In this document: one piece after another, positions 1 to 64,000 of the stretch
Numbering within the stretch: the stretch's first letter is position 1
Layout of the letters: the number at the start of each line of letters is the position of its first letter
Assembly: GCF_002237555.1 (NCBI RefSeq)
Contig: NZ_CP022540.1
Coordinates: 3,353,001 to 3,417,000 of the forward strand
Length of the DNA stretch: 64,000 bases
Direction of reading: 5' to 3'
From: Antarctobacter heliothermus
GTDB lineage: Bacteria; Pseudomonadota; Alphaproteobacteria; Rhodobacterales; Rhodobacteraceae
Notes under the pieces: generated by a model
Seen by the model: the letters and a program-made list of their open reading frames with translations, nothing else
Database searches by the model: none
Told to the model about the DNA's origin: nothing
Program-made: the position numbers and the translations under genes

Positions 1-1
1 T

Positions 2-592
2 TGGCACCGTTGCGCCGGCGGAACCCTGTTTCTGGACGGCATTGGTAGCCTCAGTCAGGACACCCAACTGGCGCTGATCGACCTGATGGAACTTGGCGGT
101 GCGGTGCTGATCGGTGGCAGTTCACTGGACCTTGCCGCCGCTGCTGAAGGCGGCGACATGTCAAGCGACCTCTACTATCGGCTGGAGGTCTGCCATGTCC
201 GCATCCCGACATTGGCAGAACGCCCGGAGGATATTCCGGTACTGTTCCGACACTATGTCGCTCAGGCTGCCGAGCAAGCGGGACTGATCCCACCGGAAGT
301 GACCGAAGAAGTGATTGCTGGGATCTTGGCACAAGACTGGCCGGGTAACGCACGCGCATTGATGAGCGCGGCCATGCGGTTTGTGCTGGGGTTGGGGGAC
401 GTGGCGGTGTCCGACAATAACCTGGGGCTGAACGAACGGCTGGCGCAGGTGGAAAAATCTCTGTTGATCGAGGCGTTGCGCAAGGCCGATGGACAAGCGC
501 GTCTTGCGGCAGCGGCGCTGAAGTTGCCGCGCAAGACCTTTTACGACAAGCTGGCCAAATACGGGCTGAAGCCCGAAACCTATCGCGGCTGA
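2..592 (+). CDS. DctD-like sigma-54-type response regulator, 5'-truncated by the window edge
   Basis: Only the last 196 residues are present and the frame is open to the window edge. It starts inside the AAA+ domain at the Walker B region, read as GGTLFLDGIGSL, continues through the sensor/arginine-finger stretch (DLYYRLEVCHVRIPTLAERP), the WPGN motif and a C-terminal Fis-type helix-turn-helix ending PRKTFYDKLAKYGL. This matches C4-dicarboxylate activators of the DctD group. The Walker B pair normally reads D-E; here it is D-G, so ATP hydrolysis may be impaired. The gene lies directly upstream of dctPQM, so it probably regulates that transporter. The receiver domain and the GAFTGA region lie outside the window and cannot be judged. 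Confidence 0.85.
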   Translation, partial: WHRCAGGTLFLDGIGSLSQDTQLALIDLMELGGAVLIGGSSLDLAAAAEGGDMSSDLYYRLEVCHVRIPTLAERPEDIPVLFRHYVAQAAEQAGLIPPEVTEEVIAGILAQDWPGNARALMSAAMRFVLGLGDVAVSDNNLGLNERLAQVEKSLLIEALRKADGQARLAAAALKLPRKTFYDKLAKYGLKPETYRG

Positions 593-616
593 AACCGTCC
601 CGTCGTGTGTCATTTG

Positions 617-637
617 ATTGTGCGCAGATCGCGCAGT
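617..637 (+). promoter_or_regulatory. weak DctD-like inverted repeat
   Basis: TTGTGCG followed by the perfect arms TGCGC-AGATC-GCGCA. It has the same TTGTGCG opening as the stronger site at 761-782 but a different core, so it is a lower-confidence member of the array. Confidence 0.35.
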
Positions 638-760
638 CAGGCAGACGTGTCGATCTTTCCGCAAGGGTCAATAGATCGTCAAATCCGGTCGAATCGGTCA
701 GGTGGGTCGATCATGCCAACGTCTGCCAACGGCATGGGGAGATTCGGCACCCGGACGGAA

Positions 761-782
761 ATTGTGCGGATTTCCGCACTGG
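761..782 (+). promoter_or_regulatory. probable DctD upstream activator site
   Basis: Perfect inverted repeat GTGCGGA-TT-TCCGCAC (764-779) in the context ATTGTGCGGA...CACTGG, about 145 bases upstream of the TATGAT hexamer. The sequence resembles the TGTGCGG...CCGCACA operators I recall for DctD regulators of alphaproteobacteria. Binding by either DctD homologue in this window is inferred. Confidence 0.6.
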
Positions 783-795
783 GAGCCGAGAAACC

Positions 796-813
796 TGTGC
801 GGAGAATCACACT
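796..813 (+). promoter_or_regulatory. second, imperfect DctD-like site
   Basis: TGTGCGGA-GAA-TCACACT repeats the left arm of the 761-782 site exactly and its right arm imperfectly, about 33 bases downstream. Tandem activator sites on one face of the helix are usual for DctD promoters. Confidence 0.5.
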
Positions 814-1006
814 GCCGCAGGTTCCCGACACTGGTTGTCGGAACCGTTCGACCAGCAACGCTCTGAAATAAAATACTAAAAACCGAAGTCGGCCCGACTT
901 CACGACTCACACTTGCTATGATTCGCGCCTAACGGCTTTGATACGGGCATTCGGTGCCCGAGGAGGGGTTCCGCAACACGTCCAACATGTATCTGGGAGG
1001 ATACTC

Positions 1007-2014
1007 ATGAAAAAGTTTCTGATGACCGCCGTGGCGGCTGCCGCATTGATGTCTGGCGCTGCCACCACCGCACAGGCCGCCTGTGACGAAGGTGAGCTTG
1101 TCATCAAGTTCAGCCATGTCACCAACACCGACCGTCACCCCAAAGGCATCGCCGCGACCCTGTTGATGGAACGCGTCAATGCCGAGATGGACGGCAAGGC
1201 CTGCATGGAAGTGTTCCCGAACTCGACGCTGTATAACGACGATCAGGTGCTTGAGGCGATGCTGCAAGGCGACGTCCAACTGGCCGCGCCGTCGCTGTCG
1301 AAGTTCGAGCAGTTCACCAAGCAGTTCCGCATTTTTGACCTGCCGTTCATGTTCAAGAACATCGACGCAGTCGACGCGTTCCAGAACTCTGACACTGGTC
1401 AGGCGATGAAGGAATCGATGGTTCGTCGCGGTCTGCTGGGGCTGGCATTCTGGCACAATGGCGTGACGCAGATTTCCGCCAACAAGCCGCTGATGTCGCC
1501 TGCCGACGCCAAGGGCCTGAAATTCCGGGTTCAGCCTTCGGACGTGCTGAAGGCCAACATGGAAGCCTTGGGTGCAAGCCCGCAGCCGATGGCCTTTTCC
1601 GAAGTGTACGGCGCGCTGCAAACCGGCGTTGTGGACGGTCAGGAAAACACATGGTCCAACATCTATGGCCAGAAGTTCTTTGAGGTTCAGGACGGCATCA
1701 CCGAAACCAACCACGGTGTGATCGACTATCTGGTCGTGACCAATGTGGACTGGTGGGAAGGTCTGGACGCGGACGTCCGTGACCAATTGTCGACCATCAT
1801 CGCCGAGGTGACAGAGGCACGCAACTCTGAGTCCTTCAAGGTCAACCAAGAAGCCAAAGAGGCGATCATCGCCGCAGGTGGCGTGGTCCGCGAACTGAAT
1901 GCCGAACAGCGTCAGGCCTGGGTCGACGCGATGAAGCCGGTCTGGGAGCAGTTTGTCCAGGATGTGGGTCAGGACAACATCGACGCGGCACAGGCGATCA
2001 ACGAAAGCATGTAA
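1007..2014 (+). CDS. dctP: TRAP transporter substrate-binding protein DctP
   Basis: 335 residues. This is the periplasmic receptor that hands C4-dicarboxylates (succinate, malate, fumarate type) or a related organic acid to the DctQM membrane unit. Residues 1-24 form a classic Sec signal peptide ending TAQA before Ala25. The mature part begins with the family pattern ELVIKFSHVTN and carries the ligand-binding stretch LKFRVQPSDVLKANMEALGA, where the conserved Arg binds the substrate carboxylate, and the motif GVVDGQENTWSNI. The ATG at 1007 was chosen because GGGAGGA lies just before it; an upstream in-frame extension lacks a signal peptide. A terminator-like hairpin follows and dctQ starts 86 bases later, so the receptor can be made in excess. 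The exact substrate is not certain. Confidence 0.93.
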   Translation: MKKFLMTAVAAAALMSGAATTAQAACDEGELVIKFSHVTNTDRHPKGIAATLLMERVNAEMDGKACMEVFPNSTLYNDDQVLEAMLQGDVQLAAPSLSKFEQFTKQFRIFDLPFMFKNIDAVDAFQNSDTGQAMKESMVRRGLLGLAFWHNGVTQISANKPLMSPADAKGLKFRVQPSDVLKANMEALGASPQPMAFSEVYGALQTGVVDGQENTWSNIYGQKFFEVQDGITETNHGVIDYLVVTNVDWWEGLDADVRDQLSTIIAEVTEARNSESFKVNQEAKEAIIAAGGVVRELNAEQRQAWVDAMKPVWEQFVQDVGQDNIDAAQAINESM

Positions 2015-2032
2015 CAGGCCGGAATGCCTGTG

Positions 2033-2069
2033 ACCCGGCCCCTGTGAACGGATAGGGGCCGGGTTTTTT
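2033..2069 (+). terminator. intrinsic terminator/attenuator between dctP and dctQ
   Basis: Stem ACCCGGCCCC (2033-2042) pairs with GGGGCCGGGT (2055-2064) and is followed by five further T residues. It stands inside the operon, so it probably lowers transcription of dctQM relative to dctP. Confidence 0.85.
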
Positions 2070-2100
2070 GTATCCGCAAACGGGACGACGAGGGGGGACC

Positions 2101-2835
2101 ATGTCAGCTCACAATCCACCGAACGGGATGTTCGGGCGTTTCATCGATGAACTGGAAGAGACGGTGATAGCGCTCATTCTGGGTGCCATGACGATCATCA
2201 CCTTCATCAACGTGGTCCTGCGCTATGGCGTGAACAGCAGGTTCGGGCGCTGGATCGAGGACTCGTTGGGCGTGGATCTGCCCGGCGGTCTGATCTGGGG
2301 GCTGGAGGCGACGTCTTTCCTGTTTGCCTGGCTGGTGCTGTTCGGGGTCAGCTATGCAGTCAAGAAGACCGCCAATCTGGGGGTCGATGCGGTTCTGAAC
2401 CTCGTGTCTGCGCCCGTCCGCAAGACCCTGACCCTGATCGCGGCGGCCGTCTGCATTGCATATGCTTTCCTGCTGCTTAAGGGCGCGTGGGACTACTGGG
2501 CGAACTTTATCAACCTGCCACAGACGACCGGGCGCTGGTTTCCGACTGGATTTGAGGAAATGAAGCGCACCTCCTATCGCAGCTGGTACGAGGTCGTCGA
2601 CATTCGGATGCCAGAGTGGCTGCGGTTCATTGAGCCGTGGGTCAATGAAGGCGAAGCCTATGAAAAAATCCCGCGCTTTATTCCCTATTTCATCCTGCCT
2701 TTTGGCGCGGCCTTGCTGTTGCTGCGGTTCGTTCAGGCGACGGTGCGCGTCTGGCGCGGCCATGAAGACAGCTTGATCGTCAGCCACGAAGCCGAAGACG
2801 CGGTCGAAGACGTCGCGCATCTGAACAAGGACTGA
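2101..2835 (+). CDS. dctQ: TRAP transporter small permease DctQ
   Basis: 244 residues with four hydrophobic segments: two near residues 20-40 and 65-90, one near 105-125 and one near 200-220. The fold and the motifs VVLRYGVNSRF and SFLFAWLVLFGVSYAVKK are those of the small TRAP permease, which pairs with DctM in the inner membrane. At 244 residues it is longer than the usual 160-200; the excess is a hydrophilic insert between the last two membrane segments (about 130-195), as in a subset of roseobacter DctQ proteins. ATG 2101 has a GGGGGA ribosome site. It ends four bases before dctM. Confidence 0.88.
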   Translation: MSAHNPPNGMFGRFIDELEETVIALILGAMTIITFINVVLRYGVNSRFGRWIEDSLGVDLPGGLIWGLEATSFLFAWLVLFGVSYAVKKTANLGVDAVLNLVSAPVRKTLTLIAAAVCIAYAFLLLKGAWDYWANFINLPQTTGRWFPTGFEEMKRTSYRSWYEVVDIRMPEWLRFIEPWVNEGEAYEKIPRFIPYFILPFGAALLLLRFVQATVRVWRGHEDSLIVSHEAEDAVEDVAHLNKD

Positions 2836-2839
2836 TCCC

Positions 2840-4270
2840 ATGGATGTTGTCATTCTCTTCGCCATGGTGATCGGCCTGATGCTGATCGGCGTGCCGATTG
2901 CTGTCTCGCTCGGGTTTTCCTCGATCGTCTTTCTGCTGGTGCTCAGCGACACCTCGTTGGCCTCGATCGCGCAGACCTTCTTTCAGGCAATGGCGGGGCA
3001 CTATACGCTGCTGGCGATCCCGTTCTTTGTCTTGGCCTCATCGTTTATGTCGACGGGCGGCGTGGCGCAGCGGATCATCCGCTTTTCCATCGCCTGTGTC
3101 GGGCACCTGCCGGGGGGCCTTGCCATTGCGGGCGTCTTTGCCTGCATGTTGTTCGCCGCGCTGTCTGGGTCGTCGCCGGCAACTGTTGTGGCTATTGGCT
3201 CCATCGTGATCGCCGGGATGCGGCAGGTGGGGTACTCCAAGGACTTCGCCGCCGGTGTCATCGCCAACGCGGGCACACTGGGCATCCTGATCCCGCCGTC
3301 CATCGTGATGGTGGTTTATGCCTCGGCCACCGATGTATCGGTTGGCCGGATGTTCATGGCCGGGGTCATTCCGGGGCTGATGGCGGGCACCATGCTGATG
3401 GCGACGATCTACATCATCGCCCGCGTCCGCAGCCTGCCGAAGGGCGAATGGAAAGGCTGGGGAGAGGTGGCCGAGTCCGGCGGCGATGCGCTCTGGGGTC
3501 TGTTGCTGATCGTGATCATCCTTGGCGGCATCTATGGTGGTATCTTTACCCCCACAGAGGCGGCGGCGGTTGCGGCGGTTTACGCCTTTATCATCGCCAC
3601 CTTTGTCTATCGCGACATGGGGCCGCTGGCGAACAAGGAGGGCGGGCCGAACACGCCTTTGATGCGCAAGCCTATCGCGCTGGTGACTGCGTTTTTCCAC
3701 AAGGACACCAAGGACACGCTGTTCGAGGCGGGCAAGCTGACGGTGACGCTGATGTTCATCATCGCGAACGCGCTGATCCTCAAGCATGTGCTGACCGATG
3801 AGCAGATCCCGCAGAAGATTGCGGGGGCGATGCTGGACGCGGGCTTTGGTCCGATCATGTTTCTTGTGATCGTCAACGTGATCCTGCTGATCGGCGGCCA
3901 GTTCATGGAGCCGTCGGGCCTGCTGGTGATCGTGGCGCCGCTGGTGTTTCCGATCGCGCTGCAACTGGGCATCGATCCGATCCATCTGGGCATCATCATG
4001 GTGGTGAACATGGAGATCGGGATGATCACGCCGCCTGTGGGTCTGAACCTTTTCGTGACCTCGGGTGTGGCGGGCATGCCGATGATGCGGGTGGTGCGGG
4101 CGGCGCTGCCGTTCCTGGCGGTGCTGTTCGTCTTCCTGATCATGGTGACATATATTCCGATCATCTCGACGGTGCTGCCGGACGCGGTGATGGGGCCGCA
4201 GATCAATTGTGAGGGCGCGCCGCCGACGAACCAGTTGGAAGCAGCGTTCTGTGAGGCGCGATCGAAGTGA
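2840..4270 (+). CDS. dctM: TRAP transporter large permease DctM
   Basis: 476 residues, about 12-13 membrane helices. It is the sodium-coupled transport subunit. Typical family segments are visible: AALSGSSPATVVAIGS, GTLGILIPPSIVMVVY, GGIYGGIFTPTEAAAVAAVYA and MEIGMITPPVGLNLFV; the last two carry the ligand/ion loops of the two helical hairpins. A hydrophilic insert near residues 265-300 and a hydrophilic tail (about 455-476) with two cysteines add to the usual ~430 residues. Only four bases separate it from dctQ, so translation is coupled. A strong terminator follows immediately. Confidence 0.93.
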   Translation: MDVVILFAMVIGLMLIGVPIAVSLGFSSIVFLLVLSDTSLASIAQTFFQAMAGHYTLLAIPFFVLASSFMSTGGVAQRIIRFSIACVGHLPGGLAIAGVFACMLFAALSGSSPATVVAIGSIVIAGMRQVGYSKDFAAGVIANAGTLGILIPPSIVMVVYASATDVSVGRMFMAGVIPGLMAGTMLMATIYIIARVRSLPKGEWKGWGEVAESGGDALWGLLLIVIILGGIYGGIFTPTEAAAVAAVYAFIIATFVYRDMGPLANKEGGPNTPLMRKPIALVTAFFHKDTKDTLFEAGKLTVTLMFIIANALILKHVLTDEQIPQKIAGAMLDAGFGPIMFLVIVNVILLIGGQFMEPSGLLVIVAPLVFPIALQLGIDPIHLGIIMVVNMEIGMITPPVGLNLFVTSGVAGMPMMRVVRAALPFLAVLFVFLIMVTYIPIISTVLPDAVMGPQINCEGAPPTNQLEAAFCEARSK

Positions 4271-4300
4271 AAAAAAGGGCCGGGAGACCGGCCCTTTTTT
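4271..4300 (+). terminator. intrinsic terminator of dctPQM
   Basis: GGGCCGG-GAGA-CCGGCCC (4277-4294) followed by TTTTTT, directly after the dctM stop codon. Confidence 0.92.
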
Positions 4301-4304
4301 CATG

Positions 4305-4367
4305 TGTCCACGCGTGGACAGGTTTTGGGGTATGGAAGATCAAGGGGTTACAGCGACGGTTTTACCT
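4305..4367. repeat. TGTCCACGCGTGGACA palindrome element, copy 1
   Basis: A perfect 16-bp palindrome (4305-4320) followed at 4338-4367 by AAGATCAAGGGG and TTACAGCGACGGTTTTAC. The same palindrome plus a closely similar tail recurs in reverse orientation at 63228-63286 next to gap. The paired layout argues for one extragenic element rather than chance. Confidence 0.55.
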
Positions 4368-4448
4368 TGGGTTAAGGTTTGACCGGGGCGTTGGGGGGAG
4401 CGTCCGGTGGGTTAATTTTGGGGTGTGGCGGTTTAATGGGTGCGGTGA

Positions 4449-4474
4449 GTGCCGGGCTGAAGCCCGGCCTACGG
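4449..4474 (+). repeat. REP-like hairpin, copy 1
   Basis: GCCGGGCT-GA-AGCCCGGC inside an identical 26-base sequence that recurs at 6491-6516. Read on the minus strand it begins GTAGGCCGGGCTTCAGCCCG and supplies the TAG stop codon of the XRE/TPR gene. This looks like a REP sequence of the kind spread by RAYT transposases; no such transposase is in the window. Confidence 0.7.
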
Positions 4475-6112
4475 GGTGTTGAGAGCGGCGAGTTTTTCTT
4501 TGAGACGGGTTTTAAGTTTGGTGGCGGTGCCGAAGTCGTAGGGCATGTGTTCGGGATCATAGACCTCCAGCGCGGCGGTGACATGATCCAGTGCGGCGCG
4601 CAGGTGGGGCAAAGGATCCGTGCATGTGTCGTGCTCAGCCTGCGCATCTTCCGTCGAGGCAAGGTTGTACTGTGTTTCGGCCCAATAAACGGGATGTACG
4701 TCGCGGACACGGACCTCGAGTGTTGCTCTGTAGGCGGTGACCGCCTGCGCCAGCAGCGCTGCGCCTTCGGGGCCGTCAGTGCGGATGCCCTGGGTTGCGA
4801 GCGAATTGGCGAGGTTGCTCTGCGCGCCGGCCCAATCCACCGGATGTACATCGCGGGTATACACCTCCAATGCAGCGCGAAATGCCATAACCGCCTGTGC
4901 CAGCCTTGTGGCGTCTTCCATGCGTGTGGCCTGAACTTCGAGGGTAACGCCAAAGTTGTTTTGCGTCATCGCCCACTGGACGGGGTGCTTTTCGATTGTG
5001 CGCACTTCGAGGGCGGCGCGATAGGCGGAGACCGCCTGCTCGAGCAGCGCCATGCTTTCGGGGCCTTCGGCCCGACTGCTCTGGTTTCGGAGGGCTGAGG
5101 CGAGGTTGTTTTGTGTCATTGCCCATTGTTCGGGATGTTTTTCGCGGGTGCGGACCTCCAGCGCGGAGCGATAGGCGCTGACCGCCTGCTCCAAAAGCGC
5201 CGCGCCCTTGGGGCCGTCTGTGCGGGTGCCTTGGTTTCGGAGCGCTGATCCTAGGTTTGAAAGCGCTTTGCCGCGAAGGATTTCACTGCCTTCCCGTCCC
5301 GCGATATGGGCGCATTTTTCCCAGAACTCTACCGCGATCCGCAGCCCGTCGCCACCGTAGCGCAGCCCTTGGTAGTAAAACTTCGCGCCATATTTCAAGC
5401 GACGGCGGGCGGGTTCCAGTGGGTCGACGATGGCAAAGCTGTCGGCGGCGTCGAGGAGCAGCGCGCGGGCAAAATCAACACGTTGTCGCAGCAGGGCGGC
5501 GTCGGCGCGGATTTCTGCGGCCTTGGCGGCCTCGTCCTTGGCGATTTCCTGCACGCGGGACAGGAGGGTTTCGACCTCATCCAGATCGCCGCTGTCAAAG
5601 GCGGCCATGGCCGAGGTCTTGAGGTTTGACAGCGCCTTTACGCCCTCGTCGATGGCGTCGACCTCGGCCCGCAGGGCGCGGTAGTCTTGAGCCGTATTGG
5701 TGAGGAATTCGATCAGCGCGCCGTCGCTGGCCTCATAGGGTTTGTCCAGTTCAAACCGGCTGGCAAGGGTTTCGAGTTGCGCGCGGGTGAGGGTTTGCAG
5801 GTCTGACAGGGCCTGTTCGAGAGAGCCTTTTTCGGTGCGGAGAGTCAGAAGCTCGTCGTCGGTGACGGACTTGGCGTCGGTGGCTTGGGCCTTGAGCGCC
5901 CCGATGGTTTTCGAGGTGATTCCAAGAAAGTCACAGATCGGGCGATAGACCTTGGCCTGCGGTCGGGCGACCTTGCCCGTCTCATAGTCGCCGATTCTGC
6001 GGACGTAGTTTTCGTCGTCAAAGACCTCTTGGGCGAGGGCGAGTTGTGTCAGCCGCTGCGCTTCGCGCGCTTCGAGGATTTCGGCCCCCAGAAGTTCCCC
6101 AAAAGAAGCCAT
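4469..6112 (-). CDS. XRE-type DNA-binding protein with coiled coil and TPR-like repeats
   Basis: 547 residues. Residues 1-70 form a helix-turn-helix of the XRE/Cro type (LTQLALAQEVF...YVRRIGDYETG). Residues about 75-215 are predicted coiled coil, rich in Glu, Ala and Leu. The C-terminal half holds five ~50-residue units (about 286-532) with the core ALEVRTREKHPEQWAMTQN followed by NLASALRNQ, a TPR variant longer than the 34-residue norm. Such proteins sense or scaffold through the TPR array while binding DNA; the target is unknown. The stop codon lies in a REP-like hairpin, suggesting the 3' end was reshaped by that element. It is transcribed away from a small-protein gene at 6246. Confidence 0.75.
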   Translation of the reverse strand: MASFGELLGAEILEAREAQRLTQLALAQEVFDDENYVRRIGDYETGKVARPQAKVYRPICDFLGITSKTIGALKAQATDAKSVTDDELLTLRTEKGSLEQALSDLQTLTRAQLETLASRFELDKPYEASDGALIEFLTNTAQDYRALRAEVDAIDEGVKALSNLKTSAMAAFDSGDLDEVETLLSRVQEIAKDEAAKAAEIRADAALLRQRVDFARALLLDAADSFAIVDPLEPARRRLKYGAKFYYQGLRYGGDGLRIAVEFWEKCAHIAGREGSEILRGKALSNLGSALRNQGTRTDGPKGAALLEQAVSAYRSALEVRTREKHPEQWAMTQNNLASALRNQSSRAEGPESMALLEQAVSAYRAALEVRTIEKHPVQWAMTQNNFGVTLEVQATRMEDATRLAQAVMAFRAALEVYTRDVHPVDWAGAQSNLANSLATQGIRTDGPEGAALLAQAVTAYRATLEVRVRDVHPVYWAETQYNLASTEDAQAEHDTCTDPLPHLRAALDHVTAALEVYDPEHMPYDFGTATKLKTRLKEKLAALNTP

Positions 6113-6245
6113 TCGTCCTCAATCGTCCCGTTCCGTCCCCGGACCGACGTCACGGTCGGCGGCGCAATTGCCGCATCTTTAGGGTGTCTTCGGACAAACC
6201 TTAGCAACCGGCTGGCCAGCCCTCAAAGACTTAATGGAGAGCGAT

Positions 6246-6425
6246 ATGGAAATGGTGATCGGATTGGCGCGGCGGTTGGTGGATATGATCTCGTGCCATC
6301 ATGCGATGTATCTGGTGTTGGCGGCGGTCTATGCGGCGGCGGAGATGCAGTTGTGCGACAAGGCACTGGTGAGCGAGGTGGCGATGTTTGTGTATTTCAC
6401 GCTGGCGGTGCGGTCCGGGCATTGA
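6246..6425 (+). CDS. small hydrophobic protein of unknown function
   Basis: 59 residues, mostly helical and hydrophobic (about 20-32 and 44-55), with two Cys and the unusual stretch SCHHAMY. GGAGAG lies seven bases before the ATG at 6246; an in-frame ATG at 6234 would place this ribosome site inside the gene, so 6246 is preferred. It has its own terminator at 6440. I do not recognise the family. Position opposite the XRE/TPR gene, with only 133 bases between their starts, hints at shared regulation. Confidence 0.6.
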   Translation: MEMVIGLARRLVDMISCHHAMYLVLAAVYAAAEMQLCDKALVSEVAMFVYFTLAVRSGH

Positions 6426-6439
6426 GGACGCTGGGAAAG

Positions 6440-6466
6440 CGGCGCTCGGAGGAGCGCCGTTTCTTG
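6440..6466 (+). terminator. terminator of the small-protein gene
   Basis: CGGCGCTC-GGAG-GAGCGCCG (6440-6459) followed by TTTCTT. Confidence 0.8.
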
Positions 6467-6490
6467 GTTGAAGGGCCGGGTTTGCCGGGG

Positions 6491-6516
6491 GTGCCGGGCT
6501 GAAGCCCGGCCTACGG
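6491..6516 (+). repeat. REP-like hairpin, copy 2
   Basis: Identical over 26 bases, and in the same orientation, to 4449-4474. It lies 16 bases past the tpiA stop codon and may also act as the tpiA 3' hairpin. The two copies bracket the XRE/TPR and small-protein genes. Confidence 0.7.
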
Positions 6517-6532
6517 GGGGCCAGCGGCGGCT

Positions 6533-7285
6533 CTATGCCTCCATCGGGGCGTTGTTCAGGGCCTCGATGATGGGGCCGAAGTCTGTGGCTTTGAGGGAGG
6601 CTCCGCCGACCAGTGCGCCGTCCACGTTGGGGACGGCAAAGATCTCGACCGCATTGGATGGTTTGACCGAGCCGCCATAGAGGATGCGGGTGGAGCGGCC
6701 CACGCCTGCGCCAAAGCGGCGTTCCAGACGGGCGCGGATAAAGCCGTGGACCTCGGCGATCTGGTCAAGCGTTGGCACCTTGCCGGTGCCGATGGCCCAG
6801 ACCGGCTCATAGGCCACCACAAGGCGGTGGGCGGTGGCGCCGTCGGGGATCGACCCGGCAAGCTGTCCGCCGATGATGTCCAGCGTGTTGGCGTGCTCGC
6901 GCTGCTCCAGCGTTTCACCAACGCAGACAACGGCTGTCAGACCGGCTTCCCAAGCGGCGCGGGTCTTGTCGCGGACCTGGGCGTCGGATTCACCATGGTC
7001 GGCGCGGCGCTCTGAGTGGCCGAGGATCACATAGCTGGCCCCGGCATCGGCAAGCTGGGCGGCGGAGAGGTCGCCGGTGTGCGCGCCCGAGGCGGCGGTG
7101 TGGCAGTCCTGCCCGCCGATGGCGATGTCCGGGGTCGTGTCGGCGGCAAGGGCAATCAAAGTGGCGGGCGGACAGATCAACACCTCTGCCGCGCCATCGG
7201 CGGCAGTGGCCATTGCGGACAGTTCCGTCAAAGACGCCTTTGTCCCGTTCATTTTCCAGTTGCCTGCGGCCAGTTTGCGTCGCAT
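6533..7285 (-). CDS. tpiA: triosephosphate isomerase
   Basis: 250 residues, the normal length. It interconverts dihydroxyacetone phosphate and glyceraldehyde 3-phosphate in glycolysis and gluconeogenesis. The N-terminal AAGNWKMNG carries the catalytic Lys, ILGHSERR the catalytic His, and [14 protein letters not shown] the catalytic Glu and the mobile loop 6; GGSVKP near residue 205 binds phosphate. GGGAGACGCAG before the ATG supports the start. The gene stands alone between the REP copy and a divergent oxygenase gene. Confidence 0.97.
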
Positions 7286-7425
7286 CTGCGTCTCCCTGTT
7301 TTGCTGTTCAGTGTCACCGGGCAGGGCGCGGCGTCAAGCCCGCTTGCGGCGCGCGCGACGACGTGACAAGCCGGGGCGGCACAGGTGCAGGACAGGCGCG
7401 CGGCGGGCGCAGGAGGAGTGTGCGG

Positions 7426-8319
7426 ATGATCCCCAGACTGGATGCGCGCAAGATTGCGGTGCGGGATGACGAAACGCTGGCGGCGTTGCGGCAGGGCGCG
7501 GAAGAGAGCGGCTTTTTGACCGTGCGGAACACGGCGATCACACCTGCCCGGATGCGACTTGTGCTGGCGGCTTATGGCGCGTTTTTCGACCTGCCAGAGG
7601 CGGAAAAGCGTGTGGTGGACATGGCGGCGACGGGGTCGAACCGGGGCTGGGGCGCGCCGCAGAGCGAGCGGGTCGATCCAAACGCCAACCCCGATTACAA
7701 GCAGGTGTTCGATTGCGGGTTCGAAGTGCCGGGGTCGGATTTGTCGGTCTACGCGCCGAACCTGTGGCCGGCACGCCCTGAGGGGTTCCACGAGGTGATC
7801 GCGGCCTACTATCGCGATGCCCTGGGCGTGGCGATGGATCTGTTGCGCGGAATTGCCGAGGCGATTGGCGAGGAGCGCGGGTTCTTTGACGACAAGTTCG
7901 CACAACCCATGGCGCTGTTGCGCGGGAATTACTATCCGCCGCGTCCTGACTGGGCCGGGGAGATGGATTTCGGCATCGCGGCGCATACGGATTATGGCTG
8001 TCTGACGCTGCTGGGAACGGACGGGGTGCCGGGGCTGGAGGTGCTGACGCCGGACGGCAAGTGGGTGGCGGTTGCGGCGCAGCCCGGCGAGTTTATCATC
8101 AACTTTGGTGAGATGCTGGAGATCTGGACAAAGGGTCGGGTCAAGGCGACGCCGCACCGGGTGCGCGGCTCTGCGCAGGAGCGGATTTCGGTGCCGCTGT
8201 TTTTCAACCCGGGGTTTGAGACCAATGTGGCGCCGATGGGATCGGGCGAAGTTGTGCGGGCCGGGGATCATCTGTCGCGGCGGTTCAATGAGACCTATCT
8301 GCATTTGAACAAAGGGTAG
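7426..8319 (+). CDS. 2-oxoglutarate/Fe(II) oxygenase, isopenicillin N synthase family
   Basis: 297 residues. Soluble non-haem iron oxygenase of the IPNS-like group. The N-terminal DIOX_N part (about 1-120) includes FFDLPEAEK and GWGAPQSE. The double-stranded beta-helix holds the iron ligands His and Asp in AAHTDYG, the distal His in KATPHRV, and the 2-oxoglutarate-type Arg in ERISVPLFFNP. AGGAGG ends ten bases before the ATG at 7426; the open frame extends further upstream but without a better start. The substrate cannot be read from the sequence. It is convergent with the TfoX-like gene. Confidence 0.85.
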   Translation: MIPRLDARKIAVRDDETLAALRQGAEESGFLTVRNTAITPARMRLVLAAYGAFFDLPEAEKRVVDMAATGSNRGWGAPQSERVDPNANPDYKQVFDCGFEVPGSDLSVYAPNLWPARPEGFHEVIAAYYRDALGVAMDLLRGIAEAIGEERGFFDDKFAQPMALLRGNYYPPRPDWAGEMDFGIAAHTDYGCLTLLGTDGVPGLEVLTPDGKWVAVAAQPGEFIINFGEMLEIWTKGRVKATPHRVRGSAQERISVPLFFNPGFETNVAPMGSGEVVRAGDHLSRRFNETYLHLNKG

Positions 8320-8394
8320 GGCGGCGTCAGGCGCACAAGGCGCGACTTGCGGCGGGTTGTTTGTTTCGGGACTTTCAAGGCCGCGCGGGACAGG

Positions 8395-8718
8395 TCAGAG
8401 GTGGCGCAGCGCTTCGCGGGCAAGGGCGACCGCCTCTTCGGGATCGTCGAGGGCCGTGCCGGGCAGGGTCCAGTAGGGCATGGCCCCGCTTTTCCCGGTC
8501 TTGCGGGTATAGGTCCAGCGGGTGCAGCCCATGGATTCGAGCCGGTCGATGAAAGGGCCGGCCCCCTTGAGAAGAATGCCGCCATCAGAGTGCAGAATCG
8601 CAAAGATGGTGCCCTCATGATAAAGGCAGAGGCCGCCCATCATCTTGCGGGTGGTGATGTTCCCCAAGCCCGAAAAGAGATCCTTTGCAAAGGCAATCTC
8701 TTCGGGCGAGACGCTCAC
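8395..8718 (-). CDS. TfoX N-terminal-domain protein
   Basis: 107 residues covering only the TfoX_N domain (KMMGGLCLYHEGTIFAILHSDG, residues about 24-45; GCTRWTY; MPYWTLP). Full TfoX/Sxy regulates competence in gammaproteobacteria; stand-alone N-domains are common in alphaproteobacteria and have no established role. A GTG start at 8718 is chosen because it overlaps the stop codon of the upstream Fe-S carrier gene as GTGA, which implies translational coupling. A longer frame without this overlap is possible but reads as low-complexity Arg-rich sequence. Confidence 0.8.
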   Translation of the reverse strand: MSVSPEEIAFAKDLFSGLGNITTRKMMGGLCLYHEGTIFAILHSDGGILLKGAGPFIDRLESMGCTRWTYTRKTGKSGAMPYWTLPGTALDDPEEAVALAREALRHL

Positions 8719-9098
8719 CCCTGAGCGTCCTGTCCGGCGGTCAGCTCTTCGACATCCTTGAACTTGATCGACTCGCCGCAACCGCAGGCGTCCGTCACGT
8801 TCGGGTTGCGGAACTTGAACGCGGATTCCAACAGCGCGGTTTCATAGTCGATTTCCGTGCCGAACAGGAACATCTGCGCCATGGGCGCGATCAGCACCCG
8901 CGCGCCGTCCTGTTCGACGACCTCGTCGTTGGTCTCTGCCGCATCGACATAGTCCATGGTGTATTCCATGCCCGCGCAGCCGCCCTTTTTGATGCCGATC
9001 TTGAGCCCGAAGCGATTGTCACGCTCCATCAGCTTGCGGATCTGGCGCACGGCGGCGGGGGTGATGGTCACTGGGGATTGGCCGGGAATGCCGAACAT
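8715..9098 (-). CDS. A-type iron-sulfur carrier protein (IscA/ErpA/SufA family)
   Basis: 127 residues. It carries nascent Fe-S clusters to target apoproteins. The three family cysteines are present: KKGGCAGMEY and the C-terminal pair in ACGCGESIKFK. Length is slightly above the usual ~107-120 because of a short C-terminal tail. It shares a four-base overlap with the downstream TfoX-like gene. Which subfamily (IscA, ErpA or SufA) it belongs to cannot be settled by eye. Confidence 0.92.
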   Translation of the reverse strand: MFGIPGQSPVTITPAAVRQIRKLMERDNRFGLKIGIKKGGCAGMEYTMDYVDAAETNDEVVEQDGARVLIAPMAQMFLFGTEIDYETALLESAFKFRNPNVTDACGCGESIKFKDVEELTAGQDAQG

Positions 9099-9193
9099 CG
9101 GATACTCCTATTCTGACTGCAAACCTAGGGTATGCGGTGGCCCAGAACAAGGGCCTGACCCAAGGCCGGAACGCAGGCCGGAACACGAATTGG

Positions 9194-10951
9194 TCAGGCG
9201 GCGGCGGATTTTGGCGGGTTGGGATCGACGGGTGGGGCCACATCGGGAAAGATGGCGACGCGGTCCTCTTTCTCGATCCGGGCGAGATGCGCGATCAGAG
9301 CCTCGCGCGCAAGGCAGGCGGTGTCCCATGAACTGTTGGGGTCGCGGCACGGCACCATGAACCAGACGTCGATGCCATAGGCGTCCTGTCCGGTGACGCG
9401 CACGGCGGATTTGTCGAGGTCGTCAAGATCGGCCTGATCAAGTGTATCGAGCACCTCTTCGAAACAGGCGCGCAGGCGGTCGATGTCGACCTCTGGCGCC
9501 AGTTTGAATTTCAGCACGCGCAGCATCTCCGGCTCTTTGAGCGTCCAGTTTTCAAAGGTGGTGGAGGCGAATTCGCTGACGGGAACCACAAGGCGGGTCC
9601 CGTCCCAGTCGCGCAGTTGCACATAGGTGAAGTTGATCCGTTCGACGTGGCACAGTGCATCGCGGTAGACGACGCGGTCACCGATGCGGGCGGATTGGTT
9701 GAGGGCAATCTGGAGCGAGGCCAGAATATTGGTCAGGATGGTGCGCGCGGCATAGCCAAGGATCAGAGTCAGCGCGCCCGCCGAGGCCAGCAGCGAAAAC
9801 CCGTAGGTGCGAAACAGATTGGCCGAGGCCAGCACGATGCCAAAGCCGAACAGAAAGACGATGATCACAAGGATGCGGCGCACGGCGGCGATGCGGGTGG
9901 CACGGGTGCGGGCCTCATCGAATTGCTGGCGGGTCAGGTCCATTTCGTCAAAGCCGGTGATCTGGTCGAGGATGACCTCGACCACATTGACGATCAGCAT
10001 CAAGGCGGCGGTGACGAAGCAGGCGGCGATCAGCGGTGTCAGGACGGTGTTCAGACGGCCGGAAAAGACAAAGACGGTCTGAGTCCCGATGGCCAGCACA
10101 AGGGCCACGGCGGCCAGCACCATCGGCGTGCGCGCCGCGCGAAAGGCGGCGGTGGTGATGCGGCGGGTGGCGTGACGCCCCACGCGGCGCAGGGTAACGG
10201 CGGTGCCCTGACCGGCCAGTGCCGCCAACAGCGCCAGCAGCGGCAGGCCAAACACCTCCCACCACATCAGCCGCCAGAAGGCGTGTTCGCGCAGTGAGTC
10301 GGGCAGCAGCCGTTCATAGTGCGAGGGGCCATAAGCCTCATAAAGCGCGGGGATCTTTTGCACGGTCTGGCGTGAGATCACCCAGACCGGATCGCTGTCC
10401 GCCGGTTTGATCCGGTCAAGGCGGATCGCAACCGGGATGCCGTCCAGTTCGATCTCCCAGACCAGCAGCGACCGGCGTTTCATCCCGGCTGTTGCGGAAC
10501 TGGAGGTCTGGCGGGCGTTCAGTGCATCAGGTCGGTCAAGGATCTGGCCCCAGTCCAGCACGGCGCGGCGTTCGATCACCGTCACCAGTTCGCGGGCCAG
10601 ACGCGGGCCGCTGGCGGGCTGTTCCTGCGGGTCTAGGTCTGACAGGTCCAGCAGGTGCGCGCGCGACAGCGCCTCGGGATCGGTGCGGGCGCTGCGCAGG
10701 AGCGATTCCATTGTGGCGCGGGGGGTACTGCGATCCAGCCACTCGGGGGCTGCCGCCAAGCCGGGGTTGAGAGCGTCGACCTCAAACCACGGGTCGTCGG
10801 ATTGTGCAGACGCAAGGGTTGCTGGCAGGAGCAGCCACAGAGACAAAAAGAGGGATAAGAGACCCTGCGACAAAAGGTGTGACACTGACAGCGTCACAAG
10901 CGGTCGCGCGCGTGGGCGCAGGCAGGGGCCGGAATTACATCGCATCAGCAA
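9194..10951 (-). CDS. MscS-family mechanosensitive channel
   Basis: 585 residues. An N-terminal hydrophobic signal or anchor (ending LLPATLASAQ, about 50) leads to a ~180-residue periplasmic part, then four to five membrane segments (about 225-420). The MscS core follows: the pore helix region ASAGALTLILGYAARTILTNI, then the beta-domain RIGDRVVYRDALCHVERI. The C-terminal alpha/beta part is complete. It protects against hypo-osmotic shock or exports small solutes. The start is uncertain: the ATG at 10951 has no good ribosome site and a GTG at 10897 would place the signal sequence at the very N-terminus. Confidence 0.85.
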   Translation of the reverse strand: MLMRCNSGPCLRPRARPLVTLSVSHLLSQGLLSLFLSLWLLLPATLASAQSDDPWFEVDALNPGLAAAPEWLDRSTPRATMESLLRSARTDPEALSRAHLLDLSDLDPQEQPASGPRLARELVTVIERRAVLDWGQILDRPDALNARQTSSSATAGMKRRSLLVWEIELDGIPVAIRLDRIKPADSDPVWVISRQTVQKIPALYEAYGPSHYERLLPDSLREHAFWRLMWWEVFGLPLLALLAALAGQGTAVTLRRVGRHATRRITTAAFRAARTPMVLAAVALVLAIGTQTVFVFSGRLNTVLTPLIAACFVTAALMLIVNVVEVILDQITGFDEMDLTRQQFDEARTRATRIAAVRRILVIIVFLFGFGIVLASANLFRTYGFSLLASAGALTLILGYAARTILTNILASLQIALNQSARIGDRVVYRDALCHVERINFTYVQLRDWDGTRLVVPVSEFASTTFENWTLKEPEMLRVLKFKLAPEVDIDRLRACFEEVLDTLDQADLDDLDKSAVRVTGQDAYGIDVWFMVPCRDPNSSWDTACLAREALIAHLARIEKEDRVAIFPDVAPPVDPNPPKSAAA

Positions 10952-11035
10952 GGGAACGCGGCGCGGGTCCGGCTGGTTCCCTGTTCCCTGTCGGCAAAAG
11001 ATCGGAGCCGCCCGGCAGGGGCGGCCCCGTTGGGG

Positions 11036-12256
11036 TCAGAGACCCATGCAGTTGGCGTAGTAGGTCACCGTGGCGGGCCAGTCAGAGAAGACGCCGATCA
11101 CGCCCACGTCCTGGGCCACCACGTCCAGCACTTCGAAATAGTCGCCGTCGCGGTCGATGGCTTCGGTCACCGACTGGTAGTACCAGCCGCCGCCTGTTTT
11201 CAGCGGGCCGGAGCGTTCCAGCGTCCAGGCGATCAGGTCCAAACCGGCCTCTTTGGCGGCCAGGGCATAGGCGCTTGCGCCAATGTCGCCGTTTTCCTCA
11301 ACGGTCAGCAGCATGTTCATCGACGGGGCAAGATAGTTGACGCCCTGTTCCTTGAGCGCGGCAAAATCCTGTAGCCAAGTGTCGGCGGACTGTTCGTCAA
11401 AGCCATCGGTCCACTCGACCAGATAGACCGCCTGCGCGCCGAACTCCGGCTCTGCTTCGATCCAGTACAGAACATCGTCAAGGTTGAAGGACTGCGGCCA
11501 GACGCGGCTGGCGTCGATCCCGGCGTCCTTGTAGGCGTCGATCAGCTTTTGCGCGTAGTCCTGCTGGCTGAACCCGTCAAATGGCATCTCGACCGAGGGG
11601 CTTTTGAGTTCCGGGGTGAAGTCCGCGCCAAGGCTGTCGAACAGTTCGATGGACCGGGCGTGGGTCATCAGCGTGGCGTTGTCGACATACAGATCGGTGC
11701 GCCAGTCGGCTGTGCCACCCAGATAGGCCTCTGGTGTGGTCGCGCTGCGGTCGGCGGCGTCCATCTTGGGCTTCAGCGTCATGAACTCGGCCAGCGTCAG
11801 GTCCGATGTGCGGCACTCTGCGGTGGCGGTCTGGTCGCCCGAGGCCGGGGCGAAGGGTGTGGTGCACTTCTGTCCCAGATCGGTTGCGACGATGTCGGTC
11901 GTGGTGTGCAGATCGTTCTGGGCGTGACGGCAGACCAGTTCCTTGTCCGCGGTAAAGGTCACGTCGCATTCGAGGATACCGGCGCCCATGGCGGCGGCAG
12001 CGCGGTTCGATTCCTCTGTATGTTCGGGAAACATCAGCGGCGCGCCGCGGTGCCCGATCGAGAATTTGCTCACCTTGGGCGCTTGGGCAACGCAGGACTG
12101 CAATTTGTCCTTCAGCGCGCCATCTTCCATCTGAGAGATCAGGTAGGCAGGGCGGACACCATAGGTCAGGCCGGCGTCGTGGGGGGTGGCGTGGCTCTCT
12201 GCGAGGGCCGGCGAGGCGACAAGCGCGGCCAGCGACAGGATGCGAAAGGATGACAT
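11036..12256 (-). CDS. exported glycerophosphodiester phosphodiesterase
   Basis: 406 residues. It hydrolyses glycerophosphodiesters to glycerol 3-phosphate and an alcohol in the periplasm. A signal peptide (1-19, ending SPALA) precedes the GDPD barrel: [17 protein letters not shown] holds the catalytic His and the first Glu, [19 protein letters not shown] the metal ligands and second His. The domain carries insertions that make it longer than the ~330-360 of GlpQ. ATG 12256 is supported by GGAGG seven bases upstream; the open frame continues back into the next gene without a start of comparable quality. Confidence 0.88.
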
Positions 12257-12351
12257 TGGGAAACCTCCAGTTGAGGAACCCAGTGTGCCACAGAGATCAT
12301 GACGTGTCAGTGACCGCTCAGTGAAGCCTGAATGACATACAGGTGCGGCTG

Positions 12352-13551
12352 TCAGGTTTGCGGTGCCGGGTCGGGACGGGCCTGCAGCGCGGGCAGGGCG
12401 GACAGAACCGACAGCAGTGCCAGCCCCAAGAGCAGCCACAGCATCCGCGCGGGATCTGCCGACGCGCCGATCAGCGCACCCGAGACCGCTGTCATGGCCG
12501 CGGCGCATCCGACCGTGACCGCGCCGGACAGGCCGGCGGCGCTGCCCGCCAGATCCGGGCGCACTGACATGGCCCCCGCCATCCCCGCAGGTGTGCTGAT
12601 TCCATTGGCGAGGCCAATGACGGGGATCGTCACAAACAGGCTGAGCGCAGACCCCGACCCAAGCCACCAGATCGGCAAGGCGAGCCCCAGCCCTACCAGA
12701 GAAATCAAACGCCCGATCAGGACCATATGCGCCGTCTCGAACCGCCCACCGAAACGCCGCGACAAATAGCTGCCACAGACGAATCCGATTGGCGGCAGGC
12801 CGATCAGCGCGCCAACCACGCTTTCGGGCAGGTCAAAGACCGCGACCGCCAGAATGGGCGTGGCGGCCAGATAGGCAAAGAAGACGCCCATGCCAAATCC
12901 AACGGAAAAGGTGTAGGACCAAAAACCAACATTGCTCAGCAATGCCGGATAGGCCCGGAAATGTGCCGCAAAGCCCCGACCGCGGGTGGAATTGGTCTCT
13001 CCAAGGTCGTGCCAACACAGCCAGACCAGCGCCGCCCCGGCGACGAAGAACACCCAGAGCGTCGAGCGCCAGCCCAGCACTTGATCCAGCGTGCCGCCGA
13101 CCACCGGGGCCAGCATCGGCCCCAGCGCAATGGCCATGCCGATCGTGCCAAGCCGCGAGGTGGCCTCGGACGGGGGAGAGGTGTCGCGCACGATGGCGCG
13201 CGACAGCACATTGCCTGCAATGACAGAGGATTGCAGGACACGGAAAACCATGAAGGTGGAGAAATCGGGTGCCAGTACGGTGCCAAGTGAGGCCAGCGTG
13301 AAAATCGCCAGCGACCACAGCAGCACCGGACGGCGTCCGTACAGATCGGACAGCGGGCCGATGACCACCTGCAGAACCGCCGTGACCAGCATGAACACGG
13401 AGATCGACAGGCTGGCCTGCGCGTAGGTAATCTCAAAGGCCTTTGCCATGTTCGGCAGCGACGGCAGGAACATGTTGACCGACACGATGCCCAGAATGGT
13501 GATCAGGACAAGTGTGCTCAGGCGGGGAGGGTGTGTGGGAATGGGGCGCAT
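12352..13551 (-). CDS. MFS drug-efflux transporter, Bcr/CflA family
   Basis: 399 residues, about 12 membrane helices. The motif-A loop [16 protein letters not shown] between helices 2 and 3 and the helix-5 antiporter-like motif [13 protein letters not shown] identify a drug/proton antiporter of the Bcr/CflA type. Substrates of the family include bicyclomycin, chloramphenicol and sulfonamides, but none can be assigned here. It lies downstream of the SufT-like gene on the same strand with a hairpin between them. Confidence 0.88.
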
Positions 13552-13589
13552 GGAATCTTTTTCGAAGGATGCCCATGCGATACATGGTT

Positions 13590-13613
13590 TGCGGGCCGGA
13601 CAACAGGCCCGCA
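13590..13613 (-). terminator. hairpin between the SufT-like gene and the MFS gene
   Basis: TGCGGGCC and GGCCCGCA arms around an eight-base loop just past the stop at 13619. There is no T-run on the minus strand, so termination strength is uncertain. Confidence 0.4.
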
Positions 13614-13618
13614 GACAA

Positions 13619-13981
13619 TCACATAAAGCCGAGTTCCAGCCGTGCCTCGTCGGACATCATTTCCATGCCCCAGGGCGGTTCCCACGTCAGATCGACGTCG
13701 ACGTGTTTCACCCCCGGCAGCGGCTCGACCGCTTCGGCGACCCAGCCGGGCATCTCACCCGCGACGGGGCAGCCTGGTGCGGTCAGCGTCATGATGATGC
13801 GGACCTCGCTCTGGTCGTTGATGTCGACGGTGTAGACCAGTCCAAGGTCATAGATGTTGACCGGTATTTCCGGGTCATAGACAGACCGGCACGCCTCGAC
13901 GACCGTGTCGTAGAGCGGATGATCAGTGCTGGACGGGGCGATCAAAGGAGCGCCTTCCATCTGCGGGTTCTGCTGCGTCAT
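13619..13981 (-). CDS. sufT: SufT/MIP18-family (DUF59) iron-sulfur assembly protein
   Basis: 120 residues. Small cytosolic protein that helps Fe-S cluster delivery in SUF-type systems. The DUF59 pattern is clear: SVYDPEIPVNIYDLGLVY, then LTAPGCPVAGEMPGW with the single conserved Cys, and a C-terminal extension ending WGMEMMSDEARLELGF that is characteristic of SufT. The first 25 residues are a disordered Gln/Pro-rich leader. The suf operon itself is not in the window. CGGAGACGAGG lies upstream of the ATG. Confidence 0.85.
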   Translation of the reverse strand: MTQQNPQMEGAPLIAPSSTDHPLYDTVVEACRSVYDPEIPVNIYDLGLVYTVDINDQSEVRIIMTLTAPGCPVAGEMPGWVAEAVEPLPGVKHVDVDLTWEPPWGMEMMSDEARLELGFM

Positions 13982-14102
13982 TGCCGTCCTCGTCTCCGAA
14001 AGGTTGACGTTTTATATAGGGATTGCCCAAGGCCGGGTAAAGGCCTCTGGCAGGGTGGGTGTCACTGGGTCGCGGCGGCCGAGGTGGAGCCGGTTGAATA
14101 GG

Positions 14103-14243
14103 TCACCTTGTCCAGGGGAACCTGTTTAGATATCTCCACTCAAGTCTCTCATGCCGGGTAAATGTCCCGCCCGTTGCGGCGGCCAAGCTGGCAAAGATGC
14201 GCTCTGTGCCCAGATGCGCGGCGATGTCGACCGCCGACGCCAT
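14103..14243 (-). pseudogene. possible gene remnant downstream of the RimB-RimK gene
   Basis: A 46-codon frame whose first ~30 codons have the GC-rich third positions of local genes (starting MASAVDIAAHLGTERIF) and whose last part switches to rare codons (AGA, CTA, AGG). This looks like the start of a gene broken near 14150, but it is short and could be chance. The rest of 13982-14255 shows nothing I can name. Confidence 0.2.
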
Positions 14244-14255
14244 GAGCGGTCTGAC

Positions 14256-15671
14256 CTACTCTTCGTTCATGCTTTTGATCGAGCGTACCGGCGCAGGGCG
14301 GACCTTGGCCTCGATATGTTCATACAGCATTTCGGCGATATTCTTCTTGGTCGCGGTTTCGATTCCTTCGAGGCCGGGGCTGGAATTGACCTCTAGTACC
14401 TTGGCGCCGGTGTCCGAGCGCAGCAGGTCCACGCCCGCCAGATTGAGCTTGAACGCCCGCGCCGCGCGCACCGCTGCATCGCGCTCTTCCTTGGTGATCC
14501 GGACCACCTTGGCTGAACCGCCGCGATGCAGGTTGGAGCGAAAGTCCCCATCGGCCCCGGTGCGTTTCATGGCCGCGATGACCTTGCCGCCGATCACCAG
14601 ACAGCGAATGTCTTCACCCGCGGCTTCCTTGACGAAATCCTGCACCAGAAAGTTGGCCTTCAGTCCACGAAAAGCGTCGATGACGGATTCGGCGGCCTTT
14701 TTGGTTTCGGCCAGCACGACGCCCTTGCCTTGCGTCGATTCCAGCAGCTTGACGATCATCGGCGCGGTGCCCACCAGCCGCATCAGCGACTGGGTGTCCT
14801 TGGGCGAGGCGGCAAAGGCGGTGTTGGGCATGCCGATCTTGTGCCGCGCCATCAACTGATGCGCGTAGAGCTTGTCACGGGAAGCCGAGATACCTTCGGA
14901 GCCGTTGACGCAAAAGGTGCCGATGGTCTCAAACTGGCGAATGACGGCCGTGCCGTAGGCCGTGACGGTGGCCCCGATGCGCGGGATCACCGCATCGTAG
15001 CGCGGCAGCCGCTTGCCATCGTAGTGCACCTCTGGCGAAAGGGCGTTGATGGCCATGTAACAGCGGGTGGTGTCGATCACCTCGACCGTATGGCCACGCG
15101 CCTCGCCCTCTTCGACCATGCGGCGGGTGGAGTAGTTATCCTCACGGCTAAGCACGGCGACACGCAAGCTGCGGTTGGGCGCAGCCTGACGCACCCGTGC
15201 TGTGGAATAGACGTCATAGGACAGTTTGGGCTGCTGAAAGCGATCCGTGGCGACGATGGTGATATGATCCTTCAGCGCCTCGCGGCCCAGCAACATGCGT
15301 GAGGCCATGGTCGAACGGTCTGTCAGCGTCATTTCGATGCGCCAGCTTTCTTCGCCGACCCGGATGGTCGAGGCGATGACATAGCGCGATTCTGTTTCCC
15401 CGTTCGAGGAGGTGACGTTGCGGCGGTCAACAATGCGGGCGGAGCAGGGAATCACCAGATCCTCGCGTCCCGGCACCGGATGCACGGTAAAGCGGACCTT
15501 GGGCGACGTGGCCGGGCCGAATGTTTCGATGTCAAAGGCGTGCAGCGCCGAAGTGCGGGCCCCGGTGTCCACCTTGGCCCGCAGTGCAGGAAGGCCGAGA
15601 TCGGGGAGCGAGACCCATTCTTCCCACCCAAAGCGGATCATGTCGGGGAGCGGATCTTGTTGGTCGTCCAT
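14256..15671 (-). CDS. rimK: fused RimB-like aspartic protease and RimK-type ATP-grasp ligase
   Basis: 471 residues. Residues about 10-150 match the RimB/ATP-dependent zinc protease domain with retropepsin fold: the active-site motif [14 protein letters not shown] and [11 protein letters not shown]. Residues about 165-460 are RimK: an N-domain, then the ATP-grasp fold with [35 protein letters not shown], the [10 protein letters not shown] segment, [17 protein letters not shown] and the metal site [13 protein letters not shown]. RimK adds glutamates to the C-terminus of ribosomal protein S6; in pseudomonads rimB is a separate neighbouring gene whose product modulates RimK. Here both are one polypeptide. 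Other RimK-like ligases use different acceptors, so S6 as target is inferred. GAGGAGG precedes the ATG. Confidence 0.85.
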
Positions 15672-15841
15672 GTGGCCCTCCTCTCAGAGCCATTACAGCC
15701 GTACCAAGCCCCCCGCGTGGCAACAAGGCCCCGAGCGCGGTTCCATCACTCGCATCGCACTCGCATCGCGGGGGCGAGGGGCGCACAAGGGGCGTAGATT
15801 TGGGTGGCAGAGGTGGCCTGTTCGCGTTCAGGCCGGATGTG

Positions 15842-16609
15842 TCATCCCGCCGAGGCGACCGTGCTGACAAAATTACGCTTCTGCCAGAGCGGCCATCCCA
15901 TCATCTGGCTCATGGTGCCAAATTTCAGGCCGCGCGCCGTCAGACCGTCAAAGGTCTGGGGCATGGCGCGGACGGTCCCGCTCTGGATGTCGTGGGTCAG
16001 GATCACCGATCCGGGCCGTGAGTGCGACAGGATACGGCTTGCTACGACGCTGGCACCGGGGCGGCGCCAGTCTTGCGGATCGACCGACCACAGGATCGTC
16101 GGCAGGCTGCGCGAGCGATACAGCATTTGCCGCTGGCGATGGGTAAAGGCCCCATAAGGCGGGCGGAAGGTGACGGGTGGACGGCCCGTCACCTTGAAAA
16201 TCGCGTCAGAGGTGCGGTCGATCTGGTTCAGGACATAGCTGTCCGAATAGCCGGCCAGATTGGGATGTGACCAACTGTGGTTGCCAATCTCGTGACCTTC
16301 GTCTGCAATCCGCTTGACAATATCCGGCCAGGTGACGACTCTGCGACCAATGAGATAAAACGTGGCGCGCAGACCACGGGCTTTGAGCATATCAAGGAGT
16401 CGAGGAGTCAGGGTCGGATGCGGCCCATCATCAAAAGTCATTGCCACCACCGGCGACGCTGTATTGACCGCCGTCACGGTCACCCAGTCCTTGGACACCA
16501 TGTCCTGCGGCAGGGCGATCTGTGGTGCGGCCCAGAGCGTATCGGGCCGGGACAGGGCAAGAGCAGCAGTGCCGGCGGACAGAAATGTCCGTCGCGAAAA
16601 ATGTGACAT
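15842..16609 (-). CDS. Tat-exported polysaccharide deacetylase (NodB homology)
   Basis: 255 residues. The N-terminus SRRTFLSAGTAALALS is a twin-arginine signal. The NodB domain follows: MTFDDGPHPTLTPRLLDML with the catalytic and metal-binding Asp pair, HEIGNHSWSHPNL with the H-x3-H metal ligands, and RPPYGAFTHRQRQ with the substrate Arg. It deacetylates an N-acetylated glycan in the envelope, such as peptidoglycan or an exopolysaccharide; the substrate is not determined by sequence. It is a single gene, 170 bases downstream of the RimB-RimK gene on the same strand map but read first. Confidence 0.88.
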   Translation of the reverse strand: MSHFSRRTFLSAGTAALALSRPDTLWAAPQIALPQDMVSKDWVTVTAVNTASPVVAMTFDDGPHPTLTPRLLDMLKARGLRATFYLIGRRVVTWPDIVKRIADEGHEIGNHSWSHPNLAGYSDSYVLNQIDRTSDAIFKVTGRPPVTFRPPYGAFTHRQRQMLYRSRSLPTILWSVDPQDWRRPGASVVASRILSHSRPGSVILTHDIQSGTVRAMPQTFDGLTARGLKFGTMSQMMGWPLWQKRNFVSTVASAG

Positions 16610-16785
16610 GATACGACCTTGGCATTGGTGGGCGGGCAGACCCTACGACACAAGCCGGGCTGTTAATAAATGGCAAGGCGTTTCCCGATGGCGGGAAATC
16701 GCCGATGCGCAGCCGTGTCTTATCGGCAACGAACTGTGGCACGAGAACCTTTGAAAAAATGCGCCAAAAACCGGTCCGAAAGCGC

Positions 16786-16814
16786 TTGACGGGGCAGGGG
16801 CCTGCGCATAGAAA
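16786..16814 (+). promoter_or_regulatory. promoter of the tRNA-Asp pair
   Basis: A strong -35 TTGACG at 16786-16791 and a weaker -10 region CATAGAAA at 16807-16814, about 40 bases before the first tRNA. The rest of 16610-16785 shows no gene. Confidence 0.6.
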
Positions 16815-16854
16815 GCCGCTCACGCCACGGCCAAGAGGTCACGGCGGCAGTCAA

Positions 16855-16931
16855 GCGGTTGTAGCTCAGTTGGTTAGAGTACCGGCCTGTCACGCCGGGG
16901 GTCGCGGGTTCGAGCCCCGTCAACCGCGCCA
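16855..16931 (+). tRNA. tRNA-Asp (anticodon GTC), copy 1
   Basis: 77 bases including the encoded GCCA end. Acceptor arms GCGGTTG and CAACCGC pair fully; the D-arm starts AGCTCAGTTGG, the anticodon loop is CTGTCAC with GTC at 16889-16891, and the T-arm reads GGGTTCGAGCCCC. It is identical to the copy at 16968. Confidence 0.97.
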
Positions 16932-16967
16932 AACTGCCCCGAAACCTAGTGCGCCCGGCGTAAATGC

Positions 16968-17044
16968 GCGGTTGTAGCTCAGTTGGTTAGAGTACCGGCC
17001 TGTCACGCCGGGGGTCGCGGGTTCGAGCCCCGTCAACCGCGCCA
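16968..17044 (+). tRNA. tRNA-Asp (anticodon GTC), copy 2
   Basis: Identical over 77 bases to copy 1, which ends 36 bases earlier; the two are probably one transcript. A small TCTC-TTCG-GAGA hairpin follows at 17048-17059. The remaining bases to 17202 hold no gene I can support. Confidence 0.97.
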
Positions 17045-17202
17045 CTTTCTCTTCGGAGAGATGTTTCCCAAAAAAATGCGACACGGCGCGGAACCTGTCA
17101 GGGTTCTGCGTGTTGTCTATTCACACACCGGGGCGTGCGGGACGGAAAGCGTATGGAATACCTGACTGTCCCGTCCCCGGCCGATGAGCGAAAAGAAGAG
17201 AC

Positions 17203-17233
17203 CAAAACAAAAAGACGCCCCAAATGGGACGCC
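17203..17233 (-). terminator. terminator of the DUF882 gene
   Basis: On the minus strand GGCGTCCC-ATTT-GGGGCGTC is followed by TTTTTG. It lies 27 bases past the stop codon at 17260. Confidence 0.82.
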
Positions 17234-17259
17234 TCGACAAAAACGGGTGATGGAGGGGG

Positions 17260-17829
17260 TCAGCTGCCCCAGCTGCGCACCGGGCCACAGTCCATATGGA
17301 CAAAGTCCGAACGCGTGTAGCGGCCAACGCCGCCGCCGCCACAGGCCTTGGCGGCACTGTATACTTGGCCAACCGAGCGGGAGGCCAGCCGAAGATCTGC
17401 CGCTTGACCGTAAAGGTGGCGCGAATTCTTGGCCACGCCCGAGGAGCGGGCCCGCAGCATCGCGTTTGTCGACGGGCTGCGGTAGCCCGAAATAAGCATG
17501 TAAGGCTCAGACACATCCAGCAGGTTGTGCGCTGCAGTCATGATGTCGACTGTCCGCAGGTCGATCGATTTGATTTCATCATTGCGCCAGTCGCGCATGA
17601 AATAGTTAACCTCTTTGACCGCGTCGGCGATGTAGTCGCCTTCGATCCAATAGATCATGTCCACCCGTTCTCCGGTGCGGCCAGAATACATGCGGATGCG
17701 GCGAACGTCGCCTGCACCGCGCAGAAAACCAGCTGCGTTCGAGTAGGTGGGCGCTGCCGCAACAGCGGTGGCTGCAAATGCGCCAAGAAGTGCGCGGCGT
17801 GTCATGCCGCCAGAAGTCATCTCTGTCAT
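17260..17829 (-). CDS. Tat-exported DUF882 protein (YcbK/MepK-like murein peptidase)
   Basis: 189 residues. A twin-arginine leader (MTRRALLGAFAATAVAAA) precedes the M15-like fold shared with E. coli YcbK (MepK): LISGYRSPSTNAML, SRHLYGQAADLRL with the zinc His and Asp, and DFVHMDCGPVRSWG with the last zinc His. MepK cleaves the L,D cross-links of peptidoglycan. The gene diverges from an L,D-transpeptidase gene, so an enzyme that makes such bonds and one that may cut them face each other. GTG/ATG alternatives exist, but the first ATG keeps the Tat signal complete. Confidence 0.88.
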   Translation of the reverse strand: MTEMTSGGMTRRALLGAFAATAVAAAPTYSNAAGFLRGAGDVRRIRMYSGRTGERVDMIYWIEGDYIADAVKEVNYFMRDWRNDEIKSIDLRTVDIMTAAHNLLDVSEPYMLISGYRSPSTNAMLRARSSGVAKNSRHLYGQAADLRLASRSVGQVYSAAKACGGGGVGRYTRSDFVHMDCGPVRSWGS

Positions 17830-18164
17830 GTGAGCGCCTGTCCCGTAGTCGCCGTGTTACCTGTGGGCGCATCGTTGTGCGCCTCCTGCCATCTATCCCC
17901 AGATGTCCAGAAGTTTATGGCACGAATCGAGTCCCTCAAAAAGGGCGATTTGTTATGATTTGTAATGATCAAGGGGGAATTGGCGGGATTCTGCCCACCG
18001 CTGCCCAACTGTGGCGCGTTTGCGCACTGTCGTCGCGGTTTCGCCACGGTCGACATGCTGGCATAAATGTGAATAGACAGATGCACGGCGCTGTCTGCAC
18101 TGTAGTATTCGGGAAATGTTCGGGAAATGGTTGGTCTATGAAGGATTTGGGGAAGGATCTGGGA
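17830..18164. other. divergent intergenic region between the two murein genes
   Basis: 335 bases with no credible gene. It contains a -10-like TATGAT at 17954-17959 and an exact tandem duplication of TTCGGGAAATG at 18108-18118 and 18119-18129, close to the transpeptidase start. I see no other recognisable operator. Confidence 0.5.
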
Positions 18165-19793
18165 ATGCAAATAAGCAGCAAGCAGGCCGTATTGCGGTCC
18201 GTTGTGGTGGCCGGTGCCGTCTGGTTCGGCGCGGCGCTGCCACTGGCGGCGCAGGATGGCCTGACGCTCAAGGTCACGGCGTTCAAACAGGCGGTCGCGG
18301 AAAGCATCGCCGACAATGACAGTGTGGCCGCGTTTTATCGCACCCGAAATTTTGAGCCGATCTGGACCGGGGCCGGGGATGCGGACCGCGCCCGCAGGCT
18401 GGCCCTGATCGAGGCATTCTCGCTGGCCGATGTGCACGGCCTGCCCGCCGACCGGTATAATGCCCAAAGTTTGCTGAGCCGTATGGCGCAGGCGGGTGAC
18501 GGACGGTCGCGGGGCTTGCTGGAGGTCGAACTGACCCGCACCTTTATCCAGTTTGCCAACGACCTGCAGTCTGGCGTTCTGAATCCCGGCGAGATCATCG
18601 ACGATATCAAGCGGGACTTGCCGCGTCGCGATCCGCAGATGCTTTTGACCCGGTTGACCAACGAAGACCCGACCGCCGTTTTCCTGAGTCTTGTGCCCAG
18701 CAGCCCCGAATACACGCGCCTGATGCGCGCCAAGCTGCGACTGGAACACAAGATCCAGCAAGGCGGCTGGGGACCGACGGTTTCTGCAGGCAGCCTGCGT
18801 CCGGGCAATACCGGCAACGCGGTTGTGGCCTTGCGCAATCGTCTGGCCCTGATGGGCTATATGAAGCCGTCGCTCAGCATGACCTATGACAGCGAGATGG
18901 AGGCCGCGATTCGTGAATTCCAGGCGGATCACGCGCTGCCGCAGGATGGCGTCGCGGGTGGTGGCACGATGCGCGCCATCAATGTGGCCCCGGAAGAGCG
19001 ACTGAAGTCCATTATGGTCGCGATGGAACGGGAACGCTGGCTGAATCTGCCCGAAGGTCGGGGCAAACGGCACGTTCTGGTCAATCTGGTGGATTATCAT
19101 GCCCAGATCATCGACGACGATAAGCTGACCTTTGAGACAAAGTCGGTCATCGGCCATCAGGCCCGCGACCGGCGCACGCCCGAGTTTTCGGACGTGATGG
19201 AGCATATGGTCATCAACCCGTACTGGTATGTGCCGCAATCCATCATCCGCGGCGAGTACCTGCCGGCGCTGCGCAGCAACCCTTACGCGCTTGGGCATCT
19301 GGAATTCGTGGATTATCGCGGACGCGTGGTCAGCCGGGCCGCCGCAGCCTCCTACGCGGCGTCGGGTGGGGCATTCCCCTACACGGTGCGTCAGCCGCCG
19401 GGGCCGAGCAACGCGCTGGGAACGGTCAAATTCATGTTCCCGAACGCCTACGCCATCTATCTGCACGACACGCCGTCGCAGCATCTTTTCTCGCGTGAGG
19501 TGCGCACCTTCAGCCACGGCTGCATCCGGCTCGACGATCCGCATGACTTTGCCTATGCGCTGCTGGCCAAGCAGGTGGATGATCCCGAAACCTATTTCCA
19601 GACCACGCTGCGGTCTGGTCAGAACACCAAGGTGCCGCTGGAAACGCCGGTGCCGGTGCATCTGATCTATCGCACCGCCTTTACCAAGGCGAAGGGCCAG
19701 ATGAACTATCGCGACGATGTCTATGGCCGCGATCAAGTCCTGTGGCGCGCCTTGAACGACGTAGGGGTGGCCCTGCGGTCGGGTCGCAGCTAA
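18165..19793 (+). CDS. L,D-transpeptidase, YcbB/LdtD type
   Basis: 542 residues. It makes 3-3 cross-links in peptidoglycan in the periplasm. A signal segment ends at PLAAQ (about residue 28). An alpha-helical N-domain (40-200) follows, then a peptidoglycan-binding domain (RPGNTGNAVVALRNRLALMG to FQADHALPQDG, about 205-275) and the YkuD catalytic domain with the nucleophile in FSHGCIRLDDP (His451, Cys453). The ATG at 18165 has GGAAGG eight bases before it; an in-frame ATG at 18138 lacks a ribosome site. The order of domains and the length match the family. Confidence 0.92.
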   Translation: MQISSKQAVLRSVVVAGAVWFGAALPLAAQDGLTLKVTAFKQAVAESIADNDSVAAFYRTRNFEPIWTGAGDADRARRLALIEAFSLADVHGLPADRYNAQSLLSRMAQAGDGRSRGLLEVELTRTFIQFANDLQSGVLNPGEIIDDIKRDLPRRDPQMLLTRLTNEDPTAVFLSLVPSSPEYTRLMRAKLRLEHKIQQGGWGPTVSAGSLRPGNTGNAVVALRNRLALMGYMKPSLSMTYDSEMEAAIREFQADHALPQDGVAGGGTMRAINVAPEERLKSIMVAMERERWLNLPEGRGKRHVLVNLVDYHAQIIDDDKLTFETKSVIGHQARDRRTPEFSDVMEHMVINPYWYVPQSIIRGEYLPALRSNPYALGHLEFVDYRGRVVSRAAAASYAASGGAFPYTVRQPPGPSNALGTVKFMFPNAYAIYLHDTPSQHLFSREVRTFSHGCIRLDDPHDFAYALLAKQVDDPETYFQTTLRSGQNTKVPLETPVPVHLIYRTAFTKAKGQMNYRDDVYGRDQVLWRALNDVGVALRSGRS

Positions 19794-19833
19794 ACCTGCC
19801 CCGGACTGAGCCGCGCTTTGTCCGGGAGACCAC

Positions 19834-20925
19834 ATGCCTTACACGATCAAAGACATCGCAAACGCCCTCGGCATGACTGCCGAGGGCGATCTTTTGTTGA
19901 CCGTCAGCGGTCTGGCCGAACCGGCGGATGCCGGGCCAGAGCAACTGGCGCTGGCCTCGCGGCCCGAATACACCGCCGCTCTAGGACAGGGTCGCGCGCG
20001 CGCTGCGCTGCTGGCGGCGGGCACCGATTGGCGGGCGCTGGGGCTGGAGGCGGCGATTCTGGCCGACCGCCCGCGCTATGCCATGTCGGGGCTGACCGCG
20101 ATGATGGACCCCGGTGCGGGCTATGTCCCCGGCATCCATCCCAACACGGTGATCGACCCTTCGGCAGAGCTGGGCGAGGGTGTGTCTGTCGGGCCGTTCA
20201 CGGTGATCGAGGCAGGCGCAAGGATCGGGGCCGGGTCCGTCATCGGCCCGCAAGCCTATATCGGGCGCGACGTGGTCATCGGTGCAGGCGCGCTGATGCA
20301 CAGCGGCGTGCGGATCATGGCGCGGGTCCATGTCGGGGACCGGTTTGTGGCCCAGCCCAATGTGGTCATCGGCGGCGACGGGTTTTCCTTTGTCACGCCA
20401 GAGGTCTCGGGCGTGGAAAAGGCGCGCGCCTCTTTGGGCGAGGACAACAGCGACACCGAACAGACATGGGCGCGGATTGCCAGCCTTGGCGCGGTGACCA
20501 TCGGCAACGATGTCGAGATCGGCGCCGGATCAACGGTGGACAAGGGCACCATCCGCGATACGCGGATCGGCGACGGCACCAAGTTGGATAACCTTGTGCA
20601 GGTTGGCCACAACGTGGTCATCGGGCGCAACTGTCTGCTCTGTGCCAATGCGGCTGTGGCCGGGTCGACCGTGATCGGCAATAACGTGGTGCTGGGCGGC
20701 AAGGTCGGGGTGTCGGACAACCTGCGCATCGGCGATGGCGCGATTCTGGGCGGGGCCACGGTGGCGCTGTCCAACGTACCCGCCGGTCGGGTGATGCTGG
20801 GCTATCCAGCCATGAAGATGGAGACTCATGTCGAGGCGTACAAAGGGCTGCGCCGCCTTCCACGGCTGTTCCGCGACGTGGCGGAGATCAAGAAATCGGT
20901 TTCAAAGCTCATGGGAAATGACTAA
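19834..20925 (+). CDS. lpxD: UDP-3-O-acylglucosamine N-acyltransferase
   Basis: 363 residues, slightly over the usual ~340. It adds the amide-linked 3-hydroxyacyl chain from ACP in lipid A synthesis. The N-terminal uridine-binding domain (1-100) is followed by a left-handed beta helix of hexapeptide repeats (about 105-310), including the catalytic His in QVGHNVVIG. An insert near residues 185-215 (SGVEKARASLGEDN) enlarges the sheet. It is usually next to lpxA and fabZ, but here it is followed by an ACP and a ketosynthase. GGGAGACC precedes the ATG. Confidence 0.94.
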   Translation: MPYTIKDIANALGMTAEGDLLLTVSGLAEPADAGPEQLALASRPEYTAALGQGRARAALLAAGTDWRALGLEAAILADRPRYAMSGLTAMMDPGAGYVPGIHPNTVIDPSAELGEGVSVGPFTVIEAGARIGAGSVIGPQAYIGRDVVIGAGALMHSGVRIMARVHVGDRFVAQPNVVIGGDGFSFVTPEVSGVEKARASLGEDNSDTEQTWARIASLGAVTIGNDVEIGAGSTVDKGTIRDTRIGDGTKLDNLVQVGHNVVIGRNCLLCANAAVAGSTVIGNNVVLGGKVGVSDNLRIGDGAILGGATVALSNVPAGRVMLGYPAMKMETHVEAYKGLRRLPRLFRDVAEIKKSVSKLMGND

Positions 20926-20962
20926 GTGTCCGGCAATTCTGGACAAGCGTGAGGCCATGATC

Positions 20963-21223
20963 ATGGACGTCAGGAAACAGGTTCTTCAGATTATTGCGGA
21001 TCAGGCGATGCTGGATGTCGCGGATGTGTCAATGGAGAGCACGCCCGAGGATCTGGGCATCGACTCGCTGGGTCTGGTCGAGGCGATCTTTTCCATCGAA
21101 GAGCAGTTCGATATCTCGGTGCCGTTCAATGCCAACGATCCGACCGAATCGGATTTCGACATTTCGTCCGTGGCAAAGATTGTCGAAGGCATCGAAAAGC
21201 TGATCGCCGAGCAGACATCGTGA
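20963..21223 (+). CDS. acyl carrier protein, NodF-like
   Basis: 86 residues. The phosphopantetheine attachment Ser35 sits in LGIDSLGLVEAIF. The helix-2 pattern IEEQFDISVPFN and the insert NDPTESDFDISS before helix 3 resemble specialised ACPs such as rhizobial NodF more than housekeeping AcpP. GAGG lies eight bases before the ATG at 20963; an ATG at 20957 is too close to it. The stop overlaps the ketosynthase start as GTGA, so the two are made together. Confidence 0.85.
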   Translation: MDVRKQVLQIIADQAMLDVADVSMESTPEDLGIDSLGLVEAIFSIEEQFDISVPFNANDPTESDFDISSVAKIVEGIEKLIAEQTS

Positions 21224-22428
21224 AACGCGTCGTCATTACCGGCGCGGGCACGATCAACGCGCTTGGCCAGGACGTCCCCGCCACGTTCGAGGCGATGCGT
21301 GAGGGGCGGTGCGGCATCGGGGAACTGGAGTTTCGCGACGTCGAGCGTCTGGCCATCCGCATCGGCGGTCAGGTCAAGGGGTTTGAGCCGGAGACGGTTT
21401 TCAACCGTCAGCAGTTGGCGCTGTACGATCGGTTCACCCAGTTCACCCTGCTGGCGGCGCGCGAGGCGGTGGCACAGTCCGGGTTGGAGTTCAAAGGCGA
21501 TCTTGCCGATTGCTCTGGTGTGGTTCTTGGCACGTCGGGCGGCGGAATGACCACGCTGGATGACAATTACCGCGCGGTCTACGAAGAGGGTAAGAACCGC
21601 GTTCACCCCTTTATCGTCCCCAAGCTGATGAACAACGCCGCCACCAGCCATGTGAGCATGGAGTTCAACGTCAAGGGACCGAGTTTCACCGTGGCGACCG
21701 CCTGTGCCAGTTCCAACCACGCGATGGGGCAGGCATTCAACATGATCCGTTCGGGGATGTGCACCGCGATGATCACTGGCGGGTCTGAATCGATGTTGTG
21801 CTTTGGCGGCGTGAAGGCCTGGGAAGGGCTGCGGGTGATGTCCAAGGATGCCTGCCGTCCGTTTTCGTCCACCCGCAACGGCATGGTGCAGGGCGAGGGC
21901 GCGGGGGTCTTTGTCTTTGAGGACTATGACCACGCGCGCGCCCGCGGTGCCGAGATCCTGGGCGAGGTGCTGGGCTTTGCCATGACCTCGGACGCGTCGG
22001 ACATTGTAATGCCGTCGAAACATGGCGCGGCGCGGGCCATATCGGGCGCTTTGCGCGACGCGCGGGTCGACAAGACGCGGGTGGGGTACATCAACGCGCA
22101 TGGCACCGGGACGGCCGCCAATGACAAGACCGAGTGCGCCGCTGTGGCGGATGTGTTCGGCACCCATGCGGACGATCTGATGATCTCATCGACCAAGTCG
22201 ATGCACGGCCATCTGATCGGTGGCACGGGAGCTGTGGAGTTGCTGGCCTGCCTGATGGCGTTGAAGGACGGGGTGATTGCCCCCACCATCGGCTATGAGG
22301 AACCGGATCCGGAATGCGCGCTGGACGTGGTGCCGAATGTGGCGCGTGAGGCAGATGTGGATGTGGTGTTGTCGAACGCCTTTGCCTTTGGCGGGTTGAA
22401 CGCGGTGCTGGTGCTGGGGCGCGCCTGA
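21220..22428 (+). CDS. beta-ketoacyl-ACP synthase, FabF/NodE-like
   Basis: 402 residues. Condensing enzyme that elongates acyl-ACP with malonyl-ACP. The active-site Cys162 is in VATACASSNHAMGQ, the two His in NAHGTGTAANDK and KSMHGHLIGGTG, and the Lys in the same second motif. Stretches such as KAWEGLRVMSKDACRPFS and PDPECALDVVPNVARE are close to rhizobial NodE. The GTG start overlaps the ACP stop. With the ACP and lpxD upstream it may make an unusual acyl chain for lipid A or another envelope lipid; this is inference. Confidence 0.88.
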   Translation: MKRVVITGAGTINALGQDVPATFEAMREGRCGIGELEFRDVERLAIRIGGQVKGFEPETVFNRQQLALYDRFTQFTLLAAREAVAQSGLEFKGDLADCSGVVLGTSGGGMTTLDDNYRAVYEEGKNRVHPFIVPKLMNNAATSHVSMEFNVKGPSFTVATACASSNHAMGQAFNMIRSGMCTAMITGGSESMLCFGGVKAWEGLRVMSKDACRPFSSTRNGMVQGEGAGVFVFEDYDHARARGAEILGEVLGFAMTSDASDIVMPSKHGAARAISGALRDARVDKTRVGYINAHGTGTAANDKTECAAVADVFGTHADDLMISSTKSMHGHLIGGTGAVELLACLMALKDGVIAPTIGYEEPDPECALDVVPNVAREADVDVVLSNAFAFGGLNAVLVLGRA

Positions 22429-22500
22429 TCTTTCGGTGATCCAATTGTGCGCCTAGCGGCGCGCTGAATGCCTCGACGGGGGCCTTTGGCCACCGTCTCG

Positions 22501-22560
22501 GAGGCGGGGCGCTGCCCCGTCGCTACGCTCCCCCGGAGTATTTTTACAAAGAAGAAGCCC
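22501..22560 (+). repeat. extragenic GC-rich repeat, copy A
   Basis: GGGGCGCTGCCCC, a GC-rich hairpin, CCCCCGGAGTATTT and a purine tail AAAGAAGAAG. It lies between the convergent ketosynthase and mnmA genes. Related copies are at 36203-36296, 40631-40692 and 50589-50655. Confidence 0.7.
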
Positions 22561-22569
22561 GGGGTGCGC

Positions 22570-23712
22570 TTAGTACCCGCGCCAGATCCAGCCGCCGCCA
22601 AAGATGCGTGAGCTTTCTGGCGCGTAGAAGACGCAGGCCTGACCTGGGCTGACACCTTCTTCTGCCACCACCAGTTCGACCTCGGCCTCTGTGTCCGAGA
22701 TCGGGCGCACGATGGCCTCACGCGGGGGGCGGGTGGAGCGGACCCTGACGTTCAGGTGCCATTCCTCTTGCGAAGTAAAGGGAACGTCGCCCAGCCAGTT
22801 GATTTCCCGCACAGGAACCGTGCGGGTGGCCAGCAGATCCTTGGGGCCGACGATGACGCGGCGCGTGTCCACATCCAGTTTCACTACATAGAGTGGGTCG
22901 GCCAGCCCGCCGATGCCAAGGCCGCGACGTTGGCCAATGGTGTAGTGGATTACGCCGTTGTGTTCCCCCAGAACGCGCCCGTCCACATGCACGATCTCGC
23001 CCGGTTCGGCCGACCCGGGGCGCAGTTTTTCGATTACAGCGGCATAATTGCCGTCAGGAACAAAGCAGATGTCCTGACTGTCGGGCTTCATCGCCACGCT
23101 GAGCCCGTATTTCGCCGCCAGTGCGCGGGTGTCATCCTTTGACGGCAAGTGGCCTAGCGGAAAGCGCAGGAAGTCCAGTTGCTGCGGCGTGGTGGAGAAC
23201 AGGAAATAGCTTTGGTCGCGCGAGGCGTCGGCAGCGGAATGCAGTTCAGCGCCCTGTGCGCCATTCATGCGCTGGATGTAGTGGCCGGTGGCCATGCAGT
23301 CGGCCTCGAGATCCTTGGCGGTCTCAAGAAGATCTTTGAATTTTACACGTTCATTGCACCGGATGCAGGGCACCGGCGTGGCGCCGCCCAGATAGCTGTC
23401 GGCGAATTCGTCGATCACCGCCTCACGGAAGATGTTCTCATAGTCGAGGACGTAGTGCGGAAACCCCATGTCTTCGGCCACGCGGCGGGCATCGTGAATA
23501 TCGATGCCGGCGCAGCACGCGCCCTTTTTTGCCAGCGCTGCACCGTGATCGTAGAGTTGCAGGGTTACGCCGACGACGTCATAGCCTTCTTCTTTCAGCA
23601 TTGCGGCCACCACGGAACTGTCAACGCCGCCGGACATGGCGACGACGACGCGGGTTTCGGACGGCGGCTTGGGCAGACCCAGCGAGTTCAGCGGGCGCGT
23701 GTCGAGGGGCAT
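22570..23712 (-). CDS. mnmA: tRNA-specific 2-thiouridylase MnmA
   Basis: 380 residues. It thiolates U34 of tRNA-Lys, -Glu and -Gln. The PP-loop [14 protein letters not shown] is near residue 28, the catalytic Cys is in [11 protein letters not shown] and the persulfide Cys in [10 protein letters not shown]. The C-terminal beta-barrel is complete. AAGGAGAG precedes the ATG. It stands alone and convergent with the ketosynthase gene. Confidence 0.96.
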
Positions 23713-23835
23713 GACGACTCTCCTTGGAATGCGCTGAATATAGGAAAATACGAAATACTCTCAAGGGGTGCATTTCAGTGGTCGTTAAGTGCCGCGTGTC
23801 TTTATGGCCGCCACCTAAGTGTTGGAGTGCGAAAT

Positions 23836-24114
23836 ATGTTCCTCAAGAAGATCGAAGGTCCGCGTGCAGTCAGGTTGCCGGATGGCAGCACCATGACACG
23901 CGCCGATTTGCCTCCGAAGGAAACCCGGCGATGGGTCGCGTCACGCAAGGCGGCGGTGGTCAGGGCCGTCACCTTCGGGTTGCTGACCCATGATCAGGCC
24001 AAAGATCGTTACAGTCTTAGCGATGAAGAGTTGCTGGAATGGGTTCAGGCGGCAACTCGGCACGGCGAAGATGCGCTCAAGGTCACGCGCGTTCAAAAAT
24101 ATCGTCAACCTTGA
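23836..24114 (+). CDS. sciP: SciP-like DUF1153 regulator
   Basis: 92 residues, the usual length. In Caulobacter SciP binds CtrA and blocks activation of CtrA-dependent promoters in G1. The family signature is clear: PRAVRLPDGSTMTRADLPP at 10-28, TRRWVASRKAAVVRAV and GLLTHDQAKDRYSLSDEE forming the helix-turn-helix, and EELLEWVQAATRHGEDALK. It lies 94 bases upstream of ctrA on the same strand, which places the inhibitor beside its target. The ATG at 23836 gives the full family N-terminus; the long upstream open frame is a shadow of mnmA. Confidence 0.9.
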   Translation: MFLKKIEGPRAVRLPDGSTMTRADLPPKETRRWVASRKAAVVRAVTFGLLTHDQAKDRYSLSDEELLEWVQAATRHGEDALKVTRVQKYRQP

Positions 24115-24141
24115 GTTGAATTGCTTCTTCGAACAGGTATG

Positions 24142-24157
24142 GTAAGGGGGCGTTAAC
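24142..24157 (+). promoter_or_regulatory. probable CtrA box upstream of ctrA
   Basis: GTAA-GGGGGCG-TTAAC matches the CtrA consensus TTAA-N7-TTAAC with one change in the left half. It lies 52 bases before the ctrA start, which suggests autoregulation as in other alphaproteobacteria. Confidence 0.65.
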
Positions 24158-24208
24158 CTTTTTCGCTCAGGTTGTATCTCAACCGAAGTCATTGCCCGGA
24201 GACTGTAT

Positions 24209-29339
<5,131 letters not shown>

Positions 29340-29440
29340 CGACGAAGCGCCTAAACACTCTTAATTTCAGCCTGTCACGTCCGGCTCAGAACCAATGAGA
29401 TCTACGCGCGCTCGTCATTGAACCCATTTTGTTCTCAAAT

Positions 29441-29455
29441 GTTCTCATTAAGTTC
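29441..29455 (+). promoter_or_regulatory. LexA (SOS) box
   Basis: GTTC-TCATTAA-GTTC is a perfect match to the alphaproteobacterial LexA operator GTTC-N7-GTTC. A further GTTC half-site lies at 29431 and an inverted GAAC at 29479. It is 61 bases upstream of the start of the 40-residue membrane protein. Confidence 0.8.
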
Positions 29456-29516
29456 TTTACACGGCGTTAATGATATGAGAACAAAGGGTCAACAAACGGA
29501 ACATTGGAGACGCGCC

Positions 29517-29639
29517 ATGATCGAGACCGTCAAGACCGCCTTGCACCGCCAGCACGCGACGCTCTGGCAAGATACACTTGGTGTCATCTCTCTTGTGGTG
29601 ATCTTTGTCGGCGCGCTGCACCTGCCATCCGTTTTCTGA
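29517..29639 (+). CDS. SOS-controlled small membrane protein
   Basis: 40 residues. A charged, amphipathic N-terminus (MIETVKTALHRQHATLWQD) precedes one hydrophobic helix (about 20-37, LGVISLVVIFVGALHL). GGAGA lies six bases before the ATG, and a perfect LexA box lies 61 bases upstream, so it should be induced by DNA damage. Size, topology and control recall SidA of Caulobacter, a LexA-repressed inner-membrane inhibitor of division, but I see no sequence relationship. Function is therefore unproven. An intrinsic terminator lies at 29771. Confidence 0.7.
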   Translation: MIETVKTALHRQHATLWQDTLGVISLVVIFVGALHLPSVF

Positions 29640-29770
29640 GTTTCTGCCTGCGTGTCTGTAGTCCGGGTCTGTCGCATATCACCTGTCCCGATGTGCATCC
29701 TGTCCCCTAATCGGTTTTCCTGCCTGTAACCGATCACGATCCGGGACCCTACAGATCGACACGCTCCTTG

Positions 29771-29807
29771 CCGCCGCCTCCCTGTCCCGGAGTGCGGCGG
29801 TTTTTTT
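29771..29807 (+). terminator. intrinsic terminator
   Basis: CCGCCGCCTCC pairs with GGAGTGCGGCGG (one bulge) around the loop CTGTCCC, followed by seven T. It ends the small-protein transcript or a separate short RNA from 29640-29807. Confidence 0.88.
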
Positions 29808-29822
29808 GGGCACTCCTATGTT

Positions 29823-30155
29823 TCAGAACCGATAGGCCAACCGCCATCCGCCCCAATGCAGCGCGCGCAGGGTATTGCGGACAGCCAGATATTTCATCAT
29901 CACAAATTCACTACCGCCCATGTCGCGGCGATTGGCCTGTGGTAGGAGCGGTCGGGCATTGCGCCTGGTCTTCGCCCCGGCCCGATCGTCAAAATTGGCA
30001 ATGCGCAGCGTTCCTGACCGAGTCCGCGCCGTGTAGCTGGGAAACTTGCGATTATGCGTCGGCAGCCAGCCGTTCGTATCGACACATGCACAAAAGACGA
30101 TCCGTGAGACGCTGTCCAATAACGGCTCCTCTATGGGCCGCAGGATCTTGTCCAT
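29823..30155 (-). CDS. stand-alone MCP-like C-terminal sensor domain protein
   Basis: 110 residues. The pattern CVDTNGWLPTHNRKF, RIANFDDRAGAKTRRNARP, RRDMGGSEFVMMKYLAVRN and HWGGWRLAY is the domain I recall at the end of certain methyl-accepting chemotaxis-like proteins in proteobacteria, where it follows the signalling part. Here it forms the entire protein. A stop codon (TAG) lies 17 codons upstream in frame, and the intervening codons (GEIAEAGAGPLHRD) still resemble the domain's lead-in, so this may be a shortened gene. It is co-directional with the IscU-like gene 71 bases upstream. Confidence 0.6.
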   Translation of the reverse strand: MDKILRPIEEPLLDSVSRIVFCACVDTNGWLPTHNRKFPSYTARTRSGTLRIANFDDRAGAKTRRNARPLLPQANRRDMGGSEFVMMKYLAVRNTLRALHWGGWRLAYRF

Positions 30156-30226
30156 GTCGCGGTGGAGGGGGCCAGCGCCTGCCTCTGCTATTTCCCCTGC
30201 CTAGCGCAAGACGAACCAACAGAGGG

Positions 30227-30679
30227 TTAAGCCGAATGGATTTGCCGTGCTTCCTGAACCGCCTCGCAGGCGGCATCCAGCGCCAGCATGATAGAGGCGT
30301 GGCGGTTCTTGAAAGAGGTCGCCGGGCGCAGCACCTCAAGCCCGTCAAACGGCGCGGGCGGGGTTGGCCCGTCTTCCTTGAGCATGGCGCGCAGCGCGTC
30401 CCGGGCAGCGGTGAGTTCTTCGGGCGTGCGTCCGATGATGGCACCGCCGACAACCGACGCTGCAGCCTGTCCCAGCGCGCAGGCCTTTACCTCTTGGCCA
30501 TAGTCCGACACCTTGCCATCCTGCATCGAAATATCGACCGTCACCGTGGATCCGCACAACGGCGAGCGTTTCTTGACACTGACCTGCGGCGAGTCCAGCC
30601 GAGCGTTGTGCGGGATGTCGGCGGCCAGTTCGAGAATTCGGCCGGAATAAAGCTTGATCAGGTCCGTTTCGCCACTCAT
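30227..30679 (-). CDS. IscU/NifU-N-like scaffold protein lacking the third cysteine
   Basis: 150 residues. The fold pattern of iron-sulfur scaffold proteins is seen: VKKRSPLCGSTVTVDI with the first ligand Cys, VKACALGQAAASVV with the second, and the C-terminal helix FKNRHASIMLALDAA, where the third Cys of IscU (in HCS) is replaced by Ala. It may hold or transfer clusters in another way. The ATG at 30679 follows AGGAGAAAG. It is divergent from hisI with 66 bases between starts. Confidence 0.8.
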   Translation of the reverse strand: MSGETDLIKLYSGRILELAADIPHNARLDSPQVSVKKRSPLCGSTVTVDISMQDGKVSDYGQEVKACALGQAAASVVGGAIIGRTPEELTAARDALRAMLKEDGPTPPAPFDGLEVLRPATSFKNRHASIMLALDAACEAVQEARQIHSA

Positions 30680-30745
30680 GGCTTTCTCCTGCTGCGGGTT
30701 CCTCATACATAGGCAGCGGTGCCGCTGATGCAAAAGGTTTTTCCC

Positions 30746-31111
30746 ATGGCTTTCGACCCTACGACACTAAAGTATGATGATCGCGGTCTGATCCCCTGTA
30801 TCGCTCAGGACGCTGATGGCGGCGATGTGCTGATGATGGCCTGGATGAACGCCGAAGCGGTGGCCATGACGCTGGACTCCGGGCGGGTGACGTATTGGTC
30901 CCGTTCGCGTCAGGCGTTCTGGATCAAGGGCGAAACTTCGGGTCATGTTCAGGAACTGGTCGATTTCCGGGTGGATTGCGACCGCGATTGCCTGCTGGTG
31001 CTGGTGCGGCAGACCGGGCCGGCCTGTCATACCAATCGGCGGTCGTGTTTCTATACGGCAGTGCGTGAAGGCGATGAAGTCGAGCTGATGAAGCCGATGG
31101 CAGATAAATAG
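30746..31111 (+). CDS. hisI: phosphoribosyl-AMP cyclohydrolase
   Basis: 121 residues. It opens the purine ring of PR-AMP in histidine synthesis. The metal and catalytic residues are visible: VDCDRDCLLVLV with the Asp/Cys zinc cluster, GPACHTNRRSCFY with the last Cys/His, and YWSRSRQAFWIKGETSG for substrate phosphate. It lacks the HisE domain, so it is the monofunctional type. The ATG at 30746 gives the family N-terminus; an ATG at 30728 is also in frame. It converges on gluQ with nine bases between stops. Confidence 0.95.
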   Translation: MAFDPTTLKYDDRGLIPCIAQDADGGDVLMMAWMNAEAVAMTLDSGRVTYWSRSRQAFWIKGETSGHVQELVDFRVDCDRDCLLVLVRQTGPACHTNRRSCFYTAVREGDEVELMKPMADK

Positions 31112-31120
31112 ATCGGGGCG

Positions 31121-31993
31121 TTACAGGCCGATTTTGGCGCGGATGTCCGATGGAGACAGGCCCTCGGCGCGGTACGTGGCCAAGGCGCGGGCGTCATCCC
31201 GTTTGGCAAGCCGGCGACCCTGCTCATCGCGGATCAGGCGGTGGTGCAGGTATGTGGGCGTTGTTATTCCCAGCACCGCCTGCAACAGGACGTGAATTTG
31301 AGTCGCGTCAAACAGATCTTTGCCACGAATGACATGGGTGACGTCCTGCGCCGCGTCGTCCAAGACAACAGATAAATGGTAAGATCCCAGAAAATCCTTT
31401 CTGGACAGGACAATGTCGCCAACTCTTGAAGTGAGTTCCTCAGCATAGATCGGCACCACACGCCCGGGCGTTTCCCCCTCCGGCCCAATCTCGGTGAAGC
31501 CGGGCAAGGATTGCGGCAGTGCGTTCAAGGCCGCCGCTATGTCAAGGCGCAGGGCCATGCCCTCGGGCGGTGAAACGCCGTCGCGGGGATAGCGATGACG
31601 GCATGTACCGGGATAGATCAGACCATCGGGCCCAAACACCGGGTCAGCCCCTTCTTGCGGGGCGGCGACGGCAGCGGCAATATCGCGGCGCGAGCAGGTG
31701 CAGCCATACAGTAAACCGCGTGACCAGAGATCACTCAGCGCGGCGCGATAGGCGTCCTGCCGGTCGGATTGCCGCAAAGGGGGGGCATCCCAAGTCAGGC
31801 CCAACCATGTGAGATCATCGTAGATCTGCCGCTCCCATTCCGGGCGCGATCGGGTGTGGTCAATATCCTCGATCCGCAACAGAAACCGGCCCGCGGCGGC
31901 GCGCGCCAAATCATGCGCGAGCAGCGCGGAATAGGCGTGACCAAGGTGTAAAGGCCCCGTGGGGGATGGGGCAAATCGTGTGGTGAATGTCAC
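31121..31993 (-). CDS. gluQ: glutamyl-Q tRNA(Asp) synthetase
   Basis: 290 residues. It glutamylates queuosine at position 34 of tRNA-Asp, whose two gene copies are in this window. It resembles the catalytic part of glutamyl-tRNA synthetase without an anticodon domain: RFAPSPTGPLHLGHAYSAL carries the HIGH-type motif, YGCTCSRRD and PGTCRH the zinc ligands, and GRRLAKRDDA the KMSKS-like loop. The ATG overlaps the end of the upstream methyltransferase gene by four bases. Confidence 0.94.
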   Translation of the reverse strand: MTFTTRFAPSPTGPLHLGHAYSALLAHDLARAAAGRFLLRIEDIDHTRSRPEWERQIYDDLTWLGLTWDAPPLRQSDRQDAYRAALSDLWSRGLLYGCTCSRRDIAAAVAAPQEGADPVFGPDGLIYPGTCRHRYPRDGVSPPEGMALRLDIAAALNALPQSLPGFTEIGPEGETPGRVVPIYAEELTSRVGDIVLSRKDFLGSYHLSVVLDDAAQDVTHVIRGKDLFDATQIHVLLQAVLGITTPTYLHHRLIRDEQGRRLAKRDDARALATYRAEGLSPSDIRAKIGL

Positions 31994-32595
31994 GCTTTTT
32001 CAATAACGTATACAGTGGACTTCATGTTCTTTCCGGGCAGGTGGTCACCATGTTCGCGGAACAACTGCCGTATATGGCTCTCGGCGATCCGGCGGTCGAC
32101 CAGCGCCTCAAAGGACGGGTCTTCAAGCGTGTGATCGTTGAAGGAAAAGACGCATTGCGCCCCCGGTGCCAGCGCATCGAAAATACGGTCAAGCGCCGCC
32201 AGTGGTGCCGCACCGGCACCGATCACCCCGATTGCCGCGATAGCGGCATAGCCCGCAGGGACAGGATCATCGGGGCGGATCGACGTCAGGTTGCGATAGA
32301 TGTCTTTTTCGCGCGCCTGTTCCAGCATTCCGGGTGACAAATCCACACCGTCGAGTGTCGTAAACCCCGCAAGACGCAGCGCAATGCCCGACAGGCCCGT
32401 ACCACAGCCAAAGTCGAGAACCGACGCGTCTGGCTGTCCCAAAGTGGCACGCAACGCCTCGGCACAACGCTTTGGCGTGGCATAGCCTTCGCCCTCAACG
32501 GATTGCTCATAGGTCGCGGCCCATGCGTCATACAGATCGCGGGTCTCGTCCTCGGTTCGGGCCTTGTAGACCTTATCAAAATAGGGATCACTCAT
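31990..32595 (-). CDS. class I SAM-dependent methyltransferase
   Basis: 201 residues. SAM-binding motif I is VLDFGCGTGLSGIALR (about 58-73), followed by the acidic end of strand 2 in DGVDLSPGML and FSFNDHTLEDPSFE near the active site. The N-terminal YDAWAATYEQSV is typical of the methyltransf_11/25 group. Substrate unknown. It lies between trmFO and gluQ in a tight minus-strand run (12 bases from trmFO, ATGA overlap with gluQ), so an RNA-modification role is possible but not shown. Confidence 0.8.
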   Translation of the reverse strand: MSDPYFDKVYKARTEDETRDLYDAWAATYEQSVEGEGYATPKRCAEALRATLGQPDASVLDFGCGTGLSGIALRLAGFTTLDGVDLSPGMLEQAREKDIYRNLTSIRPDDPVPAGYAAIAAIGVIGAGAAPLAALDRIFDALAPGAQCVFSFNDHTLEDPSFEALVDRRIAESHIRQLFREHGDHLPGKNMKSTVYVIEKA

Positions 32596-32607
32596 GGGAC
32601 CAGCGTT

Positions 32608-33972
32608 CTACTCTGCGGCCTTGCCGTCAACCCCTTGTTGCGCCAGCCAGTCAGTCCACACGTCTTTGGCGCGGTCGGTATAACCTTTATAGCGTTCGCG
32701 CCGTCCTTTCCGACCGCCCCGCAGCCCTTCGAGCGGGCGGAACAGGCCAAAGTTGACGTTCATCGGCTGAAAGGTCTTGGCCTCGGCGCCGCCGGTTATG
32801 TGGTGGATCAGGGCCCCATGAGCGCTGTCCTGCGGAACCGAGGGCATCGAAACGCCAAGGATATCCGACGCGGCCATCCGCCCGGCCAGCAGCCCCATGG
32901 CAGAGGATTCAACATAGCCCTCGACCCCAGTTACCTGTCCCGCAAAGCGGATATTGGGCTTTGAGCGCAGGCGCATCTGGTCGTCCAACAGTGTCGGGCT
33001 ATTCAGAAAGGTGTTGCGGTGAATGCCGCCCAGTCGCGCAAAACTGGCATCGTGCAAGCCGGGAATCATCCTGAATACATCAGCTTGCGCGCCGTACTTC
33101 ATCTTTGTCTGAAAACCGACGATGTTGTAAAGTGTCCCCAGCGCGTTGTCGCGGCGCAATTGCACGACGGCATAGGCCTTGACCTCGGGCTGGTGCGGAT
33201 TGGTCAAGCCGATGGGTTTCATCGGACCAAAGCGCAGCGTCTCGCGCCCGCGTTCAGCCATGACCTCAATCGGCAGGCAACCGTCGAAGTATCCCGCGGT
33301 CTCGCCCTCGTGAAACTCGGTTTTGTCGGCGGCCAGAAGGGCGTCGATAAACGCCTCATACTGGTCCTTGGTCATGGGGCAGTTGAGATAGGCTTTTTGC
33401 TCTTCCTCAGTCTCGCCTTTGTCATAGCGCGACTGTCGCCACGCCACCGACATGTCGATGCTTTCCGCATAGACGATTGGCGCGATGGCGTCGAAAAACG
33501 CCAACCGGTCGGCTCCGGTTTCTTGCTGGATTGCCGCCCCCAGACCGGCAGAGGTCAGCGGGCCAGTGGCAAAAATCCATTGGCCTTCGCTGGGCAGGTC
33601 GGTGATTTCCTCATGCGAAATCATGATGTTGGGATGCGCGGTCAACGCCTCGGTCACGCTCTCGGCAAAGCCTTCGCGGTCCACCGCCAGCGCGCCACCG
33701 GCGGGCAAGCGCCGGGCATAGGCGGTGCGCATGATCAATCCGCCCGCCTGCAACATCTCCCAATGCAGGAGACCCACGGCATTCTGTTCATGATCGTCCG
33801 ATCGGAACGAGTTCGAACAGACCATTTCCCCAAGGTTTCCAGTCTGATGCGCAAAGGTCTTAACCTTTGGCCGCATCTCGTGCAGGACCACCTGCACGCC
33901 CATGTTCGCAGCCTGCCAGGCTGCTTCGGATCCGGCCATGCCGCCGCCGACGATATGCAATCTCTCTGTCAT
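32608..33972 (-). CDS. trmFO: folate-dependent tRNA m5U54 methyltransferase TrmFO
   Basis: 454 residues. It uses methylenetetrahydrofolate and FAD to make ribothymidine at position 54. The N-terminal FAD site [18 protein letters not shown] is intact; catalytic cysteines are in [13 protein letters not shown] and [13 protein letters not shown]. The C-terminus keeps the family stretch [20 protein letters not shown]. Two start ATGs (33972 and 33981) are possible; 33972 is chosen because it places the FAD motif at the usual position. Confidence 0.95.
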
Positions 33973-34031
33973 GATCCGCATCTAGGCGAGCACGCGGGCA
34001 AAGCCAAGCCCGCGACGCGTTTTGAACAGGA

Positions 34032-34829
34032 TCAGTTGTCGGTCTTGACGGCCCAATCCGGCGCGCGTTTTTCCAGAAAGGCAGAAATCCCCTCATCCGT
34101 GTCGCGCCACAGCATGTTCTTGACCATGACATCGCCAGCATAGGCATAAGCCTCATCCAGCCCCATGGTGATTTGGTCATAAAACGCACTCTTGCCGATC
34201 TTGACCGCCGCCGTCAGCTTGCCCGCCAGTGTTTCGGCCAACTCCTGCGTTGCGGCCTCCAATTGGTCATGCGGCACGGCTTTGTTGATCAGCCCGGCGC
34301 GCTCTGCCTCTTCGGTTGACAAAAAGCGGCCTGTGGTCAGCATCTCAAACGCTTTCTTGCGCGGGATGTTGCGCGACAGAGCGACCATCGGCGTCGAACA
34401 GAAAAGGCCGATATTCACACCGTTGACGCCAAACCGCGTGCCCTCTGCCGCAACCGCCAGATCGCAAGAGGCGACCATCTGGCAACCGGCCGCGGTGGCG
34501 ATACCGTGGACCTGCGCGATGACCGGTTGGGGCAGGCGGGTCAGACCGGACATGACGCTGGCGCAGCGCCCGAACAGATCAGCGAAATAGGCTTTGCCCC
34601 CATCCTCTGCCTGACGGCCAGCTTGCATTTGTTTCAGATCGTGACCCGCGCAGAACGCCTTGCCCGCGCCCGAGATCACGACAACACGCGTGTCGCGGTC
34701 CTGACCCAGCGCATCAATCTGCGCCTGAAGGGCGGCCAGCATCTCATCCGAGAGCGCGTTGAGCCGCTCCGGCGCGTTCATGTGCAGATGCGCGATGCCA
34801 CCCGCGTCGCGACGTTCCAGGATTTCCAT
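34032..34829 (-). CDS. crotonase-family protein (ECHDC3-like) lacking catalytic glutamates
   Basis: 265 residues. The crotonase fold is clear, with oxyanion-hole motifs AGHDLKQM and HGIATAAGCQMVAS. The two Glu residues that add water in enoyl-CoA hydratases are replaced: Gln at the first (AAGCQMV) and Asn or Gly at the second (FGVNGVNIGLF). It is therefore unlikely to be a normal hydratase and resembles the ECHDC3 branch. It starts 54 bases from a divergent thioesterase gene. Confidence 0.85.
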   Translation of the reverse strand: MEILERRDAGGIAHLHMNAPERLNALSDEMLAALQAQIDALGQDRDTRVVVISGAGKAFCAGHDLKQMQAGRQAEDGGKAYFADLFGRCASVMSGLTRLPQPVIAQVHGIATAAGCQMVASCDLAVAAEGTRFGVNGVNIGLFCSTPMVALSRNIPRKKAFEMLTTGRFLSTEEAERAGLINKAVPHDQLEAATQELAETLAGKLTAAVKIGKSAFYDQITMGLDEAYAYAGDVMVKNMLWRDTDEGISAFLEKRAPDWAVKTDN

Positions 34830-34883
34830 CTTGTCCTCCTCGTTTGGGCCAGATTAGCTGCGCCCAACAGAGGAGGAAAGCGC

Positions 34884-35309
34884 TTGGAACTCAAGATCAC
34901 CGCCGAAGAAATGACCGGATTTCTGGACGAGGTCTTTCCCCAGGTCCGGGGCATGTTCGGGATCGACCGGATGGATGAGACCCTGCTGGTGATGCGGCTG
35001 TTTAACGATGACAAGCACCTGCGGCCCGGCGGCACCGTGTCCGGCCCGGCGATGTTCTCACTGGCTGATGTGGCGGCCTATGTGGCGACGTTGGGGTTTG
35101 TCGGCAAAGAGTCGCTGGCGGTGACGATCCATTGCTCCATCGATTTCATGCGCAAACCGGTGGCGGGTGTTGATCTGTTGGCAGAGGCGCGCGTGCTGAA
35201 ACTGGGCCGCGCCCTGTCGGTGACCGATGTGCTGCTCTTCAGTGAGGGCACGACCCAGCCGGTGGCCCATGCCTCACTGACCTATTCGATCCCGCCCACC
35301 CGAGCATGA
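34884..35309 (+). CDS. PaaI-type hotdog thioesterase, TTG start
   Basis: 141 residues. Hotdog fold acyl-CoA thioesterase of the PaaI/YbgC group: GGTVSGPAMFSLADVAAYVA carries the active-site Gly and Asp, and SIDFMRKPVAG the central strand. The TTG at 34884 is chosen because GAGGAGGA lies six bases before it; the nearest in-frame ATG (34911) would remove conserved N-terminal helix. Its divergence from one crotonase gene and convergence with another suggests acyl-CoA turnover. Confidence 0.85.
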   Translation: MELKITAEEMTGFLDEVFPQVRGMFGIDRMDETLLVMRLFNDDKHLRPGGTVSGPAMFSLADVAAYVATLGFVGKESLAVTIHCSIDFMRKPVAGVDLLAEARVLKLGRALSVTDVLLFSEGTTQPVAHASLTYSIPPTRA

Positions 35310-35315
35310 AGTGCG

Positions 35316-36110
35316 TCACTTGAAGTTCGGCGCGCGTTTCTGGATGCGGGCAAAGACCGCCTCCAGTTGGTTGGGCTGGCCGATGACCTCTGCCTGCAAT
35401 TCTGCCTCCAACCGCAGCGCCGCCGCCCGGTCCATCAGCCAGCTGTCATTGACCAGCCGTTTGTCGCGGCGAATGGTGTCGGGGTTCTTGCCTGCGATGG
35501 CCTGCGCCAACGCGCGCGCCTCTGTCAGCGGGTCCTCACAGACGCGCGTCACAAGGCCCAGCGCCGCCGCCTCTGCCGCCTCGACCACGCGCCCGGTAAA
35601 GATCAGCTCCTTGGCCTGATCGGCGCGCATCAGCCGGGGCAGGGTGGTGGTGATCCCCATGTCGGGGATCAGGCCCCACGTGATTTCCATCACCGACATG
35701 CGGATGTCGGGTGCCGCCAGCCGGATATCTGCGCCAAGGGCGATCTGGAATCCCGCGCCATAGGTAACGCCGGTAAGCGCAGCGATGACCGGCACCTCCA
35801 GTTCCTGCCAGACGGTGCAGGGTTTCTGGAACATGTTGGCGGTCTCGCCCTCTGGCACCTCAAGGATCTTTCCGATCAGTGCCTTGGGGTCGGGGTTGGC
35901 GGAGAACAGAGACGTGTCGATGCCGGAGCAGAAATTCGGCCCCTCACCGCGCAGGACCACGGCGCGCAGCCCATCGGCGCGCTTCAAATCCTCGCCCGCC
36001 TGTGCCAGCCCTTCAAAGACCGACAGATCGACGGCGTTGTGCTTGTCCGGGCGGTTGAGGATGACCTCGGCAATGGGGCCATCGCGGGTGACGCGGACTG
36101 TATCGGACAT
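35316..36110 (-). CDS. crotonase/enoyl-CoA hydratase-isomerase family protein
   Basis: 264 residues. Oxyanion-hole motifs NFCSGIDTSLF and GVTYGAGFQIALGAD are present; the first catalytic Glu is replaced by Gln, the second Glu is kept in MSVMEITWGLIPD, an arrangement common in isomerase-like or other crotonases. Substrate is unknown. The ATG at 36110 begins the conserved N-terminus; the frame upstream enters an extragenic repeat. It converges with the thioesterase gene with six bases between stops. Confidence 0.88.
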   Translation of the reverse strand: MSDTVRVTRDGPIAEVILNRPDKHNAVDLSVFEGLAQAGEDLKRADGLRAVVLRGEGPNFCSGIDTSLFSANPDPKALIGKILEVPEGETANMFQKPCTVWQELEVPVIAALTGVTYGAGFQIALGADIRLAAPDIRMSVMEITWGLIPDMGITTTLPRLMRADQAKELIFTGRVVEAAEAAALGLVTRVCEDPLTEARALAQAIAGKNPDTIRRDKRLVNDSWLMDRAAALRLEAELQAEVIGQPNQLEAVFARIQKRAPNFK

Positions 36111-36202
36111 GAAATGTGCTCCCTTGCGGCTGTTGTCGCCAGCATAGGGGCGGCATCGCCCGTGCGCATAGCCGTGACGTTGCGTGGTTTTCGATCGGGC
36201 AA

Positions 36203-36296
36203 TGGGGTATTTGGACAAAGAAGAAGCGCGGGGTCGCTGTTTCTTCTCTGGCAAAATACCTCCCGGGGGGCCGCGCAGCGGCGGGGGCAGAGCCCC
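36203..36296. repeat. extragenic GC-rich repeat, inverted pair (copy B)
   Basis: GGGGTATTTGGACAAAGAAG (plus) faces the mirror-image TTCTTCTCTGGCAAAATACC followed by TCCCGGGGGG and GGGGGCAGAGCCCC. Two elements of the same family thus meet head to head between the crotonase gene and speE. Confidence 0.65.
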
Positions 36297-36301
36297 CTCT
36301 G

Positions 36302-37156
36302 TCACGGCATCAGGTTCAGCACGTAGCGTGGCAGGGCAAAGGCCGCCTTGTGAACTTCGGGCGTGTAGTAGTCGGTTGTGATGCCCGCATCTGCGAAACG
36401 CTGTTGCAGGATCTCCAGCGGCACCGCCCGCGCGTCGCCGTCTGTGCCCCAGCCAAAGGCCATCGGGCCACCCGCGTAGGTGGGCACGGTTGCCATGTAA
36501 CAGGTCGCGTCCGCGAACAGCGCCTTGAAGGCACGCATTGTGTTGGTCAGCTCATCGCCCTGCAGGAACGGCACACCGTTCTGGGTGACAAGGATACCGC
36601 CGGGCGTCAGCGCACGTTTCGCGTGGCCATAAAAGGTATCGGTGAACAGGACTTCACCCGGACCAATCGGATCGGTGCTGTCGACGATGATCACATCATA
36701 GCCGCCTTGGGTGGTTTTCATATATTCGGCGCCGTCGGCAATCACCAAGTCCAGGCGAGGGTCGTCAAAGGCACCCTGCGACAGCATCGGCAGGTATTCC
36801 TTCGAGAATTCAACGACACCCGCGTCGATCTCGACCATGGTCACATGGTCGACCGATGTGTGTTTCAATACCTCGCGCGCCATGCCGCCATCGCCGCCGC
36901 CGACGATGCACACACGCTTTGCTGCGCCGTGTGCAAGGATCGGCACATGGGTCAGCATTTCGTGGTAGATGAAGTTGTCCCCTTCGGTGGTCTGGATCAC
37001 GTCGTCCAGCGTCAGGACCCGGCCAAAGGTGCCGTTTTCGAATACGCGCAGGCGCTGGTGGTCGGTTTCGCTGTCGTACAGCAGTTTGTCGACGGTCAGG
37101 CTTTGCGCGTAGTGGCCATGCAGTTGTTCGCGCATCCAGTTGGGCATGTCGGTCAT
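36302..37156 (-). CDS. speE: spermidine synthase-type aminopropyltransferase
   Basis: 284 residues. It transfers aminopropyl from decarboxylated SAM to putrescine. Motifs: YHEMLTHVPIL, the nucleotide site VCIVGGGDGGMAREVLKH, VEIDAGVVEFSKEYLP and the active-site loop VDSTDPIGPGEVLFT. The ATG at 37156 follows GGAGACCAAAG. speD lies upstream on the same strand and would supply its cosubstrate; a terminator between them allows separate levels. Confidence 0.95.
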   Translation of the reverse strand: MTDMPNWMREQLHGHYAQSLTVDKLLYDSETDHQRLRVFENGTFGRVLTLDDVIQTTEGDNFIYHEMLTHVPILAHGAAKRVCIVGGGDGGMAREVLKHTSVDHVTMVEIDAGVVEFSKEYLPMLSQGAFDDPRLDLVIADGAEYMKTTQGGYDVIIVDSTDPIGPGEVLFTDTFYGHAKRALTPGGILVTQNGVPFLQGDELTNTMRAFKALFADATCYMATVPTYAGGPMAFGWGTDGDARAVPLEILQQRFADAGITTDYYTPEVHKAAFALPRYVLNLMP

Positions 37157-37225
37157 CTTTGGTCTCCTGCGGGTCCCGGGCGCGAAACTAACAGGCGGGC
37201 CGGGCATCTCAAACGGGATGGGTCA

Positions 37226-37251
37226 AGAAAAAAGGGCGGCACAGGCCGCCC
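37226..37251 (-). terminator. terminator between speD and speE
   Basis: On the minus strand GGGCGGC-CTGT-GCCGCCC is followed by TTTTTTC, 30 bases past the speD stop. Confidence 0.88.
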
Positions 37252-37280
37252 TTGGTCGGGGTCAGGGTCGAACGCCACAA

Positions 37281-37802
37281 TCAGGCCGCGACGCCAGCCT
37301 CTGATACCACGCCTTCGCCGCGCAGCAGTTCTTTAACGCGCACGTCGGCGGTGCCAAAGGCGCGGGCCAGAACATCAACCGCTTTCCACGGTTGCGCGTC
37401 ACCGCACATGAAGACGTCAAAGGCCCCATAGCCGATTTCCGGCCATGTGTGGACCGAGATGTGGCTTTCGGCCAGAACGGCCACGCCGCTCACGCCCTGC
37501 GGGCTGAACTTGTGCGTGTGGATGTGCAGCAGGGTTGCGCCGCAGGTGTCCACGCAGTCGCGAAAGGCCTGCTGAATGCGCGCCTCATCGTCCAGTCCGT
37601 GCCCGTCGACCACCTCGATGATCAGGTGGGTGCCTGCAAAGACGTTGCCGTCGCGACGGATAAAGTGATCTTCGCGGTCCTCGTCGAATACGTCGCGCGG
37701 GGATGCGGAATCGTTCGCGGGGGCGAGACCCCGGGTGGTGTCTTCCTCTTGGGCGCCTGTCTCCAGACCGTACCCCAGTTGGAAGAGGTTGATGTCCTTC
37801 AT
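37281..37802 (-). CDS. speD: S-adenosylmethionine decarboxylase proenzyme
   Basis: 173 residues. Pyruvoyl enzyme that makes decarboxylated SAM. Self-cleavage is expected between Glu112 and Ser113 in LAESHISVHTWPE; HIHTHKFSPQGVSGV and AFDVFMCGDA hold the catalytic Cys and other active-site residues. The family core starts near residue 53 (NVFAGTHLIIEV); the preceding ~50 residues are an acidic, disordered extension not seen in the short 1b enzymes. GGAGGAATGTC precedes the ATG. Confidence 0.93.
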   Translation of the reverse strand: MKDINLFQLGYGLETGAQEEDTTRGLAPANDSASPRDVFDEDREDHFIRRDGNVFAGTHLIIEVVDGHGLDDEARIQQAFRDCVDTCGATLLHIHTHKFSPQGVSGVAVLAESHISVHTWPEIGYGAFDVFMCGDAQPWKAVDVLARAFGTADVRVKELLRGEGVVSEAGVAA

Positions 37803-37868
37803 GACATTCCTCCTTCAATCCAGTAGTGCGTTCCAGTCGGTCCCTTAGCGCCCCCCGAAGACACAAAT

Positions 37869-37887
37869 GCCCAGCATTTGGCTGGGC
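37869..37887 (-). promoter_or_regulatory. leader hairpin upstream of speD
   Basis: GCCCAGC and GCTGGGC arms around a five-base loop, 67 bases before the speD start. Without a T-run it is not a terminator. It may shape the speD leader; no known riboswitch class is recognised. Confidence 0.35.
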
Positions 37888-37997
37888 GTTCGGGTTGGGA
37901 TCGGTTCCGAAAGTGAGGCTCACCTAAGACCGACCTTTGAGTCGATCAACCCTTTTTTTCTGCATGCGCGAAGAAAGTTTTGTGACAGCCTTCGCCG

Positions 37998-39044
37998 TCA
38001 GGGCGCGGCACCCGCCCCCCAGAGCAGGCCAAAGGCAATGACCGCAAGGCTGGCTGCGGCCGCGTAGTAGGTCAATTTGCGCGGGCAAAAGGGCCGCTCG
38101 CCAAAGGTGCGGCCATCCAGACCGGACACGACCACCTTCATCGGCTTGTCCTTCCAGCGATAGTGCAGGATCCAAACCGGTAGCAGGATGCGGCGATAAC
38201 GGATGCCGGTGGTGTCGGTCTTGAAGGTGATGTTCGACACGCCGCTTTTGCCGATGTTGGCCTTGATGTGATTGCGGATCAGCAGGCGTTTGTCGGCCTC
38301 GTTGGCCCCCAATCCCTCGCCGACGCTTTGATGATGACGTTCGGCGGCGAACCCGGCCAGATACCCGGCGCGATAGGGGCGCAGGCGGCGAGGATCGAAC
38401 TGATGCAGGATGCCATCGCGGATCAACGGGGTGACATGGGGGCTGGCAGGCATCAGAAGGTCATCAAAGCCGATCTTCATCGTGCCACTGGTACGCCGCT
38501 TGCGGCGGTTCTTGCCGCTGCCGGTGGTGTAGCTGGCCCAGTAATCGACCGCCTCCTGGCTGTCGAATGTCCAGAATGGTGCATAAAGCCCGGCAACACG
38601 GCCCTTTTCCACCGTTTCAGAAAGGCCGCGGGGGGCGGCAATCCGGCCTTTGACCCAATCCAATGCATGGGTCTGGGCCGCCTGCTCGGGCACCCGGAAC
38701 GGGATCAGCGCAGTGGTGCGATAGCCGTGATCGGTGGTCGACAGAACCACAGCACCGTCGCAATAGGGGCAGCGGTCCGATAGCGACGCTCCGGTAAACA
38801 CCACCTCGCCGCCGCAGGTTTCGCACCGGTGGGCGCGCATGTCCGGCAGGTCTGGTGGCAGGGTTTCTGGCGTGTCGGCGCGGTAATCGGTCTCGGCGCT
38901 GGCGGCACTGTCCCAGGGGCTTTCGAGACCCTGCGTTGTGCCACAGCTGGTGCATTTCAGCATTTGCACGTTGGGGTCGTAGACGCATTGACCGCCGCAA
39001 GAGGGGCAGCGCAGCTCGGACTGGTCCGTCTGCGGCGTACTCAT
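37998..39044 (-). CDS. double zinc-ribbon membrane protein of unknown function
   Basis: 348 residues. Two zinc ribbons open the protein: CPSCGG...CTSCG (about 12-36) and CETCGG...CPYCDG (about 73-98). A conserved middle (LIPFRVPEQAAQTHALDW, APFWTFDSQEAVDYW) of the type often mis-annotated as replication factor Y follows, then one C-terminal membrane helix (about 325-345). Its ATG overlaps the stop of the upstream membrane-protein gene (ATGA). Role unknown; a membrane-linked assembly or envelope function would fit. Confidence 0.75.
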   Translation of the reverse strand: MSTPQTDQSELRCPSCGGQCVYDPNVQMLKCTSCGTTQGLESPWDSAASAETDYRADTPETLPPDLPDMRAHRCETCGGEVVFTGASLSDRCPYCDGAVVLSTTDHGYRTTALIPFRVPEQAAQTHALDWVKGRIAAPRGLSETVEKGRVAGLYAPFWTFDSQEAVDYWASYTTGSGKNRRKRRTSGTMKIGFDDLLMPASPHVTPLIRDGILHQFDPRRLRPYRAGYLAGFAAERHHQSVGEGLGANEADKRLLIRNHIKANIGKSGVSNITFKTDTTGIRYRRILLPVWILHYRWKDKPMKVVVSGLDGRTFGERPFCPRKLTYYAAAASLAVIAFGLLWGAGAAP

Positions 39045-39355
39045 GAGTCCGCCTCTGACAGGGCGCTGGCGATGTGCAGCAGGATTTCCAGCCGCAGCCA
39101 CGACCGGGCCACCGCCCCACCCAAATCACCCGAAACGCCCCAGTCGCCGATGATCGTGGCGAAAAACCATGTGGCCATCGCCCAGAAGCCGATCATTGAC
39201 CAACCCGCGATGGTGCGAAGGAATCCGGCAGAGCCCTGCTTCAGCTCATGGCGGGCCTCATGAACCTGCACCAGTTTGCGCATCACACCCATGCCAAAGG
39301 CAGTGGCGGTCGCAAATAGAGCAAGGGCGGCAAGAAGGGGGCCAAAGGAAAACAT
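39041..39355 (-). CDS. small two-helix membrane protein paired with the zinc-ribbon gene
   Basis: 104 residues with two hydrophobic segments (about 5-25 and 48-70) and a short Arg-containing tail. No family recognised. It overlaps the zinc-ribbon gene by four bases, so the two products are probably partners. The ATG at 39355 is used; a GTG three codons earlier is possible. Confidence 0.7.
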   Translation of the reverse strand: MFSFGPLLAALALFATATAFGMGVMRKLVQVHEARHELKQGSAGFLRTIAGWSMIGFWAMATWFFATIIGDWGVSGDLGGAVARSWLRLEILLHIASALSEADS

Positions 39356-39523
39356 GGAAGGCACCTTGGTTCGCGTGTATCCGGTTCATGCCCGTGGTGC
39401 GTCGGGGGTGCAAGTGGGGCAGCCCCCTGTGCCAACCTGTGTATTGAGGGTCATTTTGTGGGGTATAGTAATACCATTATTTTAACCGTTTGATTTTGCA
39501 TAGTTAAATCAAGATTTGCGTCC

Positions 39524-39551
39524 TTGACTGGAAAATTCGCCTGCGTATAAC
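39524..39551 (+). promoter_or_regulatory. rplM-rpsI promoter
   Basis: TTGACT and TATAAC separated by 16 bases, 68 bases before the rplM start, preceded by an AT-rich block at 39460-39520. This is the clearest sigma-70 promoter in the window. Confidence 0.85.
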
Positions 39552-39618
39552 AGCGCAATCGGATTTCGGGCCGGGGCGGATGCCTTGGCCCTTCTCAATC
39601 GAACGGACAAGAATCGTC

Positions 39619-40083
39619 ATGAAAACCTTCTCTGCAACTCCGGCAGACATCGACAAGAAATGGATCGTGATCGACGCCGAAGGCGTTGTTCTCGGCCGCC
39701 TCGCCTCGATCGTCGCCATGCGCCTGCGCGGCAAGCATAAACCGTCCTTCACGCCTCACATGGATATGGGTGACAATGTCATCATCGTGAACGCGGACAA
39801 GATTCAGCTGACCGGCAAGAAGCGCGACGAAAACTTCTACTGGCACACAGGCCACCCCGGCGGGATCAAATCGCGCACCAAGGCACAGATCCTTGAGGGT
39901 GCCCACCCTGAGCGCGTGGTCTATCAGGCCGTCAAGCGCATGCTGCCGGGCAACCGCCTGTCGCGTCAGGTGCTGACCAACCTGCGGATCTACGCCAGCG
40001 CCGAGCATCCGCACGATGCCCAGAACCCCGAAGTTCTGGACGTGAAATCAAAGAACTCCAAGAACACCCGGGTATCGAAATAA
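39619..40083 (+). CDS. rplM: 50S ribosomal protein L13
   Basis: 154 residues. Full-length bacterial L13: [38 protein letters not shown] and [18 protein letters not shown]. It binds 23S rRNA early in assembly. The ATG at 39619 gives the family start. The stop overlaps the rpsI start (TAATG), the conserved rplM-rpsI pair. Confidence 0.98.
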
Positions 40084-40571
40084 TGGCTGATCAGATCAAC
40101 TCTCTCGAAGAGCTGGGCGCCGCAGCAGGCGTCGATGCCGCGGTTGTCCTCGATGAGGCCCCGCGTGAGCCGGTTCGTGACGAACTGGGCCGGTCCTATG
40201 CCACTGGCAAGCGGAAAGACGCGGTTGCTCGCGTCTGGATCAAGCCGGGCTCCGGCAAGGTCGTGGTGAACGGCAAGGACATGGACAAGTACTTTGCACG
40301 TCCGGTTCTGCAACTGATCCTGCGCCAGCCGATGCAGGTTGCCGGAGTCGAAGGCGAATTCGACGTCATGGCAACCGTCAAGGGCGGTGGCCTGACCGGT
40401 CAGGCCGGTGCGGTCAAGCACGGCATCTCGAAGGCGCTGCAGCTGTACAATCCCAGCCTGCGCGGCGCGCTGAAGGCGGCAGGCTTCCTGACCCGCGACA
40501 GCCGTGTCGTTGAACGTAAGAAGTTCGGTAAGCGCAAAGCGCGTCGTTCGTTCCAGTTCTCCAAGCGCTAA
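40083..40571 (+). CDS. rpsI: 30S ribosomal protein S9
   Basis: 162 residues; the ~30-residue acidic N-terminal extension is normal for alphaproteobacteria. Core motifs [18 protein letters not shown] and [19 protein letters not shown] are present, and the Lys/Arg-rich end SFQFSKR reaches the P-site tRNA. It starts within the rplM stop codon. Confidence 0.98.
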
Positions 40572-40593
40572 GTCGTTTCGGACAATCCAATTG

Positions 40594-40625
40594 CAGGGGC
40601 CCTTTGGGGCCCCTTCTTTTTTGTT
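40594..40625 (+). terminator. terminator of rplM-rpsI
   Basis: GGGGCC-CTTTGG-GGCCCC followed by TTCTTTTTTG. Confidence 0.88.
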
Positions 40626-40630
40626 TTGTG

Positions 40631-40692
40631 GGAAGGGGCGCTGCCCCGCTTGCCTGCGGCAAGCCCCCCGGGATATTTGAAGACAGAAGAAA
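40631..40692 (+). repeat. extragenic GC-rich repeat, copy C
   Basis: GGGGCGCTGCCCC, a TTGC/GCAA hairpin, CCCCCCGGGATATTT and the tail ACAGAAGAAA; same design as copy A at 22501. Confidence 0.7.
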
Positions 40693-40704
40693 CTGGGGGC
40701 GCGG

Positions 40705-41811
40705 ATGGACATCGTCGGGATCGAGGATGCGGGGCAACTGGCGCGGGTTGTGTCGGGGGATTTGGACCCTGCGCGGCTGACGCTGTTTTCGACCATGAAG
40801 AACGAGATGGGGTTTCTGCCGGCCTGGTTGGCGCATCACCGCGCGATCGGGTTTGAACAGTTTCTGATTTGGGACGATGCCTCGGACGATGGTTCATCTG
40901 CGTATCTGACTGCGCAGCCGGATGTCGTGGTCATGCGGTCGGATCTCAGTTTCGGTGCGTTGTTGCGGTATCGCGATCCTGATGGAGAGGTGCGTGAGGA
41001 ACGGACCGGAACCTATTTCAAGATCGCGCTGCCGCATTTGTTCTTTGACGGTGCGTTTGTCGGCTATGTGGATGCGGATGAATTCCTGATCTTGCCGCCG
41101 GGCGTGGCGTCTATTGGCGAGGTGGTCGCTCGGTTGGCGGATGAGGGGGCGCCGTCGGCTGTGGCCTCTGTAGTGGAGTTCTTTCCGGCCTCGGCATCGG
41201 GGTTGGAGGGCGCGCTGCCGCAAAGCTTCTCGGATTTGCTCGCGGCCTATCCGTATTTTCAAGGCGAGGCATTGGTGCGTTTGCGGGCCGGTGCGCAGCC
41301 AGAGTTGTTGGGGAAATCAAAAACATCTCGTCTTTTCAAAGCGTTTGTCGTCAAACCTAAAGTCACTCGTCGCGGCTGGCAGCGGGTCTGGATGTCTTCG
41401 AAAGACAAGAAGGCGCAGGCGTTTCAGAAATCTCCGCGGCACAAGACGCCGCTGGTGCGCCGCGATTCACAAAGCCGCTTGACCGGATCGCATTACGGCA
41501 ATCTGCCGCCGTCGTCTGAGGTTTTGCTGACTGTGGCGCATTTTGTTTTTACCGCGCAGTTTGCGGATAAAATCGCGCGGGCGACGGAATGGGGCGCGCA
41601 TGCCAATGGTGCCGCAAAGTACCGATACTATGCGGAGTTACTGGACAAGATGCGCGGTGTCGAGAACGGGTTTCTGGATGACAATTCCGTGGCTTATGAG
41701 GGGCCGCAGCAATTGATCGACTGTGGGCTCATGCGCTGGCAAGTGGAGGTCTCAGGTTGGACTGGTCAGCGCGAAACGAGCGGAGGGCCAGACCTCGGAA
41801 ATTTGGGGTAA
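40705..41811 (+). CDS. glycosyltransferase family 2-like protein (Glyco_tranf_2_4 type)
   Basis: 368 residues. The N-terminal KNEMGFLPAWLAHHRAIG and FLIWDDASDDGSSAYL are the nucleotide-sugar fold of this family; the DxD-type metal site is YVDADEFLIL. It acts on an unknown acceptor, probably an envelope glycan. The final ~20 codons overlap, tail to tail, the sulfotransferase gene on the other strand and read as low-homology sequence, so the original end may have been nearer residue 348. Confidence 0.85.
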   Translation: MDIVGIEDAGQLARVVSGDLDPARLTLFSTMKNEMGFLPAWLAHHRAIGFEQFLIWDDASDDGSSAYLTAQPDVVVMRSDLSFGALLRYRDPDGEVREERTGTYFKIALPHLFFDGAFVGYVDADEFLILPPGVASIGEVVARLADEGAPSAVASVVEFFPASASGLEGALPQSFSDLLAAYPYFQGEALVRLRAGAQPELLGKSKTSRLFKAFVVKPKVTRRGWQRVWMSSKDKKAQAFQKSPRHKTPLVRRDSQSRLTGSHYGNLPPSSEVLLTVAHFVFTAQFADKIARATEWGAHANGAAKYRYYAELLDKMRGVENGFLDDNSVAYEGPQQLIDCGLMRWQVEVSGWTGQRETSGGPDLGNLG

Positions 41812-42612
41812 GCGTTGGGCCACGGCCCGGTAGACCGGGGCATAGTGACGGGCGATTTCAGCCTCAAGATCCTCGGAGACACCAGTGCCCTTGGCGCGAC
41901 TGTTGACTGATCGCATCCCCGCTTGGGGGTCAATCGGCACATCGGCAAAGCGGGCCAGATCCGCGATACCGTTGGCGGTGAACAGGGTTTCAAACGTGGT
42001 CACAAAGCAATTTTGGGGGGCAAACACGGCCTCGATGGCGTCCAGTGTCAGGTCATAGCGACTACGCGCCTCTGCTTCTTCGCTAGCGTAAAAGTCCGTC
42101 AGTGGTGCATCGTTTTCGGCGCTTTGCGTGCGGCGGCCCTTTTCCATTTCCATCCGGAGGTGCGAGCGCAGGCGGTCCACAGGATCTCGCATGGAGAACA
42201 AGACCTTGACGGGGATGCCGCGGGTCGCAAACCCATCGCGTATCCGGGTCAGGATCTCTGGGGACAAAGCCGAATAGGACGGAGTGATGTCGCCGGTGCG
42301 GGTCACGCCGGGTTGGGCCAGAATCCCCGCGAAATAGTCGAAATAGGCGTTCTCGGAGCGCTGTAACCGCCAGCGCAGGTGGGCGGCCGGTTCAGGCGCG
42401 CCAAGGGCCACCTTGGTGCGGGCGCGCAGCTTGCCCAGAAACGACGGCTCAGGCGTGCGGTAACGGGCAAAGACGCCGCCAAGTCGGTGTTCCCAAGTCT
42501 GATACTCACCCAAGCGTCCGAAATCGGACCCCGGTTGGCGCGCCAGATAGGCCTGAATCCAGGACGATCCGCATTTCTGTCCGCCCAGGCCCAGAAAGAA
42601 GGTCTTGGTCAT
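41752..42612 (-). CDS. sulfotransferase-family protein
   Basis: 286 residues. The 5'-phosphosulfate loop LGGQKCGSSWIQAYLA is at the N-terminus and the 3'-phosphate site FSMRDPVDRLRSHL near residue 140, as in PAPS-dependent sulfotransferases. It may sulfate a glycan or lipid made with the convergent glycosyltransferase; this rests on position only. Tail-to-tail overlap of 60 bases with that gene. Confidence 0.85.
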   Translation of the reverse strand: MTKTFFLGLGGQKCGSSWIQAYLARQPGSDFGRLGEYQTWEHRLGGVFARYRTPEPSFLGKLRARTKVALGAPEPAAHLRWRLQRSENAYFDYFAGILAQPGVTRTGDITPSYSALSPEILTRIRDGFATRGIPVKVLFSMRDPVDRLRSHLRMEMEKGRRTQSAENDAPLTDFYASEEAEARSRYDLTLDAIEAVFAPQNCFVTTFETLFTANGIADLARFADVPIDPQAGMRSVNSRAKGTGVSEDLEAEIARHYAPVYRAVAQRLPQISEVWPSARFALTSPT

Positions 42613-42671
42613 GGTTGCTCCATCGTCTCTGTCAGATGGGTTCTAGCCTATTGCGGCTGCGGGGTCGCGGC

Positions 42672-43295
42672 TCATTTGTCCGCAGGCAACAGGCCCAGTC
42701 CGCGCAGGTAGACGCCGATCCCGGTTTCCAGCAGATCCTCGGGCGGAAAGGGCGCCTGACTGCCGGGTGAATTGCGCGCGAACAGTTCGACAACCCCGTG
42801 CGACAAGGCCCAGATATGGGCGGAAAACATCGCTGGCGGCGGACGCTTTTCCGGCGGGATATGCTGCGAGAGCCGTTCGGCAGCCTTTTCCAGCACACCG
42901 CGCGCCCGCGCGGACACCGCGGCCAATTCAGAGGAATGGTTGACCGAGATACCGGATTCGAACATTGCGATGTAGTGGCCGGGGTATTTGCGTGCAAAGG
43001 CCAGATAGGCGCGGCCCGTGGCCTCGAACGCGGCGAGATCGGACGGTTGGCCCTTTTCATAGGCATATTCCATGACATCGGCAAAGATCTCATAGCCTTG
43101 CAGCGCGGCCTCGGCGATCAGATCCTCACGTCCGGAAAAATGTCGGTAGACGGCGGCAGGCGTCACGCCCGCCTGTTTGGCCGCCTCTGACAAGGTAAAG
43201 CCGGTGGGGCCTTTTTCCTCGATCAGCTTCAGCGCGGCATCGACCAGCGCCTGGCGCAGGTTGCCGTGGTGATATCCGCGTTTCTTGATCATCAT
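42672..43295 (-). CDS. TetR-family transcriptional regulator
   Basis: 207 residues. The DNA-binding N-terminus is clear: HGNLRQALVDAALKLIEEKG and SEAAKQAGVTPAAVYRHF. The C-terminal ligand domain is of the WHG type (MFSAHIWALSHGVVELF). Target and ligand unknown. It lies between ppk2 and the sulfotransferase gene on the same strand. Confidence 0.9.
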   Translation of the reverse strand: MMIKKRGYHHGNLRQALVDAALKLIEEKGPTGFTLSEAAKQAGVTPAAVYRHFSGREDLIAEAALQGYEIFADVMEYAYEKGQPSDLAAFEATGRAYLAFARKYPGHYIAMFESGISVNHSSELAAVSARARGVLEKAAERLSQHIPPEKRPPPAMFSAHIWALSHGVVELFARNSPGSQAPFPPEDLLETGIGVYLRGLGLLPADK

Positions 43296-43311
43296 CGCAC
43301 GCGTGCGGCCC

Positions 43312-44181
43312 TCAGGCCGCCCAAATCTCTGGTCCGCCGAGGATCTTGGGGTCGACGGTTCCGATCGCCTTGGGGTCTTTGCGGGTATAGTCGAGATGGG
43401 TCAAAATGTAGCGAATGGCGGCTAGGCGCGCGCGCTTCTTGTCGTCCGAACGGACCACTGTCCAAGGTGCAACACTGGTGTGGCTGCGGGCCAGCGTTTC
43501 CTGAATAGCCGTTGAATAGGAATCCCACAGGGCCAGCCCCTCGACGTCAATGTTGCTAAGCTTCCACTGCTTTAGCGGATCGCTTTCGCGTTTGAGAAAG
43601 CGCCGCAACTGTTCGGCGCGGCCGACGTTGAGCCAGAACTTGAACAGGTGGATTCCCTCATCCACCAGCATCTTTTCGAAGTCGGGCACCTGATTGAAAA
43701 AATGTTCTCGCTGGTCATTGTCGCAAAAGCCAAAGACATGCTCGACGACGCCGCGGTTGTACCACGAGCGGTCGAAAAACACGATTTCGCCCGCGGCGGG
43801 CAGGTGGTCGATGTAGCGCTGGAAATACCATTGCGTCGCTTCGTGGTCCGACGGTTTGCCCAATGCCACCACACGCGCGCCGCGCGGATTCAGGTTCATG
43901 CGGAATCGTTTGATCGTGCCGCCCTTGCCGGCAGCATCGCGGCCTTCGAACACCAACACGACCCGTGCGCCGGATTCCTTTGCCCAGGCCTGCATCTTGA
44001 TCAGTTCGATCTGCAGCCGCTCCATCTCTTTGTCGTAGGCTTTGGTCTTCATCCCTTCGCTATAGGGATAGCCGGTGTCGATGATGTCATCCTTGTCGGC
44101 GCGGGTGATCGCCTCACGCACCGATTTCGGCGCGTCGTTCTGAAAGAAGTTGGAAATCGCGCCGTCGAAAAGGAGCGTCAT
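43312..44181 (-). CDS. ppk2: polyphosphate kinase 2 (class I type)
   Basis: 289 residues. It phosphorylates nucleoside diphosphates with polyphosphate. Walker A is [17 protein letters not shown], the lid [24 protein letters not shown] region follows, and Walker B is [16 protein letters not shown]. The C-terminus is complete. GGAGACC lies before the ATG. Confidence 0.93.
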
Positions 44182-44259
44182 AGGGGGTCTCCGTCCGTCT
44201 AAGTGACCGGCACTATGGGATGTTAAGCAGATTAACGCAAACGCTTCGAGCCGAATGGC

Positions 44260-45228
44260 CTAGCGCAGTCCGGCGCGGGTGGCGGCGCGGTGGATCGCCT
44301 CTATCACCGCGCCCGGGCGGGCGTGTTGTGGCATGTGGCCAACGTCCTCCAGCGCGGTCAGGTTGGCATCGGGCAGCAAATCTGCGGCTGCCACCGCGTG
44401 AATGTCAAACCCCACGGTCGTGTCAGCGGTGCCGTGCAGCAATTCCACTGGCAGGCTCAGCGTTGCATAGCGCGCTGACATCTCGGTCAGCGCAGCTCGC
44501 AGGTGGTACACCTGTCGTCCGTTGGCGCGGATCACATGCCGCTGCAGGCTGAGACCGGGGCCGACATGGGTCAGATAGCCCTCGGGCATGGATTGCGGGG
44601 CAAAGATGCCCTCGACCGCGTCGCGTGTGCGCATCGGGTCGATAAGCGCGGTCACGATTGGCGCGGCCAGCGCACCGCCCACCGCATTGCCCAGCAGCCG
44701 GTACTGGAAATCCAGCTTACCGGGCCACGGCATGATCGCGCCCCCCAGCGTGACAAGAGCCGCTGCGTCGTGGTCCAGCCCCCAGGCCATGGCGACCGCG
44801 CCGCCAAAGGAATGGCCGACGACAATCGGATTGCGGACCCCCAGTTGCACCGCCGCCGACGCCAGCAAGGCGGCCTGATCTTGCGGCGTTTCCGCATCGG
44901 TGTTGAACGCGCCGCGATGCTCGGCCCGGCGTCCGCTGTGGCCCAATCCGGGCCGGTCAAAGACCGTCACACGGTAGTCCTGTGCCAGTTTGTCGACGAG
45001 GTCGAAGGTAAAGTCGCGCAGGTTACCGCTGGCCCCGTGCAACAGCACCACATCCGGGCCGTTGCCGGTTTGAACATAGTGGATCGGCACGCCGTCCACC
45101 GTCACAAAGGCCCCCACCGCGGGCCAGCGTTCTAACGCTGCGGCCTCACGCGTACCCGCACGCCAATGCACCAATGCGCCACCGCCCACCAGCGACGCGA
45201 TAAGAATCGTTCCGATCATGCGCAGCAC
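44260..45228 (-). CDS. membrane-anchored alpha/beta hydrolase
   Basis: 322 residues. An N-terminal hydrophobic segment (about 5-22, GTILIASLVGGGALV) precedes the hydrolase: oxyanion loop VVLLHGASGNLRDF, nucleophile VGHSFGGAVAMAWG, the acid in LLHGTADTTVG and the His in DVGHMPQH. Substrate unknown. A GTG at 45228 has AGGA eight bases upstream; an ATG three codons later is possible, whereas a TTG inside metA is less likely. It follows metA on the same strand. Confidence 0.85.
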   Translation of the reverse strand: MLRMIGTILIASLVGGGALVHWRAGTREAAALERWPAVGAFVTVDGVPIHYVQTGNGPDVVLLHGASGNLRDFTFDLVDKLAQDYRVTVFDRPGLGHSGRRAEHRGAFNTDAETPQDQAALLASAAVQLGVRNPIVVGHSFGGAVAMAWGLDHDAAALVTLGGAIMPWPGKLDFQYRLLGNAVGGALAAPIVTALIDPMRTRDAVEGIFAPQSMPEGYLTHVGPGLSLQRHVIRANGRQVYHLRAALTEMSARYATLSLPVELLHGTADTTVGFDIHAVAAADLLPDANLTALEDVGHMPQHARPGAVIEAIHRAATRAGLR

Positions 45229-45253
45229 CGTTCTTGTCCTATCCGTCTGCCTG

Positions 45254-46180
45254 TCAGCGGGCCGTCCCAATGGAGGATAGCTCAAACGGGGTCGACTGGT
45301 AGATCTCGTTGATCCAGTTGCCGTAAAGCAGGTGCGCGTGGCTACGCCAGCGGTTCTGGGGGGGCAGGGCAGGGTTGTCGTTCGGATAGTAATTGGCCGG
45401 CACGTTGATCGGTGTGCCGCTCTCTATATCGCGATCATACTCTTCCTTGAGCGTGCCGCTGTCGTACTCCAGATGGTTGAAGATATAGAGCGCGCGGTGG
45501 CTCGGGTCTTCGATCAGGCAGGGGCCGGTTTCGGTGGAATCGATCAGGATCGGCAGACCGGCGGCGATCACCTCATCGCGGTGGATTTCGGTCCAGCGAG
45601 ACACAGGGATCACCATGTCGTCGGAAAAGCCCCGCAGGTAGGGAGAGGCAGGCGCTAGGTTCTGGTGGCGCACCGCGCCAAAGGCCTTGGCGTCCAGCAG
45701 ATGTTTCTGGACTCCGTGGAAATGGTTGATCATCGCCATGCCGCCCCAGCAGACGCCAAAGGTGGATTGCACATGGGTTTGGGTCCAGTCAAAGACCTGT
45801 GTCAGTTCATCCCAATAGGTGACTTCCTCGAACGGCAGGTGTTCGATGGGCGCGCCGGTGATGATCAGCCCGTCAAATTTTTCACCGCTGTCTGCCACGT
45901 CCGAAAACGGGCGATAGAAGTTTTCCATGTGTTCGGCGGCGGTATTCTTGGCCTGATGCTCGGTCATCCGGATCAGAGACAGTTCAATCTGTAGCGGGGT
46001 CGCCCCGATCAGCCGACAGAACTGGTTTTCTGTCTGGATCTTCTTCGGCATCAGGTTCAGCAACCCGATGCGCAGCGGGCGAATATCCTGACGAGCGGCG
46101 TGCTCTTCGGCCATAACCATGACCCCTTCACGCGTGAGCACGTCAAAGGCTGGCAGGTCGGAGGGCAGCTTAATGGGCAT
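45254..46180 (-). CDS. metA: homoserine O-acyltransferase MetA, predicted acetyl-CoA type
   Basis: 308 residues. First committed step of methionine synthesis. Catalytic Cys144 is in [11 protein letters not shown] and the His/Glu pair in FNHLEYDSG. At the position that sets acyl choice the sequence is TGAPIEHL: Glu113 aligns with Glu111 of acetyl-CoA-using MetA enzymes, whereas succinyl-using enzymes have Gly there. It is therefore more likely a homoserine O-acetyltransferase despite its name. The ATG at 46180 starts the conserved MPIKLP. Confidence 0.93.
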
Positions 46181-46256
46181 GTCAGGGGTCCTATTGCGAA
46201 GAGGCATTCAGATAGGGGATCGGCGGGAGAGGGACAAGGCGCGTGCGGACGCAGAC

Positions 46257-47114
46257 CTAGTCGGGCAGGGCGTTGGCGATCAGGTCGGTGAAATCCGCCT
46301 CATTCTGGACGCGCGCCATGTCTTCGGCCTCGACGGTGACGCCCCAGTTCCGCGCCATGCCTTCGTACAGCGGCTGGCGGTGCGCCAGCGCGCGGGCATA
46401 GGTCCAGCGGATAAAGGCATCCGGGTCAACCTTGTCCCCGGTCAGGCCGGTCTCCTCCAGATAGGCGTCCCAACCAGCGGCCAGAAAGTCCGGGCGATAG
46501 GCCATCGGTTTCGGTGCCTTGTCAAAGCGGCGGATCAGTTCATCGGTGTGGGCCTCGGTCCCGCGCACCCAGACCATCAACGCCTGCTGGCTCAGCGCGG
46601 TCAGGATCTCGTCCTGTTGGTCATCGGGGTCCACCCATTCACAGATGCTGCCGCCGGTGTCGCAGATAAAATGCGGATAGCCATAAAGGTCTTCGGCGCG
46701 AGAGATAAAGTATTCCGTGTCCAGCAGTGCCTGCCGTTCGGCGCGCTCAAACTGGGCCTGACGGCGACGGTATTCGGCCATCGGCAGGCCGCCCTTGGCG
46801 GGATCGCCGGGTTTACCCAGATAGGTCGACACCGGGGTCAGGTTGTGGAACGAGATGTTCGACCCGATGTAGATCGAATCCGTCATCAGCAGATCGCGCA
46901 GGAACGGCACCTGCATCGCGTGCCGCTTGGCGTTGTCGACGATGTACTCGCCCATGTAGCGGGTGCCGATGCGGTAATCGATCGAATAGTGAAACCAGCC
47001 GCCCGAACCGCGCAGCAGGTTCGACACATGGGTCTTGCCCAGGCCCGACATGGCAAAGAGAACCACACGTTTTTGCGGCGCATCGCGCCAGGCGCGGGCA
47101 TTGGGATACAGCAT
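46257..47114 (-). CDS. P-loop protein of unknown function
   Basis: 285 residues. The Walker A motif is VVLFAMSGLGKTHVSNLLR near residue 25; HFICDTGGSICEWV (about 150) may act as Walker B. The remainder (TRYMGEYIVDNAKRHAMQVP, YFISRAEDLYGYPHF) is well-formed coding sequence that I do not recognise beyond nucleoside-kinase-like P-loop proteins. Adjacent to metA on the same strand, 76 bases upstream. No function assigned. Confidence 0.75.
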   Translation of the reverse strand: MLYPNARAWRDAPQKRVVLFAMSGLGKTHVSNLLRGSGGWFHYSIDYRIGTRYMGEYIVDNAKRHAMQVPFLRDLLMTDSIYIGSNISFHNLTPVSTYLGKPGDPAKGGLPMAEYRRRQAQFERAERQALLDTEYFISRAEDLYGYPHFICDTGGSICEWVDPDDQQDEILTALSQQALMVWVRGTEAHTDELIRRFDKAPKPMAYRPDFLAAGWDAYLEETGLTGDKVDPDAFIRWTYARALAHRQPLYEGMARNWGVTVEAEDMARVQNEADFTDLIANALPD

Positions 47115-47171
47115 CGTTGATCTTTCGCTGACAGAGGTTTCCGCCCGAAGTAATCCCCGTGGCGGATGCCG

Positions 47172-48077
47172 TCAAACCCTCACCTTGCGCGTGTACAGCC
47201 GACCGTCCAGCACGCTGAGGCCCAGTGCCAGCAGCGCCAGCCCCGCATAGGCACCAGAGTGCAACTCTTCACCCCGCACCATAGCACCCAGGAAAATCGC
47301 CGTGGGCGGGATCAGCAGCGTGACCAGCAACAGGTTGCCAGACCCGGCCATCGCCAACACGCGGTAATACAACAGATAGGCCAGCGCCGTGGCGATCAGC
47401 GCATAGTAAAGAATGCCAACCCATGTGGCCGGGGCAAGCGCCAGCGACGGTGCGCCCTCGGCCAACAGCGTCACCGGCAGCATGATCACCGTGGAACAGG
47501 TCAACATCCCGGCAGCGGCAGACAGCGGCGCCAGACCACCCAGCCGGACACGCGCCCATGCCCCGGCGCAGGCGTATGACAATGTCCCGGCGATTACAGC
47601 CAATTGCGCGGTAGAGGTCAGGTCCAGCGTCAACAGTGCCGACGGCCCGATTGCCGTCACGACCCCGGCAAAGCCCAGCCCGACACCCAGCGCCTTGCGC
47701 GGCGTAAGCCGTTCGTCCGCAAAGACCATCGCCGCCACAACCACGCCAAAGATCGCCGTTGTTGCATTCAGGATAGAGGTCAGCCCGGTTGGAATGTGCA
47801 ACTGCCCCCACGCCATCAACGAAAACGGAATGGCGTTGTTCAGCAGTCCCATCGCGAACAGACTGATCCAGACCCGCCGCCCCTTGGGCAAGGGAATGCC
47901 GCGCAACAGGATCAGCGGCCAGAGGACAGCAGCGGCGATGCCAGTGCGAAACAGGACAGAGGTCAGCGGTCCGATCTCATCCAGTGCGGTGCGGATCGCC
48001 AGAAACGAGCCGCCCCAGATCAGGCTGAGCAGGATCAATTCAATCCAGGCGCGGGGGGAAAGGGATGTCTGTGTCAT
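47172..48077 (-). CDS. EamA/DMT-family transporter
   Basis: 301 residues with ten predicted membrane helices in two EamA halves: LLSLIWGGSFLAIRTALDE and LTSVLFRTGIAAAVLWPL in the first, LAYLLYYRVLAMAGSGNLLL in the second. Probably exports a metabolite or amino acid; substrate unknown. Confidence 0.88.
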   Translation of the reverse strand: MTQTSLSPRAWIELILLSLIWGGSFLAIRTALDEIGPLTSVLFRTGIAAAVLWPLILLRGIPLPKGRRVWISLFAMGLLNNAIPFSLMAWGQLHIPTGLTSILNATTAIFGVVVAAMVFADERLTPRKALGVGLGFAGVVTAIGPSALLTLDLTSTAQLAVIAGTLSYACAGAWARVRLGGLAPLSAAAGMLTCSTVIMLPVTLLAEGAPSLALAPATWVGILYYALIATALAYLLYYRVLAMAGSGNLLLVTLLIPPTAIFLGAMVRGEELHSGAYAGLALLALGLSVLDGRLYTRKVRV

Positions 48078-48138
48078 GTAAAACGGGTAGCCGGTGCAGG
48101 CATGTCAGGCGATCCGGAAATTGCGGTTTCAGTGCAGC

Positions 48139-48176
48139 AAAAAGAAAAACGCCCGGAACCTTGTGGCTCCGGGCGT
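48139..48176 (-). terminator. terminator of the FadL-type gene
   Basis: On the minus strand CGCCCGGA and TCCGGGCG arms around a ten-base loop, followed by TTTTTCTTTTT. Confidence 0.88.
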
Positions 48177-48207
48177 GTCCCTGTCGCTATGCCTGATGGG
48201 CCGCGCG

Positions 48208-49488
48208 TCAAAAGGTCATTTCAGCCTTGAAACCGATGCCGACGGCATGGTTGTCACGGAATTCGGCCGCCTTGATCCCGGCAACACCGGCATCCGCATC
48301 CCCCAGCCAGGAATAGTTGATCCCGCCGGAAATCTTGATTGGCCCGTCGGTGAACTGACCGCCAAAGGAAATCCCCTTAAGGCCGTCCGTTGGGCCCAGC
48401 GGCGACACGGTCTTGTTGCCGGTGGGCGGTTCATAGCTGACCGTCACCGATCCCGCGAAACGATCATTGAACCGCTTGGCAACACCCAGAGTAAAGCGGT
48501 GCGCGTCGTCCAGATTCACAAGGTCACTGCCCAACCGTGTCGGGATGATGTCCACTGCTGAAAACTCTGTCCAGCGATACGACGCGGTCACCAGAGTGCC
48601 CGGCGCAACCCCGGTCTGAAGTTCCAGATTGAAACTTTGCGGAGACACATAGCTGATCTGGTCATTATAGCCAGGCGTGGTGCTGTCAAAGGTGGTGCCC
48701 AGCAGATCCTCGCTGATGGTTGCGCTATGCTTGGATTCGAACCGGTAGGTGCCCGCGACACGCAGCGCGATATCAGGGATCTCATAGGCCGCGCCGATCA
48801 GGTAGTTCGGGCTTGTCGATTCCTTCATCCGAAAGGCATAGCCGCCGGTGGCGTTGAAACCGCCCACGACCCCGGCAACCGCGCCGCCCAAGGCCGCGGT
48901 GGTGCCCGCGCCATAGGTGGTGTCGATCAGGGTGGCCGCAGCGACATCGCCCCGCAGGGCAGCGCCCAGAACGGAGGAATCAAGCCCCGGAACCGTTGCG
49001 GCGACGCCTGCGGTCGCGATGGCCCCCGCGTAGGCCTGGCCGTTCAGCGACACGTCGGCATCGATGCTTTGTGCACCGATCCCGCCGAAGACGCTGATCC
49101 GGTCGGTGATCTTGTAACGGCCGACGATGGTCAGCGCATTGCTGTTGAGATCCGCCTTGGTGCCGCCAAGCGCCGAGGTCAGCGGATCGGCGTTGTAATC
49201 GACATCGACGCCATAGGGCTTGTCTGCGATGATAGACCAGTTAAACCGTTCATTGACCGAGTTGGTGAATGTCAGGCCGGTCTGAGAATAACGCTTGGCC
49301 ACATCATATCTGGCTCCGGCGGCATCTGTGCCAGTCACAGAGGGTGTTACCAGCCCAAAGGTCAGGGCGGCTGTGCCGTCCTCTGCGAAAATGGACGACA
49401 CGCTCTGACCAGAGCGATCCAGACCGGCGGCAAAGGCCGTTCCGGTGGTCAAGGCCAGCACACTGGCCCCCACAAACATGTTTTTCAT
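48208..49488 (-). CDS. FadL/OmpP1/TodX-family outer-membrane channel
   Basis: 426 residues. A signal peptide (1-21, ending TAFA) and a mature N-terminus with the FadL-type hatch pattern (LDRSGQSVSSIFAEDGTAAL), then many amphipathic strands and the terminal Phe in KAEMTF needed for outer-membrane insertion. The family takes up long-chain fatty acids or other hydrophobic molecules. An Ala/Gly-rich loop at about 150-215 is long. A strong terminator follows. Confidence 0.88.
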   Translation of the reverse strand: MKNMFVGASVLALTTGTAFAAGLDRSGQSVSSIFAEDGTAALTFGLVTPSVTGTDAAGARYDVAKRYSQTGLTFTNSVNERFNWSIIADKPYGVDVDYNADPLTSALGGTKADLNSNALTIVGRYKITDRISVFGGIGAQSIDADVSLNGQAYAGAIATAGVAATVPGLDSSVLGAALRGDVAAATLIDTTYGAGTTAALGGAVAGVVGGFNATGGYAFRMKESTSPNYLIGAAYEIPDIALRVAGTYRFESKHSATISEDLLGTTFDSTTPGYNDQISYVSPQSFNLELQTGVAPGTLVTASYRWTEFSAVDIIPTRLGSDLVNLDDAHRFTLGVAKRFNDRFAGSVTVSYEPPTGNKTVSPLGPTDGLKGISFGGQFTDGPIKISGGINYSWLGDADAGVAGIKAAEFRDNHAVGIGFKAEMTF

Positions 49489-49660
49489 TTTTACTATCCC
49501 TCATCCCCAGAGCGTGGGGTGTCTCCTGTCAAAAACGCTACTGGGCAATTCGGGAATGGGTCAATCTTTGACGGGACGTCAGCTAGTGCGCCCGCAACGT
49601 AGCGTCACGTTTTTGTAACAGCCCATAAGGATAGGGCCGGGGCGCGTTAACCTTTTGGGA

Positions 49661-50524
49661 TCAGACGCGTTTGCGGGTCTCGAACCAGATGTTGGCGTAA
49701 TTCGCGCCAAAAATCACCAGCGCTCCAACCAGAACCAGCGGGTCCAGCGGTTCGGCGTAAAGCATGACTCCAACCAGCGCGATCACCGGCAGGCGGGCGA
49801 AATCTATCGGCATGACCACCGTCGCGGGGGCTAGCGACAGGGCGGTCGTCAGGCAGAAATGCGCCACCAGGCCGGTAAAGGCAATCAGCGCCACCCAAGG
49901 CATGCTGGCGGTCGACGGCAGGGTGATATCTCCATCGATCCCGGCGCAGATCAGCCCGAACAGCGCCTGCATGACTGTCAGCCAGAACAGGATGCAGGTG
50001 ATGTTTTCGGTGCGTGTCAGCAGCCGGGTAAACACCGCCGATCCGGCAAAGCCGATGGCCGCCAGCGCCGCGGTCAACTGACCGATATGCGCCGTCTCGG
50101 GCGAAGGGCGGGTGACGATCAGAATGCCGATAAATCCGACAAGCGCAGCGGCGACCCGGTTCGGAGTCAACCGCTCGGACAGGATCAGCGCGCTGAGCAC
50201 CATGACCCAGAACGGCGAGGTGAACTCCAGCGCAAAGACCTGCGCCAGCGGGATGGCGGTGATCGAATAGAACCACAGGTTCTGTCCCGAAAAGTGAAAG
50301 ATGTTGCGCACAAAATGCGTGCCCATGCGGCGGCGTGTGATGTCACCCAGACGGCCCGCCAGTCCCGCGACGCTGACCACGATGGCGACCCCGATGATCG
50401 ACCGGAACAGCATGATCTCGAAGGTATCAAGATCCAGGCTGACCGCGCGTCCTGCAATGGCCATCACGGTAAAGGAGGCGATGGCGCCCGTCATCCAGAG
50501 GCAGCCGCGCAGGGTATCATGCAT
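49661..50524 (-). CDS. EamA/DMT-family transporter
   Basis: 287 residues, ten predicted helices in two EamA repeats (FRSIIGVAIVVSVAGLAG; PIDFARLPVIALVGVMLYAE with the family's conserved P-E end). No substrate assignment. The ATG at 50524 precedes the first helix; the frame upstream is non-coding in character. Confidence 0.87.
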   Translation of the reverse strand: MHDTLRGCLWMTGAIASFTVMAIAGRAVSLDLDTFEIMLFRSIIGVAIVVSVAGLAGRLGDITRRRMGTHFVRNIFHFSGQNLWFYSITAIPLAQVFALEFTSPFWVMVLSALILSERLTPNRVAAALVGFIGILIVTRPSPETAHIGQLTAALAAIGFAGSAVFTRLLTRTENITCILFWLTVMQALFGLICAGIDGDITLPSTASMPWVALIAFTGLVAHFCLTTALSLAPATVVMPIDFARLPVIALVGVMLYAEPLDPLVLVGALVIFGANYANIWFETRKRV

Positions 50525-50588
50525 GGGAATTGGTCCTGATCGTTCCGCCGCGCATCTGTTCAGAGCGATCTGCAAATGTCCAGTGGTG

Positions 50589-50655
50589 GAAAAGGGGCGC
50601 TGCACCCGCCGCCCTGCGGGCGTCCCCCCAGAGTATTCGTCGCCAGGAAGAAGCC
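50589..50655 (+). repeat. extragenic GC-rich repeat, copy D
   Basis: AAAGGGGCGCTGCACCC, a GCCCTGCGGGC hairpin, CCCCCCAGAGTATTCG and the tail AGGAAGAAG; same design as copies A and C. Confidence 0.65.
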
Positions 50656-50708
50656 CCTAAAAGAACAAAAGCCAGGTCCGGTGCCGGGCTGGTGTTGAAG
50701 GGCGCCAT

Positions 50709-50736
50709 GAAAAAGGCCGACCACAGAGGGCCGGCC
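50709..50736 (-). terminator. terminator of the ATPase zeta gene
   Basis: On the minus strand GGCCGGCCC pairs with GGTCGGCC around a short loop, followed by TTTTT, 27 bases past the stop at 50763. Confidence 0.75.
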
Positions 50737-50762
50737 TATGTCCTTGGTATAGTGGCGGCCGG

Positions 50763-51077
50763 TCAGACCTCTTTCATGATCTGCTCTTTGGCAAGAATCA
50801 GCAGACCGGCGCGCTTGGAGCGGATCTCATCTGCCGTGGCCTTGTCGCCCAGATCGCCCACAACCTTGCGCACCACATCCTCGTGGCCGGCTTCTTCGAA
50901 GTCCGCCTTGACGACTTCGATGGCATAGCTGTTGGCGTCGTCGCCGGTCTTGCCCAGAAGTTCGGCCGCCCAAAGGCCCAGCAGCTTGTTGGCGCGGGCC
51001 TCGGCGCGGAATTTCATTTCCTCGTCATGGGCATATTTGTTCTCGAACGCGTTTTCGCGGTCATCGAAGGTGGTCAT
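50763..51077 (-). CDS. F1-ATPase inhibitor subunit zeta (DUF1476)
   Basis: 104 residues. In Paracoccus denitrificans the zeta subunit blocks ATP hydrolysis by F1FO through its N-terminal helix. The full family pattern is here: [20 protein letters not shown] at the inhibitory N-terminus, [15 protein letters not shown] and [17 protein letters not shown] C-terminal helix. It is divergent from purC, the usual order in Rhodobacterales. Confidence 0.92.
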
Positions 51078-51298
51078 TGATCTCGCTCCCTCGGGAAAAT
51101 GGGTTTGAGCATGATATGCCCACCCAAGCGACGCTTCGCAAGGCTGCGCAGGCGACCTGCGGCATCGAATCCATTTCGCGCGCAGCATCGGGCTGCCGAT
51201 ACGCGACCGGCTGTCACTTGCAGCGACGCGGTCCATGGCTTATGGCATCGCACACCGCGCTTCGGCGCGGTTTCGTTGTTTCCCGGGAAAGGGCCCTC

Positions 51299-52060
51299 AT
51301 GGCACGGCGCAAGAAAATCTACGAAGGCAAGGCAAAGATCCTTTACGAAGGCCCCGAGCCGGGCACAATCGTGCAGTACTTCAAGGATGACGCGACCGCC
51401 TTCAACGCCGAAAAGAAAGACGTGATCGAGGGCAAGGGCGTTCTGAACAACCGCCTGAGCGAATATTTCATGGTCGGTCTGAACGGCATTGGCGTGCCGA
51501 CGCATTTCATCAAACGGCTCAACATGCGCGAACAACTGGTCCGCGCCTGTGAAATCATCCCGCTGGAAATCATCGTGCGCAACTACGCCGCCGGGTCGCT
51601 GTCCAAGCGTCTGGGCATCGAAGAGGGCACCGCCCTGCCGCGTCCCATCGTCGAATACTGCTACAAGGACGACAAGCTGGGCGATCCTCTGGTGACAGAG
51701 GAACACATCGGTGCCTTTGGCTGGGCCAGCCAGCAGGACATGGATGACATCGTGGCGCTGGCGCTGCGGGTGAACGATTACATGTCGGGTCTGATGTATG
51801 GCGTCGGCATCCGCCTTGTCGATTTCAAGATCGAAGTGGGCCGCGTTTATGATGGCGACTATCAGCGCCTGATCGTTGCGGATGAGATTTCGCCCGACAG
51901 TTGCCGCCTTTGGGACATCGAGACCGGGCAGAAGCTGGACAAGGACGTGTTCCGCCATGATCTGGGCAGCCTTGCGGATGCCTATACAGAGGTGGCGCGC
52001 CGTCTGGGTGTCATGCCCAAACAGGCCACGCATATGGCAAAGCCCAAGCTGATCAACTGA
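51299..52060 (+). CDS. purC: phosphoribosylaminoimidazole-succinocarboxamide synthase
   Basis: 253 residues. It joins aspartate to CAIR in purine synthesis. Motifs: [18 protein letters not shown] at the ATP site, [32 protein letters not shown] and [15 protein letters not shown]. The ATG at 51299 gives the family start after GGGAAAGGG. In related genomes purS and purQ normally follow directly; here they begin 6.4 kb downstream. Confidence 0.95.
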
Positions 52061-52190
52061 CGACAGGCAGGCGCGGCGCGCCTGTCGCCACGCCAGTTCG
52101 GGCGGGCCGCAGCGAAGGCCCGTCCCTGAAGGCCCCCAAACGGGACATGTATTCCGGACTTGGCGCAACGTCACCCGACCGGGTAAGCTC

Positions 52191-52208
52191 GGGCAAAGCC
52201 CTTTGCCC
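52191..52208 (+). promoter_or_regulatory. palindrome at the ribosome site of the first protease gene
   Basis: GGGCAAAG-CC-CTTTGCCC abuts the CGGAG ribosome site and ends 12 bases before the ATG. In the mRNA it would form a hairpin beside the start and may set translation. Another hairpin, CGACAGGC/GCCTGTCG, lies at 52061-52087 just past purC. Confidence 0.4.
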
Positions 52209-52220
52209 GGAGCGATTGCC

Positions 52221-54824
52221 ATGATGCGCCGATCCCTTGTGACCTCGTTTGCCTTGGCGCTCCTTGCCCTACCGCTACACGCGCAGCCGGTCGAATTTGA
52301 CCCCTCCGACTTTGGCAAAATCGTCGTCGCCAAACGGCAATCCGCAGGCACCGGCTTTGTGCTGGAACAGGCCTTTGGTGACTACCAAAACGAACCTGTC
52401 ATCTCTTATGGCGAGAAAAGCATTGCGCGCCGCCTTGGCCGTCCGGTCGGGCGGCTGGATGTGCTCTATGGCAACGGCAAAACCGGCTATTGCACCGCCT
52501 TTATCGTCGACGCCGAACACCTTGTGACCAACAACCACTGCATCCCCGGAGTCGGTGACCCCGGCGTGCAGGCGGCGCAATTTGTGGCGGGCTATGTCGA
52601 TGCGGCCCACCCCGACACCGCTGAAAAGTTTCAGGTTCAACTGCAAGCGTTGGAAACCAGCGGACCGCTGGATTATTCCGTTCTGCGCGTATTTGGCGAC
52701 CCGTCGGCGCGCTATGGCAAGGTCGAACTGGCCGATGCTGACCCCGAAAGCTCTGAATTCCTCTGGATCATCGGCCATCCGCAGGGACAGGCGCAGCACA
52801 TCAGCCGTGAGGGCTGTGCCGCCGCCGATCCGCCGGTCTCGACAGAGGGCAAGGTGGTGCACAGCTGCGATACGCTGGGCGGCAACTCCGGCTCTCCGGT
52901 GTTTCGCATTTCCGACCGGCAGGTTGTGGCGCTGCACCATGCGGGCGACAGCCGTACCGGATTCAATTTTGCCATCCCGATGAAACGCATTCTGGCCGAA
53001 AGCAAGATCCTCAAGGCCGCGGCACCCGCCGGTCCGATTGCGCCGCCGCCGGTCGCCCAAGGGGCCTGTGAGGTGCTGTGGGGCGCGGCAGAGCAGCATG
53101 GCTGCATCGGCTATCAGACCTTTCTCGATCAATGCGGCGATCACGTTCTTGCGCCGCTGGCGCGCGGGTTGGCGGATCGCTCTTGCAAGGCCGATGTCGT
53201 CACCACGCCGCCTGTCGGTCTGCCGGACCCGGCCCAGGACCGCCTGAAGGCAGAGATCGCCAAGGGGCTGGAGGCCGCTGAACAGCAGCGCGCCGAAATC
53301 TCAAAGGAAGGGGCAGCCGCAGATCGCGCGCTGCGCAGCCTGCAGGGCACGCTGACCCGCGCGCGGGCGCGGGCAGGGGACGCGGAAACCTCTGCCAAGC
53401 CGGGCAGCGCTGAGGTGGCGGGCCTCTGGCGCGGAGTTGCGGACCAGATCGAGGCATCGTTGACAGAGGCCAAGGGCCGGGCAGACGCGATGCCGCGCCT
53501 GCTGGAAGACATGGACCGGTTGATCGAAACGCTACGCGGCGCGACAACGCAGGCAGAGGTGGACTCGGCCAGCAAACGCGCCGCAACCCTGTCAGAGTCC
53601 AGCCGTGAACAGCTCGCCTTTGTCGTGGCGCGCAAGAGTGTCGTCGACAAACTGTTTACCGAAGGAGAGGCAACTGTGATCGTGCTGTTGCAGGACGCGG
53701 TCAGGGGGCAGGGCGACACTGCAGCGACATTGGCCCTGCGCCGCGCGATTCAGCAGGCACAGGCCACCGCGGAACTGCATCTGACCGACAGCCGCCGTTT
53801 CAGCCGCGAGGCTCTGGAACATTATGCCGTGCATGAAACCCTGATCCGCGACGCTTATGCACAGGCCACCGCCGCCACGGCAGAGGGCGGCCCGGCCAGC
53901 GCCGACATCGCCGCCCTGTGGGAGGCGCTGGCGCGTGGACTGTCGGGTGAGTCGTTGAGGATGAAAAGTCGTGTTGACGGGATGCAACGCTTTGCCGATA
54001 CCATCGCAGCCGCCCACGCGGCGTTGCCGGACGCCAAGACTGACTCCGACGTGACCACGGCGCTTTTACGGATCGAGGGCACCGCGGACCTGACAGAGAA
54101 TTGGCTGACGCAGGTGTCGACCCGCCTTGCCAGCGCCCGCGAGCAATTCGCCGAAACCGAGGTAAAGGCAGCAGCGCTGCGCGCCACGGCGGAATCCACC
54201 ACCGCGCGCCCGGCGATCGTGACCCAATGTCTGGAGGTCGCGATGCCGATGTTCGCGGTCGAAGGCATCGCCGGGGTCTCGCGCGACGATTTCAATGTTG
54301 GCGCGGCGGAACTGGCCTGTAGCGCCGCGCGCAAGGTCAGCGACGACCCGGCGGTGTATTACGGGATGGCCCGCGCGCTGATCGACCGCAAACGCTACAA
54401 CGAGGCGCTGCGCATCCTGCAGAATCCGCGCATGGAGGGGTTCGTTCCGGCGCGCTATTCGCTAGGCGTGGTCTACAACAGCGGGCTGGGTGTCCGTCAG
54501 GACTATGGCAAGGCGCTCGCACTGTACCAAGAGACGACCAATGCAGGCTATCCGCAGGGCAAGTTCTCGTTGGGGGTCTACTATAGCCTCGGGCGCGCGG
54601 TGCGCGTGGATCACGCGCGGGCCGGTGCGTTGCTGGTCGAGTCCATCGCCGACGGCTATGCACATCCGATCACACAGCTGCACAAGCTGCCGGGCGGGAC
54701 CACAAGGGCTATCCAGCAGGAATTGGTGGCGCGCGGCTATCTGTCGGACCGCGACGTCGACGGTGCTTTTGGCCCGACGACCCGGCGCGCGCTGGAACGG
54801 TTGGTCGCCGCCGCGGGACGCTGA
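52221..54824 (+). CDS. secreted trypsin-fold protease with coiled-coil, Sel1-like and peptidoglycan-binding regions
   Basis: 867 residues. Signal peptide 1-21. The S1-type catalytic domain (about 25-265) has His106 in TNNHCIPG, Asp151 in LDYSVLRVFG and Ser223 in LGGNSGSPVF, so it should be active. A Pro-rich linker leads to a four-Cys module (282-323; C..LW......GC..Y...LDQCGDH). Residues 350-690 are long Ala/Glu-rich helices, then TPR/Sel1-like repeats (about 715-800, PARYSLGVVYNSGLGVRQDY) and a peptidoglycan-binding domain (825-867, LVARGYLSDRDVDGAFGPTT). It probably acts at the cell wall. The first ~340 residues are paralogous to the next gene. It interrupts the pur gene order. Confidence 0.85.
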   Translation: MMRRSLVTSFALALLALPLHAQPVEFDPSDFGKIVVAKRQSAGTGFVLEQAFGDYQNEPVISYGEKSIARRLGRPVGRLDVLYGNGKTGYCTAFIVDAEHLVTNNHCIPGVGDPGVQAAQFVAGYVDAAHPDTAEKFQVQLQALETSGPLDYSVLRVFGDPSARYGKVELADADPESSEFLWIIGHPQGQAQHISREGCAAADPPVSTEGKVVHSCDTLGGNSGSPVFRISDRQVVALHHAGDSRTGFNFAIPMKRILAESKILKAAAPAGPIAPPPVAQGACEVLWGAAEQHGCIGYQTFLDQCGDHVLAPLARGLADRSCKADVVTTPPVGLPDPAQDRLKAEIAKGLEAAEQQRAEISKEGAAADRALRSLQGTLTRARARAGDAETSAKPGSAEVAGLWRGVADQIEASLTEAKGRADAMPRLLEDMDRLIETLRGATTQAEVDSASKRAATLSESSREQLAFVVARKSVVDKLFTEGEATVIVLLQDAVRGQGDTAATLALRRAIQQAQATAELHLTDSRRFSREALEHYAVHETLIRDAYAQATAATAEGGPASADIAALWEALARGLSGESLRMKSRVDGMQRFADTIAAAHAALPDAKTDSDVTTALLRIEGTADLTENWLTQVSTRLASAREQFAETEVKAAALRATAESTTARPAIVTQCLEVAMPMFAVEGIAGVSRDDFNVGAAELACSAARKVSDDPAVYYGMARALIDRKRYNEALRILQNPRMEGFVPARYSLGVVYNSGLGVRQDYGKALALYQETTNAGYPQGKFSLGVYYSLGRAVRVDHARAGALLVESIADGYAHPITQLHKLPGGTTRAIQQELVARGYLSDRDVDGAFGPTTRRALERLVAAAGR

Positions 54825-55043
54825 TCACCTAGCTGATCAACTAACAGTGACCGGCCAAGACCCACCCTGTGCCCTGCGCCATCGGTGCGGCAACTGTTTC
54901 CATTGTGGAAAAAAGCACAAATGTGTCCGGAAACCCGCGCTATCCGTGCCATTTCTGTCCGAAAGGCAAGGAATTCTTTACTTGGCGGCGGGGGCCCGCT
55001 CACGGTACGCTCCAACAGTATTCTTGCCAACGGGGACATTGTC
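54825..55043 (+). other. spacer between the two protease genes
   Basis: 219 bases with no gene. The base composition is less GC-rich than the flanking genes (for example TTCCATTGTGGAAAAAAGCA at 54898-54917). I see no clear promoter or terminator, so whether the second protease gene has its own promoter is open. Confidence 0.4.
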
Positions 55044-58000
55044 ATGCGTTCACTCTTCTCAGCACTTGCACTTTGCGCAGGGGCAGTCGTCGGCGGCCAA
55101 GCCGCTGCACAAACTGCTCCGGCCGAGTTCGATCCAACGGATTTCGGAAAAATCATCATTCAGCCGCGCCAGTCCGCTGGCGGCGATGGTCTGGTCTTTG
55201 AACAGGCCTTTGGAGATTACCAAAACGAGCCGATCATCAAATACGGCGAAACCAGCCCGATCATCAAACTGGGCCGGCCCATCGGGCGTCTGGACATGCT
55301 GTTCACCAACGGCAAGACCGCGTTCTGCACGGCCTTCATCGTCGATGATCAACACATCCTGACCAATCACCACTGCATCCCCGGCATGGACGGTGATCCC
55401 ACCGGCCGTGACAGCGGCGTGCAGGCGGCCCAATTTGTGGCCGGTTTCATCAAGCCCGGCAGCTCGGAAGGGGTTGATCGCTATACCGTCAGCCCGCAGA
55501 TCATCGAAACCAATCGCGAGTTGGACTACACCGTCCTGCGCGTTTTCGGTAATCCGTCGACCAAATACGGCATGCTGGAACTGGCCGAGGAAGATCCCGA
55601 AGACAGCGAATTCCTCTGGATCATCGGCCACCCGCAGGGTCAGGCCATGCACATCAGCCGCGAAGGCTGTGCCGCCGCCAACCCCGCCATCTCGGCCGAA
55701 GGCAAGTTGATGCACAGCTGTGACACGCTGGGCGGCAACTCCGGCTCGCCGGTCATTCGCCTGTCCGACAAGCGCGTCGTCGGCCTGCACCACGCGGGCG
55801 ACAGCCGCTCCGGCTTTAACATGGCGATCCCGATGACCCGCATCCTGCCGCAAAGCCGGGTGCTCAAGGCCTCGACCGGTCCGGTGGTCAACGGCGGCAC
55901 CACGCCCAAGCCTGACCCGAAACCGCAACCGCAGGTCAACGCCTGTTCGGCCATGTGGGCCGAGGCCAAGATTCTGGGCTGCGCCGGGTATGAGGCCTAT
56001 GCCGCCGATTGCGGCGATCACACCTTTGCCTCGATGGCGCAACGCATCATCGAACGCGAATGCAGTGTCCCGGTCAAGCCGGACACCACCGTCGTCGTCA
56101 AACCCAAGGAACACGGCGGGCCGGTCCTGACGGTCAAATCCTCGGGCGGCGACTATTCCGAACTGGCGGACGCCGTCGCGGCAGCCGATCCGGGCACCCG
56201 GATCGAGGTTTACCCCGGCACCTACACCCGTGGCCTCGACGTGTCGAAGCGACTGGAAATCGTCGGCGTCGGCAACAAGCGTGACATCGTGCTGAAGGTG
56301 GCAGAGGACAACGCCGTGCGCTGGACCGCCGAAAGCGGGCGCATCGCCAACATGTCGATCCATCAGGACGGCGGCAAATTCTTCAACGTCCACATCGCCG
56401 CTGGATCCGTGATCATCGAAGACAGCGACCTGACCTCCAAAGGACTGGCTGTGCTGGCCATCCGCGACAACACCGGCGCCACCATCCGCCGCAACACGAT
56501 CCGTGACGGCGCGCAGGGCGGTATCTTCATGTTCGAGGCCGGCAAGGCGCTGATCGAAGGCAACACCATCTTCGGCAACTCCCTTGCCGCGCTGGAAGTC
56601 AAAGAAGGGTCAGACCCTGTCGTGACCGGCAACACCCTGCGTGATGGCGGTGGCTCGGGGATCTTCATCAACGAAGGCGGCAAGGGCCGGTATGAGGGCA
56701 ATATCGTCTTCAACAACGCCCTGTCCGGCATCGAGGTGAAGGCCGCTGACAACCCGCTGATCTCTGGCAACACCATCCGTGACGGCCAGCAGGGCGGTAT
56801 CATGACCTCTGACGCGGCGATGTCGCGCATCACCAAGAACGAGATCTACGGCAACGCCTATGCCTCGATCGAGATCAAGACCGGTGCCGATCCGCAGGTC
56901 TACGACAACATCCTGCGCGACGGACAGCAGTCGGGCATCTACATCCACGAAGGCGGCAAAGGTGTGATCGAGAACAACCAGATCATCCGCAACGCCTTTT
57001 ACGGGATTTCGGTCAAGGGGGACTCCAACCCTGTCGTGCGCTCGAACACCATCGCCGGCAACATCTATGAGGCGATCCGCGTCCGCGAAGGCGGCGGCGG
57101 CACCTATGAGCGCAACGACCTGTCGGGCAACACCGCGGGCACCTTCCGCATCGAGGCCGACGCCGGCAACGTGATCCGCGTCGGCAACATCGAAGTGCCG
57201 GGGCAGGTCACAACCACGCCCAAACCGGATCTGAGCGTCAACGTCCTGACGGTCAAGGCAACTGGTGGCGGTGACTACCGTGAACTGGCCGACGCCGTGG
57301 CCGCCGCTGATCCCGACACCCGGATCGAGGTCTATCCCGGCACCTACACCCGTGGCCTCGACGTGTCGAAGCCGCTGGAAATCGTCGGGGTCGGTCCGGT
57401 GTCTGACATCGTTCTCAAAGTGGCCGAAGACAACGCGGTGCGCTGGACAGCGGACTCGGGTCGGATTGCCCGGATGACCATCCTTCAGGACGGTGGCAAG
57501 TACTTCAACGTCCACATCGCCGCTGGATCGGTGATCATCGAGGACAGCATCCTCAGCTCCAAGGGGCTGGCTGTGTTGGCCATCCGCGACAACAACGATG
57601 CCACCATCCGCCGCAACACCATCCACGACGGCGCGCAGGGCGGTATCTTCATGTTCGAGGGCGGCCGGGCCACCATCGAAGGCAACGAGATCTACGGCAA
57701 CAGCCTCGCAGCTCTTGAAGTCAAAGAAGGTGCAGACCCCTATGTCACCAGCAACACGATCCGTGATGGCGGCGGCTCTGGTATCTTCATCAACGAGGGT
57801 GGCAAAGGCCATTTCGAAGGCAATACCATCTACAACAACGCTCTGTCGGGTATCGAGGTGAAGGCGGCCGACAATCCGCTGATCACCGGCAACACGATCC
57901 GCGATGGCCTGCAGGGCGGGATCATGACATCCGATGGTGCCATCTCGCGCATCACCGCCAACGAGATCTTTGGCAACACCTACGCCGGGATCGAGATCAA

Positions 58001-58319
58001 GACCAACGCCAACCCGTCGGTCTATGACAACATCGTGCGCGACGGACAGCAGTCCGGCATGTACGTTCACGACGGCGGCAAGGGCGTGATCGAAAACAAC
58101 GAGATCTTCCGCAACGCCTTCTACGGGCTTTCGGTCAAGGGCGCGTCCACGCCAATTGTTCGCTCCAACACGATCTCGAAGAACGTGTACGAGGCGATCC
58201 GCGTCCGCGAAGGCGGCGGCGGCACCTATGAGAACAACGATCTCACGGGCAACACCGCTGGCACCTTCCGGATTGAGGCCGACGCCGGCAACGTGATCCG
58301 CCGCGGCAACAAGGAATAA
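55044..58319 (+). CDS. secreted trypsin-fold protease with two tandem parallel beta-helix domains
   Basis: 1091 residues. Signal peptide 1-22. Protease domain (about 25-275) with His110 (TNHHCIPG), Asp161 (LDYTVLRVFG) and Ser233 (LGGNSGSPVI). A Pro/Lys linker and the same four-Cys module (301-342) follow. Residues 361-718 and 734-1091 are two right-handed parallel beta-helix domains, each opening with VLTVK...GDY.ELADAVAAADP and built of ~22-residue coils such as GNTIRDGQQGGIM and EAIRVREGGGGTYE. The domains are close copies, offset by 373 residues, pointing to recent duplication. Such helices often bind or cut glycans. ATG 55044 has GGGGAC before it. Confidence 0.87.
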   Translation: MRSLFSALALCAGAVVGGQAAAQTAPAEFDPTDFGKIIIQPRQSAGGDGLVFEQAFGDYQNEPIIKYGETSPIIKLGRPIGRLDMLFTNGKTAFCTAFIVDDQHILTNHHCIPGMDGDPTGRDSGVQAAQFVAGFIKPGSSEGVDRYTVSPQIIETNRELDYTVLRVFGNPSTKYGMLELAEEDPEDSEFLWIIGHPQGQAMHISREGCAAANPAISAEGKLMHSCDTLGGNSGSPVIRLSDKRVVGLHHAGDSRSGFNMAIPMTRILPQSRVLKASTGPVVNGGTTPKPDPKPQPQVNACSAMWAEAKILGCAGYEAYAADCGDHTFASMAQRIIERECSVPVKPDTTVVVKPKEHGGPVLTVKSSGGDYSELADAVAAADPGTRIEVYPGTYTRGLDVSKRLEIVGVGNKRDIVLKVAEDNAVRWTAESGRIANMSIHQDGGKFFNVHIAAGSVIIEDSDLTSKGLAVLAIRDNTGATIRRNTIRDGAQGGIFMFEAGKALIEGNTIFGNSLAALEVKEGSDPVVTGNTLRDGGGSGIFINEGGKGRYEGNIVFNNALSGIEVKAADNPLISGNTIRDGQQGGIMTSDAAMSRITKNEIYGNAYASIEIKTGADPQVYDNILRDGQQSGIYIHEGGKGVIENNQIIRNAFYGISVKGDSNPVVRSNTIAGNIYEAIRVREGGGGTYERNDLSGNTAGTFRIEADAGNVIRVGNIEVPGQVTTTPKPDLSVNVLTVKATGGGDYRELADAVAAADPDTRIEVYPGTYTRGLDVSKPLEIVGVGPVSDIVLKVAEDNAVRWTADSGRIARMTILQDGGKYFNVHIAAGSVIIEDSILSSKGLAVLAIRDNNDATIRRNTIHDGAQGGIFMFEGGRATIEGNEIYGNSLAALEVKEGADPYVTSNTIRDGGGSGIFINEGGKGHFEGNTIYNNALSGIEVKAADNPLITGNTIRDGLQGGIMTSDGAISRITANEIFGNTYAGIEIKTNANPSVYDNIVRDGQQSGMYVHDGGKGVIENNEIFRNAFYGLSVKGASTPIVRSNTISKNVYEAIRVREGGGGTYENNDLTGNTAGTFRIEADAGNVIRRGNKE
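56124..58316 (+). repeat. in-gene tandem duplication of ~1.1 kb
   Basis: The segment beginning GTCCTGACGGTCAA at 56124 repeats at 57243 with the same phase (offset 1119 bases) and continues to 58316. Long stretches are nearly identical in DNA, for example around CGGCACCTACACCCGTGGCC in both copies. It encodes the two beta-helix domains. Confidence 0.9.
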
Positions 58320-58341
58320 GCAGGCCACAAGGCAGGCTGTG

Positions 58342-58370
58342 ACGCCGTCCCTTCGGGGGCGGCGTTTTTC
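58342..58370 (+). terminator. terminator after the beta-helix protease gene
   Basis: ACGCCGTCCC-TTCG-GGGGCGGCGT followed by TTTTC. It ends the inserted module before purS. Confidence 0.9.
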
Positions 58371-58432
58371 TTTGCGCTTGCATTCCCGCGCGCGATGCGT
58401 TTCCTGCGCCGCAGGCAACCAAGGGGACGATC

Positions 58433-58663
58433 ATGAAAGTGCGCGTGCATGTGATGCTCAAGGACGGGGTTCTCGACCCCCAAGGCGAGGCCGTGCGCCA
58501 TGCACTTGGGGCGCTGGGGTTCGACGGCGTCGGGTCCGTCCGTCAGGGCAAGGTCATCGAGATGGATCTGGCCGACGGAACATCCGAGGACAAGATTGGT
58601 GAGATGTGCGAAAAGCTGCTCGCCAATACAGTGATCGAGAGCTACCGCATCGAAACGCTCTGA
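58433..58663 (+). CDS. purS: phosphoribosylformylglycinamidine synthase subunit PurS
   Basis: 76 residues. Small bridging subunit that channels ammonia between PurQ and PurL. Family pattern: VHVMLKDGVLDPQGEAVRHA, GFDGVGSVRQGKVIEMDL and a final ENTVIESYRIE-like strand. The ATG at 58433 follows GGGGACGATC. 127 bases from purQ, with no gene between. Confidence 0.94.
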   Translation: MKVRVHVMLKDGVLDPQGEAVRHALGALGFDGVGSVRQGKVIEMDLADGTSEDKIGEMCEKLLANTVIESYRIETL

Positions 58664-58790
58664 TCCGGTGTCCTGTTGTGGGACGCGCGGAACCGGGGCG
58701 TTCCTGTTGTTCGATAACCGCCAATGTCTTGCCGTAGCGGCCAAAGGCCGTTAGGGCAGGGCGCATCCGCCAGCCCGATGGAGTGAACCC

Positions 58791-59456
58791 ATGAAAGCAG
58801 CCGTCATCGTGTTTCCCGGGTCCAATTGCGACCGCGATCTGGCCCGCGCCTTTGAACAGGCCGGTTTGCAGGTCGATATGGTCTGGCACAAGGACACGTC
58901 TCTGCCGGACGGAATCGACATCGTCGGCATCCCCGGCGGGTTTTCCTTTGGCGACTATCTGCGCTGTGGGGCGATTGCGGCCAATGCGCCCATCGTCGGG
59001 GCGGTCAAGGCGCATGCGGATCGCGGCGGCTATGTGCTGGGCATCTGTAACGGTTTTCAGGTGCTGACCGAAACCGGCCTGCTGCCCGGCGCGCTGCTGC
59101 GCAACGCCGGTCTGAAATACATCTGCCGCACCATCGGCCTGCGCGCCGAGGCGGGCTCGGTCTATACCGAGCGCTACGGCACTGGCACCGAAATCGCCCT
59201 GCCAATCGCGCACCATGACGGCAACTACTTCGCCGATCAGTCCACGCTGGACCTGCTCGAGGCCGAAGACCGCGTCGCCTTTCGCTATACCGACAATCCC
59301 AACGGGTCGGCTCGGGACATCGCGGGGGTGCTGTCGGCCAACCGCCGGGTGCTGGGCATGATGCCGCACCCCGAACGCGCGAGCGAAACCGCGCATGGCA
59401 ATGAGGATGGTGCGCGCCTTTTCGCCCATCTGACCGAGGCCCTGACCACCGCCTGA
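58791..59456 (+). CDS. purQ: phosphoribosylformylglycinamidine synthase subunit PurQ
   Basis: 221 residues. Glutaminase that supplies ammonia to PurL. The N-terminus [19 protein letters not shown], oxyanion [17 protein letters not shown], nucleophile Cys in [11 protein letters not shown] and the His/Glu pair in [11 protein letters not shown] are all intact. GGAGTGAACCC precedes the ATG. Confidence 0.95.
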
Positions 59457-59503
59457 TCTGACCCGCCTTGAGGGTCGGCCCCGCGCGGCCTATTCTGTAC
59501 GAT

Positions 59504-61264
59504 ATGGCAACAAGTGGCTCAAGATCTGGTCTGCGTCGCGCCGGACCGTTTTCGGGCCGTGCGCGCATTGCGCTTGTCCTGCTGCTGCTGACCGCGGTGG
59601 GCACGGTCTGGATCACAAACTGGCTGCTGACCGAACGCTTTACAGAGACAACGCGCAACCGCGCGGAGCTGCGTCTTGCGCTGTATTCCGGCAACCTGCT
59701 GTCCGAAATCCGCCGCAACGCCATTGTGCCGCAACTGCTGGCGCGTGATCCCGCGCTGATCTCTGCACTCAACTCACAGGATTTTTCGCAAAGCTCGCAG
59801 CGGCTGATCTCATTCGCGGATGAAATCGGGGCCGCCTCGCTGATGTTGCTGGACCGTGACGGCCGCGCTGTTGCCGCCACCGATCGCAACCGCCTGGGCG
59901 AATCCCACCGCGAGGCGGCCTATTTCTTTGACGCCCTGCGCTCTAACACCACGGTCTTTACCGCGCTGGCGCAAGAGGCCGGGAACTACAGCTTTACTTA
60001 TGCCCGTCGCATGGACAGCGGTGGCGAAACCGTCGGCGTGATCATGGTCGAGGTCGACCTTGCCAAGTTCGAAGGCGATTGGGCCCGCATCACCGACGCC
60101 GTCATCGTCACCAATTCCGAAGGCAAGATCATCCTGTCAACCGAACCGCGCTGGCGCGGTCTGGAACTGAAAGAGGCGCTGCAACGCCAACCCGCTGAGG
60201 GCGCCATCGAACGCGCCATCCGCGCCACCGCCGATTGGACCGCCCAACAGGCCGACGCCTATCTGCGCGGCGAGGCGGTGATGCGCATCGACGGCAAGAT
60301 CCTGTTCCAGAACTGGACCCTGACCACCTTCACCACCTACACCTCGGTGCGCGAACGGGTGAACGCGGTGCTGGCGCTGGAGATCATGGGCTTTGCCCTG
60401 TTGGCGGCGCTGGTGTTCTACGCCCTGTCGCGCCAATCGGCGCTGCGCATGGCGTTGTTTCAGCGTGACGCCACCGAACTGCGCGCCCTGAACGCCCGCC
60501 TCAGCCGCGAAATCGCCGAACGAGAGCGGGTTCAGAAAAACCTCGCCGTGGCCGAACAATCGCTGGCGCAGTCGTCAAAACTGGCCGCGCTTGGGGAAAT
60601 GTCCGCTGCTGTCAGCCACGAATTGAACCAACCGCTGGCGGCGATGAAAACCTATCTGGCGGGCGCGCGCCTGCTGTTGCGCCGCAACCGCCCGGATGAG
60701 GCGCTGTCCGCCTTTCACCGCATCGACGACCTGATCGAACGCATGGGCGCCATCACCCGCCAACTGAAGAGTTTTGCCCGCAAAGGGCAGGAACAGCTCA
60801 GCCCGGTCGACATGTCAGAGGCGCTGGCCTCATCCCTTGCGATGATGGAACCACAGCTGAAATCGCGCCGCGTCAAGATCACCAAGATCCTGCCCGACGG
60901 CCCTGTGCGCGTCATGGGCGACCGGATGCGGATCGAACAGGTTCTGGTCAACCTCTTGCGCAATGCGCTTGACGCCACCAAGTCGGTGGACGACCCGCAG
61001 GTCGAGATCATCCTCGCCGCCGGGGAAACCGCCACTCTGACCGTGCGCGACAATGGAACCGGGATCGAGGAACTGGATGCGCTCTTTGAACCCTTTTACA
61101 CAACCAAACTGCCCGGTGATGGCGTGGGCCTTGGGCTTGCCATCTCATCGGGTATCGTATCGGAACTGGGCGGGCGATTGACCGCACGCAACGGCGAGGA
61201 CGGCGGCGCCGTCTTTGAGATGCAACTGCCCGTCCTGAACGAATCCACAGAAGCAGCGGAGTAA
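59504..61264 (+). CDS. dctB: C4-dicarboxylate sensor histidine kinase DctB
   Basis: 586 residues. Two membrane helices (about 22-42 and 290-312) enclose a periplasmic Cache-type sensor (45-285) that in DctB binds succinate or related acids. The cytoplasmic coiled coil leads to the phosphorylated His in AAVSHELNQPLAAMKTYL, then the kinase boxes NLLRNALDATKS, VRDNGTGIEELD and DGVGLGLAISSGI. The ATG at 59504 is chosen; upstream codons read as spacer. dctD follows seven bases later. Confidence 0.9.
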   Translation: MATSGSRSGLRRAGPFSGRARIALVLLLLTAVGTVWITNWLLTERFTETTRNRAELRLALYSGNLLSEIRRNAIVPQLLARDPALISALNSQDFSQSSQRLISFADEIGAASLMLLDRDGRAVAATDRNRLGESHREAAYFFDALRSNTTVFTALAQEAGNYSFTYARRMDSGGETVGVIMVEVDLAKFEGDWARITDAVIVTNSEGKIILSTEPRWRGLELKEALQRQPAEGAIERAIRATADWTAQQADAYLRGEAVMRIDGKILFQNWTLTTFTTYTSVRERVNAVLALEIMGFALLAALVFYALSRQSALRMALFQRDATELRALNARLSREIAERERVQKNLAVAEQSLAQSSKLAALGEMSAAVSHELNQPLAAMKTYLAGARLLLRRNRPDEALSAFHRIDDLIERMGAITRQLKSFARKGQEQLSPVDMSEALASSLAMMEPQLKSRRVKITKILPDGPVRVMGDRMRIEQVLVNLLRNALDATKSVDDPQVEIILAAGETATLTVRDNGTGIEELDALFEPFYTTKLPGDGVGLGLAISSGIVSELGGRLTARNGEDGGAVFEMQLPVLNESTEAAE

Positions 61265-61271
61265 ACGTGCC

Positions 61272-62606
61272 ATGGCCAATGCAATGAAGATCGCCATCGT
61301 CGATGACGAACAGGACATGCGCCAGTCCATCAGCCAGTGGCTGGCCCTCTCGGGCTATGACACCGAAACCTTTTCCAGCGCCGAAGAGGCGCTTGGCGCG
61401 CTCAACGCCGACTATCCCGGGATTGTCATTTCGGACATCAAGATGCCCGGCATGGACGGCATCCAGTTCCTGAAAAAGCTGATGGGTGCAGACAGCGCGC
61501 TGCCGGTCATCATGATCACCGGCCACGGCGACGTGCCCATGGCGGTTGAGGCGATGCGCATCGGCGCGTTCGATTTCCTTGAAAAGCCGTTCAACCCGGA
61601 CCGCATGTCCGACCTTGCCAAAAAGGCCACCAATGCGCGCCGTTTGACGCTGGACACCCGCGCGCTGCGGCGTGAACTGGGCGATGGTGGACAGATCATG
61701 TCCAAACTGATCGGGGCCAGCGGCGCGATGGAGCGCCTGCGCGAGGATATCCTTGATCTGGGGCAGGCAGATGGCCACGTCCTGATCGAGGGTGAAACCG
61801 GCACCGGCAAGACACTGGTCGCCCACGCCCTGCACGCGGTCGGCGCGCGGGCGGGCAAGAAGTTCACACTGGTTTCCTGTGGCGCGATGCCCGAAGACGC
61901 GTTGATGACCCGTCTTTTCGGCCCGATGCAGCCAGAAGACACGCGCCTGCCTGCCATCGAAGAGGCCCGTGGCGGCACGCTGGTTCTGGAAGACATCGAG
62001 GTTCTGTCAGACGCCGCTCAGGCCCGCCTGCTGTCGGCGATCAACGATCAGGGCACCCCGCCCGAAACCCGCATCGTCGCCATTTCCAACCTTCAGGAAG
62101 AGGGTCGCACCTGCGAACAGGCGCTGCGCCCGGACCTGTATTACCGTCTTGCCGCGCTCAAGATCGTGGTGCCGCCACTGCGCGCACGCGGAGAGGACAT
62201 CCTGACCCTGTTCACCCGTCTTAGCGAAAGCTACGCGGATGAATACGGCTGTGAGGCCCCCAAGGTGTCGGCCCAAGAGGCGGCGCAACTGTTGCAGGCC
62301 CCGTGGCCCGGCAATGTGCGCCAGCTGATCAACCTCGCAGAACGCGCTGTGCTGCAATCGCGCCGCGGGCAAGGCACCATCGCCTCACTGCTGATGAGCG
62401 ATCATGACGACATGCAGCCGGTGATGACGACCGAGGGCAAGCCGCTCAAGGAATACGTCGAGGCGTTTGAGCGTATGCTGATCGACAACACCATGCGTCG
62501 GCACAAGGGCTCGATCTCTGCTGTCATGGATGAGCTGTGCCTGCCGCGCCGGACCCTGAATGAAAAGATGGCCAAATACGGGCTGGCGCGCGCTGATTAT
62601 CTCTGA
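61272..62606 (+). CDS. dctD: DctD-like response regulator lacking the GAFTGA loop
   Basis: 444 residues. Receiver domain with the Asp in VISDIKMPGMDGIQF and Lys in FLEKPFNPDRM. The AAA+ domain has a normal Walker A (EGETGTGKTLVAHALH), but where sigma-54 activators carry ELFGHEKGAFTGA this protein reads TRLFGPMQPEDTRLPA: the sigma-54 contact loop is gone. Walker B reads LVLEDIEVL instead of LFLDEI. The C-terminal Fis-type DNA-binding domain ends PRRTLNEKMAKYGLARAD. It should still bind DctD sites but probably works with sigma-70, as known for NtrC of Rhodobacter capsulatus. The stop overlaps the next gene (TGATG). Confidence 0.9.
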   Translation: MANAMKIAIVDDEQDMRQSISQWLALSGYDTETFSSAEEALGALNADYPGIVISDIKMPGMDGIQFLKKLMGADSALPVIMITGHGDVPMAVEAMRIGAFDFLEKPFNPDRMSDLAKKATNARRLTLDTRALRRELGDGGQIMSKLIGASGAMERLREDILDLGQADGHVLIEGETGTGKTLVAHALHAVGARAGKKFTLVSCGAMPEDALMTRLFGPMQPEDTRLPAIEEARGGTLVLEDIEVLSDAAQARLLSAINDQGTPPETRIVAISNLQEEGRTCEQALRPDLYYRLAALKIVVPPLRARGEDILTLFTRLSESYADEYGCEAPKVSAQEAAQLLQAPWPGNVRQLINLAERAVLQSRRGQGTIASLLMSDHDDMQPVMTTEGKPLKEYVEAFERMLIDNTMRRHKGSISAVMDELCLPRRTLNEKMAKYGLARADYL

Positions 62607-63187
62607 TGCCGCGCGCGGGCGATCTGGCAGGGGTCTTTGACGATCCGGTCTGGGGCGCGGAAAAACGCGCGCTCCGGGCTATTCTGGCAGACACACCGCT
62701 GGTCGAGGCGCTGAAATGGGGGCAGGCCTGTTACACGTTTGACGGTGCCAATGTGGCGATCATCGGCGGCTATTCCGATGGTTGTCGATTGGCGTTCTTA
62801 AAGGGGACATTGATCGACGACCCAGAGGGCGCGCTGATCCTGACCGGCCCCAATTCACGCGCCTCCAAATACTTCAGCTTTCAGACGGCGGAAGAGGTGG
62901 CGGCGCGCGCCGATCAGATTCGCGACTATGTCACCCGCGCCATCGCGGTCGAGAAATCCGGGAAAAAGGTCCATTTCGCCAAGGACGATCTCGAATCGCC
63001 AGAGGAATTGATCGACAGGCTGGACAGCGATCAGGCGTTCCGCGCGGCATGGGAGGCGCTGACCCCGGGCCGTCGGCGCGGCTATGTGCTGTACTTCTCC
63101 GGTGCGAAACAGGCCGCGACCCGCATCAATCGGATCGACAAACACGCCCCCCGAATCTTGCAGGGCAAGGGCATGCACGACCGATGA
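62606..63187 (+). CDS. YdeI/OmdA-like DUF1801 protein
   Basis: 193 residues. The family pattern is seen in LRAILADTPLVEALKWGQAC, YTFDGANVAIIGGYSDGCRL, FLKGTLIDDPEGAL and the C-terminal LDSDQAFRAAWEALTPGRR. Members are poorly understood; YdeI of enterobacteria is linked to stress and peptide resistance, but the role here is not known. It starts within the dctD stop codon, so it may be expressed with dctBD. Confidence 0.8.
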   Translation: MPRAGDLAGVFDDPVWGAEKRALRAILADTPLVEALKWGQACYTFDGANVAIIGGYSDGCRLAFLKGTLIDDPEGALILTGPNSRASKYFSFQTAEEVAARADQIRDYVTRAIAVEKSGKKVHFAKDDLESPEELIDRLDSDQAFRAAWEALTPGRRRGYVLYFSGAKQAATRINRIDKHAPRILQGKGMHDR

Positions 63188-63227
63188 ATTGCCGGTGCTG
63201 CGGACAGCCGAATCCCTAACAAGACGT

Positions 63228-63264
63228 AAAAACGCCTCTGTAAGCCATTGATCTTACAGAGGCG
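63228..63264 (-). terminator. terminator of gap
   Basis: A 12-bp perfect stem, CGCCTCTGTAAG and CTTACAGAGGCG, with an eight-base loop and TTTTT on the minus strand. Confidence 0.9.
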
Positions 63265-63286
63265 CATTCTTGTCCACGCGTGGACA
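63228..63286. repeat. TGTCCACGCGTGGACA palindrome element, copy 2
   Basis: The 16-bp palindrome at 63271-63286 is followed, on the minus strand, by AAGATCAATGGC and TTACAGAGGCGTTTTTAC, matching the tail of the copy at 4305-4367 at most positions. Here the tail forms the gap terminator. Confidence 0.55.
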
Positions 63287-63289
63287 GGC

Positions 63290-64000
63290 TCAATGCAGCA
63301 GGCGACCCATCGCGGCGGCCACATCGGCCATACGCGCCGAAAAGCCCCACTCATTGTCGTACCACGCCAGCACGCGCACCATCCGCTTGCCCACCACCTT
63401 GGTTTGATCGGGAGCAAAGACAGAAGAGTGGGTGGTGTGATTGAAATCGATCGAAACCTTTGGCTCAGGATCGTAGGACAGCACCGCCCCCATCCGTCCG
63501 CCAGCCGCCTCGGCCACCACCTCATTCACGTCCTCAACGGTCACATCCCGCGAGGCATAAAAGGTCAGGTCCACAGCCGACACGTTCGGCGTCGGCACCC
63601 GCACGGAAGATCCATCCAGCTTGCCCTTCAGGTTGGGCAGCACCTCACCCAACGCCGCCGCGGCCCCGGTCGAGGTCGGGATCATCGCCATCGCCGCGGC
63701 CCGGGCGCGGTACAGATCCTTATGACGCCGGTCCAAAGTCGGCTGGTCGCCGGTGTAGCTATGGATCGTGGTCATGATGCCTGACTCGATGCCAATGCCC
63801 TCATCCAGCACCTTCGCCAGCGGCGCGAGACAGTTCGTGGTGCACGATCCGTTCGACACCATGACATCGCCCTTGACCAGATCGCGGTGGTTGACGCCAT
63901 AGACTACGGTGCGCTGCACGTTCTTGGCCGGGGCAGAGATCAGCACCGATTTCGCACCGCGCCCCAGATGGGCGTCGGCCTTGGTCCCGTCATTGAACTG
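63290..64000 (-). CDS. gap: glyceraldehyde-3-phosphate dehydrogenase, N-terminus outside the window
   Basis: 236 residues of the C-terminal two thirds; the frame is open to the window edge. It oxidises glyceraldehyde 3-phosphate in glycolysis. The catalytic Cys is in VSNGSCTTNCLAPLAKVL; HRDLVKGDVM, TGAAAALGEVLPNLKGKL and RVPTPNVSAVDLTF are the family's substrate and NAD segments. The end WYDNEWGFSARMADVAAAMG is normal. A strong terminator follows. Confidence 0.96.
   Translation of the reverse strand, partial: QFNDGTKADAHLGRGAKSVLISAPAKNVQRTVVYGVNHRDLVKGDVMVSNGSCTTNCLAPLAKVLDEGIGIESGIMTTIHSYTGDQPTLDRRHKDLYRARAAAMAMIPTSTGAAAALGEVLPNLKGKLDGSSVRVPTPNVSAVDLTFYASRDVTVEDVNEVVAEAAGGRMGAVLSYDPEPKVSIDFNHTTHSSVFAPDQTKVVGKRMVRVLAWYDNEWGFSARMADVAAAMGRLLH

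Follow-up and report, generated by a model that had tools for sequence, protein, structure and literature searches.

In the DNA analysed here (the window, a 64,000-nucleotide stretch of the Antarctobacter heliothermus chromosome), the 6.4-kb gap between purC (end at 52060) and purS (start at 58433) is occupied by two genes, g1 and g2. The locus raises the question of what these genes encode, how widely such genes occur between purC and purS, and in what kind of system their products might act.

Anatomy of the region between purC and purS

The features of the region are as follows.

50763..51077, minus strand: small gene upstream of purC (ORF; homologues adjoin purC in array loci)
51299..52060, plus strand: purC, left edge of the insert (gene search and locus comparison)
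52221..54824, plus strand: g1, predicted exported protease with a cysteine linker, a long helical region and a Sel1/TPR plus truncated PG_binding_1 tail
52491..52934, plus strand: g1 Trypsin_2 domain (Pfam, 4e-16)
52536-52538, 52671-52673 and 52887-52889, plus strand: g1 catalytic His, Asp and Ser (alignment)
53067..53186, plus strand: g1 cysteine-rich linker, common to g2 and SH3-tailed paralogues
53229..54203, plus strand: g1 long helical region, residues 337-661 (high-confidence model)
54447..54548, plus strand: g1 candidate Sel1 repeat (Pfam, 5.9e-5, below the curated cut-off)
54702..54800, plus strand: g1 candidate C-terminal truncated PG_binding_1 (Pfam, 1.5e-4, just below the curated cut-off)
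55044..58319, plus strand: g2, predicted exported protease with a cysteine linker and two right-handed beta-helices
55326..55787, plus strand: g2 Trypsin_2 domain (Pfam, 3.4e-18)
55371-55373, 55524-55526 and 55740-55742, plus strand: g2 catalytic His, Asp and Ser (alignment)
55944..56063, plus strand: g2 cysteine-rich linker (locus and alignment comparison)
56124..57200, plus strand: g2 first beta-helix module (Pfam, model and Foldseek)
57240..58316, plus strand: g2 second beta-helix module (locus comparison and model)
58341..58366, plus strand: intrinsic-terminator-like hairpin behind g2 (11-pair stem, T run)
58433..58663, plus strand: purS, right edge of the insert (ORF and locus comparison)
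58791..59456, plus strand: purQ (ORF and locus comparison)

The small gene at 50763..51077 presumably encodes the ATPase zeta subunit of the original prediction (DUF1476). That prediction had placed two proteases with complete catalytic triads in the insert, and both genes are present with the His-Asp-Ser residues aligned: H106, D151 and S223 of g1 are invariant in alignment A3 (23 rows), and H110, D161 and S233 of g2 in alignment A2 (19 rows). g1 runs from an ATG at 52221 to a stop that ends at 54824. The g2 ORF, with a stop ending at 58319, can open at a GTG at 54885; we place the start at the ATG at 55044, where, judged by eye, the protein would open with an export-signal-like sequence. A terminator had been predicted for the insert, and a terminator-like hairpin does follow g2, although the region holds about as many terminator-like sites (8) as expected from shuffled sequence (7.0). 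A promoter scan of the region gave no signal above chance.

The shared N-terminus had been put at about 340 residues; a common head does exist, but it extends over about 270 residues (61-65% identity) plus the short cysteine linker. A search for the linker across all retrieved loci gave three matches outside recognised heads, all in loci cut inside family genes. The C-termini differ, with the predicted beta-helix strong in g2 (Pfam Beta_helix, 8.4e-110) and the Sel1 and PG_binding_1 assignments weak in g1. Foldseek matches of the g1 model were mainly Sel1 proteins. A doubled beta-helix of the g2 kind was seen in Antarctobacter/Mameliella loci only. AlphaFold models of both proteins had good tails and no usable head (head pLDDT was mostly under 60 for g1 and under 40 for g2), probably because the alignments held close relatives.

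By alignment, the heads appear related to V8/glutamyl endopeptidases. The best match among solved structures by sequence was FAM111A (1.4e-10), which is not a glutamyl endopeptidase; Bacillus glutamyl endopeptidase 1p3c scored 2.3e-9. Its H, D and GNSG align with the heads, and the alignment is confined to the surroundings of the active site. With the S1B enzymes (1p3c and staphylococcal V8) the heads have in common the triad, the serine motif GNSG and the His loop after it. The proteins described here differ in an additional N-terminal region, in long exchangeable C-terminal tails, in the cysteine linker that many of them carry and in their several copies per genome. The heads would all cleave in one way, probably after an acidic residue.

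Distribution of the head family

The original prediction took purC and purS to be usually adjacent in Rhodobacterales, and the survey bore this out. Among the 30 best-scoring of 60 purC genes found in 61 genomes, purC was followed directly by purS, within about 380 bp, in 26 loci. Three carried a g1/g2-type insert, and in the one further non-adjacent locus purC and purS lay on separate contigs, with a protease gene adjoining purS. In the carrier G007, purC and the protease array were on separate contigs.

Whether these genes belong to the core gene order depends on the group considered. The order purC, one to four head genes, purS was found in 18 of 20 named loci, and the beta-helix gene belongs to this fixed order in the carrier clade; across the family Rhodobacteraceae, however, a head was detected at 1e-15 in only 16 of 295 genomes, and in a class-level set in 2 of 385, the window's own included. 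Each of six Antarctobacter/Mameliella genomes carries 7-11 heads. The pair had been read as a modular envelope-acting or secreted system; modularity and envelope action fit the data, but the two genes do not form a separate system. They occupy a single site among those of a family spread over the genome, whose strong heads carry eight or more types of tail (Pfam). The original observation was therefore confirmed, and its interpretation was right in part. The carrier genomes are akin to each other, so co-occurrence counts among them are not independent.

Of the 111 members, 101 keep the triad, among them all 96 whose heads score more than 300 bits. In three Mameliella genomes, dead, tail-less head genes adjoin active ones, with dN/dS of 0.27-0.46. 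A ClpP-like gene neighbours the paralogue L010 and three other loci, and occurs in 4 of 295 genomes.

This distribution bears on the possibility that g1 and g2 are HtrA-like housekeeping proteases of envelope quality control, duplicated by chance. HtrA/Deg proteases are S1-type like g1 and g2, and PDZ and cyclophilin tails occur within the head family. However, HtrA/Deg proteins carry a PDZ domain, and Pfam detected none in g1 or g2; the heads are narrowly distributed; and the genome's top two Trypsin_2 matches, likely DegP-type, are other genes. We regard this explanation as very improbable.

Constrained heads and replaceable tails

Comparison of the tails supported the predicted layout of a common head with a variable tail. 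The head was more constrained than the tail in 19 of 19 pairs: head dN/dS was 0.02-0.07 in 16 pairs and 0.09, 0.17 and 0.21 in the remaining three, while tail dN/dS was 0.08-0.31 in 18 pairs and 0.64 in the nineteenth, where the tails are non-homologous. No tail exceeded 1 in any of the 19 pairs. Identified tails include the peptidoglycan/periplasmic modules PG_binding, SH3, PDZ and cyclophilin; for some family tails Pfam gave no assignment. On a tree built from 120 heads, the Sel1 label must have changed at least six times and the WD40 label at least four times.

Tail replacement behind orthologous heads was observed at two loci, both outside the array. At locus A, the genome G000, A. heliothermus and Mameliella CS4 have common flanks and a common head; their tail DNA cannot be aligned, and alignment picks up again at most 25 bases from the stop. 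At locus B, the flanks are shared and the tails between them are of PDZ, two-PDZ or cyclophilin type. Elsewhere, the tails at any one locus are mostly conserved. Little tail DNA could be aligned in 111 of 279 same-place pairs, but these were not counted as tail swaps, since array paralogues and fast SH3-tail divergence explain most of them. At the protein level, with arrays and tandem loci left out, 13 of 161 same-place pairs lacked tail similarity; three of these were tail-less rows, leaving 10 pairs from the two loci.

Recombination inside the locus A head received modest support from sequence comparison. The 5' half of the G000 head is nearest to A. heliothermus (84.0%) and its 3' half to M. 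alba (86.7%, against 82.4% for A. heliothermus), but the A. heliothermus head has G000 nearest in both halves. New addresses would arise by gene duplication and tail replacement behind a kept head.

Polymorphic toxins (PMC3482391) are likewise reported to vary their C-terminal domains by recombination behind a common N-terminus, and a constant N-terminus with a replaceable C-terminus is found at loci A and B. Here, in contrast, the enzyme stays constant, and what varies is a module for binding, scaffolding or folding. No toxin domain was present among the identified tails. No immunity gene was seen among the ORFs of the window's insert, and in three Mameliella genomes active heads have dead, tail-less heads as neighbours.

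A heme/DUF4384 partner and caspase neighbourhoods

In each of the 21 named loci of the SH3-tailed paralogue, and likewise in the window's own genome, the gene directly 3' of this paralogue encodes a heme/DUF4384 protein; this partner gene does not adjoin g1 or g2. Neither the partner nor the caspase parallel described below had been anticipated in the original prediction. Close orthologues of the partner occur in 11 of 295 genomes, with a head gene at most 5 kb away in all 11, and these include all 10 genomes with a head below 1e-70. The 5 of 16 head-bearing genomes without a close partner all have weaker heads. NCBIfam holds no family for this partner, and no description of the head family or of its pairing with heme/DUF4384 proteins was found among the papers listed by literature searches, mainly open-access ones.

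In other members of the bacterial family, distant partner homologues adjoin PF00656 caspases, putatively exported, in all six genomes where their surroundings were compared (clusters L247-L252). These clusters share with the present family the homologous partner, a Sel1/PG_binding tail (in one caspase protein) and YARHG and OmpA proteins. They differ in that the catalytic head is a caspase instead of a serine protease, in an extra N-terminal cytochrome c region of the partner (Pfam, in L247) and in a ferric-reductase-like gene adjoining the partner in L252. A published protein joins a trypsin-like domain with an intact triad to caspase-like and DUF4384 domains in one chain, whereas separate genes are found here; the passages on it speak of no exchangeable tails, and the word cytochrome is absent from the text. 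To our knowledge, there is no settled answer to the role of exported bacterial caspases.

The g2 tail, which in its model folds like alginate lyases/epimerases, could point to scavenging, in which a set of digestive proteases is secreted and each tail attaches to a different particulate substrate or algal polysaccharide, regulation playing no part. The hosts of these proteases are marine, and one genome holds 16 Trypsin_2 matches. Such scavenging is nevertheless unlikely in our judgement: many tails are peptidoglycan/periplasmic modules, the SH3 member is constantly paired with the heme/DUF4384 protein, and the heads are under very strong constraint.

The replacement of tails at fixed loci, the dead, tail-less heads beside active ones and the caspase linkage of the distant partner would suit a conflict or self/non-self system, in which varied tails recognise intruders, competitors or phage, the head kills or triggers a response, and dead heads serve as decoys or regulators. 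Against this, none of three active members matched a PADLOC defence model along the entire protein; their matches covered the protease end of RT-Protease models only (the best, RT-Protease_XI, from profile position 348), and the one dead head examined had no match. Inspected by eye, the ORFs of the window's insert include no mobile-element gene, and the tails lack dN/dS above 1. We consider this role decidedly unlikely.

With modest confidence, we favour an S1 protease family with a near-frozen head and exchangeable address tails that acts in heme-linked exported proteolysis, a system in which serine-protease and caspase heads would take each other's place. As paralogues in this family, g1 and g2 would be exported, active proteases whose tails, as binding or scaffold modules, direct them to a site in the envelope or to a target. 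The helical rod and Sel1/PG-binding tail of g1 would act probably at peptidoglycan, and the beta-helices of g2 probably at polysaccharide. The SH3 member is encoded with the c-type-heme/DUF4384 protein, which suggests the heme link, and g1 and g2 may use this partner in trans.

In a further reading, put forward only tentatively, bacteria of the Rhodobacterales type would possess an exported, c-type-heme-linked network for proteolytic signalling or self-destruction. Its interchangeable catalytic head would be a caspase in some genera and a V8-like serine protease in others, each addressed by tails from a common pool, and dead, tail-less heads would regulate it in the manner of the inactive serine protease homologues described as regulators of arthropod cascades. 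If so, a cytochrome-containing protein encoded alongside alphaproteobacterial caspases would mirror in bacteria the link between cytochrome c and caspases. The swap between caspase and serine protease beside one partner type may offer an entry to the function of exported caspases. The favoured reading would mean that one exported protease is re-aimed by tail change alone, at defined chromosomal loci, while its head stays constrained, and the question of exported caspases becomes testable in culturable marine bacteria.

The purC–purS insert and its distribution

The genome of the window (5.3 Mb) is that of a near relative of Antarctobacter heliothermus DSM 11445 (purC 99.6% and heads 97–99% identical), and five more genomes, from Antarctobacter and Mameliella, are placed in the same genus. 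Two neighbouring S1-type protease genes, g1 and g2, lie between purC and purS; below, head denotes their common N-terminal protease unit and tail the variable C-terminus.

52060: end of purC, left of the insert
52221–54824: g1, Trypsin_2 (Pfam), signal-peptide-like start by eye
55044 (ATG)–58319: g2, Trypsin_2 (Pfam), signal-peptide-like start by eye
58341–58366: terminator-like hairpin
58433: start of purS, right of the insert

purC was recovered in 60 of 61 family genomes, and the best 30 of these loci were searched for purS. The original prediction that the two genes are usually adjacent was borne out, with purS lying within ~380 bp 3' of purC in 26 of these best 30 loci; the four without a directly following purS were those with the four closest purC sequences. 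Head genes between purC and purS numbered two in the window's genome (G000), one in G025, and four in G030. In G007, purC is interior to its contig with no head found in the 7.4 kb searched downstream, and a purS-adjoining beta-helix protease sits at the edge of a separate contig.

The arrangement of purC, one to four co-oriented head genes, and purS was found in 18 of 20 named loci (L155–L174), the exceptions being L164 (the G007 record), which begins within a head gene, and L173, which has neither purC nor purS. The purS-proximal gene carried a beta-helix tail in all 19 named loci with purS, and this tail was doubled (six matches versus three) in the window and five Antarctobacter/Mameliella loci; the g1 type occurred in seven loci, the window's included. 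At a cut-off of 1e-15, 16 of the 295 family genomes had a head; at 1e-30, so did 2 of the 385 class genomes, one being the window's own. From the locus survey and these head counts, the insert is fixed within its carrier clade and rare across the family. The JAFKDC record (L164, L186, and L223) is titled with the actinobacterial name Enemella evansiae; its genes are typical of the Roseobacter-type clade, and the title is apparently wrong.

Protease heads and their tails

The window's genome encodes seven heads of at least 200 bits, namely g1, g2, and five at other sites, and 7–11 were counted in the retrieved loci of each of its five congeners, a few of these heads being dead or truncated. Among 111 members, drawn from loci of the window's genome and from 74 named loci, the His, Asp, and Ser residues were kept in 101, and in all 96 members above 300 bits, one of which is a truncated copy. 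Pfam tails on heads above 300 bits comprised beta-helix, Sel1+PG_binding_1, SH3_3, PG_binding_1 with unknown ends, WD40, PDZ, cyclophilin, and YARHG; weaker heads carried IalB, SPOR, TPR, or, in L017, a solute-binding domain, and the database relative P0038 has an OmpA tail. Several tails had no match in Pfam. Of 136 rows, 55 have a cysteine linker after the head. The AlphaFold models were confident for both tails, giving a helical rod followed by repeats in g1 and two beta-helices in g2, with Sel1 proteins and alginate lyases/epimerases as the respective fold relatives.

Several further genes were recorded. Broken copies occur in Mameliella sediminis (L158:6134–6898, truncated head) and G005 (L136:3335–4639, where a head that lacks the Ser half precedes, by eye, a PDZ-like region). 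The window's genome also has a tandem pair of short trypsin-like genes without long tails (L014:3908–5568). L017 and L018 hold weaker relatives that are trypsin-like and extend into long C-terminal regions, the L017 solute-binding domain being of periplasmic type. An SH3-domain protein encoded 3' of a family member (L010:15–1523, minus strand; 4-base overlap with the protease gene) is one that we take to be ClpP/SppA-like.

Three Mameliella genomes carry a tail-less head without His and Asp at the first place in the purC–purS array (H→L, D→G, with Ser retained) and another dead tail-less head behind the Sel1 member (H→L/N, D→N/H, S→Q/E). These heads are still constrained, as their dN/dS is 0.27–0.46. 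All three triad residues are gone from the WD40+PG_binding family (L016 and relatives) in G000, G001, G002, G004, and G005, and further weak, dead, tail-less relatives occur in G000 and G001 (L138, L106).

Tail dN/dS exceeded head dN/dS in all 19 orthologue pairs. Head values were 0.02–0.07 in 16 pairs and 0.09, 0.17, and 0.21 in the other three; tail values were 0.08–0.31 for 18 pairs and reached 0.64 where the two tails were non-homologous. Between the window's genome and A. heliothermus, g1 is 99% identical in the head and 85% in the tail.

Tail replacement at orthologous sites

Two sites outside the array, loci A (L011) and B, carry orthologous heads with unrelated tails. At locus A, compared across six genomes, the flanks and head of the window's genome aligned through the head end with A. 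heliothermus (87–89%) and Mameliella CS4 (79–80%); the tails were unalignable, and alignment resumed 4–25 bases past the stop. Four genomes had PG_binding with a small C-terminal region as this tail; A. heliothermus had seven WD40 repeats, and CS4 had another kind of PG_binding tail, related to Tropicibacter tails, these last two matching only over the first ~90 residues. At locus B, the tail was one PDZ in A. heliothermus, two PDZ in CS4 (which has an additional, WD40-tailed head gene there), and cyclophilin in Maliponia; the upstream flanks aligned, and downstream alignment resumed 36–430 bases past the stops. The tree built from 120 heads requires, on its well-supported branches, at least six Sel1 changes and at least four WD40 changes. 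Because some WD40 rows are long branches, locus A and Anianabacter, in which a WD40-tailed head is sister to an SH3-tailed head, are the safer cases.

A heme/DUF4384 partner and its distant homologues

The gene for P0121 lies 43 bp 3' of the SH3-tailed paralogue gene (L012). P0121 begins with a signal-like sequence and contains two CxxCH motifs and a C-terminal DUF4384 (Pfam 8.3e-8; a cytochrome family, 5e-6). A homologue lay directly 3' of the protease in all 21 named SH3 loci searched and at none of the 10 non-SH3 loci of the same search. Close orthologues of this partner (E below 1e-240) occurred in 11 of 295 family genomes, comprising every one of the 10 whose head scored below 1e-70, and G213, which has a weaker head adjacent; none was found in five other genomes with weak heads in that search. 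A head lay within 5 kb of the partner in all 11, upstream and co-directional in 10 and convergent in G252.

Six genomes in which no head was detected at 1e-15 contained distant, longer partner homologues (30–32% identity). Here (L247–L252) a cytochrome/DUF4384 protein of 1116–1242 aa is followed by caspase genes, with a PF00656 caspase downstream on the same strand in all six (nearest within 3 kb); L252 also contains a ferric-reductase-like gene. In the 11 close-orthologue genomes, on the contig that carries the partner, no caspase match lay closer than 100 kb to it, many assemblies being fragmented. The caspases scanned carried Sel1 tails (two, one with PG_binding), LprI (two), or an F5/8-type domain (one), and neighbouring proteins had YARHG or OmpA domains. 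The Sel1+PG_binding caspase matched a family tail at 33% over 382 residues, a similarity that taken alone is weak proof, since Sel1 repeats are common. L251 also encodes a YARHG-domain protein resembling the presumed ClpP/SppA-like protein of L010. Published accounts describe trypsin-like, caspase-like, and DUF4384 domains within single alphaproteobacterial chains (PMC6426788), cyanobacterial caspase homologues with DUF4384 (PMC7475262), and, for other, NTPase-based systems, trypsin and caspase domains that are mutually exclusive (PMC7159879).

g1 and g2 may work with the heme/DUF4384 partner in trans, and the partner's heme might play some role. We read the family as one chemistry with many addresses, within a heme-linked exported protease system.
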